From positions 1 through 64,000 of the forward strand of contig NZ_SDKM01000008.1 of NCBI RefSeq assembly GCF_004519545.1: 64,000 bases of DNA, written 5' to 3'. This stretch comes from Nocardioides guangzhouensis. Lineage in GTDB: Bacteria > Actinomycetota > Actinomycetes > Propionibacteriales > Nocardioidaceae. The number at the start of each line of letters is the position of its first letter. The stretch's first letter is position 1. The notes under the pieces were generated by a model. The model saw only the letters and a program-made list of their open reading frames with translations, was not told the DNA's origin and ran no database searches. Positions 1 to 64,000 of this stretch are shown here, in pieces. A program made the translations under genes and the position numbers.

Positions 1-659
1 GACGGGCGCAGAGCGCCCTCCTCAACCACCGGCGCATCCGGTGGTTGCGGACGTCGCGATGCGACCGTCTCGACACCACCACGACCGGCCAGGTGCCGGA
101 TCGCGGCGGCCAGGACCAGCGCCACCGCGAGGTTGACCAGGAAGATCGCCTGCCAGTCCGCCAGCGCCAGGACGACGGCGCCGAAGAGCGGCCCCAGCAC
201 CGAGCCGAGCTCCTGCACGGCGGAGACCACGCCGAGTGGGACGCCCCGGCGCTCGACGGGGTAGAGGTCGGCGACCAGCGCCAGCGTGGCCGGGACCAGG
301 CCGCCGCCACCGACTCCCTGGAGGAAGCGGCCGGCGACCATGCTGGGCAGGTCGTAGGCGAGCGCGGTGACCAGCGACCCGGCCGCGAACACCATCAGCG
401 ACATGACCAGGACCGGGACCCGGCCGCGCAGGTCGGCGATCCGGCCGATCAGGGGCAGCATCGCGACGTACCCGAGCAGGAAGCCGGAGACCACCGGAGC
501 GGCGCGCTGGAGCTCGTTGATCGGGATCCGTGCCGTCGACATCATGTCCGGCAGCGCGAGCACCACCACGTAGGTGTCGGCGGCCGCGAAGGCGACGGCC
601 ACCGCCGCGAGCGCGAGCAGGACCCGCGAGGACCGGGCCACCGTGCCGCCGCCGGTCAC
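1..659 (-). CDS. P55-like MFS exporter (DHA2 type), 3' part outside window
   Basis: Major facilitator exporter; about 219 N-terminal residues are visible and the frame is still open at base 1. The GTG start (659-657) overlaps the TGA of the upstream lipoprotein gene, so the two are probably translationally coupled. Hydrophobic segments consistent with the first six helices are present, with MFS motif A as GRIADLRGR after the second helix and the glycine-rich QGVGGGG stretch usual in 14-helix DHA2 proteins. An LprG-type lipoprotein directly upstream matches the mycobacterial Rv1411c-Rv1410c (LprG-P55) pair, which moves triacylglycerides across the envelope; that role here is inferred from context. 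Residues about 194-214 are encoded by a repeat element, which would fall in the loop after helix 6. Confidence 0.8.
   Translation of the reverse strand, partial: MTGGGTVARSSRVLLALAAVAVAFAAADTYVVVLALPDMMSTARIPINELQRAAPVVSGFLLGYVAMLPLIGRIADLRGRVPVLVMSLMVFAAGSLVTALAYDLPSMVAGRFLQGVGGGGLVPATLALVADLYPVERRGVPLGVVSAVQELGSVLGPLFGAVVLALADWQAIFLVNLAVALVLAAAIRHLAGRGGVETVASRRPQPPDAPVVEEGALRP
20..80. repeat. Nocardioides-type GGTGGTTGAGG hairpin repeat inside the exporter gene
   Basis: Bases 23-32 and 38-47 form a perfect 10-bp inverted repeat (CAACCACCGG / CCGGTGGTTG) with a 5-base loop. Bases 40-80 then resemble the intact element at 38739-38772: GGTGGTTG at 40-47 and GTCTCGACACCACC at 67-80. The element lies in frame inside the MFS coding sequence. 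Confidence 0.7.
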
Positions 660-1375
660 GGCGCCTGGATGTCCTTCTTCGTCCCGTAGTCGTCGAAGGT
701 GATCGAGTAGGTGAGCTCGTCGGCGTCGGGGTAGAACTCGCCGGTGAGCTTGGCCTCGCGGAGCTCGCCGTTGCTGCTGACGGTGTACGTCGCGTCGAAG
801 TCGTCACCGGTCGCGCTCGGGATGACGGTCTCGACGAAGGACGCCGGGACGGTGCCGTTGTACTCGGTGAGGATCTCCTCGTTGTTCTCGCCGCCGCGGA
901 CCTCGTCGCCCTTCTCCAGGCCGTCGGTGTTGACGAGGAGGTCGGAGAGCCCGCCGGAGGTGGCCATCAGGTCGGCCGGGTCCGGTGCGCCGTAGTCGGC
1001 GGGGTCGGCCTGCTGGAACGTGGGCACGAGGTACTTGATCCAGACCTTGCCGTCGGTGGCGATCACGTCGACGTCGACCGAGAGGCCGGAGACCTCGACG
1101 GTGATCTGGCCCTCGAACCCGGGCGGGTGCACGCCGACGCCCTCGGCATTGGTGAGGCCCTGCACGCCCGAGGGGAGATCCTTGGTGGAGAGGTCCAGCC
1201 GCACGCCGGAGGTCTCGTCGAGGGTCTTCTTGGCCTGCGCCATGACCTCCTGCGGGTCCTTGCCCTCGCTCACGGAGCTGGCTTTGTCGCCCGTGCAGCC
1301 GGCGAGGCCGAGGGACAGGACGAGGGAAGCCACGGCCAAGGGACCCCCGGCCACGACGTCACGGGTGCGCGGCAT
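656..1375 (-). CDS. lprG: LppX/LprAFG-family lipoprotein (LprG-like)
   Basis: Secreted lipoprotein of about 239 residues. The signal peptide ends in the lipobox LAGC, with the lipidated cysteine at residue 27. The mature part has the LppX/LprG character: a TSGVRLDLSTKDLP-like start, a KVWIKYLVP segment and beta-rich repeats. Family members hold triacylated lipids in a hydrophobic cavity and hand them to the P55 exporter, whose gene follows with a 4-base overlap. I chose the ATG at 1375 over one six codons upstream because a -10-like CAGGGT (1387-1382) ends six bases before it. This internal promoter lies at the end of parC. The family call is good; lipid specificity is unknown. Confidence 0.85.
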   Translation of the reverse strand: MPRTRDVVAGGPLAVASLVLSLGLAGCTGDKASSVSEGKDPQEVMAQAKKTLDETSGVRLDLSTKDLPSGVQGLTNAEGVGVHPPGFEGQITVEVSGLSVDVDVIATDGKVWIKYLVPTFQQADPADYGAPDPADLMATSGGLSDLLVNTDGLEKGDEVRGGENNEEILTEYNGTVPASFVETVIPSATGDDFDATYTVSSNGELREAKLTGEFYPDADELTYSITFDDYGTKKDIQAP

Positions 1376-1379
1376 GCAC

Positions 1380-3857
1380 CTACCCTGCCACACCGGAACC
1401 CGCCCCCAGACGCGCCGCCACCGGGCCCGCGACGGCGACGATCGGCTGGCTTCCGGGGACGCCGGACCCGTCCCGCCTGCCGGTGGCCTCGGGCAGCTCG
1501 ACCGGGGCCCCGCTGGAGGCTGCGGCCCGGGCCGGGGCGTCGCCCGCCCAGGCCAGCACCAGCGCGTCCTCGCCGCGCAGGAAGCGGTGGCAGCGGACGC
1601 CGCCGGTGCCGCGGCCCTTGGCGGGGTACTCGGCGAACGGGGTCACCTTGACCGACCCTGGCTCGGTGCCGGGCAGCGCGGTGGAGGAGCCGGACGACGT
1701 GACCACGACCGCGTCCCCCGACCCGAGCGCGCCGAACCAGAGCACCGACTGGCCCCCGGTGACCCGGATGCCGGCGATGCCGCCACCGGAGCGACCCTGC
1801 GGCCGCACGGACCCCGCGGAGTAGTGCAGGAGCTGGGCGTCAGTGGTGATGAAGCAGAGCGTCTCGGTGCCGGTGACCAGCTCGACCGCGCCGACCACCT
1901 CGTCGCCCTCCTTGAGCGAGATGACGTCCCACTCGTCCTTGCCGAGGACCTCGGGGTTGACCCGCTTGACGACGCCCTCCCGGGTGCCCAGCGCCAGGCC
2001 GGGGCCGTCGGTCGAGAGCGAGGTGAGGGCCAGGAGCCGCTCCCCGGAGTCGAGCGAGAGCGCCTCGCTGACCGGCAGGCCGCCACCGAGGTGCGGGTCG
2101 TTGGCCGAGGGCGGCAGAGCCGGCAGGTCGAGGACGCCGAGCTTCACCAGCCGGCCCCGGGTGGTGAGCGCCCCGATCTCGCCACGGGCGGTGGTGCGGA
2201 CCGCGGACACGATGACGTCGTGCTTGGCCCGGCCGCGGCCGGTGCCGGGGGTGTCGTCGCTCGTGGTGCGGGCCAGCAGCCCGCTCGAGGAGAGGTAGGC
2301 GTAGCAGGGGTCGTCGGCCACCTCGAGCGGCGTCGCCGCTGCGGTCACCGCGGTCCCGGCTGACTCCAGGAGCACCGTGCGGCGCGGGGTGCCGAAGGTC
2401 TTGGCGACCTCGCCCAGCTCGTCGGAGACGACCTTCCGGAGCAGCTTGTCGTCGGCGAGGATCGCGTCGAGCTCCTCGATGGTGCGGCGCAGCTCCTCCT
2501 GCTCCTTCTCGAGCTCGATCCGGCTGAACTTCGTCAGGCGGCGCAACGGCATGTCGAGGATGTAGTCGGCCTGCACCTCGCTGAGGTCGAAGATGCCCAT
2601 CAGCCGCTCCTTGGCAGCAGGGGCGTTGTCGGAGGACCGGATCACCTGGATGACCTCGTCGATGTCGAGGATCGCGATCAGCAGCCCGTCGACGAGGTGC
2701 AGACGGTCGGCGGCCTTGCCGCGGCGGAACACCGAGCGTCGGCGTACGACGTCGAAGCGGTGCCCCAGGAAGACCTCGAGCAGCTCCTTGAGCCCGAGCG
2801 TGCGCGGCTGCCCGTCGACCAGCGCGACCGCGTTGATGCCGAAGGAGTCCTCCAGCGGGGTCTGGCGGTAGAGCTGCTCGAGCAACGCCTCGGGGTGGAA
2901 GCCGTTCTTGACCTCGATGACCAGCTGGAGGCCCTTCTCGCGGTCGGTGAGGTCCTTGATGTCGGCGATGCCCTGGAGCTTCTTGGACTGGACCAGGGTC
3001 TTGATCCGCTCGACGACCTTCTCGGTCCCCACGCCGTAGGGGAGCTCGGTGACCACGATGCCCTTGCGCCGCGCGGTGACCGACTCGACCCGGGCAGTGG
3101 CGCGCATGCGGAAGGTGCCCTTGCCGGTCTCGTAGGCGTCGCGGATGCCCTCCAGACCCACGATCTTGCCCCCGGTGGGCAGGTCGGGGCCGGGGATGAA
3201 CCGCATGAGGTCGTCGACGGTCGCGTTCGGGTGGGTGATCAGGTGCTTCAGTGCCTGCACCACCTCGACCAGGTTGTGCGGGGCGATGTTGGTGGCCATG
3301 CCGACCGCGATGCCGGTGGTGCCGTTGACGACGAGGTGGGGGATCGCGGCCGGCAGCACCGCCGGCTCGAGCTCCCGGCTGTCGTAGTTGGGCCGGAAGT
3401 CGACCGTGTCCTCGTCGATCGAGGCGGTCATCGCCACCGCGGGCGGTGCCATCCGGCACTCGGTGTAGCGCATCGCAGCCGGCGGGTCGTCCGGGGAGCC
3501 GAAGTTGCCGTGACCGTCCACCGTCGGCAGCCGCATCGCCCACGGCTGCGCCATCCGGACCAGCGCGTCGTAGATCGCGCCGTCGCCGTGCGGGTGCAGG
3601 CGACCCATGACCTCGCCGACGACGCGGGCGCTCTTGACGTGCCCCCGGTCGGGGCGCAGGCCCATGTCGTTCATCGTGTAGAGGATCCGGCGCTGCACCG
3701 GCTTCAGCCCGTCCCGGGCGTCGGGGAGCGCGCGGGAGTAGATGACGGAGTAGGCGTACTCGAGGAACGACGTCTCCATCTCCTGCTTGATGTCGGTGTC
3801 GAGGATGTGCTCCTCGAAGTCGTCCGGCAGGGGCGGTTGCGTCGTACGTCGTGCCAT
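1380..3857 (-). CDS. parC: DNA topoisomerase IV subunit A
   Basis: Type IIA topoisomerase A subunit, 825 residues, which cuts and passes DNA and partners with ParE (not in this window). The winged-helix and tower breakage-reunion part spans about residues 20-480; the active-site tyrosine is Tyr131 in AAMRYTE. The C-terminal beta-pinwheel (about 500-820) lacks a canonical gyrase QRRGGKG box and has only RPQGRSGGG, which fits ParC rather than GyrA. The quinolone region reads [10 protein letters not shown], with Gly93 where E. coli GyrA has Ser83. The start has a GGGAGA ribosome site. lprG starts 5 bases after its stop. The gene neighbourhood resembles that of Streptomyces parC. Confidence 0.93.
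1382..1387 (-). promoter_or_regulatory. -10 box for leaderless lprG
   Basis: On the minus strand CAGGGT is followed by six bases and then the ATG of the lipoprotein gene. It abuts the parC stop codon (1382-1380). No -35 was scored. Confidence 0.4.
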
Positions 3858-3922
3858 GCGCGCATTCTCCCTGCTGCCGGGGACAGCCGAGAGGCGGGCT
3901 CGCCGCCGGAGACAGGGGATCT

Positions 3923-3936
3923 CCGGAAATTTCCGG
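3923..3936. promoter_or_regulatory. 14-bp perfect palindrome between divergent genes
   Basis: CCGGAAATTTCCGG lies between parC (leftward from 3857) and the membrane protein at 4013. It is A/T-cored in GC-rich DNA and could be an operator for either gene. No regulator is assigned. Confidence 0.35.
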
Positions 3937-4012
3937 GTTTCCGAGCCGGGCTGGCGGTCTGGACGAGACAGTCGTCGTGGGCGGCGGGCGCCGTGGACAC
4001 GAGGGGGACGGG

Positions 4013-4687
4013 ATGGGAACGACGTCGGGGACGAGGGCGTGGGCGGGGTGGGGCGTGGCGACGGTCGTGCTGTTCGCGATCGGTTCGCTGATGCCGTTCC
4101 CGGCGGTCGCCGTGGACGACCAGCAGCATCCGGACCGGCTGGTGGAGGCGCTGGCGGGCCACGAGTGGCAGCTCTTCGTGCGCAACGGGGTCTCCTGGTG
4201 GGGAACGGCAGCCCTGCTGGTGTTCCTCCTGGCGATGGACCGGCACCTCGCCGTCCGGGTTCCGTCCCACTCCCTCCTCCCCGGCCTCGTGCGCGCAGGT
4301 GGAGCGGCGACCTGTGCCGGCCTCTTCCTGGGCTACGGGTTCCTCGCCGCGATCGGCGGGTCGGTCGCCTCGGACCTCCCGGCCAGCACCATCGCCGCGG
4401 TCTACGCCACGGGCGACGGGCTCGCGTACGGCGCGTGGACCCCGCTCGGACTGGTGACGGCCGCGGTCGCCGTCTCCGGCATCCGCGGGTACGGCGTGCC
4501 GCGCTGGCTCGGATACGTCAGCGCCGGCTTCACGATCCTGTTCGCGGGGCTGGCGTTCTTCCCGTTCGTCAGCTGGTTCCCGGGCCTCGTCTGGGTCCTC
4601 GTCGCATCGGTCGGCCTGCTCCTCGACGGGCGTTCGGGGGGACGGGCCCCGCGGCACGGTGAGGAATCGGAAACCTCCACCGGCTAG
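4013..4687 (+). CDS. hypothetical multi-pass membrane protein
   Basis: Protein of 224 residues with about six hydrophobic segments: [17 protein letters not shown] near the N-terminus, then the [54 protein letters not shown] and [11 protein letters not shown] regions. It appears to lack a cleavable signal peptide, and I see no catalytic motif. The ATG at 4013 is preceded by GAGGGGG. Its stop TAG doubles as the first half of the -10 box of the next gene. I do not recognise a function; the layout resembles small DUF4386-type membrane proteins, but that is weak. Confidence 0.7.
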
Positions 4688-4690
4688 ATT
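4685..4690 (+). promoter_or_regulatory. -10 box overlapping the upstream stop codon
   Basis: TAGATT, seven bases before the GTG start at 4698. Its TAG is the stop codon of the preceding gene. This suggests a leaderless transcript. Confidence 0.45.
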
Positions 4691-4697
4691 TCGGGGT

Positions 4698-7427
4698 GTG
4701 AGCGCACCCGGCGAGACCCAGGCCCCCGGCGGGGACCGGCCGGTGCCGCCGGAGGCTCCGCGGCACTGGTCGGCGGACGTGCTCCTGCTCGACGGGCGCA
4801 CCGCCCACATCCGGCCGATCCGACCCGACGACGACGACCGGCTGGTGACGTTCTACTCGCGGGTCTCCGACGAGTCGAAGTACTTCCGGTTCTTCTCCCC
4901 GATGCCGGTGCTCTCCGACCGCGACGTCCAGCGGTTCACGAACGTCGACCACCACGACCGGGTGGCGTTCGTGCTGCTGCTCGCCGACGAGATCATCGCC
5001 GTGGGGCGCTACGACCGGGTCGACGGCGGCGAGGCCGAGGTGGCGTTCCTCGTCGAGGACCGGCACCACGGGCGCGGAATCGCCCAGATCCTGCTCGAGC
5101 ACCTGGCCCAGGCGGGGCGCGAGCAGGGGATCGAGAAGTTCGTCGCCGAGGTGCTGCCCAACAACCAGCGGATGATCGCCACGTTCCGGGCGGCCGGGTA
5201 CCACGTGGTCGGCGGGTTCGAGGACGGCGTGATGAGCCTCGAGTTCCCGATCGACCCGACCGACACCGCGATCGGCGTGATGGAGAACCGCGAGCACCGT
5301 GCCGAGGCCACCTCGATCGCGAAGTTCTTCAACGCCCGGTCGGTCGCCGTGATCGGCGCCAGCCGGCGACAGGACACGATCGGGCAGGTGCTCGTCCGCA
5401 ACCTGGTGACCGGCGACTTCACCGGCGTCGTGCACGCGGTGAACCCGTCCGCCGACGCGGTCAGCGGGCTCCCGGCGTACGACTCGGTCTCGGACATCCC
5501 CGGCGAGGTCGACGTCGCGATCGTCGCGGTGCCGGCCACCGCCGTCCAGGACGTCGTGCTCGACTGCGCGGCGAAGGGGGTGCACGGCCTGGTCGTGATC
5601 TCCTCGGGCTTCGCCGAGACCGGCGAGGAGGGCCGCAAGCGGCAGCGCCGCCTGGTCGGCCTGGCCCGGTCCTACGGCCTGCGGCTGATCGGCCCGAACT
5701 GCCTCGGCTTCATCAACACCGACCCCGAGATCTCCGTCAATGCCTCCCTGTCGTCGAACATGCCGCCGCGCGGCCGCGCCGGGTTCTTCTGCCAGTCCGG
5801 GGCGCTCGGCTCGGCGATCCTCGAGAAGGTCTCCAACCGCGGCCTCGGCCTCTCGACGTTCGTCTCGGCCGGCAACCGTGCCGACGTGTCCGGCAACGAC
5901 CTGCTGCAGTACTGGGAGGAGGACGAGTCCACCGAGGTCGTCCTGCTCTACCTCGAGTCGATCGGCAACCCGCGGAAGTTCTCCCGGGTGGCCCGCCGGG
6001 TGTCCCGGCGCAAGCCGATCGTGGCGGTCCGGTCGGGCCGCACCACCCAGGGCGTGCCGATGGGCCACGCCGTGCGCACGCTGTTCGGGTCGCAGCACGC
6101 CGTCGACGCGATGTTCCGGCAGGCCGGCGTGATCCAGGTGGACACGCTCGACGAGATGTTCGACGTCGCCCAGCTGCTGGCCCACCAGCCACTGCCGGCC
6201 GGGCGCCGGGTCGCGGTGGTCGGCAACTCCGACGCCCTCGGGCTGCTCGCCTCCGACGCGGCCGCGGCGGTCGGCCTGGTGGTCGGCTCGTCGGTCGCGC
6301 TCGGCCCGGAGGCCACGGCCGAGGACTTCGAGGACGCCCTCGACCAGGCCATCGACGACCCCGAGATCGACTCGGTGGTCGCGGTCTACATCCCGCCGCT
6401 CAACGTCTCCGGCGAGGACGTCGCCAACGTCCTCGCAGCGGTGGGGGAGCAGTCCGACAAGCCGATCGTCACCACGTTCCTCGGCGCCGAGGGCGTGCCC
6501 GAGCTGTTGCGCGTCCCGGACGTGGCCGGCTCGACGGCCGGCCGCGGCTCCGTGCCGTCGTACCCAGCGGTGGAGTCGGCGGTCCGGGCGCTGGCCCGGG
6601 TCGTGGAGTACGCCGTGTGGCTGCGGATGCCGCACGAGGAGGCCGGCGACCCGTCCGAGGTGGACAGCGCTGGGGCGAAGCGGCTGCTCAACTCGATCCT
6701 GATGGAGGACCCCGAGGGTCGTGACCTGACCCCGGTGGAGGTGCGCGAGCTGCTGGCGGCGTACGGCGTCGACGTCTGGCAGGCGGTCGACGTCAGCAGC
6801 GCGGACGCGGCCGTGGCCGCCGGCGAGGACCTCGGCTGGGACGTGGTGCTCAAGGCGACCGCCGGGCACCTGCGCAACCGTCCGGACCTCGCCCACGTCT
6901 GGCGCAACATCGCCGGCGCCGACGAGATGCGCACGGCCTGGGCGTCGCTGTGCGAGCTGATCGACGCCCCGGGCAACGCCGGCTTCGTGGTGCAGAAGGT
7001 CGCGCCCCCCGGCGTACCGGTGGCCATCGGGGTCGTCGAGGACCCGCTGTTCGGGCCGGTCACGTCGTTCGGCATCTCCGGGCCGCTGACCGACCTGCTC
7101 GGCGACCGTGCCTACCGCATCCCGCCCCTCACCGAGCACGACGCCCGCGCGATGACCCGGGAGATCAAGAGCTCGCCGATGCTCTTCGGCTACCGCGGCA
7201 GCGAGGTCGTGGACGTGGACCGCATCGAGAAGCTGGTGGTGCTGGTCTCGCGGCTCAAGAACGACTTCCCGCAGCTCCGCTCGCTGGACCTGTCACTGGT
7301 GCTGGCCGGCAAGGACACCGCGACGGTGCTCACCGCCGAGGCGCGGGTGGAGCCGGTGGTCGACCCGCGCTCGGACTGGTTCGTGCGGCGGCTCAACCAG
7401 GACCCGGACGACACCCTCACCGACTGA
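4698..7427 (+). CDS. GNAT acetyltransferase fused to NDP-forming acyl-CoA synthetase (Pat-like protein lysine acetyltransferase)
   Basis: Protein of 909 residues. The N-terminal GNAT domain (about 25-190) has the acetyl-CoA loop RHHGRGIA. It is followed by a CoA-binding Rossmann domain (about 205-330, SVAVIGASRR and LIGPNCLGFIN), a succinyl-CoA-ligase-like part (about 350-620) and an ATP-grasp domain (about 690-905). This is the actinobacterial Pat layout with GNAT first; known members acetylate acyl-CoA synthetases and other proteins and sense metabolites through the large domain. The usual phospho-histidine motif SHTGALAG is here GHAVRTLFG, so the histidine may remain but the motif is degenerate and ligase activity is doubtful. 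GTG 4698 was chosen because of the -10 box; an in-frame ATG at 4659 would overlap the previous gene. Confidence 0.85.
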   Translation: MSAPGETQAPGGDRPVPPEAPRHWSADVLLLDGRTAHIRPIRPDDDDRLVTFYSRVSDESKYFRFFSPMPVLSDRDVQRFTNVDHHDRVAFVLLLADEIIAVGRYDRVDGGEAEVAFLVEDRHHGRGIAQILLEHLAQAGREQGIEKFVAEVLPNNQRMIATFRAAGYHVVGGFEDGVMSLEFPIDPTDTAIGVMENREHRAEATSIAKFFNARSVAVIGASRRQDTIGQVLVRNLVTGDFTGVVHAVNPSADAVSGLPAYDSVSDIPGEVDVAIVAVPATAVQDVVLDCAAKGVHGLVVISSGFAETGEEGRKRQRRLVGLARSYGLRLIGPNCLGFINTDPEISVNASLSSNMPPRGRAGFFCQSGALGSAILEKVSNRGLGLSTFVSAGNRADVSGNDLLQYWEEDESTEVVLLYLESIGNPRKFSRVARRVSRRKPIVAVRSGRTTQGVPMGHAVRTLFGSQHAVDAMFRQAGVIQVDTLDEMFDVAQLLAHQPLPAGRRVAVVGNSDALGLLASDAAAAVGLVVGSSVALGPEATAEDFEDALDQAIDDPEIDSVVAVYIPPLNVSGEDVANVLAAVGEQSDKPIVTTFLGAEGVPELLRVPDVAGSTAGRGSVPSYPAVESAVRALARVVEYAVWLRMPHEEAGDPSEVDSAGAKRLLNSILMEDPEGRDLTPVEVRELLAAYGVDVWQAVDVSSADAAVAAGEDLGWDVVLKATAGHLRNRPDLAHVWRNIAGADEMRTAWASLCELIDAPGNAGFVVQKVAPPGVPVAIGVVEDPLFGPVTSFGISGPLTDLLGDRAYRIPPLTEHDARAMTREIKSSPMLFGYRGSEVVDVDRIEKLVVLVSRLKNDFPQLRSLDLSLVLAGKDTATVLTAEARVEPVVDPRSDWFVRRLNQDPDDTLTD

Positions 7428-7538
7428 CCCGGCACAAGATGTGCCGACTCACCGCCCGGGAACCATGGTGACCCGGCACAAGATGTGCCGACTCACCGCC
7501 CGGGAACCATGGTGACCCGGCACAAGATGTGCCGACTC
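7425..7538. repeat. 44-bp tandem repeat, two full and one partial copy, each with a hairpin
   Basis: Units start at 7425, 7469 and 7513; the third stops after 26 bases. Each unit starts with the sequence TGACCCGGCACAAGATG and contains CGGCACA-AGA-TGTGCCG, a perfect 7-bp stem. The two full units look identical. The first begins exactly at the TGA of the acetyltransferase gene, so it may act as a triple terminator or attenuator before the MFS gene. Confidence 0.85.
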
Positions 7539-7608
7539 GGCGATGGGGGCGGCTGAGGGCGGGAATATCGGTCGCACGGGGCGGGGCGGCGACGCAGAAT
7601 GCTGCCTC

Positions 7609-8904
7609 GTGGGCATGGACGACGTGATCCCGGGCGAGACTCGCTTCCGCGACCTCGATCCGTTGGTGCGACGGCTGTTCGTGGGCTTCGCGTTCTCGGC
7701 CCTCGGCAGCGGCCTGACCATGCCTTTCCTCTACGTCTACCTCGCCGAGGTCCGCGGCTTCGCGACCGCGTCGGTGGGCCTGGTGTTCGCCTGGATGGGA
7801 CTGCTCGGGTTCCTGGCCGCGCCGCTCGGCGGCACCCTGATCGACCGGTTCGGGCCGAAGCCGGTGATGGTCAGCGGCCTGCTCGTCGAGTCGCTGGCGA
7901 CGATGTCGATCGGCCAGGTCGAGACCCTCGCCGAGGGGTACGTCGTCGCGTCGGTCATGGTGCTCGGCACGGTCGGGCTGTGGCCGGCCGCGACCGCGAT
8001 GCTCACCCGCCTGGTGCCGGAGCACGCCCGCGAGAAGGTCTACGGGCTGAACTTCATGCTGCTCAACGCCGGCCTCGGGCTGGGCGGTCTGATCAGCGCG
8101 CTGCTCATCTCGGTCGACGACGTCGAGAGCTTCCAGCGGCTGTACCTCGTCGACGGCGCGACGTACCTCGTCCACCTGGCCGCGGTGGTCAGCCTGCCCC
8201 GCGGCACCGGCCGGGCGCCGACCCGGGCGCTGGACGGCGCCGACGACACCGAGTCGATCGCGAAGGTCGGCTGGCACGTCGTCCTCCGCGACCGCACGCT
8301 GCTGCGGGTGGTCGGCTTCTCGATCATCGCGATCACGTTCGGCTACTCCCAGATGGAGGCCGGGCTCGCGGCGTACGCCGTCGACGTGGCCGAGGTGCCG
8401 GCCAAGGCGCTGGGCTTCGCGTACGCCGCGAACACCAGTGCGATCGTCTTCGGCCAGCTGGTCACGCTACGGCTGATCAGGGGCCGCCGTCGCTCGTCGA
8501 TGCTGGCGCTGTGCGCGGCCACCTGGTCGGTGTCGTGGGTGGTCATCGCGACCTCCGCCGCGGTCGACGGCTGGGTCGCGATCGGCTGCATCGTGGTCGG
8601 GCTCGGCCTCTTCGGGGCAGGCGAGACGCTGTGGGCGCCGGTCGCGCCTGCGGTCGTCAACGGGCTGGCACCCGAGGAGATGCGCGGCCGCTACAACGCG
8701 CTGCAGGGCATGACCTGGACGGTCGGCTCGATCGTCGGGCCGGCGACCGCGGGCATGCTGATCGGCCACGACCTGCCCTACGTGTGGGTCGGCCTGGTCG
8801 TGGGCGGCACCGCGCTCGCCGCGGCGGCCTTCCTCAGCCTGCGCCGGCACCTCACCGACACGCAGGACGGGCTGGTCCCCGCGGGTGAGCCGGTCCGCTC
8901 CTGA
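7609..8904 (+). CDS. MFS transporter, 12-helix
   Basis: Protein of 431 residues with about 12 hydrophobic helices and typical MFS features: GGTLIDRFGPKPVM (motif A) between helices 2 and 3, and an internal duplication of two six-helix halves separated by the polar stretch around TRALDGADDTES. The C-terminal tail is short and polar. The substrate is unknown; it resembles drug/metabolite exporters annotated in bulk as MFS. GTG 7609 lies eight bases after the -10-like CAGAAT (7595-7600); ATG 7615 is the alternative. No ribosome site is visible at either, which favours a leaderless start. It follows the 44-bp repeat block. Confidence 0.82.
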   Translation: MGMDDVIPGETRFRDLDPLVRRLFVGFAFSALGSGLTMPFLYVYLAEVRGFATASVGLVFAWMGLLGFLAAPLGGTLIDRFGPKPVMVSGLLVESLATMSIGQVETLAEGYVVASVMVLGTVGLWPAATAMLTRLVPEHAREKVYGLNFMLLNAGLGLGGLISALLISVDDVESFQRLYLVDGATYLVHLAAVVSLPRGTGRAPTRALDGADDTESIAKVGWHVVLRDRTLLRVVGFSIIAITFGYSQMEAGLAAYAVDVAEVPAKALGFAYAANTSAIVFGQLVTLRLIRGRRRSSMLALCAATWSVSWVVIATSAAVDGWVAIGCIVVGLGLFGAGETLWAPVAPAVVNGLAPEEMRGRYNALQGMTWTVGSIVGPATAGMLIGHDLPYVWVGLVVGGTALAAAAFLSLRRHLTDTQDGLVPAGEPVRS

Positions 8905-8953
8905 CCTGTGCACTCGTGACCGCTTCCGCAGGGGTGCGTGACAGACTCTCCCC

Positions 8954-9544
8954 ATGCGCAACCGCAGCCTGACCGAGCCGTCCGACACCACCGGGGCCCT
9001 CCGTGCCGCGATCGACCGCACCGGCTACTACCCGGAGGTCGTCACTGAGGGCGTCGAGGCCGCGGTCGCGGGGGAGCAGGTGAGCGCGTTCTACGTGCAC
9101 CACGAGCCGACGATCGAGCGCGACGAGGTCCGCCGGCACATCACGGTCGTGGTGCTGACCCCGAGCCGGCTGATCCTCGCGCACACCGACGAGCACACCG
9201 GCGACGACCTGCTCCCGCAGCCCTACACCTCCACCTCCACCGAGGCGATCGCGCTGTCGTCGGTCAAGTCGGTCGTGGTGACCCGGATGGTGGCCAACCC
9301 GACCTCCGGCCCGCAGCCGCCCGCCGAGGCGGTGCTCACCATCGGCTGGGGCGGGGTCGGCCGGCTCGACCTCGAGCCCGCCGGGTGCAGCGACCCGCAG
9401 TGCGAGGCCGACCACGGCTACACGGGCGTCCTCGCCGCGGACGACTTCTCCCTGCGCGTCTCGGCCGCGGCCGAAGGGCCCGACGCGGTCAACTCCCTGC
9501 TCGAGTTCGCGCAGGTGCTGTCGGCCGCGACCCAGCACAGGTGA
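8954..9544 (+). CDS. DUF5998 family protein
   Basis: Cytosolic protein of 196 residues with no membrane segment. Features include RTGYYPEVVTEGVE near the N-terminus, ITVVVLTPSRLILAHTDEH in the middle, and an acidic cysteine-containing stretch CSDPQCEADHGYTG near 142-155. It matches the DUF5998 proteins found in many actinobacteria, whose biochemical role is unknown. Its stop overlaps the GTG start of the phosphatase-superfamily gene by four bases, a pairing I recall from other actinobacteria, so the two probably work together. The start sits six bases after CAGACT (8942-8947), which again suggests a leaderless mRNA. Confidence 0.8.
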   Translation: MRNRSLTEPSDTTGALRAAIDRTGYYPEVVTEGVEAAVAGEQVSAFYVHHEPTIERDEVRRHITVVVLTPSRLILAHTDEHTGDDLLPQPYTSTSTEAIALSSVKSVVVTRMVANPTSGPQPPAEAVLTIGWGGVGRLDLEPAGCSDPQCEADHGYTGVLAADDFSLRVSAAAEGPDAVNSLLEFAQVLSAATQHR

Positions 9545-10695
9545 GCACGCACCGGGGGGACGACCCGCTGGCCACTCCGTCCCCGAACGGCTTCGTCGCC
9601 CCGGCCTACGGCAGCCGCTCGCTCGGCGACCTCGTCCCCGCGGTCGGGGCTGCCCTCGGCGTGGTCGACCGGGGCGCGCCGAGCGACCTCGTGCTGCCCT
9701 ACGCCCCGGCGTACGTCGTGTTCCTCGTCGACGGGCTCGGCCAGGTGCTGCTCGAGCGCTACGCCCATGCGGCGCCGTTCCTGGCCTCGCTGCTCGGCCG
9801 ACCCGGCACTGCCGGCGTCCCGTCGACCACCGCCACCTCGCTCACCTCGCTCGGCACCGCACTGCTGCCGGGTCAGCACGGGCTGGTCGGGTTCACCGCC
9901 CGCATCCCCGGCACCGACAAGCTGCTCAACCACCTGTTCTGGGACAAGTCCGTCGACCCCGTCGTGTGGCAGCCGCACCCGACCGCGTTCTCCCGGCTGG
10001 TGGCGGCCGGCGTGCACGTCACCGCGGTGAACAAGCGCGAGTTCGTCGGCTCCGGGCTCACGGTCGCTGCCCACCGGGGCGCGGAGTACGTCGGCGCGGA
10101 CAAGGTGGGCGAGCGGATCGCGGCGGCGATCACCGCGTCGGCCCAGCGACCGTCGCTGACCTACCTCTACGACGGTGACCTCGACTGGACCGGACACCGC
10201 TACGGCGTGGCCTCCACCGCGTGGCTCCAGCAGCTCGCGATGGTCGACGCCGCGGCCGAGCAGCTGCGCGAGGCGCTTCCCGCGTCGGTGCGACTGGTCG
10301 TGGTCGCCGACCACGGCATGGTCGACAGCCCGGTGTCCTCACGGATCGACGTGGACGAGGTGGCCGGCCTGCGTGACGGGGTGGTCCTGCTCGGTGGCGA
10401 AGCGCGCTTCCGTCACCTCTACTGCCGGCGCGGCGCCGTCGACGACGTGGCCGCCACCTGGCGCGAGGTGCTCGGTGACCGGGCCCGGGTGCTGACCCGG
10501 GACGAGGTCGTCGGCGAGGGCTGGCTGGGGCAGGTGGCGCCCGACGTACGCCCCCGGATCGGCGACGTCATGGTGGCCTGCCGCGGCGACCACGCGGTGA
10601 TGTCCACCCGCGACTTCGAGTACGAGAAGTCCCTGGTCGGCCTGCACGGGTCGCTCACCCCGGACGAGATGCTGATCCCGATCCTGATCGCCTGA
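9541..10695 (+). CDS. alkaline-phosphatase-superfamily phosphodiesterase / nucleotide pyrophosphatase
   Basis: Protein of 384 residues in the type I phosphodiesterase/nucleotide pyrophosphatase family. Metal-site landmarks are visible: VVFLVDGLG near residue 60, a threonine/serine-rich nucleophile region PSTTATSLTSLGT near 98-110, DLDWTGHRYG (second Asp and His), and VVADHGM near 258 (Asp-His pair). There is no signal peptide, so it is probably cytoplasmic. The family hydrolyses phosphate diesters or pyrophosphates; the substrate here is unknown. The GTG start overlaps the DUF5998 stop. The gene ends before a block of hairpin repeats that separates it from the converging multicopper oxidase. 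Confidence 0.83.
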   Translation: MSTHRGDDPLATPSPNGFVAPAYGSRSLGDLVPAVGAALGVVDRGAPSDLVLPYAPAYVVFLVDGLGQVLLERYAHAAPFLASLLGRPGTAGVPSTTATSLTSLGTALLPGQHGLVGFTARIPGTDKLLNHLFWDKSVDPVVWQPHPTAFSRLVAAGVHVTAVNKREFVGSGLTVAAHRGAEYVGADKVGERIAAAITASAQRPSLTYLYDGDLDWTGHRYGVASTAWLQQLAMVDAAAEQLREALPASVRLVVVADHGMVDSPVSSRIDVDEVAGLRDGVVLLGGEARFRHLYCRRGAVDDVAATWREVLGDRARVLTRDEVVGEGWLGQVAPDVRPRIGDVMVACRGDHAVMSTRDFEYEKSLVGLHGSLTPDEMLIPILIA

Positions 10696-10730
10696 GCCGG
10701 TCGCTCGGCCCGGCGGCGGCCGTCGTAAGC

Positions 10731-10856
10731 CCGCAATTGCAGCCGTATTGCATGTCGCGGGTCCAGGAATGTGTCATGCGGCTGCAATTGCGGCCTCGCG
10801 ACAGCGCGGCCCGCCACCGGACCTGTCATGCGGCTGCAATTGCGGCCGCATGACAG
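10731..10856. repeat. three copies of a GCAATTGC-centred palindromic repeat
   Basis: Copy 3 (10823-10856) is a 34-bp near-palindrome: 12-bp arms CTGTCATGCGGC / GCCGCATGACAG flank TGCAATTGCG, and 16 of 17 base pairs match. Copy 2 (10772-10804) has the same left half and a diverged right arm. Copy 1 (10731-10745) is a partial inverted copy, CCGCAATTGCAGCCG. The block lies between two convergent genes and could act as a bidirectional terminator or a REP-like element. Confidence 0.85.
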
Positions 10857-10863
10857 TCCGACC

Positions 10864-12303
10864 TCACTCCGGGTGGTTGCCGGGGGCGTCTCCGATGTCG
10901 TACGACGAGGTGACCCCGGCGTACATCAGGTGCGCGACCAGGCCCTCGGCCGCGTGCGGCAGGTTGTGGCAGTGGTCCATCCAGATGCCCGGGTTGTCGG
11001 CGACGAAGGCGATCTCGAACTCCTCGCCGGCGGCGACCTCCAGCGAGTCGATCCACCACGGGCTGCCGGTGGCCTCCTTCCCGTCCCGGGAGAGAACCAG
11101 GGCGTGGTGCCCGTGCAGGTGCATCGGGTGCGACTCGCCGCTGTTGTTCTCGATGTGGAAGACGGCGACGTCGCCCTCCTCGACCATGTACATCGGGATG
11201 TCCGGGAAGAGGTGGCCGTTGATGGTCCACCACATGCCGGGCTTCCCGTCCAGGAACCCCGGGCGTCGCCCGATCCGGTAGTCGAAGCGACGGTCGGGCG
11301 AGGACGCGTCGATGCCGGGGTCGGTGGGGGTGCCGTAGCCCAGGAAGTCGACGAACGTGCGCGGGGCCTTGGGCTCCGCCCCGCCGGTCGGGTCCTCGCC
11401 CAGGACCAGGGCCGTGGTGGCGCCGAAGTCGACCCGCGCCCCGCCCTCGGGGACGACCACACCGAGGTCGACCCGTGCGCCGGCGGTGAGCTTCACCGCG
11501 ACGTCACGGACCTCACCCGGCTCGTGCACGTCGGTCCCGTCCACCGCCAGCACCCGGTACGGTGCGCCGGTCACCCAGATCGGCATCAGCGCGTTGTCCG
11601 TGTTGACCACCCGGACCCGCACCTCGTCCCCGGGCTGCGCGTCGACGGTCTGCGTCCCCTCCGCGCCGTTCAGGGTCGGGGTGCTGCCGTAGCGGTGCAG
11701 CACGGCCACCTCGTCGCGCACCCCCTTGTCGGGCCGGCGCGGCTCGATCACCAGGGCCCCCAGCATGCCCTGGCGCACCTGCTCGTGGGAGACCTGGTGG
11801 GCGTGGTACCAGTACGTCCCGACCTGGTCGGCCCGGAAGCGGTAGGTGAAGGTCTTCCCGGGCTCGACGGCGTCCTGGGTCACGCCGGCGACGCCGTCCA
11901 TCGCGTTGGGCACGTCGATGCCGTGCCAGTGGATGGTGGTGCCGTCGGTGATGTCCTCGTTGCGCAGGGTGACCTCGACCAGGTCGCCCTGGGTGACCCG
12001 CAGCGTCGGGCCGGGGCTGGTGCCGTTGATGGTGATCCGGTCGCCGTCGCGGGCCGCGGTCAGGGTCTCGGTCACGTCGGCGGGGCGGCGCGACCGCTCG
12101 ACCAGCTCCGCGACCGGCGTACCGGGGTGGCCGGCGTGGTGCTCGTGCCCCGCCTCCGGGCCGCCGCCGTAGTCGGCGTACCCCATCTGCGTGATGTCGT
12201 AGCTGTCGGGCAGCCGGCTGTCCCACCACAGCCAGGCGATCGGCGTGACGACGACTGCGGTCGCCAGGAGGGCCAGCGGCAACCGCAGTCGTCTGACTTG
12301 CAC
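10864..12303 (-). CDS. multicopper oxidase, membrane-anchored
   Basis: Protein of 479 residues with one N-terminal membrane segment (about residues 8-27) and an extracytoplasmic three-cupredoxin-like body. All copper motifs are visible: HWHG at 125-128, HAH at 167-169, HPMHLHGH near 392, and HCH at 444 followed by a further histidine and a methionine, as at a type 1 site. Such laccase/CopA/nitrite-reductase-like enzymes oxidise phenols or metals and use oxygen. The GTG start has GGAGCT seven bases upstream and lies 10 bases after the small membrane gene, so the two form an operon. A histidine-rich stretch (GHEHHAGH, 52-59) could bind copper. Confidence 0.88.
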   Translation of the reverse strand: MQVRRLRLPLALLATAVVVTPIAWLWWDSRLPDSYDITQMGYADYGGGPEAGHEHHAGHPGTPVAELVERSRRPADVTETLTAARDGDRITINGTSPGPTLRVTQGDLVEVTLRNEDITDGTTIHWHGIDVPNAMDGVAGVTQDAVEPGKTFTYRFRADQVGTYWYHAHQVSHEQVRQGMLGALVIEPRRPDKGVRDEVAVLHRYGSTPTLNGAEGTQTVDAQPGDEVRVRVVNTDNALMPIWVTGAPYRVLAVDGTDVHEPGEVRDVAVKLTAGARVDLGVVVPEGGARVDFGATTALVLGEDPTGGAEPKAPRTFVDFLGYGTPTDPGIDASSPDRRFDYRIGRRPGFLDGKPGMWWTINGHLFPDIPMYMVEEGDVAVFHIENNSGESHPMHLHGHHALVLSRDGKEATGSPWWIDSLEVAAGEEFEIAFVADNPGIWMDHCHNLPHAAEGLVAHLMYAGVTSSYDIGDAPGNHPE

Positions 12304-12313
12304 GGAGCTCCGA

Positions 12314-12787
12314 TCAGGCCGAGACCGACACCGGCTCCTCGTCGGCCGGCTTCGCCACCGAGGAGGCACGTCGACCCGCCATGACCGCGGTTCCGAAGAG
12401 CACGAACGCGTTCACGCCATGGAGCGCGCCCAGCGCCGAGACCTCGTGACCGAAGATGCCGAGCATGACCTGCAGCACCACCAGGCCGAGCACCCCGAAC
12501 GCGAACGCGACACCGCGGGGGATCCGGGCGAAGAAGGACACGATCACGAGGGCCAGGGCGAGGAGCGGGATGATCATCATCCCGTTCTGGCCGTGGATCA
12601 TCAGGCCGGTGAACTCGTCGAACGGCTTGGTCCCGTTGTCGAACGCGTCCTCGAAGGTCTGCTTGTCCACGACGCCACCGTCGTCGACCCAGATGCCCAT
12701 GCCGGCGATGCCCCACACCATCACCGAGGCCTGGACCACCACTTCGAACGCGATCAGGTACGCCAGGACGCGATAGGTCGCTCTCAT
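12314..12787 (-). CDS. four-helix membrane protein (DUF6220-like) next to multicopper oxidase
   Basis: Protein of 157 residues with four predicted helices (about 5-27, 72-88, 93-112 and 120-140). Conserved-looking histidines sit at helix ends (LMIHGQNG, GHEVSALGALHG), reminiscent of small heme- or metal-binding membrane proteins such as DUF6220. It has the ribosome site AAGGGG before ATG 12787, and its stop lies 10 bases upstream of the oxidase start, so the two are co-transcribed. A role in electron transfer to or assembly of the oxidase is possible but only inferred. Confidence 0.72.
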   Translation of the reverse strand: MRATYRVLAYLIAFEVVVQASVMVWGIAGMGIWVDDGGVVDKQTFEDAFDNGTKPFDEFTGLMIHGQNGMMIIPLLALALVIVSFFARIPRGVAFAFGVLGLVVLQVMLGIFGHEVSALGALHGVNAFVLFGTAVMAGRRASSVAKPADEEPVSVSA

Positions 12788-13095
12788 CCGGTTCCCCTTC
12801 TTCCGGGGGCGCGCGTCGTTGCGCGCACCCTGTCAAACCCCTCTTTCCAGCATCGACCGCGCGGACGGTGCCGGGAATGGCACGACCGGGCCAGACGTGC
12901 CCCGGCTCGACCCGAGGCGCGTGGCCGGCCGGAGGCCGGTGAGTTTGGCCGGGACCCGGCAGATGGTTGACGGGGCAACGACGCCGAGAGTTGGATCGGT
13001 AGACCTGAACGGGTGCGGACACCGGGGGGCACTCCGCGACGGTGCGGGCCGGCGTACGTCGGTCCGGTCTTGGGCACCGACTCGGAGGAGACCCT
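12788..13095. other. 308-base divergent intergenic region, no gene
   Basis: Lies between the leftward membrane gene and the rightward beta-glucosidase. It contains a GCGCGC...GCGCGC hairpin near 12805-12822, a -35-like TTGACG at 12967, a -10-like TAGACC at 13000 (not at standard spacing) and GGAGGAG just before the glucosidase start. No convincing operator or RNA was seen. Confidence 0.5.
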
Positions 13096-15405
13096 GTGAA
13101 GAGACACGCGACCGTCGCCCTGCTGGCGGCGGCAACCCTGGCGGTCGGAGCGGTGGCGAGCAGCGCTCCGTCCACCCCGACCTCGAGCGACGAGGTGGCA
13201 CTGGCGCCGGTCGGACCGGCCCCCGGCAGCAATGTCGAGAAGCGCGTCGACGCGCTGCTCGAGCGGATGACCACCGAGGAGAAGCTGCAGCAGGTGCAGC
13301 TGCTGTCCGACGGCCAGGTCACCGACGAGGACGCCCGCAAGGGCGTGGGCGGGGTGTTCAGCCTCGTCGACCCGGCCCGGATCGACGAGCTCCAGCACAT
13401 CGCGGTGGAGGAGTCGCGGCTCGGGATCCCGATCCTGTTCGCCTACGACACCATCCATGGCTACCGGACGATCTTCCCGGTGCCGCTCGGGGCCGCCAGC
13501 TCGTTCGATCCCGAGGTCGCCCGGACCGATGCGACCATCGGCGCCCGCGAGTCCGCGACGGTCGGGCTGAAGCAGATCTACAGCCCGATGGTCGACCTGT
13601 CGCACGAGCCCCGGTGGGGCCGGATCGTCGAGGGCGGGGGAGAGGACCCCTACCTCAACGCGGTGCTGGCCGCGGCCCGCGTGAAGGGCGCGCAGGGAGA
13701 CGACTACGCGGCCCGGGACAAGGTGGTCACGAGCGTCAAGCACTTCGTGGCCTACGGCCAGCCGGAGGGTGGCCGCGACTACAACACGACCGACATGTCC
13801 GAGTCCCGGCTGCGCAACTACTACCTGCCGCCGTTCAAGGCCGCCATCGACGCCGGCGCGGACACCGTCATGTGCTCGTTCAACTCGATCAACGGCGTGC
13901 CCGGATGCGCGAACAGGTACACCGAGACCGACATCCTCAAGAAGGAGTGGGGCTTCGACGGGTTCATCGAGAGCGACTACACCGCGGTCTCGGAGACCCG
14001 GGCCTGCCCGCCGCGCAAGCCCGATGAAGGGCCGTGCGGCCACGGCACCGCCGCCGACGGGCCGGAGGCAGCCGCGAACGCGCTGATGGCCGGTACCGAC
14101 TCCGAGATGGTGAGCACCCACATCCGCGACAACGGGGCGCAGCTGCTGCGGGAGGGCCGGATCAGCCGGGCCCGCCTCGACGACGCCGTACGCCGGATCC
14201 TGCGGATCAAGTTCCGGGCCGGCCTCTTCGACCACCCGTACGTCGACCAGGCGGAGGCGGCGGACGAGTCGAGCTTCCTCACCGACGACGACCGCGCCGC
14301 GGCTCGCGAGGCTGCCGGCCGCTCGATGGTGCTGCTGAAGAACCACGACGCCACGCTGCCGTTCGACGCGTCGAAGAAGACCGCGGTGATCGGCCCGCTC
14401 GGCAAGGACCAGCACAGCGTGCTCGGTCCCTGGTGGGGACGCGGCCGCGACGAGGACGCGGTCAGTGTCTTCGACGGGGTGAGCGAGCAGTCGCCGGGCG
14501 CGACGTACGCCGAGGGCTGCACGCTGACGCCCAGCGAGCCGCCGAGCAACACCCCGGAGGACGAGTGCGCCTCGGACGCGGGGTTCGCGGAGGCGGTCGC
14601 GGCGGCCGAGGCGGCCGACCAGGTCGTGCTGACCGTCGGTGAGACCCGCGAGATGAGCGGCGAGGCGGCCTCGCGCACGACGCTCGACCTGCCCGGCCGG
14701 CAGGAGGAGCTGATCGAGGCGATCAAGGCGACCGGCACGCCGTTCGTCGTGGTACTGCTCAACGGGCGGCCGCTGACCCTGGGCGACGTCGCCGGGGACT
14801 CCCCGGCGATGCTCGAGGCGTGGTTCCCGGGCGTCGAGGCCGGCAACGCGGTCGCGGACGTGGTGTTCGGGAAGGTGAACCCCGGCGGGAAGCTGCCGGT
14901 GTCGTTCCCGCAGCGGCTCGGCCAGGTGCCGATCTACTACAACCACGAGCCGACCGGACGGCCGTGCGACGTCACGCAGAAGTACAACTCGCGCTACCGC
15001 GACCTGCGCTCCTGCGACCCGCTCTACGAGTTCGGCTTCGGGCTCAGCTACACGTCCTTCGACATCTCGGGCCTGACCCTGGACCGGCGCACGATGAGCC
15101 GCAACGGGCGGGTGAAGGTGAGCGTCACCGTGAAGAACACCGGCGAGCGCAAGGGCGACGAGGTGGTGCAGCTCTACCTGCGCGACCCGGTGGCCAGCAT
15201 CGCCCAGCCGGTACGCCGCCTGCGCGGCTTCGAGCGGGTGACCCTCGCGCCCGGCCAGACCCAGCGGGTCGGCTTCACCCTCGACCGGGACGACGTCGGG
15301 TTCCGGGACAACCGCGGGAAGCTCGTGGTCGAGCCCGGCGAGATCCAGGTGTACGTCGGGAGCTCGGCGCGGGCGGACCTGACCGACTCGTTCCGGGTGC
15401 GGTGA
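13096..15405 (+). CDS. secreted GH3 beta-glucosidase (BglX-like)
   Basis: Protein of 769 residues with a signal peptide (about 1-25, VKRHATVALLAAATLAVGAVASS). It has the GH3 TIM barrel (about 45-360, with KHFVAYG and the nucleophile Asp294 in ESDYTAV), the second alpha/beta sandwich domain (about 390-600), and a C-terminal fibronectin-III-like domain (about 660-765). It should release glucose or related sugars from beta-linked oligosaccharides outside the membrane. SDY rather than SDW at the nucleophile is seen in BglX-type enzymes. GTG 13096 follows GGAGGAG. The nearest genes are not sugar transporters, so it may act alone; a terminator hairpin follows. Confidence 0.9.
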   Translation: MKRHATVALLAAATLAVGAVASSAPSTPTSSDEVALAPVGPAPGSNVEKRVDALLERMTTEEKLQQVQLLSDGQVTDEDARKGVGGVFSLVDPARIDELQHIAVEESRLGIPILFAYDTIHGYRTIFPVPLGAASSFDPEVARTDATIGARESATVGLKQIYSPMVDLSHEPRWGRIVEGGGEDPYLNAVLAAARVKGAQGDDYAARDKVVTSVKHFVAYGQPEGGRDYNTTDMSESRLRNYYLPPFKAAIDAGADTVMCSFNSINGVPGCANRYTETDILKKEWGFDGFIESDYTAVSETRACPPRKPDEGPCGHGTAADGPEAAANALMAGTDSEMVSTHIRDNGAQLLREGRISRARLDDAVRRILRIKFRAGLFDHPYVDQAEAADESSFLTDDDRAAAREAAGRSMVLLKNHDATLPFDASKKTAVIGPLGKDQHSVLGPWWGRGRDEDAVSVFDGVSEQSPGATYAEGCTLTPSEPPSNTPEDECASDAGFAEAVAAAEAADQVVLTVGETREMSGEAASRTTLDLPGRQEELIEAIKATGTPFVVVLLNGRPLTLGDVAGDSPAMLEAWFPGVEAGNAVADVVFGKVNPGGKLPVSFPQRLGQVPIYYNHEPTGRPCDVTQKYNSRYRDLRSCDPLYEFGFGLSYTSFDISGLTLDRRTMSRNGRVKVSVTVKNTGERKGDEVVQLYLRDPVASIAQPVRRLRGFERVTLAPGQTQRVGFTLDRDDVGFRDNRGKLVVEPGEIQVYVGSSARADLTDSFRVR

Positions 15406-15434
15406 GGCGGGTCGAGGTCTCCTGACTGGTGAAG

Positions 15435-15474
15435 CCGGCGCTTCCCACGCGAGCCATCGTGTGGGAGGCGCCGG
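15435..15474. terminator. bidirectional terminator hairpin
   Basis: A 15-bp stem (15435-15449 with 15460-15474, starting CCGGCGC and ending GCGCCGG, with G-T/mismatch positions inside) sits between the convergent glucosidase and permease genes. Confidence 0.75.
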
Positions 15475-15498
15475 TCCCGTCTGGGAAGCAGGCGACGC

Positions 15499-16953
15499 TC
15501 AGCGCTCGGCGTCGTCCCGGGTGCGGGTGGTGGTGGGGTGCAGCAGCGAGTGCCGGTAGCCGTAGCCGGCGTACACCGCAAGGCCGATCAGGAACCACAC
15601 CACGAACCGGAGCCAGGTGACCGGGGACAGGTAGGTGATCAGCCACAGCGAGGCGACCACGCCGAGGGCGGGCACCACCGGCATCCCGGGGGCGCGGAAG
15701 CCGCGCTCCATCTCGGGGGAGCGGTAGCGGAGCACGATCACCGCCGAGCACACGATCGCGAACGCCAGCAGAATGCCGATGTTGGTCAGCTCGGCGGCCT
15801 CCGCGATGGGGGTGAAGCCGGCGATCAGCGCAGACCCGACGCCGACGATCCAGGTGACCCGCGCGGGCACGTGGTGCTTCCGGTCGACCGCCGCGAACCA
15901 GCGGGGGAGCAGGCCGTCGCGGGCCATCGCGAACCAGACCCGGGTGACCGCGAACATGAAGGTGAACATCACGGTCGCGATGCCGAGGATCGCGCCGACC
16001 GAGATCAGCGTCGCCACCCCGGGAAGGCCGACGTCCTCGAAGGCCTGCGCGAACGCCGACTCCTCGTCGATCTCGGTGTAGTCGACCATGCCGGTCAGCA
16101 CCAGGCAGGCCAGGACGTAGAGCACCATCGAGATCGCCAGCGACAGGATGATCGCCTTCGGCAGCGCCCGTCGGGCGTCAGCGGACTCCTCGGCGGCGGT
16201 GCTCATCGCGTCGTACCCGAAGACCGCGAAGAAGACCACGGCAGCGCCCGCGAAGACGCCGCTCCACCCGAACGGCAGGAACGGCGTGTAGTTGTCGGTG
16301 TTGATGTAGAACGCGCCGATCGCGACGATCAGCACGACCAACCCGACCTTGAGCCAGACCAGGATCGACTCGAACCGCGCCGCGTTGCGCACCCCGCGGG
16401 TCAGCACGAACGCGATCAGCAGGCACAGCACCACCGCGAACAGGTCGACCACCCGGCCGGGCTCGTCGGGTTCGCTGCCGGGCGCGCCCATCATCCACTC
16501 CGGCAGCCCGAGCCCGACCTGGTCGACGAGGAAGCCGAAGTACCCGGAGATGCCGATGCCGACCACGGCGACGATGGCGGTGTACTCCAGCAGCAGGTCC
16601 CAGCCGATGAACCAGCCGACGCCCTCGCCGAGCACCGCGTAGCCGTAGGTGTACGCCGACCCGGCCTTCGGGATCATGCTCGCGAACTCGGCGTACGACA
16701 GGGCGGCGCAGGCGCTGGCCAGCCCGGCCACCAGGAACGAGAACAGCACCCCGGGACCGGCGTCCTCCTTGGCCACCGCACCGGCCAGCGAGAAGACGCC
16801 GGCGCCGATGATGCCGCCGATCCCGAGGGCGGTGAGCTGCCAGAGGCCGAGGGCGCGCTCGAGCCCGCCCTCCTCACCCGTCTCGCCGTCGTCGATCTGC
16901 GCCACCGGCTTGCGCCGGAAGATGCCGGTCTCGCCCGTCGAGAGGATGCCCAT
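15499..16953 (-). CDS. APC-family amino acid permease
   Basis: Protein of 484 residues with 12 or more hydrophobic helices. APC landmarks are GIGGIIGAGVFSLAG (helix 1), ALSYAEFASMIPKAGSAYTYGYA (helices 2-3), FFAVFGYDAMSTAAEES, and VTRVWFAMARDGLLP. This resembles cationic amino-acid transporters of the YfnA/CAT group. ATG 16953 was chosen because GGGAGGG lies upstream; an earlier in-frame ATG has no ribosome site. It is one of three APC permeases of this group in the window (22475 and 53482 are the others). The substrate is not determinable. Confidence 0.88.
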   Translation of the reverse strand: MGILSTGETGIFRRKPVAQIDDGETGEEGGLERALGLWQLTALGIGGIIGAGVFSLAGAVAKEDAGPGVLFSFLVAGLASACAALSYAEFASMIPKAGSAYTYGYAVLGEGVGWFIGWDLLLEYTAIVAVVGIGISGYFGFLVDQVGLGLPEWMMGAPGSEPDEPGRVVDLFAVVLCLLIAFVLTRGVRNAARFESILVWLKVGLVVLIVAIGAFYINTDNYTPFLPFGWSGVFAGAAVVFFAVFGYDAMSTAAEESADARRALPKAIILSLAISMVLYVLACLVLTGMVDYTEIDEESAFAQAFEDVGLPGVATLISVGAILGIATVMFTFMFAVTRVWFAMARDGLLPRWFAAVDRKHHVPARVTWIVGVGSALIAGFTPIAEAAELTNIGILLAFAIVCSAVIVLRYRSPEMERGFRAPGMPVVPALGVVASLWLITYLSPVTWLRFVVWFLIGLAVYAGYGYRHSLLHPTTTRTRDDAER

Positions 16954-17010
16954 GGGTCCCACCCTCCCGGTGGCCCGCGCGGAGGGCAACGGGCTGCGCG
17001 GGCGGGCGCG

Positions 17011-17667
17011 TCAGCCGAAGGGCAGTGGCTCCGGGGCCAGGCTGACCGCCTTCGCGCGGGCCGCGGTGAGCCGGCGGCGGTGGTGCTGGCGGCACAGGAC
17101 CTCGTAGGCCACGTCCACCTCGGCCGGCTCCTCGGCCGACGCGGTGTCGCCGACCACGATCACCTCGCCCTCGGTGACCATCGCGCCGTTCTCGGTGCGG
17201 GCGTTGTGGGTGGCGCGCTTGCCGCACCAGCACAGGGCCTCCACCTGCAGCACGTTCATCCGGTCGGCGAGCTCGACCAGACGGGCGCTGCCCGGGAAGA
17301 GCAGCGACCGGAAGTCGGTGAGGATGCCGAACGCGAACACGTCGATCTGGAGCTCGTCGACGATCCGGGCGAGCTGGTCGACCTGGCGGGAGGAGTAGAA
17401 CTGCGCCTCGTCGCAGATCAGGTAGTCGATGCGGCCGCCCTGGGTGAGCGTGTGCACGACGTAGGTCCAGAAGTCGAAGTCCGTGGCGACCTCGATCGCC
17501 TCGTGGGTCAGCCCGAGGCGGGACGAGAGGGTGGCCTCCCCGGCCCGGTCGTGGGTGGTGAAGATCCGTCCGATCCGGCCGCGCGCCGCGTGGTTGTGGT
17601 TGGTCTGCAGCGCCAGCGTGCTCTTGCCCGAGTCCATGGTGCCGGTGAAGAAGTGAAGTTCAGCCAC
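17011..17667 (-). CDS. tdk: thymidine kinase (type II)
   Basis: Protein of 218 residues that phosphorylates thymidine to dTMP in the salvage pathway. The P-loop is GTMDSGKS (9-16), the catalytic Glu87 lies in CDEAQF, and the zinc ribbon uses Cys146, Cys148, Cys192 and His195. The GTG start at 17667 gives the family's usual AELHFFTG N-terminus; a TTG three codons earlier is possible. CATGAT ends eight bases before the GTG, so the mRNA may be leaderless. It is divergent from the rhodanese gene. Confidence 0.92.
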   Translation of the reverse strand: MAELHFFTGTMDSGKSTLALQTNHNHAARGRIGRIFTTHDRAGEATLSSRLGLTHEAIEVATDFDFWTYVVHTLTQGGRIDYLICDEAQFYSSRQVDQLARIVDELQIDVFAFGILTDFRSLLFPGSARLVELADRMNVLQVEALCWCGKRATHNARTENGAMVTEGEVIVVGDTASAEEPAEVDVAYEVLCRQHHRRRLTAARAKAVSLAPEPLPFG

Positions 17668-17729
17668 GAGGCGCAATCATGCCAGCCGGGTGGGCTTGTC
17701 CGACGCAGCCCGTACGGGACACTGAGGGC

Positions 17730-18536
17730 ATGAGCACCTCGCCGCTGATCAACGTGACCGGACTGCAGGAGAGCCTCGGCTCGGTGACCGTGCTCGACGT
17801 GCGGTACCGGACCGCCGGACCCGGCGGGATCGACGAGTTCCGCGCGGGCCACGTCCCCGGTGCGTCGTACGTGGACCTCGACACCGACCTCGCCGCCCCG
17901 CCCGGCCCGGGCGGCCGGCACCCGCTCCCGGACCCCGTCGTGTTCAACGAGGCCATGCGCCGGGCCGGGGTGGGACTGGAGAGCGGGGTCGTGGTGTACG
18001 ACGACTGGTCGGGGCAGGCGGCCGCGCGGGCGTGGTGGCTGCTGCGGCACTACGGGCACCACGACGTGCGGGTGCTCGACGGCGGCTGGCGGGCGTGGGT
18101 CGCGGCCGGTGGGCGCGTGGAGACCGGGGACCCGAGCCCGGTGCCCGGCGACTTCCACGGACGGCCCGGGTCGATGGGGGTGGTCGGGCCGGACGACGTG
18201 ACGTCGGTCGGGGTGCTGGTCGACGCCCGGGCGGCCGAGCGCTACCGGGGTGAGACCGAGCCGATCGACCCGGTGGCCGGGCACATCCCCGGTGCGGTGA
18301 ACGTGCCCACGGTGCGCAACCTCGACAACCACGGCCACTTCCGGGACGTGCACGAGCTGCGCGAGGTCTACGCCGCGGTCGGGGCGACGGCGGACGCCGA
18401 CGTCGCGGCGTACTGCGGCTCCGGGGTCACCGCCACCCACGACGTGCTCGCGATGGAGCTGGTCGGGATCCGGGCACGGCTCTACCCGGGCTCGTGGAGC
18501 GGCTGGATCACCGACCCGTCGCGGCCGGTGGCCTGA
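17730..18536 (+). CDS. thiosulfate/3-mercaptopyruvate sulfurtransferase, two rhodanese domains
   Basis: Protein of 268 residues with two rhodanese domains. The first (about 1-130) has no active cysteine (VYDDWSGQAAAR at that place). The second carries the catalytic Cys229 in AYCGSGVTA. CGSGVTA is typical of mercaptopyruvate-type sulfurtransferases. It transfers sulfur from a sulfur donor to cyanide or thiols in the cytoplasm. The start lies six bases after GACACT (17718-17723), a possible leaderless promoter. It ends four bases before the convergent reductase gene. Confidence 0.88.
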   Translation: MSTSPLINVTGLQESLGSVTVLDVRYRTAGPGGIDEFRAGHVPGASYVDLDTDLAAPPGPGGRHPLPDPVVFNEAMRRAGVGLESGVVVYDDWSGQAAARAWWLLRHYGHHDVRVLDGGWRAWVAAGGRVETGDPSPVPGDFHGRPGSMGVVGPDDVTSVGVLVDARAAERYRGETEPIDPVAGHIPGAVNVPTVRNLDNHGHFRDVHELREVYAAVGATADADVAAYCGSGVTATHDVLAMELVGIRARLYPGSWSGWITDPSRPVA

Positions 18537-18540
18537 CGAC

Positions 18541-20559
18541 CTACCAGTGCACGCCCTTGAACAGGCGTGCCAGCGCGACCTGCTCGCTCTCCCGCTTGCG
18601 GTCGGTGCCCTCGGTCTGCGGCCCGCGAGCGGCGGCCGAGTCCGGGAACACGTGGTAGGCCATGTTGAGCACCCGGAACGAGGCCCGCGGCGCCATCGTG
18701 TGCGCCACCGCGCCGGCGTTGCCGAGCACCGTGTTGAGCTCGTGCGGCCTCTCCACCATCGCCTTGACGACCCAGTCCGCGGCCTGGGCCGGCGAGATCG
18801 TGGGGAACTTGTCGTACAGCTTGGTCGGGGCGATCATCGGCGTCTTGACGAGCGGCATGTGCACGTTGGTGAAGGTGATCCCGTCGCCGACCACCTCGCT
18901 GGAGACCACGTTGCTCCAGGCGTCGAGCGCGGCCTTGGACGCGACGTACGCCGAGAAGCGCGGCGGGTTGGTCTGCACGCCGATCGAGCTGATGTTGACG
19001 ATGTGGGTTCGCTGCTGCTCCCGCATCATCGGCATCAGGCCCATGATCAGCCGGATCGCGCCGAAGTAGTTGAGCTGCATGGTGCGCTCGAAGTCGTGGA
19101 ACCGGTCCTGGCTGAGCTTGAGGGACCGGCGGATCGAGCGGCCGGCGTTGTTGACCAGGAAGTCGACCGACGGGAGCTCGGAGGTGAGCCGCTTGCACAG
19201 GTCGTCGATGGCCTCGAGGTCGGAGAGGTCGCACGGAAACACGAGCGCCTCACCGCCGCGCAGCGCGATCGTCACCTGGAGGTCCTCGAGCTTGTCGCGA
19301 CCACGGGCGACCAGCACCGGGATGCCGCCGGCCTGGGCCACCTTGAGCGCGGTGACCTTGCCGATGCCGGACGAGGCGCCGGTGATGACGACGTACTTGC
19401 CCTCGAGCGTGCGCCGGGTGTCCTTGTCGCGGGCGGTGGACCGGTCGAGGTTCTCCTCCCAGTAGTGCCACAGCGCCGCGGCGTACGTCTCGACCGGCGG
19501 CAACGACAGGCCCGAGCCCGACAGCGCCTGCTCGGTGCGGGCCGAGTCGAAGACCGGCACGAACGCCGTGTGGCCGAGCACCTCGGGCGGGATCCCGGCC
19601 CGGCCCACGGTCTGGCCGAGTGCCGCCTGCACCGGCGCCATGCGCAGCGCGGCGGCGGTGATCGTGGCCGGGCGCAGCCGCCGCGGCACCATGGCGAGCG
19701 GCCCGGCCGTGGTGACCTTGCGGTCGATCGGGGTGGCGAACTTCGGCGCTCCGGCGGCCGCGCAGAACGCGTTGACAAGCTCGACCACCGGCTGCGGCTC
19801 CGGGTTGACCAGGTGGAACGCCTCGCCGTCGCGGTCGGGGACGTGGGCCAGGAAGTCCATCGCCTTCGCGACGTAGTCGACCGGGACGACGTTGGTGTCG
19901 CCCAGGTCGACACCGACCAGGGGCAGCCAGGACGGCAGGGTGTCGCGCAGCCGCTTGATGGCAGGGAAGAAGTAGTAGGGCCCGTCGACCTTGTCCATCG
20001 CGCCGGTCTCGGCGTCGCCGACCACGACGGCCGGGCGGTAGACCCGCCACGGCACCGGGCACTCCTCGCGCACGATCTTCTCGGACTCGAACTTGGTGCG
20101 GTGGTACGGCGACGGGAGCTGCTGGCCCTCGTCGAACATCGTCTCGTCGAACACCCCGGCGTACTCGCCGGCCGCGGCCACGGACGACACCTGGTGGAAG
20201 CAGCCGGCCTCGAGGGACCCCGCGAGCACGAGCGCGTTGCGGGTGCCCTCGACGTTCATCGCGTCGTTGGTGGCGGCGTCCGCGGTCATGTCGTAGATGG
20301 CGGCGAGGTGGAAGAAGTGCTCGACGTCGCCGGTGTGCTGGGCGATCCACTCGGGGTCGACGCCGAGGTTCTCGGCGGACAGGTCACCGACGACGGGTAC
20401 GACGCAGTCCCCGCCGCCCCAGCGCTTGCGCAGCAGCTCGAGCCGGGGAACTGAGGACTCGCGGACCAGCACGAACACCTGCCCCTCGTGCTGGTCGACG
20501 AGCTCCTGGACGAGGAAGCGGCCGATGAAGCCGGTGGCGCCGGTGACGAAGTAGGACAT
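18541..20559 (-). CDS. two-domain SDR fatty-acyl-CoA reductase-like oxidoreductase
   Basis: Protein of 672 residues made of two short-chain dehydrogenase domains. The N-terminal extended SDR (about 1-370) has TGATGFIG and the Tyr152/Lys156 pair in YHRTK. The C-terminal classical SDR (about 385-650) has TGASSGIG and the YVASK pair near 538. This architecture matches actinobacterial fatty-acyl-CoA reductases such as mycobacterial AcrA1 and Acinetobacter Acr1-type enzymes, which make fatty aldehydes or alcohols. The domain call is firm; the exact substrate is inferred. The start lies six bases after TACGCT (minus strand, 20571-20566), suggesting leaderless transcription. Confidence 0.83.
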   Translation of the reverse strand: MSYFVTGATGFIGRFLVQELVDQHEGQVFVLVRESSVPRLELLRKRWGGGDCVVPVVGDLSAENLGVDPEWIAQHTGDVEHFFHLAAIYDMTADAATNDAMNVEGTRNALVLAGSLEAGCFHQVSSVAAAGEYAGVFDETMFDEGQQLPSPYHRTKFESEKIVREECPVPWRVYRPAVVVGDAETGAMDKVDGPYYFFPAIKRLRDTLPSWLPLVGVDLGDTNVVPVDYVAKAMDFLAHVPDRDGEAFHLVNPEPQPVVELVNAFCAAAGAPKFATPIDRKVTTAGPLAMVPRRLRPATITAAALRMAPVQAALGQTVGRAGIPPEVLGHTAFVPVFDSARTEQALSGSGLSLPPVETYAAALWHYWEENLDRSTARDKDTRRTLEGKYVVITGASSGIGKVTALKVAQAGGIPVLVARGRDKLEDLQVTIALRGGEALVFPCDLSDLEAIDDLCKRLTSELPSVDFLVNNAGRSIRRSLKLSQDRFHDFERTMQLNYFGAIRLIMGLMPMMREQQRTHIVNISSIGVQTNPPRFSAYVASKAALDAWSNVVSSEVVGDGITFTNVHMPLVKTPMIAPTKLYDKFPTISPAQAADWVVKAMVERPHELNTVLGNAGAVAHTMAPRASFRVLNMAYHVFPDSAAARGPQTEGTDRKRESEQVALARLFKGVHW

Positions 20560-20645
20560 GGGCGGAGCGTAGTCGGATCGCGGCCGCCGCGACCACGGTC
20601 GAACCGGGTCACGGCCCCCACGCCGGGGGCGGGGCCGGTGCCCGG

Positions 20646-21608
20646 TCAGTCGTGCTTGCCGCCGCCGAACATGATCTCGTCCCAGCTCGGCACCGAGGCA
20701 CGACCGCGGCGCTTGGGCCGGGCCGGGGCGGGCTGCTCGGCGGCCGGGGTCTCGGGCTCCGGCTCGGCCGCGGGCTCGGCCCGGCCGGTGTGCTCGTGGT
20801 GCGCGGGCTCGTCGGCCAAGGGCTCGGGCGTGGGGGAGATGTCGGCGTCGGCGTCGCGCACCCGGGCCGCGGTCTCGGTGAGGTCCTCGGTCGTGGCGTC
20901 GGCCTCGTCGGCCGGGCGGTTGGCCAGCTCGATCGCGTCGTCGCCCAGGGGCAGCTCGTCCTCGGACACCGCCGCCAGCCGGCGCTGGCGGGCCTGCCTG
21001 AGGTCGTCGCGGGGCGGTGCGGCCGGGGCGCTGGCGACCGCGTCCCCGACCAGCCAGCGGGCGTCGTCGTTCTCGGTGGTCACGTAGTTGCCGGGGGCGT
21101 CGTACGCGAACGTGGCGGTGCCCTTGCGCTTGCTGGAGGCGTAGATCGCGGTCAGCGACCAGCGGCCGTCCTCGCGGCGCCAGGCGTCCCACTCGACGGT
21201 GCCGGGGTCGACGTTGAGCGGCCGGAGCTGGCTGGAGACCGCGTCCCCGAGGGTGCGGGCGCCGGCGTCGCCGGCCTTGCGGCGTACCGAGGACCGCTGG
21301 GCGCGCTCGGCCACGTGGGCACGCTCGGCCAGCACGGGGGCGGCGAAGGGCATGATCTTCTCGACCGTGGTCTGCGCGGCCTGCGCCACCGCCTCCGGGG
21401 TCTCGCCGGAGCGGATGCGCGCCTGGATGTCGCGGGGACGGAGCGTGCTTTCCATTCTGATCTCCAACTGGCCGAGTCGTGCGTTCTCGCCGCGCAGGGC
21501 GGCCCGGAAGCGTGCGTCGATGTCCACGGAGAACTCGTCTCCCGAGTCGCTGACCAGCAGCAGACGCTTGTTGTCCTCGCTCAGTCCCACGACTGTGAGG
21601 TGCAACAT
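20646..21608 (-). CDS. sepH: septation protein SepH
   Basis: Protein of 320 residues. The N-terminal DUF3071 part (about 1-190) starts MLHLTVVGLSEDNKRLLL and includes the helix-turn-helix-like DIQARIRSGETPEAVAQAA. The rest is acidic, proline- and alanine-rich, with a short conserved C-terminal motif VPSWDEIMFG near the end. SepH in Streptomyces and mycobacteria binds FtsZ and promotes its assembly at septa. It sits close to parC, as in other actinobacteria. ATG 21608 has only a weak AGGACGG upstream. Confidence 0.92.
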   Translation of the reverse strand: MLHLTVVGLSEDNKRLLLVSDSGDEFSVDIDARFRAALRGENARLGQLEIRMESTLRPRDIQARIRSGETPEAVAQAAQTTVEKIMPFAAPVLAERAHVAERAQRSSVRRKAGDAGARTLGDAVSSQLRPLNVDPGTVEWDAWRREDGRWSLTAIYASSKRKGTATFAYDAPGNYVTTENDDARWLVGDAVASAPAAPPRDDLRQARQRRLAAVSEDELPLGDDAIELANRPADEADATTEDLTETAARVRDADADISPTPEPLADEPAHHEHTGRAEPAAEPEPETPAAEQPAPARPKRRGRASVPSWDEIMFGGGKHD

Positions 21609-21736
21609 GCGCCGTCCTGTCCATCTCGTCCGTCTCCGGTTGTGGGGGCGAGCCTACGCCAGCGGCGAGGGGGTCGGTCGCACGTGCGGCGGCGCGCCTC
21701 GCGGGACGTGGCAGGCGTCTCGCTAGCCTCCGGGGC

Positions 21737-22363
21737 ATGGGCTCGTCGTGGATCCTGGTCGCCTTCGACCTGGCCGGGATCTTCGTGTTCGCGATCTCGG
21801 GCGCGCTGGTCGCCGTACGCAAGCAGCTGGACCTGTTCGGGGTGCTGGTCCTGGCCTGCGTGACCGGCCTGGGCGGCGGGTTCCTGCGCGACGTGCTCAT
21901 CGGCGTGACACCGCCGGCGTCGCTCGCGGACTGGCGCTACCTGCTGGTCCCGGTGGCGGCCGGTCTGCTCACGTTCGTCTTCCATCCGACGCTCGGGAAG
22001 ATGGAGCCGTACATCAACGTCTTCGACGCCTTCGGCCTCGCCCTGTTCTGCGTCACGGGTGCCGCCAAGTCGGTGGAGGCCGGCCTGAGCCCGATCCCCG
22101 CCGCGGTCATGGGCATGGTGACCGCGATCGGTGGCGGCATGGCCCGCGACCTCCTGGCCGGTCGGGTGCCGGTGATCTTCCGCGGTGAGCTCTACGCGAC
22201 GCCCGCGCTGGCCGGGGCCGGCATCGCCGCCGTGCTCACCTACTACGACGGGCCGGAGGTGGTCGCAGCGTTCTGCGGCGGCTCGCTGTGCCTGGTGTGG
22301 CGGCTGGTGGCCATCCGCCGCAACTGGACTGCACCGCTGCCCCGTGGCCCGGCGAGCGTCTGA
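21737..22363 (+). CDS. TRIC-type trimeric intracellular cation channel (YadS/UPF0126)
   Basis: Membrane protein of 208 residues with seven predicted helices, built as a repeat of a three-helix unit plus one. Each repeat carries the signature GGG-RD: GLGGGFLRDVLIG near 55 and AIGGGMARDLLAG near 138. Prokaryotic TRIC channels are homotrimers that pass potassium and sodium. The start lies seven bases after TAGCCT (21724-21729), with no ribosome site, so it is a good leaderless candidate. It is unlinked to the potassium module at 34-37 kb. Confidence 0.88.
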   Translation: MGSSWILVAFDLAGIFVFAISGALVAVRKQLDLFGVLVLACVTGLGGGFLRDVLIGVTPPASLADWRYLLVPVAAGLLTFVFHPTLGKMEPYINVFDAFGLALFCVTGAAKSVEAGLSPIPAAVMGMVTAIGGGMARDLLAGRVPVIFRGELYATPALAGAGIAAVLTYYDGPEVVAAFCGGSLCLVWRLVAIRRNWTAPLPRGPASV

Positions 22364-22474
22364 GCGGGCCGCCCATCCGGTCTATTCCCACCGAACGGGT
22401 TCGCTGCAAGACTGCGAAGCGCAGGCGGGGCTGACGGTTCCAGCCCTGGGGTCCGCTCCCCGCGAGGAGGGACC

Positions 22475-23956
22475 ATGCCGACCCTGGACCAGCTCTTCCG
22501 ACGCAAGCCCGTCCCCGAGATGTCCGCCGAGAGCGGCTCCGACAGCAACCAGAGCGAGCTCGAGCGGTCGATCGGACTCTTCCAGCTGTCGGCCTTCGGC
22601 ATCGGCGCCACGATCGGCACCGGTATCTTCTTCGTGCTGTCGGAAGCGGTACCCATCGCCGGCCCCGCGGTGATCTGGTCGTTCGTGCTCGCCGGGGCCG
22701 TCGCCGGGCTCACCGCCGTCTGCTACGCCGAGCTCGCCAGCGCCGTGCCGGTGTCGGGCTCGTCCTACTCCTACGCCTACGCGACGCTGGGTGAGCTGCC
22801 GGCGATCGGCGTGGCCGCATGCCTCCTGCTGGAGTACGGCGTCTCAGCGGGTGCCGTCGCGGTCGGCTGGTCGCAGTACCTCAACCAGTTCCTGGACAAC
22901 GTCTTCAGCTACCAGCTCCCGTCGCAGTGGACCATGGCGCCGGAGGAGGGCGGCTGCGACCCCTCGTGGCTTCCCTGCAGCGACGCCTACATCAACCTGC
23001 CCGCCGTCATCCTGATCATCCTGGTCGCGCTGCTGCTCATCCGCGGGGCAAGCGAGTCGGCCACGGTGAACGCCGTGATGGTGTGCATCAAGCTCGGCGT
23101 CCTGGTCATGTTCATCGTGATCGGTGTGACCGGCTGGAACTCCGACAACCTGTCCCCGTTCGCTCCCGACGGGCTGAACGGCGTCACGACGGCAGCCGGC
23201 ATCATCTTCTTCTCCTACATCGGCCTCGACGCCGTGTCCACCGCCGGCGAAGAGGTGAAGAACCCGAGGCGCAACCTCCCGCTGGCGATCCTGATCGCCC
23301 TGGTGACGGTGACGACGCTGTACCTCCTGGTCTCGCTGATCGCCGTTGCGGCGCAGCCGGCCGCGGAGTTCGAGGGCCAGTCGGCCGGCCTCTCCCAGAT
23401 CCTCGAGGACATCACGGGGTCGGAGTGGCCGGGCACGGTGATCGCGGCGGGCGCGATCATCTCGATCTTCAGCGTCACGCTGATCGTGATCTACGGGCAG
23501 ACCCGGATCCTGTTCGCGATGGCTCGCGACGGCATGCTCCCGGAGCTCTTCCACAGGGTGAACCCGCGCACGCTCACGCCGGTGCCGAACACCGTCATCG
23601 TCGCGGCCGTCATCGCGGTGCTGGCCGGGCTGATCCCGATCAACTTCCTGGCCGAGATGACCAGCATCGGCACCCTGGTCGCGTTCCTGGTGGTGTCGAT
23701 CGGCGTGATGGTGCTCCGCCAGACCCACCCGGAGCTGCCCCGTGGCTTCAAGGTCCCGCTCTACCCGGTCACGCCGATCCTGTCGATCGCCGGCTGCATC
23801 TGGATCATCCAGGACCTCCGCGCGGTCACGATCTGGGTGTTCCTGATCTGGGTGACGGTCGCGCTGCTCTGGTACGCCGTCTACGGCTTCAAGCACTCCC
23901 ACCTCGGCCGGCACGAGCACGTCGGGCTGATCCACGACGAGGAGACGCCTTCATGA
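22475..23956 (+). CDS. APC-family amino acid permease
   Basis: Protein of 493 residues with a 12-helix APC fold. Landmarks are GIGATIGTGIFFVLSEA in helix 1, VCYAELASAVPVSGSSYSYAYATLGE, FFSYIGLDAVSTAGEEVKNPRR and GQTRILFAMARDGMLP. A GAGGAGGG ribosome site precedes ATG 22475. Its stop overlaps the start of the universal stress protein gene (ATGA), so the two are translationally coupled, suggesting that the stress protein may act on or with the permease. The transported amino acid is unknown. Confidence 0.89.
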   Translation: MPTLDQLFRRKPVPEMSAESGSDSNQSELERSIGLFQLSAFGIGATIGTGIFFVLSEAVPIAGPAVIWSFVLAGAVAGLTAVCYAELASAVPVSGSSYSYAYATLGELPAIGVAACLLLEYGVSAGAVAVGWSQYLNQFLDNVFSYQLPSQWTMAPEEGGCDPSWLPCSDAYINLPAVILIILVALLLIRGASESATVNAVMVCIKLGVLVMFIVIGVTGWNSDNLSPFAPDGLNGVTTAAGIIFFSYIGLDAVSTAGEEVKNPRRNLPLAILIALVTVTTLYLLVSLIAVAAQPAAEFEGQSAGLSQILEDITGSEWPGTVIAAGAIISIFSVTLIVIYGQTRILFAMARDGMLPELFHRVNPRTLTPVPNTVIVAAVIAVLAGLIPINFLAEMTSIGTLVAFLVVSIGVMVLRQTHPELPRGFKVPLYPVTPILSIAGCIWIIQDLRAVTIWVFLIWVTVALLWYAVYGFKHSHLGRHEHVGLIHDEETPS

Positions 23957-24882
23957 CCCTGGTCGTCGGCTACGCGCCCGGCGCACGCGGCCAGGCCGCG
24001 TTGCACCTCGCGGCGATGCTGGCGCGATCGGCCGGCGACGACGTGGTCGTCGCGTCCGTCGTGCCGGCGCCGTGGGTGCCGGGCATGGCCCGGGTCGACG
24101 GGGAGTACCACCAGCAGCTGGACGACGCCGCCGACCGGGCGCTCGACCGCGCGAAGGAGCTGTGGCCGGACGGCGTGCGCGCGACGTACGTGCGGCACCG
24201 CGCGCGCTCGGCCCCGGCCGGCCTGCTGGAGATCGCGCACCAGCACGAGGCGAGCATGGTCGTGCTCGGCTCCTCCTCGGCCGGCGTGTTCGGGCACGTG
24301 GCGCTGGGCAGCGTCACCGACCGGCTCGTGCACAGCTCGACCGTGGCCCTGGCCCTGGCCCCCCGCGGGTTCCGGGCGGCGCGGGACGCGCGGGTGACCC
24401 GGGTGACCGCGGCGTACGGCGGGTCCAGCAGCGCCGAGCAGCTCGTCGTGGCCGCGGCTTCCGTGGCGGCGCAGGTCGGTGCGGCGATGCGGGTCGCGTC
24501 GTTCGCGGTCTGGAGGCGGCCGGCCTACACGACCGCGCTCGGCACCGACAGCGAGGACCTCGTGCTCCGGGAGTGGACCGACCAGGTGCGGGAGACCGCC
24601 CACTCCGCCGTCGCGCAGGTCGAGGGCCTGGCGTTCGCGCCGCACGACCTGGAGCTGGTGATCGGCAGCGGGCGCTCGTGGGCGGAGGCGGTCGAGGACG
24701 TCGGCTGGGACGACGGGGACGTGCTGGTGGTCGGGTCGAGCGAGCTGGGTCCGGTTGCGCAGGTCTTCCTCGGCAGCCGAGCCAGCAAGATCGTGCGGCA
24801 CTCGCCGGTGCCGGTCGTGGTGGTGCCGCGGGCCCGGGCCGAGGAGCTGGCCGAGCGGGCGGCCCGGACCGGGACGCCCTGA
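23953..24882 (+). CDS. tandem universal stress protein
   Basis: Protein of 309 residues with two UspA domains (about 1-140 and 150-297). Each ends in the ATP-binding G-2x-G-9x-G(S/T) type motif: GSSSAGVFGHVALGSVTDRL in the first and GSSELGPVAQVFLGSRASK in the second. It is cytoplasmic and probably nucleotide-binding. The ATG overlaps the permease stop codon by four bases, so expression is tied to the permease; some transporters carry such a domain fused at the C-terminus. Its ligand and role are not visible. Confidence 0.86.
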   Translation: MTLVVGYAPGARGQAALHLAAMLARSAGDDVVVASVVPAPWVPGMARVDGEYHQQLDDAADRALDRAKELWPDGVRATYVRHRARSAPAGLLEIAHQHEASMVVLGSSSAGVFGHVALGSVTDRLVHSSTVALALAPRGFRAARDARVTRVTAAYGGSSSAEQLVVAAASVAAQVGAAMRVASFAVWRRPAYTTALGTDSEDLVLREWTDQVRETAHSAVAQVEGLAFAPHDLELVIGSGRSWAEAVEDVGWDDGDVLVVGSSELGPVAQVFLGSRASKIVRHSPVPVVVVPRARAEELAERAARTGTP

Positions 24883-24904
24883 GCAAAGGGGCCGACCGAC
24901 GAAC

Positions 24905-24988
24905 GGCCAGGTCTTGTCCGCCGAGAGGCCAGCTCTTGTGGTGCGAGTGACCACGTCCTGCGGGCAATGAGCACGAAGTGGTCACTCG
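24905..24988. repeat. direct repeats plus 11-bp hairpin in the convergent intergenic region
   Basis: GGCCAGGTCTTGT (24905-24917) recurs as GGCCAGCTCTTGT (24927-24939). CGAGTGACCAC (24944-24954) pairs perfectly with GTGGTCACTCG (24978-24988). The hairpin may terminate both convergent transcripts. The first motif also occurs inverted at 43805-43816. Confidence 0.7.
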
Positions 24989-25021
24989 GAGCGCCATCCT
25001 GGCCGCTCGGCCGGGGAGGGG

Positions 25022-26341
25022 TCAGGGGCCGAGGATGGTGCGGAGGTGGGCGTTGACGAAGACGCGCCGGGGGTCGAGGCGGTCGCGGACGGCCTGGAAC
25101 TCGTCCCAGCGGGGGTACGCCGGGGCGAGGTCGGCGGCGGTCCGGGTGTGCAGCTTCCCCCAGTGCGGGCGGCCGTCGTGTTCGCGCATGACCCGCTCCA
25201 CGCCGCGGAAGTACGCCGTGTGGTCGGTGCGCCGGTTCACGTGGAACGCGAGGTAGACCGAGTCCCGGGCCGAGGCCGTGGACAGTGCGATGTCGTCGGC
25301 GGGGGCGTAGCGGATCTCCACCGGGAAGCTGATCCGCCAGCCCTCCTTCTCGACCAGCGCGCGGGCCTCTCGCAGCGCGGCCATGCCGGCCTCGCGCGGG
25401 ACGGCGTACTCCATCTCCCGGAAGACCACCCGCCGCGGCGCCGTGAACACCCGGTGCGGGACGTCGGAGTAGCGGCGCTCGGAGAGCAGCCCCGCCGACA
25501 GGCGGGCCAGGGGCGGCACCAGCCGAGGCGCCCGGTTGCCGACCGCGTTGACGACGCCGAACGCGCCGTTGGCGAGGAGCTCGTCGTCGACGAAGCGCCG
25601 CACCCGCCCCAGCGGCTCGGCCACGGAGGGCTCGGCGTCGAGCCGGTTGTTGGTCTTCACCTGCACCACGTCCGTGTGCGGGAACCAGTAGAGGTCGGCG
25701 TGGTGGTTCGCCGCCAGGATCTCGTCGTACGACGCCAGGGCCTCGTCCCACGGCATCGTGCGCTCGTGCGCCTCGAGCACCCCGAGCGGCTCCACGTCGA
25801 AGGTCAGCTCGGTGAGCACGCCCAGGGCGCCGAGCCCGACCCGGGCCACGGCGAACACGTCGGCGTTCTCGGTGCGGCTGGCCCGGAGGACCGACCCGTC
25901 GCCGGTCACCAGCTCCAGCGCCGAGAGCTGCATCGCCAGCGACGCGGCGACGCCGCCGGTGCCGTGGGTGCCGGTGGAGGTGGCGCCGGAGACGGTCTGC
26001 CGGTCGATGTCGCCCATGTTGTGCAGCGAAAGCCCGGCCCGCGTGAGCTCGGCGTTGAGCTCGTGCAGGGGAGTGCCGGCACGGACCGTCGCGGTCATCG
26101 CCTCCCGGTCGATCCCGACCACCCCGCTCAACCCCTCGGGCCGCAGCAGCACGTCCTCGGGGACCGCGATCGGGGTGAAGCTGTGCCCGGTGCCGGTGAC
26201 CTTGAGGGTGCCGCCGCGCTCCGCGACCTCGCGGACGATGACCCCGACCTCGTCGGCGTCGGTGGGGGTGACCACGCGGGCGGGGCGGGCCTTCTCGAGC
26301 CGGGACCAGTTGCGCCACCCGGGCGGCGTCGTGTCGCTCAC
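25022..26341 (-). CDS. FAD-linked sugar-lactone oxidase (D-arabinono-1,4-lactone / L-gulonolactone oxidase family)
   Basis: Protein of 439 residues. The N-terminal FAD-binding PCMH part (about 15-180) has VTGTGHSFTPIA, where the histidine is the usual flavin attachment site, and GATSTGTHGTGG. The C-terminal arabinono-lactone oxidase domain carries the family's HWGKLH motif near 398. Enzymes of this family oxidise sugar lactones to ascorbate-like products using oxygen or cytochrome c. The GTG start at 26341 is 10 bases after the MFS stop. No ribosome site is visible, so the start could differ. It is co-directional with the MFS gene, probably one operon. Confidence 0.88.
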   Translation of the reverse strand: MSDTTPPGWRNWSRLEKARPARVVTPTDADEVGVIVREVAERGGTLKVTGTGHSFTPIAVPEDVLLRPEGLSGVVGIDREAMTATVRAGTPLHELNAELTRAGLSLHNMGDIDRQTVSGATSTGTHGTGGVAASLAMQLSALELVTGDGSVLRASRTENADVFAVARVGLGALGVLTELTFDVEPLGVLEAHERTMPWDEALASYDEILAANHHADLYWFPHTDVVQVKTNNRLDAEPSVAEPLGRVRRFVDDELLANGAFGVVNAVGNRAPRLVPPLARLSAGLLSERRYSDVPHRVFTAPRRVVFREMEYAVPREAGMAALREARALVEKEGWRISFPVEIRYAPADDIALSTASARDSVYLAFHVNRRTDHTAYFRGVERVMREHDGRPHWGKLHTRTAADLAPAYPRWDEFQAVRDRLDPRRVFVNAHLRTILGP

Positions 26342-26351
26342 GGCACGGAGG

Positions 26352-27590
26352 CTACTGCTCCACGGCCCGGTTTCCGGGCGCGACCGGCTCGGCGGACGGC
26401 GGCGTCGTCGTGCCCCGACGCGTGAGCCAGGCCGCGGCAGCACCGAGCAGGCCGGCCGCGGCCGGGACGGCGTACGCCGGGGACGCGCCGTACGAGTCGA
26501 CCACGATGCCCGCGAGGGCCGCCCCCGGGGCGATGCCGACGCCCATCCCCGTGTGCAGGATCGCCATCCCCTCGGTGAGCCGCGACTTCGGCACGGTGTG
26601 TTCGGTCGTGGCCAGGGTGGCGATCAGCGTCGGCGCGATCGCCATGCCGCCGAGCAGCAGGAACACCCCCATCACCCAGAGGGAGCCGACGAAGGCCAGC
26701 GGGACCAGGGTGACGCCGAGCGCGAGGACGCCCCAGCGGACCCGGACCTCCGGACCGCTTCGCCAGGTGATCGCGCCGGACACCACACCGGCGGCCAGGC
26801 TGCCCAGCGCCCACACCCCGAGCAGCGGCCCGGCCAGGGCCTTCGCGCCCTGTTCCTCCGCGAACGCCACCGTCACCACCTCGGTCGCGCCGAAGACCGC
26901 GCCGAGCGCGGCGCACACGACGACCAGCGGCACCGCGGCGGCCCACGGCATCGGCTCCCGGCCCCCGGCGCCGGTCGCGGCGGCCCGCTGTCGGCGGTCC
27001 GGCGGCTCGGTGGCCCGCTGGGTCGCCAGCCACAGGGACCCGGTCAGCCCGCAGACGAGCGCGACCACCAGCCCGGCCACCGGGTGCCACGCAGTGGCCA
27101 GGAACGTCACCGCGGTCGGGCCGGTCACGAACAGCGCCTCGTCGACCACCGACTCGAAGGCGTACGCCGTCTGGACCGAACGCGGGTCGTCGAGGACGTG
27201 CGACCACCGCGCCCGGACGCAGGCGCCCACCTGAGGCATCGACGCACCGGCCACCGCGGCGAAAACGTGGATCAGGACCGGGGGCCAGTCGGCCTCGACC
27301 GACCACATCATCAGCGCCAGGCCGAGCGCGAACACCAGCACCAGCGGCGGCAGGACCCGGTGCTGTCCGTAGCGGTCGACCAGGCGACCGGCGACGATCG
27401 CGAACCCCGCGTTGGCGAGCAGGTACGCCGACGCGACCGTGCCGGCGAGCCCGTAGGAGCCGCGCTCGGTCGAGATCAGCAGCACGATGCCGAGGCTGAC
27501 CATCGCGATCGGCAGCCGCCCGAAGAACCCGGCCAGGCTGAACTGCCAGGCGCCGGGGACGGTGAGGACGCGGCGGTACGGGGACAACAC
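26352..27590 (-). CDS. MFS transporter
   Basis: Protein of 412 residues with about 12 helices. VAGRLVDRYGQHRVLPP is motif A, and a central polar loop (ATQRATEPPDRRQ) separates the halves. The GTG start at 27590 is preceded by TGAGGTG; TTG follows one codon later. The gene is divergent from the lipoprotein gene, with a 14-bp palindrome between them, and lies upstream of the lactone oxidase. It resembles uncharacterised actinobacterial efflux/uptake proteins; the substrate is unknown. Confidence 0.83.
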   Translation of the reverse strand: MLSPYRRVLTVPGAWQFSLAGFFGRLPIAMVSLGIVLLISTERGSYGLAGTVASAYLLANAGFAIVAGRLVDRYGQHRVLPPLVLVFALGLALMMWSVEADWPPVLIHVFAAVAGASMPQVGACVRARWSHVLDDPRSVQTAYAFESVVDEALFVTGPTAVTFLATAWHPVAGLVVALVCGLTGSLWLATQRATEPPDRRQRAAATGAGGREPMPWAAAVPLVVVCAALGAVFGATEVVTVAFAEEQGAKALAGPLLGVWALGSLAAGVVSGAITWRSGPEVRVRWGVLALGVTLVPLAFVGSLWVMGVFLLLGGMAIAPTLIATLATTEHTVPKSRLTEGMAILHTGMGVGIAPGAALAGIVVDSYGASPAYAVPAAAGLLGAAAAWLTRRGTTTPPSAEPVAPGNRAVEQ

Positions 27591-27596
27591 GCACCT

Positions 27597-27610
27597 CAGT
27601 GTGCACACTG
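27597..27610. promoter_or_regulatory. 14-bp palindromic operator candidate
   Basis: CAGTGTGCACACTG is a perfect palindrome in the 25 bases between the divergent MFS (27590) and lipoprotein (27616) starts. It could control both. No regulator gene is adjacent. Confidence 0.5.
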
Positions 27611-27615
27611 TTCCG

Positions 27616-28452
27616 GTGCCCGGTCGCGTGATTTCCTCCGCCCTCGCGGCGGTGCTGCTGGCCGCCATGCCCGTCGGGTGCTCGACCGAGTCGGAGATGC
27701 GCGGCGACCCGACCGGCCCGCCGCTCGACGTGTCCCTCTCCTGGAGCCAGCACCGGGTGGACGAGGGGAGCGCCCGCGCGAACCTGCGGGTCGTCAACCA
27801 CGGCGGCCAGGACCTCCCGGTGACCGCGATCGGCGTCGACTCGCCCGGGTACGGCCGGTACGTCGAGGACCACGACAGCGTCGTCCCGCCGGGACAGACC
27901 ATCGACCTGCGGATGACGCTTCCCGAACCGGTCTGCGACGCCGACCCGGTCCCGGCGTACGGCATCGTCCGCTCCGGCGACCGGATCGCCAAGGAGCGGC
28001 TCGACCCGCAGGGGCAGGACTTCCTGAAGAGCCTGTGGCGGCGGCGGTGCAACCAGCTCTCCGTCACGAACGTCGCCGATCTGTCCTGGGACTGGGGTGA
28101 CTACGAGGCGGTGGGCACCGGTCGCCGGTCCTACCTCCCCGGGGCGCTGGTGGTGCAGCGGGTCCCCGGCACCGACACCCCGCTGCGGGTGGTCGGGATG
28201 CAGGGCTCGGTGCTGTTCCGGCTGGAGCCGCAGGCGCGGCCGACGCTCGGCCCCGACGACCAACGGGTCGAGGTCCCGGTCCGACTGCGCTGGGGTCGGT
28301 GCGACGCACACGCGATCGGGGAGTCCAGCCAGACCTTCCTGTGGAAGGTCGACGTGAAGGTCGGCGACGCCCCTCCGGTGCGGATCACGACCACGGTCGA
28401 GGACGCCGCAAAGGCTCCGTTGCTGGGATACCTCAGGGACGCCTGTTCCTGA
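27616..28452 (+). CDS. hypothetical lipoprotein
   Basis: Protein of 278 residues with a short signal peptide (GRVISSALAAVLLAAMPVGC). The lipobox cysteine is about residue 18, so it is membrane-anchored on the outside. The mature part is beta-rich with RVVNHGGQDLPVTAIGVDSPGY and PPGQTIDLRMTLPEPVCD, resembling a two-domain immunoglobulin-like fold. Four cysteines could form disulfides. I do not recognise a family. GTG 27616 is preferred because GTG 27601 would lie inside the palindrome. It is divergent from the MFS gene. Confidence 0.7.
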   Translation: MPGRVISSALAAVLLAAMPVGCSTESEMRGDPTGPPLDVSLSWSQHRVDEGSARANLRVVNHGGQDLPVTAIGVDSPGYGRYVEDHDSVVPPGQTIDLRMTLPEPVCDADPVPAYGIVRSGDRIAKERLDPQGQDFLKSLWRRRCNQLSVTNVADLSWDWGDYEAVGTGRRSYLPGALVVQRVPGTDTPLRVVGMQGSVLFRLEPQARPTLGPDDQRVEVPVRLRWGRCDAHAIGESSQTFLWKVDVKVGDAPPVRITTTVEDAAKAPLLGYLRDACS

Positions 28453-28469
28453 CTTCCTAGGATGGGTCC

Positions 28470-29552
28470 ATGCAGCCGGACCCCTCGCCGTACGACGCCT
28501 TGTTGCTGGTCTCCTTCGGCGGGCCGGAGAAGCCCGAGGACGTCGTCCCGTTCCTGGAGAACGTCACCCGGGGCCGCGGCATCCCGCGCGAGCGGCTCGA
28601 GGAGGTGGGCGAGCACTACTTCCTCTTCGGTGGACGCTCGCCGATCAACGACCAGAACCGCGAGTTCCTGGCCGCGCTCCGTGAGGACCTGGCCGGCAAC
28701 GGGATCGACATCCCGGTCTACTGGGGCAACCGCAACTGGGACCCCTACCTGAAGGACACGGTCCGGCAGATGGCCGCCGACGGGGTCACCCGCGCGGCCT
28801 GCTTCATGACCTCGGCCTACGCGTCGTACTCCGGCTGTCGCCAGTACCGCGAGAACCTCGCCGCCGCCGTGGAGGGTGTCGAGGGTGCGCCCCGGCTGGA
28901 CAAGCTGCGGCACTACTTCAACCACCCGGGCTTCGTCGACGCGATGGTCGACGCGACCCTCTCGGCGCTGGCCGACCTCCGCGACTCCGAGCGCGAGGGC
29001 GCGCACCTGGTCTTCGTCACCCACTCGATCCCCGAGGCCATGGACGCCTCGTCGGGTCCGCAGGGCAACGCGTACGTCGCGCAGCACCGCAGCCTGGCCG
29101 ACGCGATCGTGGAGCGGGTCCGGCTCGAGACCGGCCACCGGCACGCCGCGGACCTGGTGTTCTGCTCGCGGTCCGGGGCGCCGCACATCCCCTGGCTCGA
29201 GCCCGACGTCAACGACCACCTCGAGGTGCTCTCGCGCCGCGGCGGTCCTGCGGTGGTGCTGGTGCCGATCGGGTTCGTGTCCGACCACATGGAGGTGGTC
29301 TACGACCTCGACACGGAGGCCGCCGCGACCGCCGAGAAGCTCGGCCTGACCTTCGTCCGGGCAGCCACCGCCGGCATCGACCCGCGGTACGTCGCCGTGG
29401 TCCGCGACCTGCTGCTCGAGCGGGCCGCGGTCGAGCGCGGCGAGGAGGTGGCCCGGGCCGCCGAGGGCAGCCTCCCGGCCTGCTGGGACGCGTGCCCGGC
29501 CGGCTGCTGCCCCAACCCGCGCGGTGACAAGCCCGCCCTGGCGGGCGCGTGA
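28470..29552 (+). CDS. hemH: ferrochelatase (coproporphyrin III type)
   Basis: Protein of 360 residues that inserts iron into coproporphyrin III (CpfC) in actinobacteria, or protoporphyrin IX in others. Visible marks are [15 protein letters not shown] at the N-terminus, [23 protein letters not shown] with the metal-site histidine, and [15 protein letters not shown]. The C-terminal [13 protein letters not shown] plus a cysteine in SYSGCRQY provide the [2Fe-2S] ligands typical of actinobacterial enzymes. The start lies six bases after TAGGAT (28458-28463), probably leaderless. It overlaps the inositol monophosphatase gene. Confidence 0.94.
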
Positions 29553-30367
29553 TGAGCGGCCGCGACAACCTCCCGGAGGACCTCCTCGCGCTCGCCCTGG
29601 ACACCGCGCGCGCGGCGGCCGCCCTGGTCGCCGAGCACCGGCGCGCCGGCGTCGAGGTGGCGGCCACCAAGTCGAGCGTCTCCGACGTGGTGACCGAGGC
29701 CGACCGGGCCAGCGAGGAGCTGATCCGCTCGCGGATCCTGGCTGCCCGCCCCGACGACGGCTTCCTGGGCGAGGAGGGCACGTCCTTCGACGGCACCTCC
29801 GGGATCCGCTGGGTGGTCGACCCGATCGACGGCACCGTCAACTTCCTCTACGGGATTCCGTCCTACGCCGTCTCGGTGGCCGCCCAGTCGATGGCCGGCC
29901 CGGAGCCCGAGACCGTGGCCGGGGTGGTGCTCGACGTGTCGACCGGTGCGGCGTACACCGCGATCCCCGGGGCCGGCGCGTTCCGCGACGGCGTGCGGCT
30001 CGGGGTCCGCGCCCCGGCGCCGATGGCCGAGCGCCTGGTGCTGACCGGGTTCAACTACTCCGCCGAGCTGCGTCGGATCCAGGCCGCCGCGGTCGGCCGG
30101 ATGCTGCCGCAGGTCCGCGACATCCGCCGGCTGGGCTCCTGCGCGCTGGACCTGTGCCGGGTTGCGGAGGGCTCTGCCGACGCCTACGTCGAGGAGGGCA
30201 TCTCCGACTGGGACCACGCCGCCGGCGACCTCATCGCCCGCGAGGCCGGTGCCGTGGTCGAGCTCACCACCGGCGTCGGCGGGAACGACGCCCTGATCTG
30301 CGCCCCGGCCCACGGTTTCGCCGATTTCCGGACACTGGTGGCCGATTGCGGGTTCCTGGCGGCCTGA
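29552..30367 (+). CDS. inositol monophosphatase family phosphatase
   Basis: Protein of 271 residues with all three metal motifs of the family: GEEG, WVVDPIDGTVNF near 88-99, and ISDWDHAAGDLI near 211-222. It removes phosphate from inositol-1-phosphate or a related small substrate (histidinol phosphate, PAP and fructose-1,6-bisphosphate enzymes share the fold). ATG 29552 overlaps the ferrochelatase stop by one base; a GTG one codon earlier is the alternative. The coupling suggests one transcript. Confidence 0.9.
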   Translation: MSGRDNLPEDLLALALDTARAAAALVAEHRRAGVEVAATKSSVSDVVTEADRASEELIRSRILAARPDDGFLGEEGTSFDGTSGIRWVVDPIDGTVNFLYGIPSYAVSVAAQSMAGPEPETVAGVVLDVSTGAAYTAIPGAGAFRDGVRLGVRAPAPMAERLVLTGFNYSAELRRIQAAAVGRMLPQVRDIRRLGSCALDLCRVAEGSADAYVEEGISDWDHAAGDLIAREAGAVVELTTGVGGNDALICAPAHGFADFRTLVADCGFLAA

Positions 30368-30518
30368 TCCGGGAATAGCAGGACCCCGCTTGCTGTTGGG
30401 CGCGACACGTCGTGTGGAATGCGCGTGCGGAACGATCCAATCTGGTGCACAATCTGGCGCCGGACGTGGCGAGCCGCACGCAACGACGTGACCCGAAGTT
30501 GATCGACTGGAGAGCTGG

Positions 30519-30809
30519 ATGGCGACCGATTACGACGCACCTCGCAAGACCGAAGAGGACCAGAGCGAAGAGAGCATCGAAGAGCTCAAGGCGCGGCGTC
30601 ACGACAAGAACTCCGGCAAGGTCGACGAGGACGAGGCGGAGGCCGCCGAGTCCTTCGAGCTGCCCGGTGCCGACCTCTCCCACGAGGAGCTCGCGGTGGA
30701 GGTCAAGCCGCGTCAGGAGGACGAGTTCACCTGCATGAGCTGCTTCCTGGTGCATCACCGGAGCCAGCTTGCGGACGAGAAGAACCTCATCTGCAAGGAC
30801 TGCGCCTGA
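30519..30809 (+). CDS. DUF4193 family zinc-ribbon protein
   Basis: Acidic protein of 96 residues. Residues 1-70 are charged and probably flexible. The C-terminal FTCMSCF and LICKDCA pairs form a treble-clef-like four-cysteine zinc site. This family is nearly universal in actinobacteria and of unknown function. A GGAGAGC site precedes ATG 30519, and a strong terminator follows, so it is monocistronic. It marks the start of a conserved block of core actinobacterial genes. Confidence 0.93.
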   Translation: MATDYDAPRKTEEDQSEESIEELKARRHDKNSGKVDEDEAEAAESFELPGADLSHEELAVEVKPRQEDEFTCMSCFLVHHRSQLADEKNLICKDCA

Positions 30810-30827
30810 GGGCTTGTAGAGACGAAG

Positions 30828-30866
30828 AAGGGCCGCCTCCCGGAAATCTTCCGGGGAGCGGCCCTT
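30828..30866. terminator. strong rho-independent-type terminator
   Basis: An 18-bp stem with two central mismatches (30828-30845 with 30849-30866), AAGGGCCGC... pairing with ...GCGGCCCTT, around a 3-base loop, after DUF4193. Confidence 0.85.
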
Positions 30867-30905
30867 CCTGCATGTCGGACCCGAGGCCCGCGCTGGTGTC
30901 CCGGG

Positions 30906-31223
30906 TCAGCTGGTGGGCGCCGGCGCCCGGTCGGCGTCCTGGTCGTCCTTCTGGAGCTCCGGGGGCAGGTGCCCGGTCGAGCGGGTGTAGTAGTTCGCCG
31001 CCTTGCGGGTGGCCAGCATCCGGGCGATCCCGACCAGGGTGCCGCTGATGGCGGCCCAGGCGACGGCCTCCCAGATGTCGACGTCGGGGTCGGCCGGGTT
31101 CGCGGGCGGGTTCTTGCCGGTGGTCGCGCGCCAGGTGCTGTCGAGGCCCTTCTTCGCGACCGCGGCCGCACCCAGCGCGGCGCCGAGCGAGAAGACGGTC
31201 CAGACCTTGGAGCCGGATGCCAT
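30906..31223 (-). CDS. DUF4235 family membrane protein
   Basis: Protein of 105 residues with hydrophobic stretches at about 6-22 (KVWTVFSLGAALGAAAVAKKG) and 50-67, ending in a charged tail with LPPELQKDDQDAD. It matches the DUF4235 family of small actinobacterial membrane proteins of unknown function. GGAGGAA precedes the ATG at 31223. It converges on DUF4193. Confidence 0.86.
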   Translation of the reverse strand: MASGSKVWTVFSLGAALGAAAVAKKGLDSTWRATTGKNPPANPADPDVDIWEAVAWAAISGTLVGIARMLATRKAANYYTRSTGHLPPELQKDDQDADRAPAPTS

Positions 31224-31254
31224 CTGTTCCTCCTGAGGTGGTGTCGGAGCCAGC

Positions 31255-31728
31255 CTAGGGCAGCGTGCTGCCGGTCTCACGGGCGCCGGCCGCCCGGTCG
31301 GACAGTGCCCGGACCAGGGCCTCGGCATGCCGTGTCGACACCAGCCAGTACGGCGCCGGGTCGGCCGGGTCGGTGATCTCCACCCGCACCGCCCGCTTCA
31401 GGTAGGGGCGCAGCAGCAGGTAGGCCCGGGCGTCCGCGTCGACACCTGCCGTGCGGTGGGTGGCCTCGGCGTCGAGGGCCTCCGCGGTGCCGAGGTGGTG
31501 CAGCGGGATCCGGGCCCGGCCGGCCCGGAAGTGGCCGTCCCCGACCGCGACAGGCGCCGCGCCGTACGCCAGGAAGCAGCCGGCCATCAGCCCCCCGGCC
31601 ACCAGGGTGATCAGGGTCGCCGGGAGCACCGGCATCGCGACCGCGACGGCCAGCCAGAGCGACGCGATGAGCATCGTCCCCTGCACCCACCAGCGCAGGG
31701 GGACGGACAGTCGCTCGGCGTACTCCAC
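31255..31728 (-). CDS. DUF3093 family membrane protein
   Basis: Protein of 157 residues with the family start EYAERLSVPLRWWV, two membrane helices (about 14-32 and 36-55), and a cytoplasmic beta-rich domain ending LVSTRHAEALVRAL. DUF3093 is conserved in actinobacteria next to dut. Function is unknown; the soluble part resembles a PH-like fold. The GTG start at 31728 lies seven bases after CAGGCT, again leaderless-like, and is divergent from dut. Confidence 0.9.
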   Translation of the reverse strand: MEYAERLSVPLRWWVQGTMLIASLWLAVAVAMPVLPATLITLVAGGLMAGCFLAYGAAPVAVGDGHFRAGRARIPLHHLGTAEALDAEATHRTAGVDADARAYLLLRPYLKRAVRVEITDPADPAPYWLVSTRHAEALVRALSDRAAGARETGSTLP

Positions 31729-31779
31729 GGGGGCAAGCCTGTCACCCGTGCCCCGGGTGCCCGGCGGTAGGGTCGGCGC

Positions 31780-32259
31780 ATGCCCACCCCCCAGGTGCCT
31801 GTCGCCCTGCTCCGGCTCGACCGCGACCTCCCGGTGCCGTCGTACGCCCACCCCGGCGATGCCGGCGCCGACCTGATGACGACCGTCGACGTGACGCTCG
31901 CGCCGGGGGAGCGGACGCTGGTGCCGACCGGGATCGCGGTCGCGCTGCCCGAGGGGTACGTCGGGCTGGTGCACCCGCGCTCCGGGCTGGCCGCGCGGCA
32001 CGGCCTGTCGATCGTCAACGCGCCGGGCACCGTGGACGCGGGCTACCGGGGCGAGATCAAGGTGTGCCTGGTCAACCTCGACCCGCGCGAGCCGGTGGTG
32101 CTGCACCGCGGCGACCGGGTCGCGCAGCTGGTGGTGCAGCGCGTGGAGCAGGCGCAGTTCCTCGAGGTCGACAGCCTCGACGCGTCGGTCCGCGGGGCCG
32201 GGGGCTACGGTTCTACGGGTGGTTTCGCAGGTGTCGAGACCCAGAGGAGTGCAACGTGA
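31780..32259 (+). CDS. dut: dUTP diphosphatase
   Basis: Protein of 159 residues in the trimeric dUTPase family; it hydrolyses dUTP to dUMP. All five motifs are visible: AGADLMT (I), PRSGLA (II), [11 protein letters not shown] (III), [10 protein letters not shown] (IV) and GGYGSTGGF (V), with the active-site Asp in motif III. A further ten residues follow motif V. The start lies six bases after TAGGGT (31768-31773), so the mRNA may be leaderless. The stop overlaps the next gene's GTG by four bases (GTGA). It is the third gene of a conserved core block. Confidence 0.96.
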
Positions 32260-32933
32260 AGTTCGGACGCAGGTCCAGGGCGGAGCAGGCCGAGGAGGCC
32301 GCCGCCGACACGACCAGCGAGGTCGACGCCCCGGAGACCGAGACCGGCGTCGAGGAGTCCACAGAGTCCGTCGAGGCCGCCGCCGAGGGTCCCTACGACA
32401 TCGCCGAGGTCGACGTCGAGAACGACGGTGTCCAGCGGGTCGACCTGGGCGGCTTCCTGGTCGCGCCGACCGAGGGGCTCGAGCTGCGCCTCCAGGTCGA
32501 CGAGGCCAGCCAGGAGGTGCAGAGCGTGCTCGTGGCCGGTCCGGACGGTGCGGTGGAGCTGCGGGCGTTCGCCGCGCCCCGCCATGGCGACCTCTGGAGC
32601 GACGTCCGCCGCCAGATCGCGTCCGAGACCTCCCGGGGCGGCGGCATCGCCACCGAGCGCGAGGGCCGCTGGGGCACCGAGCTGGAGTGCCAGCAGCAGG
32701 TCCGCACCGCCGACGGCCGATCCGGCCACCAGCAGACCCGGATCGTCGGCATCAACGGTGCCCGCTGGTTCCTCCGGGCCACCTATCTCGGGCGCCCGGC
32801 GGTCGACCCCGACAACGCCGCGGACTTCGAGCAGGTCGTCGCCCAGGTCGTCGTACGCCGGGGCGAGGCGGCGATGCCCCCCGGCGACCCGCTGCCGATC
32901 GTGCTCCCCGCCAACGCCCGCCGCGTCTCCTGA
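32256..32933 (+). CDS. DUF3710 family protein
   Basis: Cytoplasmic protein of 225 residues. The N-terminal about 45 residues are acidic and low-complexity; the rest is the conserved DUF3710 domain with [20 protein letters not shown] and [15 protein letters not shown]. It is commonly encoded between dut and the OB-fold gene in actinobacteria, function unknown. GTG 32256 overlaps the dut stop and is preceded by AGAGGAG. Confidence 0.92.
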
Positions 32934-32958
32934 GGAGAGACCTTCTAGGATTTGCGGC

Positions 32959-33330
32959 ATGGGAGAGGTCACGAGCCGCTTGCGCAGGAGCATCAGCAAG
33001 TGGGCCAACGCGGAGGACCAGCACGCCCGTGACCTGCGCAAGACGTACGCCGACATCGGGGCCACCCCGATCGCGGAGGCGCCGGACCGCGAGCGCGTGC
33101 ACCTCCAGGGCACGCTGCGCACGGTGACGCTGCGCCCACGTGGTGGGGTGCCGGCGCTCGAGGCCGAGCTGTTCGACGGCTCCGGCGTGATCCTGCTGGT
33201 CTGGCTCGGGCGTCGGCGGATCACGGGGATCTCCCCGGGCCGCTCGATCGCGGTAGAGGGCCGGATCGGCGTGCACGACAAGCACCGGGTGATGTTCAAC
33301 CCGCGCTACGAGCTGAAGCACGCGTCGTGA
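32959..33330 (+). CDS. OB-fold nucleic-acid-binding domain protein
   Basis: Protein of 123 residues. After an N-terminal helix (RLRRSISKWANAED), an OB-fold region (about 45-115) contains VHLQGTLRTVTL, AELFDGSGVILLVWLGRR and ITGISPGRSIAVEGRIG, as in tRNA-binding or single-strand-binding small OB proteins. It lies between DUF3710 and DUF3159 in the actinobacterial core order and is a likely RNA- or DNA-binding accessory. The start is seven bases after TAGGAT (32946-32951), leaderless-like. Its stop overlaps the next start by four bases. Confidence 0.88.
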   Translation: MGEVTSRLRRSISKWANAEDQHARDLRKTYADIGATPIAEAPDRERVHLQGTLRTVTLRPRGGVPALEAELFDGSGVILLVWLGRRRITGISPGRSIAVEGRIGVHDKHRVMFNPRYELKHAS

Positions 33331-34076
33331 CGTCCACGACCCCGACCACCGCCACCGTCGAGGCCGTCGTCCGCAAGCAGCTCTCCATCGCCCTCGGCGG
33401 TCGCCGCGGCATGCTCGAGGCCGCGGTGCCCACGATCATGTTCACGGTCACCTTCCTGACCACCAAGGACCTGCGCACCGCGCTCTACGTCAGCGTGGGC
33501 GCCGCCCTGATCGCGCTGGTGCTGCGGATCGTGCAGCGCTCGTCGGTGCAGTTCGTGGTCAACGCCCTGGTCGGCATCGCGATCGGCGCGCTGTTCGCGC
33601 TCCGCGCCGCGCGGGCCGGCGGCGACGCCAACGACCAGGCGCTCGCGTACTTCCTGCCCGGCCTGCTCTACAACGCGGGGTACGCCGTGGTGCTGGGGCT
33701 GTCCAACCTCGTGCGCTGGCCGCTGGTCGGCTTCATGGTCGGCAGCGTCATGGGCGACCCCACCGCCTGGCACAAGGACCGGCAGATCGTGAAGCTCTGC
33801 CAGCGCCTCACCTGGTGCCTGGTCATCCCGTGCCTGCTGCGGGTGATGGTGCAGGTGCCGATCTACGTCGCCGGCCGCCAGAAGGCGATGGACCCGGACG
33901 CGGCCGTCGCCGCCCTCGGTGTCGCCAAGCTGGCGATGGGCTGGCCGCTCCAGCTGGCCAGCCTGGCGTTCATGGTCTGGCTGCTGGCGCGCGACGCGAC
34001 GCCGGTGAGCGAGTCCGGCCCGGCCGGGGAGCAGGAGCCCACCCGGACCGACCGGGGGCTCGCCGAGGAAGCCTGA
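33327..34076 (+). CDS. DUF3159 family membrane protein
   Basis: Protein of 249 residues with about five to six membrane helices and the family motif FLPGLLYNAGYAVVLGLSNLVRWPLVGF in the middle. The N-terminal VVRKQLSIALGGRRGMLEAAVP is typical of DUF3159. The function is unknown; the family resembles the septation-protein-A-like group only weakly. The GTG start overlaps the OB-fold gene stop. It ends six bases before the converging trkA gene. Confidence 0.9.
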   Translation: MTSTTPTTATVEAVVRKQLSIALGGRRGMLEAAVPTIMFTVTFLTTKDLRTALYVSVGAALIALVLRIVQRSSVQFVVNALVGIAIGALFALRAARAGGDANDQALAYFLPGLLYNAGYAVVLGLSNLVRWPLVGFMVGSVMGDPTAWHKDRQIVKLCQRLTWCLVIPCLLRVMVQVPIYVAGRQKAMDPDAAVAALGVAKLAMGWPLQLASLAFMVWLLARDATPVSESGPAGEQEPTRTDRGLAEEA

Positions 34077-34081
34077 GCCGG

Positions 34082-34759
34082 CTACGCGTGGCCGGGGTGC
34101 GCGGTGGGCGCGAGCATCCGCTCGAGCTCCTCCTCGATGTCCGCGGAGACCACGAACAGCAGCTCGTCGCCGGCCTCGATCGGCTGCTCGGCGTCGGGCA
34201 CGTAGACCTGGCCGTCGCGGAGGATCGTCACGAGCGCGCAGTTCTCCGGCCAGGGGACCAGCCCGGTCGGCTTGCCGACGTACGGCGAGTCGTCGGGGAG
34301 GGTCATCTCGACCAGGTTGGCGTTGCCCTGCCGGAAGGTGAACAGCCGGACCAGGTCGCCGACCGTGACCGCCTCCTCGACCAGCGCGGACATGATCCGC
34401 GGGGTCGACACGTTGACGTCGACGCCCCAGGCCTCGGTGAACAGCCACTCGTTGTTGGGGTGGTTGACCCGGCCCACGGTGCGGGGCACGCCGAACTCGG
34501 TCTTGGCCAGCAGCGAGGTGACCAGGTTGGCCTTGTCGTCGCCGGTCGCGGCGATGACCACGTCGCAGTGCTGGAGCCGGGCCTCCTCGAGGGAGGACAG
34601 CTCGCAGGAGTCGGCCAGCAGCCACTCGGCGTTGGGCACCCGCTCGGGCTTGATCGACTCGGCGTCCTTGTCGATGAGCAGGACCTCGTGGCCGTTGTCG
34701 ATGAGCTCCCGGGCAATCGACCGGCCCACGGCGCCGGCCCCGGCGATGGCGACTCTCAC
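34082..34759 (-). CDS. TrkA-type potassium channel/transport regulator (CeoC-like)
   Basis: Protein of 225 residues with an N-terminal RCK/Rossmann domain (MRVAIAGAGAVGRSIAREL, DKDAES) and a C-terminal TrkA-C domain (about 140-220). This is the ligand-binding soluble subunit family that gates potassium transporters. With the next gene it forms the CeoB-CeoC type pair of actinobacteria. The GTG start was assigned at 34759. The upstream partner ends 52 bases before this start, and the gap carries a GAGCGCAGCGAG-like stretch. No trkH channel gene is in the window. Confidence 0.88.
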   Translation of the reverse strand: MRVAIAGAGAVGRSIARELIDNGHEVLLIDKDAESIKPERVPNAEWLLADSCELSSLEEARLQHCDVVIAATGDDKANLVTSLLAKTEFGVPRTVGRVNHPNNEWLFTEAWGVDVNVSTPRIMSALVEEAVTVGDLVRLFTFRQGNANLVEMTLPDDSPYVGKPTGLVPWPENCALVTILRDGQVYVPDAEQPIEAGDELLFVVSADIEEELERMLAPTAHPGHA

Positions 34760-34811
34760 GTGGCGCCCCCGGGGTGAGGCGAGCGCAGCGAGTGTCGGCT
34801 TGGGGTGTGTC

Positions 34812-35477
34812 TCATGCGTGGTCCTCCGGACCCTTCTCGATCACGGCGTAGGCGTGGCCGGCGTTCTCCTCGCGCATCACGAGGTGCAGCAGGTCGCCCT
34901 CCTGGATGACGGTCTCGCGGGTGGGCAGCATGCCCTCACCGAGCCGGTCGATCCAGGCGATCCGGCTCTTCGTCTCGATCTGGAGGTCGATGGTGCGGTG
35001 ACCGACCCACACGTCGGGAACCGGCACCTGGTCGACCCGGATCGTGCCGGACGGGTCGCGGAAGTCCGGCTCGGCGCCGGCCGGCAGGATCCGGCGCAGC
35101 ACCTGGTCGGCGGTCCACTTCACGGTCGCGACGGTGGTGATCCCGAGCCGCTGGTAGACCTCGGCGCGGCCGGGGTCGTAGATCCGGGCGACGACCTGCT
35201 GGATGCCGAACGTCTCGCGGGCGACCCGCGCCGCGATGATGTTGGAGTTGTCGCCGCTGGAGACCGCCGCGAACGCGTCCGCACGCTGGATGCCGGCCTT
35301 GGTCAGCACCGCCTGGTCGAAGCCGTACCCGGTCACCTTGTCACCGTTGAACGACGGGCCGAGCCGCCGGAAGGCGTCCGGGTTGTTGTCGATCACGGCC
35401 ACGGTGTGGTTGCGGTCCTCGAGGCTGCGGGCGAGCGTGGAACCAACGCGGCCACAGCCCATGATCACGACATGCAC
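34812..35477 (-). CDS. TrkA-type potassium transport regulator (CeoB-like)
   Basis: Protein of 221 residues. The Rossmann domain MHVVIMGCGRVGSTLARSLEDRNH has a GxGxxG nucleotide motif and VIDNNPDAF. The C-terminal TrkA-C domain is about 135-220. The protein is paralogous to the downstream gene, and two RCK subunits in tandem are the CeoBC arrangement. The start is GTG at 35477, with TAGCGT (35490-35485 on the minus strand) seven bases upstream, so it is a likely leaderless start. It is divergent from the KimA-like permease 56 bases away, and shared control is likely. Confidence 0.9.
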   Translation of the reverse strand: MHVVIMGCGRVGSTLARSLEDRNHTVAVIDNNPDAFRRLGPSFNGDKVTGYGFDQAVLTKAGIQRADAFAAVSSGDNSNIIAARVARETFGIQQVVARIYDPGRAEVYQRLGITTVATVKWTADQVLRRILPAGAEPDFRDPSGTIRVDQVPVPDVWVGHRTIDLQIETKSRIAWIDRLGEGMLPTRETVIQEGDLLHLVMREENAGHAYAVIEKGPEDHA

Positions 35478-35484
35478 AGCGCAG

Positions 35485-35525
35485 ACGCTACCGCAGCGTC
35501 ACGCGGCCGGTTCGTGGACTAGCCT
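35485..35525. promoter_or_regulatory. divergent promoters of the potassium module
   Basis: TAGCGT (minus strand, 35490-35485) faces the trkA start at 35477, and TAGCCT (35520-35525) faces the permease GTG at 35533. Each -10 is seven bases from its start codon, with 29 bases between them. Confidence 0.5.
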
Positions 35526-35532
35526 GCTCGTC

Positions 35533-37593
35533 GTGGGTGTCGGCGACGTATCGAAACGGATCCTGCTCGGGCGCAAGCTCCGTTCCTCACAGCTGGGCGA
35601 GACCCTGCTGTCGAAGCGCATCGCGCTACCCGTCTTCGCCTCCGACGCCCTGTCGTCCGTCGCCTACGCCCCGGACGAGATCTTCATCATGCTCGGGGTG
35701 GCCGGGGCCTCGGCCTACGTGTGGTCCTGGAAGATCGGCCTGGCCGTCGCCCTCGTGATGTTGACGGTGGTCGCGTCCTACCGCCAGACCGTGCACGCCT
35801 ACCCCAGCGGCGGCGGGGACTACGAGGTCGCGACCGTCAACCTGGGCCGGAACGCCGGGGTCACCGTGGCGAGCGCGCTGCTGGTCGACTACGTGCTGAC
35901 GGTGGCGGTGTCGATCTCGTCCGCCGCCCAGTACGCCGCCGGGGCCATCCCTTCCCTGATCGGGCACGAGGCGACCGTGGCCACCGCCGCGGTGATCCTG
36001 CTGACCGCGGCCAACCTGCGTGGTGTGCGGGAGTCGGGCAGCTTCTTCGCGGTCCCGACGTACCTCTTCATGATCGCGATCCTCGGCATGTGCGCCTACG
36101 GCCTGGTCCGTCTGGCCGCGGGTGACCTCCCCGACGCCGAGAGCGCGGTGCTGGACATCGTCCCGGCCCCCGGCTGGGAGGAGCCCCTGAGCCAGGTCGC
36201 CCTGCTGTTCCTGCTGGCGCGGGCGTTCTCGTCCGGCTGTGCCGCGCTGACCGGTGTCGAGGCGATCTCCAACGGCGTGCCGGCGTTCCGCAAGCCGAAG
36301 TCGCGGAACGCCGCCACCACCTTGCTGCTGCTGGGCCTGATCGCGATCTCGATGATGATGAGCGTCATCGTGCTCGCCAACCAGATGAGCATCCGCTACG
36401 TCGACCCGCACCACCTCGACCGCCTGACCCAGGCCAACGGCGGCCCGCTCCCCAACGACTACGAGCAGCACCCGGTGATCTCGCAGATCGCCAACGGCGT
36501 GTTCGACCAGTTCCCGCCCGGCTTCTACTTCGTGGTCACCGTGACCGGCGTGATCCTGGTGCTGGCCGCGAACACCGCGTTCAACGGGTTCCCGGTGCTC
36601 GGGTCGATCCTGGCCAAGGACGGCTTCGCGCCGCGGGCGCTGGGCTCGCGCGGCGACCGGCTCGCCTACAGCAACGGCATCGTGTTCCTGGCGGTCATGG
36701 CGATCATCCTGATCCAGATCTTCGACGCCGAGACCACCCGGCTGATCCAGCTCTACATCGTCGGCGTCTTCGTGTCGTTCAACCTCAGCCAGCTCGGGAT
36801 GATCCGGCACTGGACCCGCCACCTCGTCACCGAGACCGACCCGCAGGTGCGGCGGCGCATGCAGCGGTCGCGGATGATCAACACGTTCGGCCTGGCGATG
36901 ACAGCGGTGGTCCTCGCGATCGTGCTCGTCACGAAGTTCCTGGCCGGGGCCTGGATCACGATCCTCGCCATGGTGGTGTTCTTCGCGATCATGAAGGGCA
37001 TCCGCAAGCACTACGACCTCGTCGAGGACGAGCTCGCCGCCGACGACCAGGACAAGGTGCTGCCGACTCGCGTGCACGCGATCGTGCTCGCCTCCAAGCT
37101 GCACAAGCCGACGCTGCGGGCGCTGGCGTTCGCGAAGGCCACCCGGCCCAACGTGCTCGAGGCGGTCTACGTCGGGATCGACCAGGAGGCCACCAGCCGG
37201 TTGCTCGCCGAGTGGGACGAGCGCGGCATCGACGTGCCGCTCAAGGTCCTGCACTCGCCGTACCGCGAGATCATCAAGCCGATCGTCCAGTACGCCGCCG
37301 AGATCCGCCGGGCCAACCCGCGCGGCGTGGTCGCGGTCTACATCCCGGAGTACGTCGTGGGCCGCTGGTGGGAGCAGCTCCTGCACAACCAGACCGCGCT
37401 GCGGCTCAAGGGGCGGCTGCTGTTCACCCCGGGCGTGATGGTCACCTCCGTGCCCTACCAGCTGCGCTCGTCCCAGGCTGCGCTCAAGCGGGAGGCGCGC
37501 GAGGACCTGCGCTCGCGGGCGGGCGACGTCCGGAGGGGCGCCTCACGCAGTGCCACGGCCATCCGCGACCGCGACCACCGCGACCTCGACTGA
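35533..37593 (+). CDS. KimA-like potassium/amino-acid APC permease
   Basis: Protein of 686 residues. The APC-fold membrane part (about 25-500, twelve helices, FASDALSSVAYAPDEIF and YPSGGGDYEVA) is followed by a soluble C-terminal region (about 510-686) with VHAIVLASKLHKPTLRALAFAKATRP, which resembles a universal-stress-like domain. This matches the KimA/YdaO potassium-importer family, distinguished from ordinary amino-acid permeases by the soluble tail. It lies divergent from two TrkA regulators, supporting a potassium role. GTG 35533 follows TAGCCT by seven bases. Potassium specificity is inferred, not proven. Confidence 0.82.
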   Translation: MGVGDVSKRILLGRKLRSSQLGETLLSKRIALPVFASDALSSVAYAPDEIFIMLGVAGASAYVWSWKIGLAVALVMLTVVASYRQTVHAYPSGGGDYEVATVNLGRNAGVTVASALLVDYVLTVAVSISSAAQYAAGAIPSLIGHEATVATAAVILLTAANLRGVRESGSFFAVPTYLFMIAILGMCAYGLVRLAAGDLPDAESAVLDIVPAPGWEEPLSQVALLFLLARAFSSGCAALTGVEAISNGVPAFRKPKSRNAATTLLLLGLIAISMMMSVIVLANQMSIRYVDPHHLDRLTQANGGPLPNDYEQHPVISQIANGVFDQFPPGFYFVVTVTGVILVLAANTAFNGFPVLGSILAKDGFAPRALGSRGDRLAYSNGIVFLAVMAIILIQIFDAETTRLIQLYIVGVFVSFNLSQLGMIRHWTRHLVTETDPQVRRRMQRSRMINTFGLAMTAVVLAIVLVTKFLAGAWITILAMVVFFAIMKGIRKHYDLVEDELAADDQDKVLPTRVHAIVLASKLHKPTLRALAFAKATRPNVLEAVYVGIDQEATSRLLAEWDERGIDVPLKVLHSPYREIIKPIVQYAAEIRRANPRGVVAVYIPEYVVGRWWEQLLHNQTALRLKGRLLFTPGVMVTSVPYQLRSSQAALKREAREDLRSRAGDVRRGASRSATAIRDRDHRDLD

Positions 37594-37597
37594 CCCG

Positions 37598-38731
37598 ATG
37601 GCCCGCAACCCGCGCCAGCGCCAGCCCCGCGGCGAGTCGGTGGTCGGCCACCGCTTCACCGTGACGGTCGGGCCCGTCGCCCACGGCGGCCACTGCGTCG
37701 CCCGGGTCTCCGAGGCGGGCGACCGGGTGGTGTTCGTCCGGCACGCCCTGCCCGGCGAGGAGGTCCTCGTCGAGATCACCGAGGGCACCGAGGGCGACCG
37801 GTTCTGGCGCGGTGACGCGGTCGCCGTGCACTCCGCGAGCCCCGACCGGGTGCCGCCGCCGTGCCCGTACGCCGGCCCCGGGCTCTGCGGCGGCTGCGAC
37901 TTCCAGCACGTCGCGCTGCCGACCCAGCGGGAGCTGAAGGCGGCCGTGGTCCGCGAGCAGCTGGCCCGCCTCGCGCGCCTGGAGGTCGACGTCGAGGTGG
38001 AGCCGGTGCCCGGCGACACGGACGGCCTGGGCTGGCGCACCCGGATGGAGTACGCCGCCACCCGCGACGGCCTCCGGGGGATGCGCAAGCACCGCTCCCG
38101 CGAGGTGGTGGCGATCGACCGGTGCCTGATCGCGCACCCGGACGCCGTCGAGCTGCCGGCACCGGGCGTGCGGACCGAGCAGGTGCTCGATCGGCGCTAC
38201 CGGGTCTCGGCCAACGGGTTCTGGCAGGTGCACCCGGGGGCGCCCTCGACGCTGGTTGCCACGGTGCTCGACCAGCTCGCGCCGCGGCCCGGCGAGCGGG
38301 TGCTGGACCTCTACGCCGCCGTCGGCCTGTTCGCCGGGTTCCTCGGGGACCGGGTCGGGGACTCCGGCCGGGTGGTCGCGGTCGAGGGCGACAAGACGGC
38401 CTGCCGGCACGCCCGCGAGAACCTCTCCGACCTGCCGCACGCCGAGGTGGCCGTGGGCAGCGTCGACCGCGTCCTCGCGTCGTCGTACGACGAGCCGTTC
38501 GACCTGGTCGTCCTCGACCCGCCCCGCGAAGGAGCCCGGCGCACGGTCGTCCAGCAGGTCGTGGACCGCCGCCCGCGCGCCGTCGCGTACGTCGCCTGCG
38601 ACCCGGCCGCGCTCGCCCGCGACCTCGCCACCTTCGCCGAGCTCGGCTACCGGCTCATCTCGCTGCGGGCCTTCGACCTGTTCCCGATGACGCACCACGT
38701 CGAGTGCGTCGCCCTGGTCGAGCCCGCCTGA
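37598..38731 (+). CDS. TrmA/RumA-type 23S rRNA (uracil-5-)-methyltransferase
   Basis: Protein of 377 residues. The TRAM-like N-terminus (about 12-75, [20 protein letters not shown]) is followed by a [4Fe-4S] site with Cys89, Cys97, Cys100 and Cys176, then the SAM-binding domain ([15 protein letters not shown]) and the catalytic Cys334 in VACDPAAL. Members methylate U747/U1939 of 23S rRNA or U54 of tRNA; RlmD/RlmCD-like assignment is likely. It starts four bases after the permease stop. The repeat and aconitase follow. Confidence 0.92.
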
Positions 38732-38738
38732 CCGGTCC

Positions 38739-38772
38739 GGGTGGTTGAGGAGCGAGCGTCTCGAAACCACCC
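38739..38772. repeat. Nocardioides-type GGTGGTTGAGG hairpin repeat
   Basis: GGGTGGTT (38739-38746) pairs with AACCACCC (38765-38772) across a conserved core of GAGGAGCGAGCGTCTCG. It lies between the methyltransferase stop and the aconitase promoter. It is an intact copy of the element seen in degenerate form at 20-80. Confidence 0.8.
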
Positions 38773-38826
38773 GATCGCCAGCGACGCCGCGGGGGTGTCG
38801 CTCCCGAAGTACGTCGACATCGTGTA

Positions 38827-38840
38827 TCTTGATATCAAGA
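38827..38840. promoter_or_regulatory. aconitase operator candidate
   Basis: TCTTGATATCAAGA is a perfect 14-bp palindrome upstream of the aconitase start (113 bases to 38940), in otherwise GC-rich sequence. It is a plausible operator or core promoter region. Confidence 0.5.
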
Positions 38841-38939
38841 GATATGCCCGCACTGCCGCGACCGCGGACCGCGCCTTTCCCGCCCGCGGACACGACGGCA
38901 AGATGGGCGACGTACCCGACCCTCGAGGAGATGCGGCTG

Positions 38940-41609
<2,670 letters not shown>

Positions 41610-41624
41610 CCGCCCGCTCGCACC

Positions 41625-41661
41625 CGACGGCCCGTCGTCCACCCCGGACGGCGGGCCGTCG
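41625..41661. terminator. terminator hairpin after aconitase
   Basis: CGACGGCCCG (41625-41634) pairs with CGGGCCGTCG (41652-41661). An inner CGTCC/GGACG pairing can extend the stem. Downstream (about 41671-41722) are short GCAGCGGTGTCC-like and GGTCGGCA repeats. Confidence 0.75.
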
Positions 41662-41819
41662 GCGTCCCCGCAGCGGTGTCCGCAGCGGTGTCCGCAGCAG
41701 GGTCGGCAGCTGGGTCGGCAACCGACCCCGCCAGCAGGTCGGGAACGGTTCAGACGTCCTTTGCGGACCGCGACCCCTCGCGCGGATACTCGATGTGGAG
41801 GGATGGAGGAGGAGCTGTC

Positions 41820-41993
41820 GTGGACAAGGTGAAGGCCGTCCTGCTCTGGCCGGTCCGGACGATCTGGCACCTGCGTGCGCTGGTGAAGGACGCGGACCAC
41901 GACGAGTGGCTCGACTCGCACCAGGACGAGCAGCGCAGGAAGGGTCCGGACGCCGGCAGGATCATCCGCGGCGGGCCGGGCGGCGGCTCGTAG
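41820..41993 (+). CDS. small hypothetical protein, 57 residues
   Basis: Basic/acidic small protein with an amphipathic N-terminus [21 protein letters not shown] and a charged remainder. GGAGGAG lies 5 bases before the GTG at 41820. I do not recognise it. It lies between the aconitase terminator and the convergent VanZ gene, and may be real because of its ribosome site. Confidence 0.5.
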
Positions 41994-42017
41994 GAGGCCG
42001 TGGCTCCGGCGTCCGGC

Positions 42018-42569
42018 TCAGCGGCGGGTGACCCGGGCCCCCAGGCCGAGCACCGCGGCCACCAGGACCCCGGCCCCGAACCCGATCAGCGCGCCGGTCG
42101 CGTTGTCGACCACATCGGTCACGTCGCACGCCCGGTCCAGCCGGGTCAGCTCGAGCTGGATGCGCTCGATCAGGGCCGAGTAGCCGACCAGGAGCGCCAG
42201 GCCGGGGAGAGCCAGCCATGCCCGGCCGCGGCGCACTGTCGCGATCGCCAGCAGGAAGCCGGCCGGCACGAAGAGCGCGGTGTTGAGCATCCGCTGGCCG
42301 CCGCTGAAGATCCAGAACCCTTCCGGCGCGGGACCGCCGTAGTCCCACGAGCACGCGGTCTGCGCCTCCTCGGCCGCGATCCAGCCGGGCGCGCCGTGCG
42401 CCGGAACGAGCGTGACCAGGCCGATCACCACCAGCGACCAGGTGAGCGCGGCCAGCACCCACGGGGTGGCCACCCCCGCCGCGCGCAGCAGGAACCCGAG
42501 CAGCACGCAGGCCAGGCCGGCCACCACGGCACCGAGCAGCATCACCCCGGGCCCGCCGACGTTCACCAT
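42018..42569 (-). CDS. VanZ family membrane protein
   Basis: Protein of 183 residues with four to five helices. The C-terminal signature ERIQLELTRLDRACDVTDV and NATGALIGFGAG matches VanZ (Glu-x-x-Gln ... Asp-x-x-Asp ... Asn-x-x-Gly). VanZ proteins are linked to low-level teicoplanin resistance, but many relatives have other or unknown envelope roles. ATG 42569 lies seven bases after TAGTGT, and GGAGAA lies within that spacer. It is divergent from the PAP2 gene. Confidence 0.82.
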   Translation of the reverse strand: MVNVGGPGVMLLGAVVAGLACVLLGFLLRAAGVATPWVLAALTWSLVVIGLVTLVPAHGAPGWIAAEEAQTACSWDYGGPAPEGFWIFSGGQRMLNTALFVPAGFLLAIATVRRGRAWLALPGLALLVGYSALIERIQLELTRLDRACDVTDVVDNATGALIGFGAGVLVAAVLGLGARVTRR

Positions 42570-42603
42570 TTCTCCGACACTAGCGAGGCGACGGAACGGG
42601 TAC

Positions 42604-43380
42604 ATGGGCGGGATGCAGCCCTCCTCCGTCGACTCCGTCGACCCTGTCGACCCTCTCGGGTCCCGCCACGAGGCCGCGCCCTCGCGCCGGGGCGTCGCGC
42701 GCACCGCCGTACTGCTGGTCCTGGTGTGGGCCGGCCTGCTGGCGCTGGTCGCCGCGCTCGGCTGGGCGATCACCCATGCGTGGCAGGCGTCGGTGGACCC
42801 GTGGGACAACGACATCTCGCGCTGGTTCGCCCGGCACCGGACCTCCGCCCTCGACGGCCCGGCAGACGTCGGCACCTTGCTCGGCGACACCGTCCCGGCA
42901 TTCGCGCTGGGCGCGGTCGTGGTGGCGGGGATCGCGGTGTGGCGGCGGACCTGGCGGCCGGTCGTGTTCTTCGGGCTGCTCGCCGCCGGGATGGGCGCGC
43001 TGTACTCGGTGGTGACGCGGGTCGACCCGCGCGACAGACCGCCGGTGCGGATCCTCGACGGCGGGCTGGTGCCCGACCACAGCTTCCCGTCGGGACACGT
43101 GGGCACGGCGACCGCGGTGTACGGCGGGATCGTGGTGCTCGCGTGGGTGTACGCCCGGCACGCCCGCCCCTGGGTGGCGCCGCTGCTCCTGCTCCCGCCG
43201 CTGGTGCTGCTGGCCCGGCTCTACCAGGGCGCGCACCACCTGACCGACGTGCTCACCAGCCTGGTCTACGGCACTGCGTGGCTGGCGACGCTCTCCGTGC
43301 TGCTGCTCGCCGGTGTGGTCCGTGACGGGGTGGATCGCGACGGGGTGGATCGCGACGGGGTGGATCGCGACGGGACGTGA
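42604..43380 (+). CDS. PAP2-family membrane phosphatase
   Basis: Protein of 258 residues with six helices. The phosphatase motifs are RVDPRDRPP (motif 1, with arginine in place of the usual lysine), FPSGH near 162-166 and ARLYQGAHHLTDVL near 198-211. It removes phosphate from lipid phosphates such as undecaprenyl pyrophosphate, with the active site outside. ATG 42604 and ATG 42613 are both possible. The C-terminal tail is a tandem DGVDR repeat. The YjbQ gene starts 13 bases after its stop. Confidence 0.85.
   Translation: MGGMQPSSVDSVDPVDPLGSRHEAAPSRRGVARTAVLLVLVWAGLLALVAALGWAITHAWQASVDPWDNDISRWFARHRTSALDGPADVGTLLGDTVPAFALGAVVVAGIAVWRRTWRPVVFFGLLAAGMGALYSVVTRVDPRDRPPVRILDGGLVPDHSFPSGHVGTATAVYGGIVVLAWVYARHARPWVAPLLLLPPLVLLARLYQGAHHLTDVLTSLVYGTAWLATLSVLLLAGVVRDGVDRDGVDRDGVDRDGT
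43324..43377 (+). repeat. 15-bp coding minisatellite
   Basis: GACGGGGTGGATCGC is repeated at 43324, 43339 and 43354, followed by a partial GACGGGACG. It encodes DGVDR repeats at the C-terminus of the PAP2 phosphatase. Confidence 0.9.
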
Positions 43381-43393
43381 CAGGCTGGGCGGC

Positions 43394-43798
43394 ATGCGCA
43401 GCGAGACCAGGAGCTACCGGACCGGCGACCGCGACACGGTGCTCGACCTCACCCGCGACTGCGCGACCTTCGTGGCCGACGAGGTCGACGGGCTGCTGCA
43501 CGTGTTCGTCCCGCACGCCACTGCCGGTCTCGCGATTCTCGAGACCGGCGCCGGAAGCGACGACGACCTGCTGGCGGCGCTCGACGACCTGCTGCCCGCC
43601 GACGACCGGTGGCGGCACCGGCACGGCAGCCCCGGCCACGGACGTGCGCACGTGATGCCCGCCCTCGTGCCGCCGTACGCCTCGATCCCGGTGCTCGACG
43701 GCCGCCTCGCCCTCGGCACCTGGCAGAGCATCTGCCTCGTGGACCTCAACGTCGACAACCCCGATCGCGAGGTGCGGTTCTCCTTCCTCGCCGGCTGA
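43394..43798 (+). CDS. YjbQ family protein (UPF0047)
   Basis: Protein of 134 residues with VFVPHATAGLAILE, HGSPGHGRAHVMPAL and LGTWQSICLVDLN, all signature parts of the YjbQ/UPF0047 beta-sandwich. Family members have weak thiamine-phosphate-synthase-like activity; the true role is unsettled. The start lies seven bases after CAGGCT. The next gene encodes a thiamine-binding (MTH1187-type) protein. Confidence 0.9.
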   Translation: MRSETRSYRTGDRDTVLDLTRDCATFVADEVDGLLHVFVPHATAGLAILETGAGSDDDLLAALDDLLPADDRWRHRHGSPGHGRAHVMPALVPPYASIPVLDGRLALGTWQSICLVDLNVDNPDREVRFSFLAG

Positions 43799-43849
43799 GT
43801 CCGCAAGACCTGGCCGCTCGGTGCTTCGGGGCTGGATAGGGTCGCTCCC

Positions 43850-44155
43850 ATGATCGTGGCGTTCAGCATCTCGCCCATGGCCGGCGACGACACCGGGTCG
43901 GTGACCGAGGCGGTGGCCGCCGCTGTGCGCGTGGTCCGCGAGTCGGGACTCCCCAACGAGACCAACGCGATGTTCACCAACATCGAGGGGGAGTGGGACG
44001 AGGTGATGGCGGTGGTCAAGCGCGCCGTCGACGTGGTCGCCGAGGCCTCCCCGCGGGTGGGGCTGGTGCTGAAGGCCGACATCCGGCCCGGGTACGACGG
44101 GCAGCTGACCGCGAAGGTGCAGCGGATCGAGGAGACGCTGGCGGCCGAGGCATGA
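43850..44155 (+). CDS. thiamine-binding protein, MTH1187/UPF0045 family
   Basis: Protein of 101 residues with the ferredoxin-like fold of the MTH1187/YkoF-type group: MIVAFSISPMAGDD, a conserved central NAMFTNIEGEWDEVMAVVKRAV, and GLVLKADIRPGYDG. Related proteins bind thiamine. ATG 43850 follows TAGGGT by seven bases. It follows YjbQ, and its stop overlaps the DUF3105 start. A copy of the GGCCAGGTCTTG motif (inverted) lies just upstream. Confidence 0.85.
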   Translation: MIVAFSISPMAGDDTGSVTEAVAAAVRVVRESGLPNETNAMFTNIEGEWDEVMAVVKRAVDVVAEASPRVGLVLKADIRPGYDGQLTAKVQRIEETLAAEA

Positions 44156-44769
44156 GCCGGCAGCGGCTCGGGCTGCTGCTGGCGGTGCTGGCCGCGGTCG
44201 CGGTCGTCGCGCTCGCGCTGGCCGTCCCGCGGCTCGGGGACGACGACGAGGACCCGGCGACCTCCGCGCAGGGCGGTGACGCGTCGGGGAGCGCCGCCGG
44301 GACCGAGGAGCCCGACCCGACCAGCGGGCTCGACCAGGTCCGGCAGTACGACGTCGGCGAGGTCGTGCACACCGAGGACCAGGTCTCCTACACCCAGGCG
44401 CCGCCGGTCGGCGGGGACCACGCGAACGAGTGGCTCCAGTGCGGTCGGTACGACGAGCCGGTGCGCGAGGAGAACATGGTGCACTCGCTCGAGCACGGCA
44501 CCGTCTGGATCACCTATCGCCCGGGTCTGCCGGCCGCGGACCTCCGGGCGCTCGCGGACGTTCTCCCGGCCAAGGGTGTGCTCTCGCCGTACGCCGACCA
44601 GTCCGCGCCGGTCGTCGTCACCGTCTGGAACACCCAGCTCCGCCTGGCCGGAGCCGACGACCAGCGGCTCGACGAGTTCGTGGCGACGTACGGCGACGGC
44701 GGCACCTCGCCGGAGCCGTTCGCCTCCTGCGAGGGTGGCGGCGAACGGCTCGAGTCCGAGGACGGCTGA
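44152..44769 (+). CDS. DUF3105 domain membrane-anchored protein
   Basis: Protein of 205 residues. One N-terminal transmembrane helix (about 7-25) and a disordered linker precede the DUF3105 domain with APPVGGDHANEWLQCG, NMVHSLEHGTVWITY and SYADQSA-like parts. The histidines and the cysteines at CG and FASCEGG suggest metal binding or disulfide use outside the cell. It is in one transcript with the thiamine-binding gene because the ATG overlaps its stop. Function is unknown. Confidence 0.86.
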   Translation: MSRQRLGLLLAVLAAVAVVALALAVPRLGDDDEDPATSAQGGDASGSAAGTEEPDPTSGLDQVRQYDVGEVVHTEDQVSYTQAPPVGGDHANEWLQCGRYDEPVREENMVHSLEHGTVWITYRPGLPAADLRALADVLPAKGVLSPYADQSAPVVVTVWNTQLRLAGADDQRLDEFVATYGDGGTSPEPFASCEGGGERLESEDG

Positions 44770-44776
44770 CCGAGAG

Positions 44777-45529
44777 TCAGGGCAGCCGCTCGGTCAGTGG
44801 GGTCGCGTCGGCGCCGTCGAGGCCGGCGGCCAGGTCGAGCAGCCGCGCGCGGGTGGCGTCGCCGGCCGCGGCCAGCACGGCTGCCAGGTCGTCGTACGCC
44901 GACTCCCGGGCGTCGGCAGCCAGGCCCACCGCCAGCACGTCGGCGAGCCGCGCGTCCGGGAGCCGCTGCATGACGGCGTCGAGCGCGGCGACCTCCTCGG
45001 TCCACAGGGCCACGGCGAGCATCTGCTCCGCGGACGCCACCTCGACCACCTCGAGCGCGACGTCGGTGTCGACGACCGAGACGAACCGCCCCAGCGGGAG
45101 GTACTCCTCGCGCTCCAGCAGCCGCCGCCCCACGTCCACGACCGTCCGCACCGGCAGGCCGCGGATGATCGGCTCGGCCCGGACCGGGTCGAGGCGGGTG
45201 CTCACGTCGGTGAGGAAGCCCGGGCTGAGCCGGGCGGCGAGGCGGATCGCCTGCTCGGGCTCCATGACCGCGGCGACCCGAGCCCCGAGCAGCGGGCTGA
45301 ACGCGACCTCGGCCACCTTGGCGGTGATCGGGGCCGGCGCGAGGTGGCTCAGCCTCGCCAGGCGCCGGAACTTCGCCTCGTGCCGCGTGTGCAGCGCCTC
45401 GGCGAGGTCGGCCCGCAGGTCGCGGATCGCGGTCGGCGGCACGTCGTGCAGGAACGCCAGCTCCCCGGGGTCGACGTCGAGCTCCGCTGCCAGCCGGCCC
45501 ACCTCGGCGCGTACGGACGGGCCGGTCAC
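44777..45529 (-). CDS. hypothetical protein, alpha-helical repeat-like
   Basis: Soluble protein of 250 residues, strongly helical and leucine/alanine-rich, with repeated LxDVxxRLxP-like segments (for example LLGARVAAVM, FLTDVSTRLD, IIRGLPVRTVVDVGRRLL). It resembles short helical-repeat, scaffold-like proteins. No signal peptide or membrane segment. GTG 45529 overlaps the TGA of the preceding small gene, so it is the second gene of a two-gene operon. I do not recognise a family. Confidence 0.7.
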   Translation of the reverse strand: MTGPSVRAEVGRLAAELDVDPGELAFLHDVPPTAIRDLRADLAEALHTRHEAKFRRLARLSHLAPAPITAKVAEVAFSPLLGARVAAVMEPEQAIRLAARLSPGFLTDVSTRLDPVRAEPIIRGLPVRTVVDVGRRLLEREEYLPLGRFVSVVDTDVALEVVEVASAEQMLAVALWTEEVAALDAVMQRLPDARLADVLAVGLAADARESAYDDLAAVLAAAGDATRARLLDLAAGLDGADATPLTERLP

Positions 45530-45756
45530 GACGCGTCCTCCGGAAAGATCAGCGCCCGGGCCCGGCCACGAAGCGGGCGGGGCAGGGCCCTGACCGTGCC
45601 GTCGAGGCCGTCGGCGACGGCGGTGTCCTCGGCGGCGAACGTGGTCGCGACCAGGTCGTCGAGCGTGCCCAGGTCGGCGGGGGAGCAGGCGTCCAGGCCG
45701 GACAGACGGGAGCGTGGAACCCCGAGTCGGCCGGCCAGTGAGTCCAGCGGATCCAT
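45526..45756 (-). CDS. hypothetical protein, 76 residues
   Basis: Small protein MDPLDSLAGRLGVPRSRLSG with a helical body and a basic stretch LPRPLRGRARAL. It lies directly upstream of the 250-residue protein, with a 4-base overlap. The ATG at 45756 is seven bases after TACGGT (minus strand, 45769-45764), leaderless-like. Function unknown. Confidence 0.6.
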   Translation of the reverse strand: MDPLDSLAGRLGVPRSRLSGLDACSPADLGTLDDLVATTFAAEDTAVADGLDGTVRALPRPLRGRARALIFPEDAS

Positions 45757-45820
45757 GCCGGTCACCGTAGCGGGCCGAAACCCGGTGGCCGCGTCCGCGC
45801 CGCTCTGTGAGGGTGGCGCC

Positions 45821-46408
45821 ATGGAGATCCGCGTCGCCCGCCCCGAGGACGCCGCCGCCGTACGCCGCGCGGTCGCGGCCGCGTTCGGCGCCGAGACCGC
45901 GGAGCACGGCACCCAGGTGGCCGACCTCTGGGACGCGGTCGAGGCGGCCGGTCACGTGCGGGCCAGCCTGGTCGCCGACGGCGACGGCGCCGTGGTCGGC
46001 CATGTCGGGGTGAGCCACGCCTGGGTCGACGCCCGGCCGGCGCTGGTCGACGTGGCGGTCCTGGGTCCGCTCAGCGTCCGTCCGGAGGCCCAGCGCGGCG
46101 GCATCGGCACAGCGCTGGTTGCGGCCGCTGTCGAGGCGGCCCGGGGGCTCGGCGTACCGGCGATCTTCCTCGAGGGTGCGCCGCACTACTACGGAGCCCG
46201 GGGCTTCCGGAAGGCCAGTGACCTCGGGTTCGCTCCCGCGTCGGCGCGCACCCCGGACGCCGCCTTCCAGGTGGTGGTCCTCGACACCCACGAGGAGTGG
46301 ATGACGGGGCGACTGGTCTACCGCGACGTGTGGTGGGTGCACGACTCGACCGGGCTGCGGGACCCGCGACTCGCGGAGCTCGAGGGGCGGTTCGGGCGAA
46401 GCTCCTGA
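45821..46408 (+). CDS. GNAT-family N-acetyltransferase
   Basis: Protein of 195 residues with the GNAT fold. The acetyl-CoA motif is RPEAQRGGIGTALV near 87-100, preceded by VLGPLSV; the C-terminal segment YYGARGFRKASDLGF is a common small-molecule GNAT feature. The substrate is unknown. It is divergent from the small-gene operon. GAGGGT lies six bases before the ATG. Confidence 0.85.
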   Translation: MEIRVARPEDAAAVRRAVAAAFGAETAEHGTQVADLWDAVEAAGHVRASLVADGDGAVVGHVGVSHAWVDARPALVDVAVLGPLSVRPEAQRGGIGTALVAAAVEAARGLGVPAIFLEGAPHYYGARGFRKASDLGFAPASARTPDAAFQVVVLDTHEEWMTGRLVYRDVWWVHDSTGLRDPRLAELEGRFGRSS

Positions 46409-46412
46409 CAGT

Positions 46413-46428
46413 TCGAACAGGTGTTCGA
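46413..46428. promoter_or_regulatory. LexA/SOS box
   Basis: TCGAAC-AGGT-GTTCGA exactly fits the actinobacterial LexA consensus TCGAAC-N4-GTTCGA. It abuts the -10 box TAGACT (46429-46434), so LexA binding would block polymerase. Confidence 0.85.
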
Positions 46429-46434
46429 TAGACT
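46429..46434 (+). promoter_or_regulatory. -10 box of the SOS-box gene
   Basis: TAGACT lies six bases before ATG 46441, predicting a leaderless transcript starting at or next to the A of ATG. The LexA box occupies the spacer just upstream. Confidence 0.65.
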
Positions 46435-46440
46435 GGTGGC

Positions 46441-46806
46441 ATGCTCGTCGCCCCGCCCGGCTGGCCCGCACAGGTCCGGCCCCCCGACGCCCCCGACTGG
46501 GAGCGCACCGCGGTCAACTGGCTGCTCGACATCTGCCCGCCCGAGTACCGCTCCTATCCCGCGCTGCGCCGCCACGTGGTGGTGCTGGCCCGGTTCGCGG
46601 TGCTGCACGTGGAGGCCTGCCAGCAGTCGTGCGAGCGGGGGCTGAGCCAGGCCCGCTCCGAGCTGCGCGACGTCGCCGACGTGGACGTGGTCGAGGCCGC
46701 GGTGCAGACCTGGCACGCCGAGTCGGCCCGGCTGCTCGCCGTACGCCGCGCGGCCGGGCTGGTCGAGGAGGCGCTGCGCGGGCGTCGCTACGTGGCCCGG
46801 CTCTGA
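46441..46806 (+). CDS. hypothetical SOS-controlled helical protein
   Basis: Protein of 121 residues, largely alpha-helical, with W/Y near the N-terminus (WERTAVNWLLDICPPEY), three cysteines, and RSELRDVADVDVVEAAVQTWHAESARLL toward the C-terminus. No membrane segment or catalytic motif. Homologues appear common in actinobacteria, but I cannot name the family. A perfect LexA box and a -10 box precede the start codon, so it should be induced by DNA damage. No dnaE2, imuA or imuB neighbour is present. Confidence 0.8.
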   Translation: MLVAPPGWPAQVRPPDAPDWERTAVNWLLDICPPEYRSYPALRRHVVVLARFAVLHVEACQQSCERGLSQARSELRDVADVDVVEAAVQTWHAESARLLAVRRAAGLVEEALRGRRYVARL

Positions 46807-46954
46807 CGGCCCTGTTGCGGCACGGTCGCCCTCACCGTGGCCGTGATGGATCGCGCCTTCCGACGCACCAGCAGGTGGACGTTGCTCGACATGGTGCCGC
46901 TCTCCCAGTCCCTGGCGCTGAAGGACTGACGTCCGCCGGCACCAACGGCCGGGC

Positions 46955-47425
46955 TCAGGCGCCCACCGGGGAGAAGACGACCACCGCGGTCGGCGTCGAC
47001 CGGAGCGCGGCGTACCCGTCGAGGTTCTTGTCGACCGCGCCCCACCGGGCCCACAGCCGGTCCCGTTCGGTCCCCTCGGCGGCGCGCGACGTCACGGCCC
47101 GCGGCGGCTGTCCCTTGAGCTGCACCGTGGCCTCCGGGTGGGCCTGCAGGTTCAGCCACCAGGCCGGCTCGCCCTCGCCCCAGCCGTTCATCGCCAGCAC
47201 CACCAGATCCGGGCCGTCCTCGAGGTAGCCGACGATGACCGCCCGCTCCTGCCCCGACCGCCGCCCGGTGGTGACCAGCCGCAGCGCGCCCCAGCGCAGC
47301 CGGCTCTGCGGGGTCCACAGGCCGCGCCCGCGGGTCGCGCGGAAGAACACCCGGTGCGCCTTCCAGAAGCTGGTCACGAACCAGCGCGGCGGCACCCGGG
47401 CCGGTCGTCCGCTCCGGTCTCCCAT
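46955..47425 (-). CDS. nitroreductase/deazaflavin (F420)-dependent Ddn-family protein
   Basis: Protein of 156 residues with LVTTGRRSGQERAVIVGYLEDGPDLVVLAMNGW and AWWLNLQAHPEATVQLKG, the signature of the Ddn/nitroreductase split-barrel family. Such proteins use F420 (or F420-like cofactor) to reduce quinones or nitro compounds. ATG 47425 has GGGGAGGTG upstream. It is divergent from the NUDIX gene and convergent with the SOS-box gene. Confidence 0.88.
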   Translation of the reverse strand: MGDRSGRPARVPPRWFVTSFWKAHRVFFRATRGRGLWTPQSRLRWGALRLVTTGRRSGQERAVIVGYLEDGPDLVVLAMNGWGEGEPAWWLNLQAHPEATVQLKGQPPRAVTSRAAEGTERDRLWARWGAVDKNLDGYAALRSTPTAVVVFSPVGA

Positions 47426-47514
47426 GCCCACACCTCCCCACCGGTGCGGCACACCGGCACCCGTCCATGATGCCCGGGAGCGGCCGGTCGGGGCAGGCCG
47501 CTAGCCTCACGGGG

Positions 47515-47946
47515 ATGCAGCGCTTCTCCAGCATCGTCCTCGTGGACGCCCGCGGCTGGGTGCTGCTCCAGGAGCGCGACGAGCACCCGGTCATCGACCC
47601 GGAGATGTGGGGCTTCGTCGGCGGCCACGTCGACGACGGCGAGGAGTACCTCGCGGCGGCCTACCGCGAGCTCGCCGAGGAGACCGGCCTGCACCTCGAC
47701 GGCGGCCTGGAGTGTTTCGGCGTGTTCCCGGTCCAGCACACCCACGCCGACGACCTGGACGAGCTGTCGCTGTACGTCATGCGCGCCGACCTCACCGACG
47801 ACGACATCGTGCTCGGCGAGGGCCGGCAGATCGTGTTCGTCGACCCGGCCACGGTCACCGACCTGCCGCTCACGGTGGCGGCCCGGCAGGTGCTGCCGGG
47901 CTTCCTGGCCTCCGCGACGTACCGGCGGCTGGCCGCCGGTCCCTGA
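47515..47946 (+). CDS. NUDIX hydrolase
   Basis: Protein of 143 residues with a full Nudix box, GHVDDGEEYLAAAYRELAEE, at about 41-60. It hydrolyses a nucleoside diphosphate linked to another group; the preferred substrate is not visible. The start lies seven bases after TAGCCT (47502-47507), so the mRNA may be leaderless. A promoter and leader for dxs follow. Confidence 0.92.
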   Translation: MQRFSSIVLVDARGWVLLQERDEHPVIDPEMWGFVGGHVDDGEEYLAAAYRELAEETGLHLDGGLECFGVFPVQHTHADDLDELSLYVMRADLTDDDIVLGEGRQIVFVDPATVTDLPLTVAARQVLPGFLASATYRRLAAGP

Positions 47947-47970
47947 GGTCCGGGCCGCGGGTGTCGCGCG

Positions 47971-48001
47971 TTGTGGCGCGCGGGGCCCGATCACCTAGAC
48001 T
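47971..48001 (+). promoter_or_regulatory. dxs promoter
   Basis: -35-like TTGTGG (47971-47976) and -10 TAGACT (47996-48001) with a 19-base spacer. The predicted leader (about 70 bases) has a GGGAG/CTCCC hairpin near 48019-48030 and GGAGG (48062-48066) before dxs. Confidence 0.45.
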
Positions 48002-48076
48002 CGATCACTGGCCTGATCCCGGGAGTGCTCCCGCGGGCCGCGACCTGAACCGAGCCGAGCTGGAGGATCCCTGCCG

Positions 48077-49981
48077 ATGGGCTACCTGGAGTCGATCTCG
48101 ACCCCGCGTGACCTGCGTGGCCTGACCGCCGACCAGCTCGACGACCTCGCGAGCGAGATCCGCGACCGGCTGGTCGCGGTGTGCTCGAAGACCGGCGGGC
48201 ACCTGGGCCCGAACCTCGGCGTGGTCGAGCTCACCCTGGCCATCCACCGGGTATTCGACTCGCCCCGCGACCGGATCGTCCTCGACACCGGCCACCAGTC
48301 CTACGTCCACAAGCTGGTCACCGGCCGGGCCGCCGGGTTCGACGGCCTGCGCAAGGAGGGCGGCCTCTCCGGCTACCCGAGCCAGCGTGAGTCCGAGCAC
48401 GACATCGTCGAGAACTCCCACGCCTCGACGGCCCTGTCGTACGCCGACGGACTGGCCAAGGCCTACGCGATCCGGGGCGAGGACCGGCACGTGGTGGCGG
48501 TCATCGGAGACGGCGCGCTGACCGGCGGCATGGCCTGGGAGGCCCTCAACAACATCGCAATCGCCAGGACCAGCCGGCTGGTGATCGTGGTCAACGACAA
48601 CGGCCGCTCCTACACCCCGACGGTCGGCGGGCTCGCGACCGCGCTGACCACGCTGCGCACCAACCCGCGCTACGAGCAGGTGCTCGACCTGGTGAAGCGC
48701 CGGCTGACCTCGGTCCCCGGCGTCGGCCCCGCGGCGTACGACACGCTGCACGCGATCAAGAAGGGCATGAAGGACGCGCTCGCCCCGCAGGGCCTGTTCG
48801 AGGACCTGGGGCTCAAGTACGTCGGGCCGGTCGACGGCCACGACCGTGCCGCGATGGAGCAGGCGCTGGCCCAGGCGAAGCGCTTCAACGGCCCGGTGAT
48901 CGTGCACGCGCTGACCCGCAAGGGCTTCGGGTACGACGCGGCGGAGCAGCACGAGGCGGACCAGTTCCACTCGCCCGGGCCGTTCGACATCGAGACCGGC
49001 GAGGAGACCCCGAAGGGCCGGATCTGGACCGACGTGTTCTCCGAGGAGATCGTCCGGATCGGCGAGCAGCGCCAGGACGTGGTGGCGATCACGGCGGCGA
49101 TGATGCACCCGGTCGGTCTCGACGCCTTCCAGCACAAGTTCCCCGAGCGCACCTTCGACGTCGGCATCGCCGAGCAGCACGCCGCCACCTCCGCGGCCGG
49201 GCTGGCGATGGGCGGCCTCCACCCGGTCGTCGCGGTCTACGCGACGTTCCTCAACCGCGCCTTCGACCAGGTCCTCATGGACGTGGCGCTGCACAAGTGC
49301 GGGGTCACCTTCGTGCTCGACCGCGCCGGTGTCACCGGCGATGACGGCGCGAGCCACAACGGCATGTGGGACATGTCCATCCTCCAGGTGGTGCCCGGGC
49401 TGCGGCTGGCCGCACCCCGCGACGCCACCCGGCTGCGCGAGCTGCTGCACGAGGCGGTCGCGGTCGATGACGCCCCGACCGTGGTGCGGTTCCCCAAGGG
49501 GCCGCCGCCGGAGGACGTCGCGGCGGTCGGCAAGGCTGGCGCCGCCGACGTGCTCGTGCGCACCGGCACCCGCGACGTGCTCGTGGTCGCGCACGGCGCG
49601 ATGGCCACGACGGCCGTCGAGGTCGCCGACCGGCTGGTCGCCCAAGGCATCGGCGTGACCGTCGTCGACCCGCGGTGGGTGAAGCCGGTGGACCCGGCGA
49701 TCGTCCAGCTGGCCCGCGAGCACCGGCTCGTGGTCAGCATCGAGGACAACGGCGTGGTCGGCGGCTGCGGCGCGGTGCTGCTGCAGACCCTCAACGAGGC
49801 GGGCGTCGAGACTCCGTACCGGCTGCACGGGATCCCGCAGGAGTTCCTCGACCACGCCAAGCGCGCGGCGATCCTCGACCGGATCGGCCTCTCCCCGCAG
49901 GCCCTCGCGCTCGGCATCGTCGAGGACATGACCGCGCTGGCGCACGGCTCGACGCTGGTGGATGCCGAGCAACCGGGCTGA
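48077..49981 (+). CDS. dxs: 1-deoxy-D-xylulose-5-phosphate synthase
   Basis: Protein of 634 residues that condenses pyruvate and glyceraldehyde-3-phosphate in the first step of the MEP isoprenoid pathway. The TPP domain has [16 protein letters not shown], and the transketolase pyrimidine-binding domain spans about 320-480 with [17 protein letters not shown]. The C-terminal transketolase domain is complete (about 495-630). GGAGG precedes ATG 48077. Its 3' end overlaps the next lipoprotein gene by 20 bases. Confidence 0.97.
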
Positions 49982-51248
49982 GCCGAGGCACGGGGGCCGC
50001 CGTCCTCGGGGCGCCGTGCTGCCTGCGCTCCTCCTCGCCCTCGCGCTGCTGACCGGCCTGCTCGGCGCCTGCTCCGCACTCGAGACCGACGCCGCGCACG
50101 GCCCGACCGCCTCCGCGGACCTGAAGGGAGAGGTCCGCGCCCTGCTCCAGCGCCACGCGCGGGCGGTGCGCACCGGCGCGATGGCGATGTTCCTCGACGA
50201 CGTGGACGGCTCCCGTCCGGCGTTCCACGCCCGGCAGAAGCGGTACTTCCGCAACCTGCAGGAGCTGCCCCTGGCGCGGTTCGGCTGGAAGGTCCCCGAC
50301 GGCTCGGTCACCGAGACCGCCGACGGCTTGCGGGCGGTGGTCACCCAGCGCATGAAGCTGCGCGGGTACGACGCCGTACCCGTGACGACGCCGCAGGCGC
50401 TCACCTTCGTCCGCGACGACGAGGGACGGCTGCTGCTCTCCGGCGACCGCGACCCTGAGTTCGCCGAGCGGTACGGCGTCGACCCGTCGCCCTGGGACCT
50501 GGAGCGGATCCACGTCCGGGAAGGGGACGGCGTCCTCGGCATCTTCGACGCCGGCAGCCTCGACTCCGCCGACCGCACGGTCGCCGCCGTGGAGCGCGGG
50601 ATCGCGGCGGTCGACGCCGAGGTGCCCCTGCCGTGGCCGGGCGCGGTGGTGGTCTACGCCCTCGGCGACCGGACGCTGATCGACTCGATCGACAACCTGC
50701 CCGGCGGCGACCCCGACCGGCTGGACGGCGTGGCGTTCCCGGTCCGGGCCAGCCCCAGCAACCGGGCGCTGGCCAGCACCCGCTTCCTGCTGCATCCGCG
50801 GATGGTCGACCGGGACGGAGAGCTGCGCGACCGGCTGATCCGGCACGAGCTCACCCACGTGGCTCTCGGCCTGCGCGACGACCGGGTGCCGACCTGGCTG
50901 TCGGAGGGGCTGGCCGAGTACGTCTCGGTGCAGCCGGTCCCGACGTACCGCCGGATGATCGCGCGGGCCGCGTTCGAGCGGGCCCGCGCCGGCGTGACCC
51001 GGCTACCGCGCAACCGCACGTTCAACGGCCCGGAGTCCGGGGCGCACTACGGCATCGCGTGGTACGCCTGCGAGTACGTCGCCGCGACGTACGGCGAGGA
51101 CGCGCTGTGGCGGCTGTTCGACGCCATGCGGGCCGGTGACGGCACCCGCGAGAAGGGGCAGGACCGGGTCCTGCGCAGGGTGCTCGGCATCGACGGGCAC
51201 CAGCTCGCCCGGGGTGCCGCCGACAAGATCACGGCCACCTTCGGCTGA
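49962..51248 (+). CDS. lipoprotein metallopeptidase (peptidase MA-like)
   Basis: Protein of 428 residues. After a signal segment and lipobox LLGAC (cysteine near residue 37), a peptidase-like domain contains His295-Glu296-Leu-Thr-His299 followed by Glu315 in [10 protein letters not shown], the gluzincin HExxH+E pattern. An earlier domain (about 50-200) is of unknown fold. It is exposed at the membrane surface. The ATG overlaps the end of dxs by 20 bases, so the two are coupled. Substrate unknown. Confidence 0.8.
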
Positions 51249-51256
51249 TCGCGTCG

Positions 51257-52084
51257 TCAGCGCCGGCGTACGACCAGCGAGGCCCCGAGGAACAGCACGC
51301 CCCACACCAGCGCGGCCACCCCGCCGGCGGAGCCCAGGCTGCCGGTGTGGTGGGGGTAGACGACGGAGACCACGCCGAGCCAGGCCGCGGACAGGGCCGG
51401 AGCCACCGCCGAGGCCCGCCAGCCGGCCGCGCGCACCCCGGCGCCGCCGGCGGTCACCAGCGCGGTGCCCGCGAGCGCCAGGCCCAGGGCCGCCTGCATC
51501 GGCAGATGACGCAGGTTCCACGTGACGTCGTCGGTCTCGCCGTCGTGCAGGGCCCGGGTCATGTCGAGGGCATAGGCGATGCCACCCACCAGCGCGACCA
51601 GCGCCAGCACGGTGAGCACGGGCTCCACCCACGAGAACAGGGCGCGCCCGCCCCCGATCGCCTGCCACCGGCGGGGCAGGTGCGGGCGTCCCGCCGCCAC
51701 CACCAGCAGCAGGGCACCGACCGCGGCGAGAAACAGACCGAGGGCCAGCTGGCCCACGGACGGGGCGAGGATCGCGGCCAGCACCATGCCCAGGGACACC
51801 GCGAGGGACTGGTGGACGTGCACGAGCTGGTCGAGGTGGACGGCGAACAGGACCAGCGGCAGGGGCACCAGGAACGTGAAGAGCACCCCCCAGCCGGTCT
51901 CGAGCAGGTAGCTGTCGTAGAACCCGTCGTCCTGGGTCGGCACCACGGCGAGGTCGACCGCGCCGTAGAACATGACCGCCGACCAGAACGCGACCAGGAG
52001 CGCGCCCCACCGGGCGCCGGTCCGCCCCAGGTCGAGGTAGACCTCGTCCTGGTCCTCGGCCCCGTCGTGCTCCCGGTCCGCCAT
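51257..52084 (-). CDS. hypothetical multi-pass membrane protein
   Basis: Protein of 275 residues with seven to eight predicted helices after an acidic cytosolic N-terminus (MADREHDGAEDQDEVYLDLG). No recognisable motif. GGAGGGAGCG precedes ATG 52084. It converges with the dxs-peptidase operon and is divergent from the GerW gene. Unknown function. Confidence 0.75.
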   Translation of the reverse strand: MADREHDGAEDQDEVYLDLGRTGARWGALLVAFWSAVMFYGAVDLAVVPTQDDGFYDSYLLETGWGVLFTFLVPLPLVLFAVHLDQLVHVHQSLAVSLGMVLAAILAPSVGQLALGLFLAAVGALLLVVAAGRPHLPRRWQAIGGGRALFSWVEPVLTVLALVALVGGIAYALDMTRALHDGETDDVTWNLRHLPMQAALGLALAGTALVTAGGAGVRAAGWRASAVAPALSAAWLGVVSVVYPHHTGSLGSAGGVAALVWGVLFLGASLVVRRR

Positions 52085-52228
52085 CGCTCCCTCCACGGCC
52101 CCTTCCGACTCCATCGTCGCGCCGGCCCGGGTGTCCGGCAATCACCGACACGGTGACGGTCTTCCGGCCCTGTCCCCGGCCCGCCACCCGGCGCCACCAT
52201 GGGAGGTCCACCCACCCGAGGAGGAGAG

Positions 52229-52588
52229 ATGGACGTCAGCGAGGTCCTGGAGAACGCACGCGACTCGATCACGGTCGGCCGGGTGTTCGGGGAGCCGCTC
52301 GAGCGAGCCGGGGTGACCGTGATCCCGGTGGCGAAGGTCGCCGGAGGCGGGGGAGGTGGCACCGGCCACGACGAGAACGGCGGCGACGGCGAGGGAGGTG
52401 GCTTCGGGATGACCGGGCGACCCGCCGGTGCCTTCGTGATCCGCGGCGAGCGCGTCCAGTGGCAGCCCGCCGTCGACCCGAACCGGATCGTGGCCGTCGT
52501 CGGCCTGGTCGTCGCCGCCTACCTGCTCACGCGGCCCCGGATGGTGCGGGCCCGGGCGTGGGCGGACGCGCGCCGCGGGAAGGCCTGA
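52229..52588 (+). CDS. GerW/YtfJ-like protein
   Basis: Protein of 119 residues with DSITVGRVFGEPLERAGVTVIPVAKVAGGGGGG followed by a glycine-rich stretch and PAGAFVIRGERVQWQP, the pattern of sporulation protein YtfJ/GerW. One C-terminal transmembrane segment (IVAVVGLVVAAYLL) is present. GGAGGAG precedes ATG 52229. It occurs in a non-endospore actinobacterium, so a spore role is unlikely. Confidence 0.8.
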   Translation: MDVSEVLENARDSITVGRVFGEPLERAGVTVIPVAKVAGGGGGGTGHDENGGDGEGGGFGMTGRPAGAFVIRGERVQWQPAVDPNRIVAVVGLVVAAYLLTRPRMVRARAWADARRGKA

Positions 52589-52591
52589 GCC

Positions 52592-52789
52592 TCACAGGTG
52601 GAAGACCCGGCGGCGCTCCGGCACGGCGGGGCGGTCGACCAGGGCCAGCGAGGCGACCGGCAGCAGGAACCAGTGCCGGCGTACGCACTGCACGCGCGCG
52701 TGCTCGACCGGGCCGTCGGTGCTCTCGAGGACGGCGCGCCACTGCACCTCGGCGAGCTCCCCGCACTCGGGGCAGGTGGTGAGGTCCAT
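52592..52789 (-). CDS. small zinc-ribbon-like protein
   Basis: Protein of 65 residues starting MDLTTCPECGELAEVQWRAV with a CPEC knuckle and a lone cysteine followed by a histidine (QCVRRHW) that may complete a metal site. AAGGAGGG precedes the ATG at 52789. It ends three bases after the GerW stop, convergent. Unknown function. Upstream, 52790-53011 (222 bases) shows no clear gene. Confidence 0.65.
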   Translation of the reverse strand: MDLTTCPECGELAEVQWRAVLESTDGPVEHARVQCVRRHWFLLPVASLALVDRPAVPERRRVFHL

Positions 52790-53011
52790 GACGCCCTCCT
52801 TCCGGTGGCTGTTCTCCGTGAAGAGGAGCGGACCCCGGTGCTGATACGGCGTACGGATGGTCCCTTCGGGCCCTTTCGCCGCCCGCACGGCCAGCCCAGG
52901 AGCACCTCGGCGAGAGCGTCGGGGAGACCCCCCACCCACGTGCTGTTCGTGGAGCTCGAGGAGGGTGCCGGCGCCACCGACGGCCCGGTCGGTCCCAGGC
53001 CGGGAGCTGGG

Positions 53012-53389
53012 TCAGTCGCGGCCCGCGGGCGGGTCGACGTTGACGGTCGGGGTCCCGCCGCCGGCCCGGGCGATCACCGCCACCGACACCTCGTCGGTCG
53101 GGTTGCTCTCACGGTGCACGGTGAACGCGGGCACGTGCACGAAGTCGCCGGCGACCGCGTCGACGTACCCCTCGAGACCGTCGTACTCGAGCCGCAGCAC
53201 GCCGCGTACGACGTACAGGCTGGTCTCGTTCGTGTCGTGGTGGTGCCAGCCCGAGACGGCGCCGGGCTGGGTCTCGACCCTCCCCGCCCACAGCACCGGC
53301 TCCTCGAACGCGCGGGAGCGGGCCATGCCGGGCGTCGGGTCGGCCGGCTCGAGGTCGGCGCCCCGGATCACGCGGATCGGTGTGGCCAT
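53012..53389 (-). CDS. cupin domain protein
   Basis: Protein of 125 residues, single cupin domain: SGWHHHDTNETSLYVVRGVLRLEYDG (metal motif 1) and GDFVHVPAFTVHRESNP (motif 2). It probably binds a metal ion; no enzyme activity is assigned. The ATG at 53389 lies six bases after CAGACT, leaderless-like. It is divergent from the amino-acid permease. Confidence 0.87.
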   Translation of the reverse strand: MATPIRVIRGADLEPADPTPGMARSRAFEEPVLWAGRVETQPGAVSGWHHHDTNETSLYVVRGVLRLEYDGLEGYVDAVAGDFVHVPAFTVHRESNPTDEVSVAVIARAGGGTPTVNVDPPAGRD

Positions 53390-53481
53390 GGCACCAGTCT
53401 GGCAGGCGGCCGCTCCGATCGGCAGCGGTGCACCGCGGACCTGACTAGCCCTCCGGGCGTGACTTCAATAACGTGCCGGGC

Positions 53482-54984
53482 ATGGACGTACTGCGCACGA
53501 AGACAGTCGAGCAGTCGATCGCCGAGACCGACGAGCCCGAACACAAGCTCAAGAAGAACCTGGGCACGCTGGACCTCATCGTCTTCGGCGTGGGCGTGAT
53601 CATCGGGGCCGGGATCTTCGTCATCACCGGAACGGTGGCCGCCTCCAACGCAGGTCCGGGCATCACGATCTCGTTCGCCATCGCCGGCCTGGCCTGCGCG
53701 CTGGCCGCCCTCTGCTACGCCGAGTTCGCCTCGACCGTGCCGGTCGCGGGCAGCGCCTACACGTTCAGCTACGCCACGTTCGGCGAGCTGATCGCCTGGA
53801 TCATCGGCTGGGACCTCGCGCTGGAGTTCACGATCGGGGCCGCGGCGCTGTCCACCAGCTTCTCCGGCTACTACCAGGAGGTCATGGAGGGCACCCCGTT
53901 CGAGGTGCCGACGAACCTGGGCTCCGCCGCCGACGGGGTCGTCGACCTGCCCGCGATCATCATCTCGCTGCTCGTGACGGGCGTGCTGATCGGCGGCATC
54001 AAGCTCTCCAGCGTGATCAACCAGGTCGTGGTCGCCATCAAGTTGCTGGTCGTGGCCGCGGTGATCATCTTCGGCGTCGCCCACATCGACACCGCCAACT
54101 ACTCGCCGTTCATCCCGCCGTCCCAGCCCGCTCCGGACACCAGCGGCTCGTTCATGGACGCCACCCTGATCAGCACGCTGGCCGGGTACGACCCGGCCGT
54201 CTACGGGCTGGCCGGCGTCATCGCGGGTGCCTCGATCGTGTTCTTCGCGTTCATCGGCTTCGACATCGTCGCCACCACCGCCGAGGAGACCCGCAACCCG
54301 CAGCGCGATGTGCCGCGCGGCATCCTCGGCTCGCTGGCGATCGTCACCGGCCTCTACATCGTGGTCAGCCTGGTGATCACCGGCATGCAGAACTACACCG
54401 ACATCGACCCCAACGACGGCGCGCCGCTCGCCACCGCGTTCGACGTCGTCGGCATGGACTGGATGGGCCGCCTGATCGCGATCGGCGCGTGCATCGGCCT
54501 GATCGTCGTGGTGATGATCCTGATGCTCGGCCAGACCCGCGTCGGCTTCGCGATGGCCCGCGACGGCCTGCTGCCGATCGGCCTGGCGAAGGTGCACCCG
54601 ACGTTCGGCACGCCGTACATCTTCACCGCGATCACCGGTGTGGCGGTCGCGATCATCGGCGGTCTGGTCGACCTGGAGACGCTGGTCCACCTGGTCAGCA
54701 TCGGCACGCTGTTCGCGTTCGTGCTGGTCAGCATCGGCGTGGTGATCCTGCGCCGCCAGCGGCCGGACCTGCCGCGGTCGTTCCGCACCCCGGCGGTGTA
54801 CGTCGTCGCCACGGCGTCGGTGCTGCTGTGCTTCTACCTCATGCTCAACCTGACCGGCGGCACCTGGGTACGGTTCATCGTCTGGATGCTGATCGGGTTC
54901 GTCGTCTACTTCGGCTACAGCTACAAGCACAGCCGGCTCGGGAAGCGGCAGGCGGCCGAGGCGGCGGGCACCCCGACCGCCTGA
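53482..54984 (+). CDS. APC-family amino acid permease (cationic amino acid type)
   Basis: Protein of 500 residues with 12 or more helices. GVGVIIGAGIFVITGTVA, ALCYAEFASTVPVAGSAYTFSYATFGE, FFAFIGFDIVATTAEETRNP and GQTRVGFAMARDGLLP mark the YfnA/CAT group. It is close in type to the permeases at 15499 and 22475. ATG 53482 lies seven bases after TAACGT; a GTG three codons earlier is possible. The substrate is not determinable. Confidence 0.89.
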   Translation: MDVLRTKTVEQSIAETDEPEHKLKKNLGTLDLIVFGVGVIIGAGIFVITGTVAASNAGPGITISFAIAGLACALAALCYAEFASTVPVAGSAYTFSYATFGELIAWIIGWDLALEFTIGAAALSTSFSGYYQEVMEGTPFEVPTNLGSAADGVVDLPAIIISLLVTGVLIGGIKLSSVINQVVVAIKLLVVAAVIIFGVAHIDTANYSPFIPPSQPAPDTSGSFMDATLISTLAGYDPAVYGLAGVIAGASIVFFAFIGFDIVATTAEETRNPQRDVPRGILGSLAIVTGLYIVVSLVITGMQNYTDIDPNDGAPLATAFDVVGMDWMGRLIAIGACIGLIVVVMILMLGQTRVGFAMARDGLLPIGLAKVHPTFGTPYIFTAITGVAVAIIGGLVDLETLVHLVSIGTLFAFVLVSIGVVILRRQRPDLPRSFRTPAVYVVATASVLLCFYLMLNLTGGTWVRFIVWMLIGFVVYFGYSYKHSRLGKRQAAEAAGTPTA

Positions 54985-54995
54985 CCCGTCGCGGC

Positions 54996-57215
54996 TCAGC
55001 CCTCGGCCAGCAGGACCTCCGTCAGCGCTGCGAGGAGCGTCGGCGGGAGGTCCAGCGCCTGCAGGGTGCTGACCGTGCGGGCGGCGGCGCCGTCGTCGCG
55101 CACGACGTCGAGCACGGTCGCCTTGAGGTCCAGTCCCGTCCGGGCCCGGTCGAGGATCGCGAAGACCTGGTCCTCGACCGCGTTCGGCCGCTTCGCGAAG
55201 ACCGTGACGTCGTAGCGGCGACCGACCGGGAGCGTCTCGGGGTCGCCCTCGACGTCGTGGACGGTGAGTCGCGCGGCGCCGTCGTCCCAGGTGAGCCGGG
55301 TCCGGGCCCAGCGGTCGTCGTCCCGGTCCTCGACCAGCGTGAACGCGCCGTCCGCGCCGGCGTACACCTGGACGTCGACGACCTCGGGCAGGTCGGTGCC
55401 CGCGACCGCGTCCGTCTCCGAGGCCAGCGGCAGCACGGTGCCGGCGCGCACCAGCACCGGGATCGAGTCGAGGTCACGGTGCAGCAGCAGGGTGCGCCCG
55501 CCGGTGTAGCGCAGGCCGGTGAACACGTCGACCCACTCGCCCTCGGGCAGCCAGGCCCGGACCCGGCCGAGGCCGGTGACCTCGTCGCGCGGGCTGGTGA
55601 TCGGGGCGACCAGCAGGTCGGGACCGAACATGAACTGGTTCGGCACGGTGTAGGCCTCGGCCTGCTCCGGGTGGTCGTAGTACATCGGCTGCACCAGCGG
55701 CTCGCCCTCGTGCGCGCGCACGTTCATGGTCGCGAGGTAGGGCAGCAGCCGGTGCCGCAGCCGCAGGAACTGCTTCATCACCCGCTCGGAGTCGCTCGAG
55801 TAGCGCCACGGCTCGCGGGTGTTGAACGGGTTCAGACCCGAGTGCAGCCGCAGGATCGGGGAGAAGGTGCCGAGCTGAACCCACCGGGTGGCCAGCTCGT
55901 CGTCCTTGTAGCCCTTGAAGTGACCGCCGACGTCGTGGCTCCACCAGCCGTACCCGACATTGGACGCGGTCGCGGTGAACCGGGGCTGGAATTCGAGCGA
56001 CTCCCAGGTGATGTGGGTGTCGCCGGAGAACCCCACGGGGTAGCGGTGGCTGCCGACGCCGGCGTACCGGGAGAACGTGAGCGGCCGGCGGCCGTCCCGG
56101 CCGGAGTCGAGGTAGTGGAAGTGGTTGAGCAGCCACAGCGGGTCGAGCCCGGGGATCCGGGTGACCCCGCCCTGCTGCCAGTCCAGCCACCAGAAGTCGA
56201 CGCCCTCGGCCTCGAGCGGGTGGTGCAGCTCCTCGAAGTAGGCCTCGAGGAAGTCGGGGTCGGTCGGGTCGAACACCACCGGCGTCTCGGTGTCCGGGTC
56301 GATGCCCATCCGCCTCGCGATCGCGGCGTACGCCGACTCGTGCGCGTGCACGCCCTCCGCCGGGTGGACGTTGAGCGCCACCGACAGCCCGCGCTCGTGC
56401 AGGGCGGCCAGGAAGCCGGCCGGGTCCGGGAAGAGCTCGTTGTTCCAGGTGTAGCCGGTCCAGCCGCTGCCGTACGCCGGGTCGATGTCGACGAGGTGCC
56501 AGTCCATGTCGATGACCCCCACGGAGAACGGCACGCCCTCCTCGCGGAACCGGTCGATCAGTCCGACGTACTCGTCGTCGGTATACGGGTGGTAGCGGCT
56601 CCACCAGTTGCCGAGCGCGTGCCGGGGGAGCAGCGGGGTGGGACCGGTGAGCGCGTACAGCGCCTTCAGTCCCTGCTTGTAGTCGCGGCCGTACGCGAAC
56701 ACGTAGAGGTCGAGGTTGCCCTCGGTGCGGGGCGCGATCCAGCCGTCGGCGTCGAGCAGGACGGTGTCGGAGTCGTCGACCATCGCGATCCCGTTGAACG
56801 CCAGGACGCCGCCCTCCAGGTCGATCTCGCCGTCGATGTCGTCGAGCGTGCGGGCGGTGCCGCCGAGGTTCGGGGTGTCCATCCCGAAGCGCCACAGGCT
56901 GTCGTGGGAGTGGAAGCCGCCCTTGGCCCGCACCGAGAGGCCGTGCGTGGTGAACGGGCCCTTGTCGTAGGTGAGCTCGAACCGGTCGGTGCCGACCACG
57001 AGCTGGTCGCCGGTGTCGGTCACGGCGTGCTCGACCGGCCCGTTGAACGCGCGGTCGAGCACGGTCTGCGACGCCCGGTCCTCGAACCGGCCGCTGGGGC
57101 TGTACTCGAGCCGGACCAGGCCGGCATCCAGGACGGAGATGCGGTAGTGGTCCCCGGCGATGACGTTCGCCGGGTCGGCGACGGGACGGGTGGGGATCCG
57201 GAAGTGCTCGTGCAC
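54996..57215 (-). CDS. GH31 alpha-glucosidase family hydrolase
   Basis: Protein of 739 residues. An N-terminal beta-sandwich (about 1-190) precedes the GH31 barrel (about 190-520) with the nucleophile aspartate in FWWLDWQQG (near 344) and the acid/base aspartate in GFSGDTH (near 397), followed by C-terminal beta domains. The enzyme should cleave alpha-glucosides or alpha-xylosides; no signal peptide is seen. GTG 57215 was chosen for its AAAGG site and because a -10-like TAGGGT (57255-57250) overlaps an earlier in-frame GTG at 57251. It is the last gene leftward before the permease. Confidence 0.9.
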   Translation of the reverse strand: MHEHFRIPTRPVADPANVIAGDHYRISVLDAGLVRLEYSPSGRFEDRASQTVLDRAFNGPVEHAVTDTGDQLVVGTDRFELTYDKGPFTTHGLSVRAKGGFHSHDSLWRFGMDTPNLGGTARTLDDIDGEIDLEGGVLAFNGIAMVDDSDTVLLDADGWIAPRTEGNLDLYVFAYGRDYKQGLKALYALTGPTPLLPRHALGNWWSRYHPYTDDEYVGLIDRFREEGVPFSVGVIDMDWHLVDIDPAYGSGWTGYTWNNELFPDPAGFLAALHERGLSVALNVHPAEGVHAHESAYAAIARRMGIDPDTETPVVFDPTDPDFLEAYFEELHHPLEAEGVDFWWLDWQQGGVTRIPGLDPLWLLNHFHYLDSGRDGRRPLTFSRYAGVGSHRYPVGFSGDTHITWESLEFQPRFTATASNVGYGWWSHDVGGHFKGYKDDELATRWVQLGTFSPILRLHSGLNPFNTREPWRYSSDSERVMKQFLRLRHRLLPYLATMNVRAHEGEPLVQPMYYDHPEQAEAYTVPNQFMFGPDLLVAPITSPRDEVTGLGRVRAWLPEGEWVDVFTGLRYTGGRTLLLHRDLDSIPVLVRAGTVLPLASETDAVAGTDLPEVVDVQVYAGADGAFTLVEDRDDDRWARTRLTWDDGAARLTVHDVEGDPETLPVGRRYDVTVFAKRPNAVEDQVFAILDRARTGLDLKATVLDVVRDDGAAARTVSTLQALDLPPTLLAALTEVLLAEG

Positions 57216-57264
57216 GGTCAGCCTTTCGGGGGCGAGGACGGCCGCGTCCACCCTAGGAGAGGGA

Positions 57265-57299
57265 GTGAGGGCGCGTCCTCATCGTGGACGTGCCCTCAC
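57265..57299. terminator. terminator hairpin between FAD dehydrogenase and GH31 genes
   Basis: GTGAGGGCGCGTCC (57265-57278) pairs with GGACGTGCCCTCAC (57286-57299), 14 bp with one G-T position and a 7-base loop. It ends the leftward FAD dehydrogenase transcript. Confidence 0.8.
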
Positions 57300-57315
57300 G
57301 GCTGCACGTGGGTGC

Positions 57316-58968
57316 TCAGCCGGACTGGCGGGCCACGGCCCGGCCGGCGACTCGGCCCGAGAACAGGCAGCCGCCGAGGAAGGTGCCCTCCAGCGCGTTG
57401 TAGCCCATCATCCCGCCGCCGCCGAACCCGGCGACCTCGCCGGCGGCGTACAGGCCGGGGAACGGCGCGCCGTCGCTCCGCACGCACCGGGCGTCGAGAT
57501 CGGTCTCCAGCCCACCGAGGGTCTTGCGGGACAAGATGTTGAGCCGGACCGCGATCAGCGGGCCGGCCGCCGGGTCGAGCAGCTTGTGCGGGGTCGCGAC
57601 CCGGATCAGCCTGTCGCCGCGGTAGCGGCGGGCGGAGCGGATCGCCATCACCTGGGCGTCCTTGGTGAACGCATTGTCCATCTCCCGGTCGCGGGCCTCC
57701 ATCAGGCCGCGCAGGGAACCGACCTCGATGGCCGGCACCTCGTCGTCCGCGATCCGGTTCATCCCGGCCACCAGCTCGTCGAGGCCGTCCGCGACCACGA
57801 AGTCGTCACCGTGCTGCTTGAACGCCTCCACCGGACCCGGGGCGCCCTTCCTGACCCGGGAGAGCAGCAGCTTGACGTCCTTCCCGGTGAGGTCGGGGTT
57901 CTGCTCGGAGCCGGAGAGCGCGAACTCCTTCTCGATGATCTTCTGGGTGAGCACGAACCACGAGTAGTCGTAGCCGGTCCGTCGCAGGTGGCGGAGGGTT
58001 CCGAGGGTGTCGAAGCCCGGGAAGTACGGCGCGGGGAGCCGGTGGCCGGCCGCGTCCAGCCAGAGCGACGAGGGGCCGGGCAGGATCCGGATGCCGTGGT
58101 TCTCCCAGATCGGGTCCCAGTTGCGCAGGCCCTCGACGTAGTGCCACATCCGGTCGGGGTTGACCACGGAGGCGCCGGCGTCCTCGGTGATGGTCAGCAT
58201 CCGGCCGTCGACGTGGGCCGGGACACCGGCGACCATGCGTCGGGGCGGGGTGCCGAGGCGCTCCGGCCAGGCCTTGCGGACGAGGTCGAGGTCGCCGCCG
58301 ATGCCGCCGCTGGTGATCACGACGGGGCCACGGGCCTCGAAGTCGCCGACGACTGTGCGGCTGGTCGGCCGGCCGCGGTCGACGGTGGTCGGCTCGAGGA
58401 CGCTGCCGCGGACCCCGACAACGGCACCGTCGGCGACCAGCAGACCATCTACCCGGTGCCGGAACCCGAAGCGGATCCGGCCGGCGTCCGCGTGGGCCCG
58501 GACGCGGCGCTCGAACGGAGCCACCACGCCGGGGCCGGTGCCCCAGGTGAGGTGGAAGCGCGGAACGGAGTTGCCGTGGCCGGTGGCGGTGCCGTCGCCG
58601 CGCTCGGCCCAGCCGACCACCGGGAACAGCCGGTGACCCTGCTCGCGCAGCCAGGACCGCTTCTCCCCGGCGGCGAAGTCGAGGTAGGCCTCGGCCCAGG
58701 CCCGCGGCCAGCGATCCTCCTCGCGGTCGAACTGCGCCGACCCGAACCAGTCCTGGCGGGCCAGGTCCAGCGAGTCCCTGACTCCCATGCGGCGCTGCTC
58801 GGGGCTGTCCACGAGGAACAGGCCGCCGAGGCTCCAGAACGCCTGGCCGCCCAGGCTCTGCTCGCCCTCCTGGTCGAGCAGCAGGACCGACCGGCCGAGG
58901 TCGGCAGCCTCCGCCGCGGCCACCAGCCCGGCCAGTCCGGCCCCCACGACGATGACGTCGGCTTCCAT
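57316..58968 (-). CDS. FAD-binding dehydrogenase (KstD/fumarate-reductase-like family)
   Basis: Protein of 550 residues. The N-terminal VIVVGAGLAGLVAAAEAADLG is a dinucleotide-binding motif with an acidic residue after the second strand, and GLYAAGEVAGFGGGGMMGYNALEG closes the FAD site. It is related to 3-ketosteroid delta-1-dehydrogenases and similar flavoproteins; the substrate is not clear. GAGGAGGAG precedes the ATG at 58968. It lies 67 bases downstream of fadB, in the same direction, so it may share a fatty-acid or steroid-like catabolic context. Confidence 0.85.
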   Translation of the reverse strand: MEADVIVVGAGLAGLVAAAEAADLGRSVLLLDQEGEQSLGGQAFWSLGGLFLVDSPEQRRMGVRDSLDLARQDWFGSAQFDREEDRWPRAWAEAYLDFAAGEKRSWLREQGHRLFPVVGWAERGDGTATGHGNSVPRFHLTWGTGPGVVAPFERRVRAHADAGRIRFGFRHRVDGLLVADGAVVGVRGSVLEPTTVDRGRPTSRTVVGDFEARGPVVITSGGIGGDLDLVRKAWPERLGTPPRRMVAGVPAHVDGRMLTITEDAGASVVNPDRMWHYVEGLRNWDPIWENHGIRILPGPSSLWLDAAGHRLPAPYFPGFDTLGTLRHLRRTGYDYSWFVLTQKIIEKEFALSGSEQNPDLTGKDVKLLLSRVRKGAPGPVEAFKQHGDDFVVADGLDELVAGMNRIADDEVPAIEVGSLRGLMEARDREMDNAFTKDAQVMAIRSARRYRGDRLIRVATPHKLLDPAAGPLIAVRLNILSRKTLGGLETDLDARCVRSDGAPFPGLYAAGEVAGFGGGGMMGYNALEGTFLGGCLFSGRVAGRAVARQSG

Positions 58969-59035
58969 CGCTCCTCCTCGGCGTGCGACGGACGCTCGCC
59001 CTGCGCAGAGTCTCGCAGGGCGAGCGCCCGGTCGG

Positions 59036-61108
59036 TCAGTGGAACTTTCCCAGGCCCTCGCGCTCGAGGAGCATGGTGAGGCCGCCGTTCCAGAACGAGA
59101 ACCCGGCGCCCATGATCATGGCCAGGTCGAGGTCCTCCGGTCCGGTGACGACGCCCTCGTCGAGCATCAGGCGCGCCTCCTCGGCGAGCCCGGACAGCAC
59201 CCGCGTGCGGACCTCTGCGGCCGGCAGCTCGACCGGGTGAGCCGGCTTCTCCAGCAGCGCCTCGACCTCGGGGTCGACCGCGCCGTCCGGGCCGTAGTAG
59301 GAGCCCTTCCTCGCGGCCACGACCCGCTCCAGGGCGGGGGAGACGTAGAACCGGTCCGGGAAGGCGCGGTGCAGGGTCTCTACGTTGTGCAGCGCGATCG
59401 CAGGTCCTACCAGCGAAAGCAGCTGATAAGGCGGCATCGGGGCGACGCCGGCGAACGCGGCGTCCGCGACCGTGACCGGCGTGCCCTCGTCGACGATCCG
59501 GCCGACCTCGCCCATGAACCGGCCGAGCAGCCGGTTCACGATGAACGACGGGCTGTCCTTGACCAGGATGGTGGTCTTCTTCAGGGCCTTGCCGGTCGCG
59601 AACGCAGTGGCCAGCGTGGCGTCGTCGGTCTGCTCGCCCTTGACGATCTCCAGCAGCGGCATCACCGCGACCGGGTTGAAGAAGTGGAAGCCGACGACCC
59701 GCTCGGGATGCTCGAGGTCGGCGGCCATCTCCGTGATCGACAACGAGGAGGTGTTCGTGGCGAGGACCGCCTCGGGCGAGACCACCTTCTCGACGTCGGC
59801 GAAGACCTGCTTCTTCACCGACATCTCCTCGAAGACCGCCTCGATCACGAAGTCGGCGTCCGCGAACCCGTCGCTCTTCTCGACGGTGCCGGTGACCAGA
59901 GCCTTGAACCGGTTGGCCTTGTCGTGGCCGATCCGTCCCTTGAGCAGCAGCCTGTCGATCTCGTCGTGGACGTAGGACACGCCCTTGTCGACGCGCTCCT
60001 GGTCGAGGTCGGCGAGCACCACCGGCACCGCGAGGCGGCGCACGAACAGCAGGGCCAGCTGGCTGGCCATGAGACCGGCGCCGACGATGCCGACCTTGGT
60101 GACCGGCCGGGCCAGCGACCTGTCCGGGGCGCCGGCGGGACGCTTGGCGCGCTTCTGCACCAGGTCGAACGAGTAGAGGCTGGCGATCAGCTCCGGCGTC
60201 CGGCCGAGCGTCGTGAGCGCCTCGTCCTCGGCGGCGAAGCCCTCGTCCCGGGTTGCCGTCCTGGCCGCGGTGACCAGGTCGAGCGCGGTGTACGCCGCGG
60301 GGGCCGCGCCGCCGGTCTTCTGGTCGGCGATGGAGCGCCCCCTGGCGACGGCGGCGTCCCACGCCTCGCCGCGGTCCGGCTGGACCCGGTCGACGACGAC
60401 CTCGCCGTTCAGCACCGCGGCGGCCCACACCAGCGACTGCTCGAGGAAGTCCGCGCCCTCGAACACCGCGTCGGCCAGGCCGAACGCGTAGGCCTCGGCG
60501 CCCTTGAGGGTACGACCGTTGTCGAGCGGGTTCTCGAGGATCAGCCTGACGGCAGCCTCGGCACCGAGGAGGTTGGGCACCAGCCAGGCACCGCCCCAGC
60601 CGGGGACCAGCCCGAGCATGACCTCGGGCAGGCCCAGGGCCGCGGCCGAGTCGCACACGGTTCGGTACGTGCAGTGCAGGGCCACCTCGAGGCCGCCACC
60701 GAGCGCCAGCCCGTTGACGAAGCCGAACGACGGCTTGCCGCCCTCGCCGAGCTTGCGGAAGACCGCGTGGCCGAGCTCGGCGACGATCCGGACACCGTCC
60801 TCGCCCCCGCCGGCGATCGAGGTCAGGTCGGCGCCCGCGGCCAGGATGAACGGCTTGCCGGTCACCCCGAGGGCGGTGACCGACTCGTCCGCGAGCGCCT
60901 CGTCGATCGCACTGTTGAGCGAGATCAGGCCGCGCGGGCCGAACGTGTTCGGCTTCGTGTGGTCCTCGCCGTTGTCGAGGGTGATCAGGCCGAGGACGCC
61001 GGCGTCACCGGGCAGCGTGACCCGGCGCAGCTTCGCCTCGGTGACGCGCTCGGCGTCACTGGAGATCTCCTGGGCACGAGCCAGGAGCTCGTCGATCGTG
61101 CGCGTCAT
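59036..61108 (-). CDS. fadB: bifunctional enoyl-CoA hydratase / 3-hydroxyacyl-CoA dehydrogenase
   Basis: Protein of 690 residues. The N-terminal crotonase domain (about 1-300) has both catalytic glutamates, in GGGLEVAL and GLPEVMLGLVPGWGG. The C-terminal dehydrogenase part (about 350-690) has VGIVGAGLMASQ as its NAD motif and FEEMSVKKQVF. It carries out the hydration and oxidation steps of fatty-acid beta-oxidation. ATG 61108 overlaps the thiolase stop by one base (TGATG), so fadA-fadB is one coupled operon. Confidence 0.94.
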   Translation of the reverse strand: MTRTIDELLARAQEISSDAERVTEAKLRRVTLPGDAGVLGLITLDNGEDHTKPNTFGPRGLISLNSAIDEALADESVTALGVTGKPFILAAGADLTSIAGGGEDGVRIVAELGHAVFRKLGEGGKPSFGFVNGLALGGGLEVALHCTYRTVCDSAAALGLPEVMLGLVPGWGGAWLVPNLLGAEAAVRLILENPLDNGRTLKGAEAYAFGLADAVFEGADFLEQSLVWAAAVLNGEVVVDRVQPDRGEAWDAAVARGRSIADQKTGGAAPAAYTALDLVTAARTATRDEGFAAEDEALTTLGRTPELIASLYSFDLVQKRAKRPAGAPDRSLARPVTKVGIVGAGLMASQLALLFVRRLAVPVVLADLDQERVDKGVSYVHDEIDRLLLKGRIGHDKANRFKALVTGTVEKSDGFADADFVIEAVFEEMSVKKQVFADVEKVVSPEAVLATNTSSLSITEMAADLEHPERVVGFHFFNPVAVMPLLEIVKGEQTDDATLATAFATGKALKKTTILVKDSPSFIVNRLLGRFMGEVGRIVDEGTPVTVADAAFAGVAPMPPYQLLSLVGPAIALHNVETLHRAFPDRFYVSPALERVVAARKGSYYGPDGAVDPEVEALLEKPAHPVELPAAEVRTRVLSGLAEEARLMLDEGVVTGPEDLDLAMIMGAGFSFWNGGLTMLLEREGLGKFH

Positions 61109-62331
61109 CAGGCGGCACCTTCCTCGGTCGCAGCAGCGGTGGCGTCGGTCCAGCGGGGGTTCTCCCAGATCACGGTGCCGCCCATGCCGATGCCCACGCA
61201 CATGGTGGTCACGCCGTAGCGGACGTCCGGGCGCTCCTCGAAGCGGCGCGCCAGCTGGGTCATGAGGCGGACCCCGGAGGACGCCAGTGGGTGGCCCATC
61301 GCGATCGCGCCGCCGTAGGGGTTCACGCGCTCGTCGTCGTCGGCGATGCCGAAGTGCTCCAGGAACGCGAGCACCTGGACGGCGAACGCCTCGTTGACCT
61401 CGAACGCCCCGATGTCGTCGATGGTCAGGCCGGCCTGCTTCAGGGCCTTCTCGGTCGACGGGATCGGGCCGGCGCCCATCACCTCGGGCTCGACGCCCAC
61501 GAACGAGTAGGCGACCATCCGCATCTTCACCGGCAGCCCCAGCTCGCGGGCGGTCTCCTCGTCGGCCAGCAGGCAGGCGGTGGCGCCGTCGTTGATGCCG
61601 GCCGCGTTGCCCGCGGTCACCCGGCCGTGCGGCCGGAACGGGGTCTTGAGGGCGGCCAGCGACTCGGTGGTGGTCTCCGGGCGCATCGGCTCGTCGGAGA
61701 CGGCCAGGCCCCAGCCCTCCTCGGCCGAGCGGGTCGCCACCGGGACCAGGTCGGGCTGCACCAGCCCCGCGTCGTACGCCGCCTTCGTCTTCTGCTGGGA
61801 CCGGACCGCGTAGGCGTCGGCGCGCTCCTTGGTGATGGTCGGGTAGCGGTCGTGGAGGTTCTCCGCGGTGTTGCCCATCGAGAGCGCCTCGGGGTCGACC
61901 ACCTTCTCGGACATGATCCGCGGGTTGGGGTCGACGCCCTCGCCCATCGGGTGCCGGCCCATGTGCTCGACGCCGCCGGCGATGGCCACGTCGTAGGCGC
62001 CGAACGCGATGCCGGAGGCAGTGGTCGTGACCGCGGTCATCGCGCCCGCGCACATGCGGTCGATGGCGTAGCCGGGGACGGACTGGGGAAGGCCGGAGAG
62101 CAGGGCGGCGGTGCGGCCGATGGTCAGGCCCTGGTCGCCGATCTGGGTGGTGGCCGCGATCGCGACCTCGTCGACCTTCTCCCTGGGGAGGGACGGGTTG
62201 CGGCGCAGCAGCTCACGGATGCACTTGATGACCAGGTCGTCGGCTCGGGTCTCGGCGTACCGGCCCCTGGACTTGCCGAACGGGGTGCGTACGCCGTCGA
62301 CGAAGACGACGTCGCGCGACTGTCGGGACAA
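61108..62331 (-). CDS. fadA: acetyl-CoA acyltransferase (thiolase)
   Basis: Protein of about 407 residues that cleaves 3-ketoacyl-CoA in beta-oxidation. Active-site marks are DRMCAGAM (nucleophile cysteine), NEAFAVQ, GGAIAMGHP and CVGIGMGG. The TTG at 62331 is preferred because GAGGAG lies at ideal distance and it gives a typical SRQSRDVVFVDG N-terminus; the upstream ATG 62367 has no ribosome site and abuts an operator-like sequence. The downstream gene fadB overlaps it by one base. An alpha-beta trifunctional complex is likely. Confidence 0.93.
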   Translation of the reverse strand: MSRQSRDVVFVDGVRTPFGKSRGRYAETRADDLVIKCIRELLRRNPSLPREKVDEVAIAATTQIGDQGLTIGRTAALLSGLPQSVPGYAIDRMCAGAMTAVTTTASGIAFGAYDVAIAGGVEHMGRHPMGEGVDPNPRIMSEKVVDPEALSMGNTAENLHDRYPTITKERADAYAVRSQQKTKAAYDAGLVQPDLVPVATRSAEEGWGLAVSDEPMRPETTTESLAALKTPFRPHGRVTAGNAAGINDGATACLLADEETARELGLPVKMRMVAYSFVGVEPEVMGAGPIPSTEKALKQAGLTIDDIGAFEVNEAFAVQVLAFLEHFGIADDDERVNPYGGAIAMGHPLASSGVRLMTQLARRFEERPDVRYGVTTMCVGIGMGGTVIWENPRWTDATAAATEEGAA

Positions 62332-62368
62332 CAGCTTCTCCTCACGGGGTCGGGTTGCTGCCGTCATG

Positions 62369-62382
62369 TTACTCGGGGGTAA
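62369..62382. promoter_or_regulatory. inverted-repeat operator candidate upstream of fadA
   Basis: TTACTCGGGGGTAA: imperfect palindrome TTACxC-GG-GxGTAA in the divergent region between fadA and the PAC2 gene, a position typical for a fatty-acid regulator. Confidence 0.45.
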
Positions 62383-62504
62383 TCAATCTCGGCATGTGGT
62401 CCTCACCACCTCGCGACAGGCGGGAACAACGCCGGTCCCCGCGGCCGTTGTCCCATACGCTCGATACTGGGGAGCAGGACCCCGACCGACAGGAGTGGAG
62501 AAGC

Positions 62505-63416
62505 GTGGAGTTCGTGCACATCGTGGACGAGATGCCCGGGGACGCAGCCGGTGAGCCGCTGCCCCTGGTGATCGGCCTGCACGGATTCCTCGACGCCGGG
62601 AACGCCACCACGCTGGCCGTCGACCACCTCGCGGACCAGGGCAACGGCCCGGTCGTCGCGACGTTCGACGTCGACACCTTCCACGACTACCGCGCCCGCC
62701 GGCCGGCGATCTCGTTCGTGCGTGACCACTACGAGTCGTACGACCCGCCCCGGCTCAACGTCCGCCTCATGCGCGACAGCCTCGAGCACCCCTACCTGCT
62801 GCTCACCGGTCCCGAGCCCGACACCCGTTGGGAGGGCTTCGCCAAGGCGGTCCGCGAGGTCGTCGAGCGGCTCGACGTGCGCCTCGTCGCCTCGCTCGGC
62901 TCGGTGCCGATGGCGGTGCCCCACTCCCGCCCGGTCGCGCTGACCCAGCACGCCAACCGGGCGGAGCTGATGCTGCGCCAGAACGCCTGGCCGGGCGAGA
63001 TCCGGGTGCCGGCGTCCGCGCAGGCCCTGCTCGAGGTGCGGCTGGGGGAGACCGGCCACGACATGACCGGGTACGTCGCCCACGTGCCGCACTACCTCGC
63101 CCAGTTCGACTTCCCGCAGGCCGCGGTGGTCCTGCTCGAGGGCATCGAGGACTCCACGGGGCTGTCGTTCGACCTCGACGCGATCAAGGTCGCCGCGGAG
63201 GAGAAGAACCGCGAGATCGCGGCGTACCTCGAGGACAACCCGGACGTTGCGCAGGTGGTCGCCGGCCTGGAGCAGCAGTACGACACCTTCCTGCGCTCGG
63301 AGGAGTCCGGCAGCAGCCTGCTGGCCGAGGACGGCCCGCTGCCCACCGGCGACGAGATCGGGGAGCAGGTCGAACGGTTCCTGGCCGGCCTCGACGGCCC
63401 CGACAACCAGTCCTGA
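62505..63416 (+). CDS. PAC2 family protein
   Basis: Protein of 303 residues, a PAC2-domain protein (LPLVIGLHGFLDAGNATTLA, ATFDVDTFHDYRARRP, LLTGPEPDTRWEGFA). Relatives in eukaryotes are proteasome-assembly chaperones; actinobacterial members are of unknown function and could relate to the bacterial proteasome. AGGAG precedes GTG 62505. It starts divergently from fadA, and tesB follows it by 25 bases. Confidence 0.9.
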   Translation: MEFVHIVDEMPGDAAGEPLPLVIGLHGFLDAGNATTLAVDHLADQGNGPVVATFDVDTFHDYRARRPAISFVRDHYESYDPPRLNVRLMRDSLEHPYLLLTGPEPDTRWEGFAKAVREVVERLDVRLVASLGSVPMAVPHSRPVALTQHANRAELMLRQNAWPGEIRVPASAQALLEVRLGETGHDMTGYVAHVPHYLAQFDFPQAAVVLLEGIEDSTGLSFDLDAIKVAAEEKNREIAAYLEDNPDVAQVVAGLEQQYDTFLRSEESGSSLLAEDGPLPTGDEIGEQVERFLAGLDGPDNQS

Positions 63417-63441
63417 GACGCCTGCGCCCCAAGGAAGGTCC

Positions 63442-64000
63442 ATGCCCCGTTCCTCCGACGAGCTGGTCGACCTGCTCGACATCGAGGTCATCGACGACAA
63501 CCTCTTCCGCGGCCGCCAGCCCGACACCCGGCTCCAGCGGGTGTTCGGCGGCCAGGTGGCGGCCCAGGCGCTGATCGCCGGTGCCCGCACCACCCCCGAG
63601 GGGTTCTCGGTGCACTCGCTGCACTCCTACTTCCTCCGACCCGGCGACACCACGGTACCGATCGTCTACGACGTCGAGAACCTCCGCGACGGGCGCTCGT
63701 TCGCCACCCGGCGGGTGGTGGCCCGGCAGCACGGTCGGCCGATCTATCTCCAGTCGGTGAGCTTCCAGCGCGCCGAGGAAGGCTTCGACCACCAGGACGC
63801 GATGCCCGAGGTGGCCGGTCCGGACGGCGGGATCTCGCTCTCGGAGCTGTTCGCCCGGCGGGGCGGGTCCTCCGGCGCGTGGGAGCGCGAGTGGGCGGCG
63901 CTCGACGTTCGCTACCTCGGCAACTCCGCGGTCGGCGGCGTCGCCGAGGACGCCGCCCGCCCGGCCCGGGCCCAGCTGTGGAGCCGGGTCAGCGGCCGGC
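63442..64000 (+). CDS. tesB: acyl-CoA thioesterase II (3' part outside window)
   Basis: 186 residues are visible, frame open at base 64000. Two hot-dog domains are expected; the first has RVFGGQVAAQALIAG and FSVHSLHSYFLRPGDTT. The enzyme hydrolyses acyl-CoA to free fatty acid. AAGGAAGG precedes ATG 63442. It lies 25 bases after the PAC2 gene. The start fits the family. Confidence 0.92.
   Translation, partial: MPRSSDELVDLLDIEVIDDNLFRGRQPDTRLQRVFGGQVAAQALIAGARTTPEGFSVHSLHSYFLRPGDTTVPIVYDVENLRDGRSFATRRVVARQHGRPIYLQSVSFQRAEEGFDHQDAMPEVAGPDGGISLSELFARRGGSSGAWEREWAALDVRYLGNSAVGGVAEDAARPARAQLWSRVSGR

Follow-up and report, generated by a model that had tools for sequence, protein, structure and literature searches.

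Gene X of Nocardioides guangzhouensis, a probable LexA-controlled SOS gene of an undescribed actinobacterial family

A gene for a small protein of soil actinobacteria, here called gene X and studied in Nocardioides guangzhouensis, is in all likelihood an SOS gene under the control of LexA and belongs to an undescribed family. In the SOS response LexA represses its targets, and they are induced when LexA undergoes self-cleavage, which RecA provokes once it sits on single-stranded DNA. The comparison of upstream regions among homologues strongly supports LexA control of gene X and, since this damage switch has been kept nearly unchanged, the gene very probably belongs to the bacterial DNA-damage response as a component not yet described. 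The family is named by none of the libraries searched; it is very probably undescribed as a family and of a known kind as a gene, that of the LexA regulon.

Promoter, LexA box and their conservation

The window, which is the whole stretch of 64 kb that was analysed, contains the following elements at the start of gene X.

46405 to 46410, + strand: -35-like element CTGACA, 5/6 to TTGACA, 18 bp before the -10 element; tentative
46413 to 46428, no strand assigned: LexA box TCGAACAGGTGTTCGA, 12/12, occupying the promoter spacer; 11-12/12 in 58/60 distinct regions of the same bacterial family
46429 to 46434, + strand: -10 element TAGACT; in 48/57 loci of this family the corresponding TAnnnT precedes the start codon, mostly by 6-7 nt
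46441 to 46806, + strand: gene X, open reading frame of 121 aa starting at ATG 46441, unnamed actinobacterial family, apparently leaderless

These coordinates agree with the original prediction, which had described a perfect LexA box overlapping the core promoter, TAGACT six bases before an ATG and a protein of 121 residues. The box matches at all 12 letters and lies between the -35-like CTGACA and the -10 TAGACT, and the six bases GGTGGC separate TAGACT from the start codon. It is the sole match without mismatch in the window; with up to two mismatches allowed, it has seven matches where 2.56 would be expected (sd 1.42; maximum of 100 shuffles 6), the six others being imperfect. Over the whole genome (5.27 Mb) four boxes are perfect, that of gene X among them, and 30 have at most one mismatch, compared with 10 for a reversed control pattern.

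The conservation of the box was measured in 72 loci of gene X from the bacterial family of the window (f1, Nocardioides-type on the basis of named contigs with identical upstream sequence). They gave 60 distinct upstream regions, where loci with the same last 60 upstream bases count as repeats and L071 and L075, having no upstream sequence, are left out. Loss of the box in close homologues had been named beforehand as the refuting outcome, and what was found is retention at 11-12/12 in 58 of these 60 regions: 48 score 12, 10 score 11, one scores 10 (L085) and one scores 7 (L072, a homologue from a metagenome bin in which the box is lost). Reversed sequence never scored above 9, and shuffled regions reached at least 11 in 0.05% of cases. 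In an alignment of 58 regions, identity is 93-100% at the twelve box letters, against 28-50% for the 25 bases before the box; within the four-letter spacer, A occupies the first position in 91%, and identity at the remaining three is 43-72%. Since the box letters stay constant while the flanks drift, the box has been retained by selection.

A wider set of 159 distinct upstream regions from 29 bacterial families was scored with a box defined as at least 10/12, L181 (G061) having been removed before counting because it was judged not to be a family member; the plasmid-collection loci L183-L186 lie outside this set. The box is present in 59/60 regions of f1, 22/22 of f20 (all at 10-12/12), 5/6 of f2 and 3/5 of f36, two f36 regions having none, and it is absent from all 66 regions of the 25 other families. 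Boxes in f2 are weak, with scores of 11-12/12 in two regions, 10 in three and 8 in one, and at locus L124 a 10/12 box overlaps the start codon. Resemblance to named copies suggests that f20 is Streptosporangiaceae-like and f22 Streptomyces-like. Unlike the window gene, none of the nine f22 loci has a LexA box, nor does the Streptomyces chartreusis copy, which scores 8/12; the Nonomuraea gerenzanensis copy (L184) carries an 11/12 box. The PafBC promoter motif was found in none of the 71 regions scored as box-less. On a tree made by a quick method (123 columns, 130 rows; poorly resolved) the box state changes at least 7 times, or 8 times when L124 is taken as box-less, and gain and loss are indistinguishable because the tree has too few columns. 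A further copy of gene X lies on a plasmid of Nonomuraea sp. NBC_00507 (L183, 5992-6381), with a weak box (10/12) and two unknown genes behind it.

The position of the box relative to the promoter falls into two classes. Over all families, 75 of the 89 box-bearing regions have a TAnnnT either 0-2 nt (37 regions) or 7-10 nt (38 regions) after the box; it never occurs at 3-6 nt, and the remaining 14 regions have no TAnnnT in range. The box thus occupies the spacer in one class and coincides with the -35 position in the other, and both placements are compatible with repression by LexA. Matches to a -35 element across homologues were barely above the shuffled control. The distance from the end of the TAnnnT to the start codon is 4-9 nt, and in most cases 6-7 nt, in 48/57 loci of f1 (counting loci where a start codon could be placed 8 nt or more behind the box, which was not possible in two further f1 loci), 14/21 of f20, 1/5 of f2 and 1/2 of f36, and a Shine-Dalgarno-like word was seen in 5 of 85 box-bearing loci. 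Because of this position of TAnnnT and the rarity of Shine-Dalgarno-like words, a leaderless transcript is well supported for f1 and f20 as far as sequence can tell, which is in agreement with the apparently leaderless start proposed originally.

The LexA regulon of the same genome

The genome encodes a LexA DNA-binding domain (PF01726, E 7.2e-28, above the cut-off), and lexA is preceded by an 11/12 box that begins 150 nt before the domain match. The 16-mer of gene X recurs letter for letter before the dnaE2 operon (DUF6504-HEPN_SAV_6107-dnaE2) and before an alkB-like gene, and the boxes of lexA and uvrA share 15 of its 16 letters. Further boxes precede recA and a LysM-domain gene, the latter having several of 10-11/12.

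The operator type of the gene X box is the one reported for LexA of Streptomyces venezuelae, whose motif is tCGAAC-N4-GNNCGa (PMC9380542). In the parts of that study considered here, recA, lexA, dnaE2 and an alkB-like gene are targets in common with the present genome, and uvrA has a LexA peak. Its section 7, Table 1 and the passages used contain nothing recognisable as the gene X family, and most of the S. venezuelae LexA targets are given there as being of unknown function.

Three loci of the regulon deserve a separate description. In the start region of the LysM gene (L187, G000:C156, 1934-2017), four LexA-box-like sites of 10-11/12 lie inside 84 bp. At L194 (G000:C93), a perfect box at 3462-3477 precedes a minus-strand 2OG-Fe(II) oxygenase gene (2824-3441), which we read as AlkB-type; its geometry is again leaderless, with the box followed by 8 nt, TACGGT, 6 nt and a GTG. 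At L196 (G000:C135, 1233-1559), a protein of 97 aa without Pfam match stands behind a perfect box and is another orphan controlled by LexA; all 12 loci examined, its own included, have an upstream box that scores 11/12 or better, and 25/58 genomes match the protein, many of them weakly.

The mutasome operon itself seems, among the matches listed, to take two forms in relatives (L195 (G000:C95), L197-L226). In the first, the box is followed by DUF6504, HEPN and dnaE2 with a Y-family polymerase further off; in the second, the box is followed by HEPN with the polymerase adjoining. A link with gene X was considered when the DUF6504-HEPN spacing first seemed to follow its presence. From the listed polymerase positions, both arrangements were found in genomes with gene X (among the matches listed), and the idea was therefore dropped.

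Distribution, selection and predicted structure of the protein

Neither the window protein (P0001) nor nine diverse members matched a Pfam or NCBIfam family above the curated cut-off, with sub-threshold matches only. Gene X was found in 37 of 96 genomes, its own included (38 matched, and G061 was judged false). Among the genomes of the same genus 31/59 have the gene and 28/59 do not, so that it is not essential to the SOS response in the genus. A class-wide sample gave 119/296 genomes with gene X, and a phylum sample of 149 gave six matches, all inside the class Actinomycetes; in the samples searched the gene was thus seen in this one class only, the search beyond the phylum being a close-relative search, among the matches listed. 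In collections of mobile elements, no phage record matched at E <= 0.1, 0/6 candidate stretches from IMG/VR were confirmed as relatives, PHROGs gave one match (E 0.0076) for 1 of 13 members and PADLOC gave none for the 13 members searched; five records of a plasmid collection match, four of them longer than 1 megabase. The protein is under purifying selection, as indicated by the differences at the three codon positions (259, 232 and 549 in 13 comparisons) and by dN/dS values of 0.18-0.46 in the eight pairs computed. Nothing on gene X was found in the titles and abstract openings of the papers listed, and the gene may be listed somewhere in print.

A structure was predicted with AlphaFold2 from 31 sequences (that of the window and those of loci assigned by name to Nocardioides or to close relatives), with a mean pLDDT of 90.8. 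The model has these main parts.

46441 to 46497, + strand: N-terminal extended arm, residues 1-19, with the PPGWP motif; pLDDT blocks 85 and 93; W8 and P9 invariant
46576 to 46671, + strand: long helix 1 of the hairpin, residues 46-77, AlphaFold2 model
46681 to 46776, + strand: long helix 2 of the hairpin, residues 81-112, AlphaFold2 model

A helix at residues 20-31 and short helices complete it. The model is a confident one and predicts an all-helical product, with a long two-helix hairpin and an ordered N-terminal arm rich in proline and tryptophan; the prediction thus bears out the helical protein foreseen from the sequence. In an alignment of 128 rows, which excludes L178 and L159 (another selection of sequences excludes L178, L159, L179 and L180), the residues W8, P9, L28, P33 and L49 are identical in all 128 rows, R72 in 122 and R37 in 119. 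These conserved residues do not seem to resemble a catalytic site.

The searches for relatives of the fold gave no clear partner. Foldseek returned none at E <= 0.001 against PDB and viral structures, and the best E value of a PDB sequence search was 1.5. With VIA the best match was 3qo8 (Z 10.3, rmsd 5.7 over 76 residues), followed by 3qne (10.1, 2.4 over 72); these scores sit in the range that the notes of the program give for helical models or generic hairpins without clear relatives. Neither these searches nor those of the family and phage libraries led to a homologous fold or family that would suggest a damage-related activity, which counts against the main reading.

A relationship to the SAV_6107-like HEPN family was considered and rejected. 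The segment RFAVLH resembles the RX4H motif and the SAV_6107 HEPN gene; the hhalign probability was 0.7% over 25 columns, the motif varies within the family, R51 being present in 103/128 rows, and no Pfam HEPN match was found for the window protein and nine diverse members. As to the HEPN fold in the wider sense, Foldseek gave no PDB match at E <= 0.001 and the VIA scores fall among those of generic hairpins.

Gene neighbourhood and possible roles of the product

Selection must value the damage-controlled expression of gene X, since the switch is so well kept and its geometry so fixed. The following mechanism is proposed. LexA on the box would cover the promoter spacer and block RNA polymerase at gene X; after DNA damage, RecA on single-stranded DNA would cause LexA to cleave itself, and transcription would yield a leaderless mRNA with its 5' end at the ATG or beside it. 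The product, a small, probably soluble, all-helical protein consisting of an arm and a hairpin, with no catalytic site seen, would act through binding, serving a protein of repair, replication or transcription as accessory or adaptor while the DNA is damaged. We put forward such an accessory role tentatively. A more specific form of it, which we regard as speculative and somewhat unlikely, is a new class of SOS effector, with gene X as its first member seen: a hairpin protein of Actinomycetes, once a standing helper in the acn-dxs region, would have been put under LexA in more than one lineage and would dock its hairpin and Pro/Trp arm on RecA, the replisome or RNA polymerase, adjusting that machine during damage.

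The original prediction of an undescribed DNA-damage response factor is upheld in its regulatory part by the conserved box, its fixed geometry and the boxes at recA, lexA, uvrA, the dnaE2 operon and the alkB-like gene; a role of the protein itself in damage is inferred, and 25/29 families have the gene without the box. As the box is missing from these 25 families, f22 among them, from the Streptomyces chartreusis copy and from 2/5 regions of f36, the job of gene X is not always tied to the SOS response.

The neighbourhood of the gene bears on this question, and two landmarks of it lie downstream in the window.

47467 to 47946, + strand: NUDIX hydrolase, Pfam PF00293; a convergent gene lies between gene X and it here
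48077 to 49981, + strand: dxs, Pfam PF13292, recurrent downstream landmark

Seven neighbours (43.8-51.2 kb) were scanned with Pfam and include GNAT, F420H2-dependent reductase, NUDIX, dxs and thiamine-binding proteins, one with a sub-threshold peptidase-MA match and one without match; none is a mutasome gene, as had been stated from the sequence. In other genomes, acn or a trmA-like gene is found directly upstream of gene X in 34 of 70 box-less regions versus 1 of 89 box-bearing regions, the single case being an f2 region with a weak 10/12 box and acn upstream. Downstream, dxs is present in 44/57 box-less regions outside f1, f2, f20, f22 and f36 and in 6/6 regions of f2; of the 19 f1 regions that extend 3.5 kb or more past gene X, 17 have dxs there in the same orientation as gene X. 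We infer that acn/trmA-X-dxs is the ancestral setting. None of these landmarks was found in the 22 regions of f20 or the 9 of f22 (mostly 3 kb on each side), so that the f20 box stands at a different locus; the Nonomuraea gerenzanensis copy is a named example of a box recurring beside other neighbours.

This arrangement is what would be expected if gene X were a housekeeping helper of the acn-dxs region, acting in central metabolism or isoprenoid synthesis, placed under LexA in some lineages, for example as a metabolic brake, and having no part in DNA repair. We consider this unlikely: the steady neighbours could be inherited without any functional link, and the f20 and f22 regions, in which none of the three landmarks was found (mostly 3 kb on each side), indicate that the linkage is not required.

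A role of the product as accessory to the error-prone mutasome (dnaE2, DinB/ImuB) is quite unlikely. The DUF6504-HEPN_SAV_6107-dnaE2 operon resembles gene X in that the same genomes have a small unknown helical protein, the HEPN one, behind a LexA box, and in this genome the two 16-mers are identical. However, gene X is unlinked to the operon, which lies on a different contig in this genome, the SAV_6107-like HEPN gene is absent from 5 of the 37 genomes with gene X and gene X is absent from 50 of the 82 genomes with HEPN. Moreover, the product has no profile similarity to HEPN_SAV_6107, and in its model two helices form a hairpin that is preceded by a Pro/Trp arm.

Division is often blocked by small SOS proteins that share no sequence relationship, and SulA, YneA, ChiZ/Rv2719c and DivS are small SOS-induced division inhibitors that are unrelated between lineages. 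Gene X, being also small and probably behind SOS control, with one of the four perfect boxes in its genome, could encode a growth or division inhibitor of this kind, which we nevertheless hold to be very unlikely. Unlike the LysM/YneA-type inhibitors, its product has no LysM match, and a separate LysM gene with its own LexA-like boxes, which we take to be of the usual actinobacterial checkpoint type, is present elsewhere in the genome. The product is not hydrophobic overall (GRAVY -0.14), and the 34/70 box-less copies directly behind acn/trmA-like genes stand where steady expression is expected. A chance origin of the palindrome, favoured by a GC-rich genome, is hardly credible: a single-genome scan does yield chance near-matches, as the reversed control pattern did, but the box is conserved in 58/60 f1 regions amid drifting flanks with a fixed promoter geometry, and it occurs in 0/66 regions of the families serving as negative controls.

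A small helical protein under LexA control therefore remains our preferred reading of gene X. Actinobacteria include antibiotic producers and pathogens. The lineages with a box and those with the acn/trmA-X-dxs arrangement offer a clean test of whether a housekeeping gene became an SOS gene or the reverse and, the product being a single small protein, its role is accessible through one deletion.

Finally, a NUDIX gene aligns at most 150 nt downstream of gene X on the same strand in 19/60 f1 regions, many of which have only 1.5 kb of downstream sequence, so that gene X and the NUDIX gene may be driven there as a pair by LexA. In the window the two are separated by a convergent F420H2-reductase-like gene.
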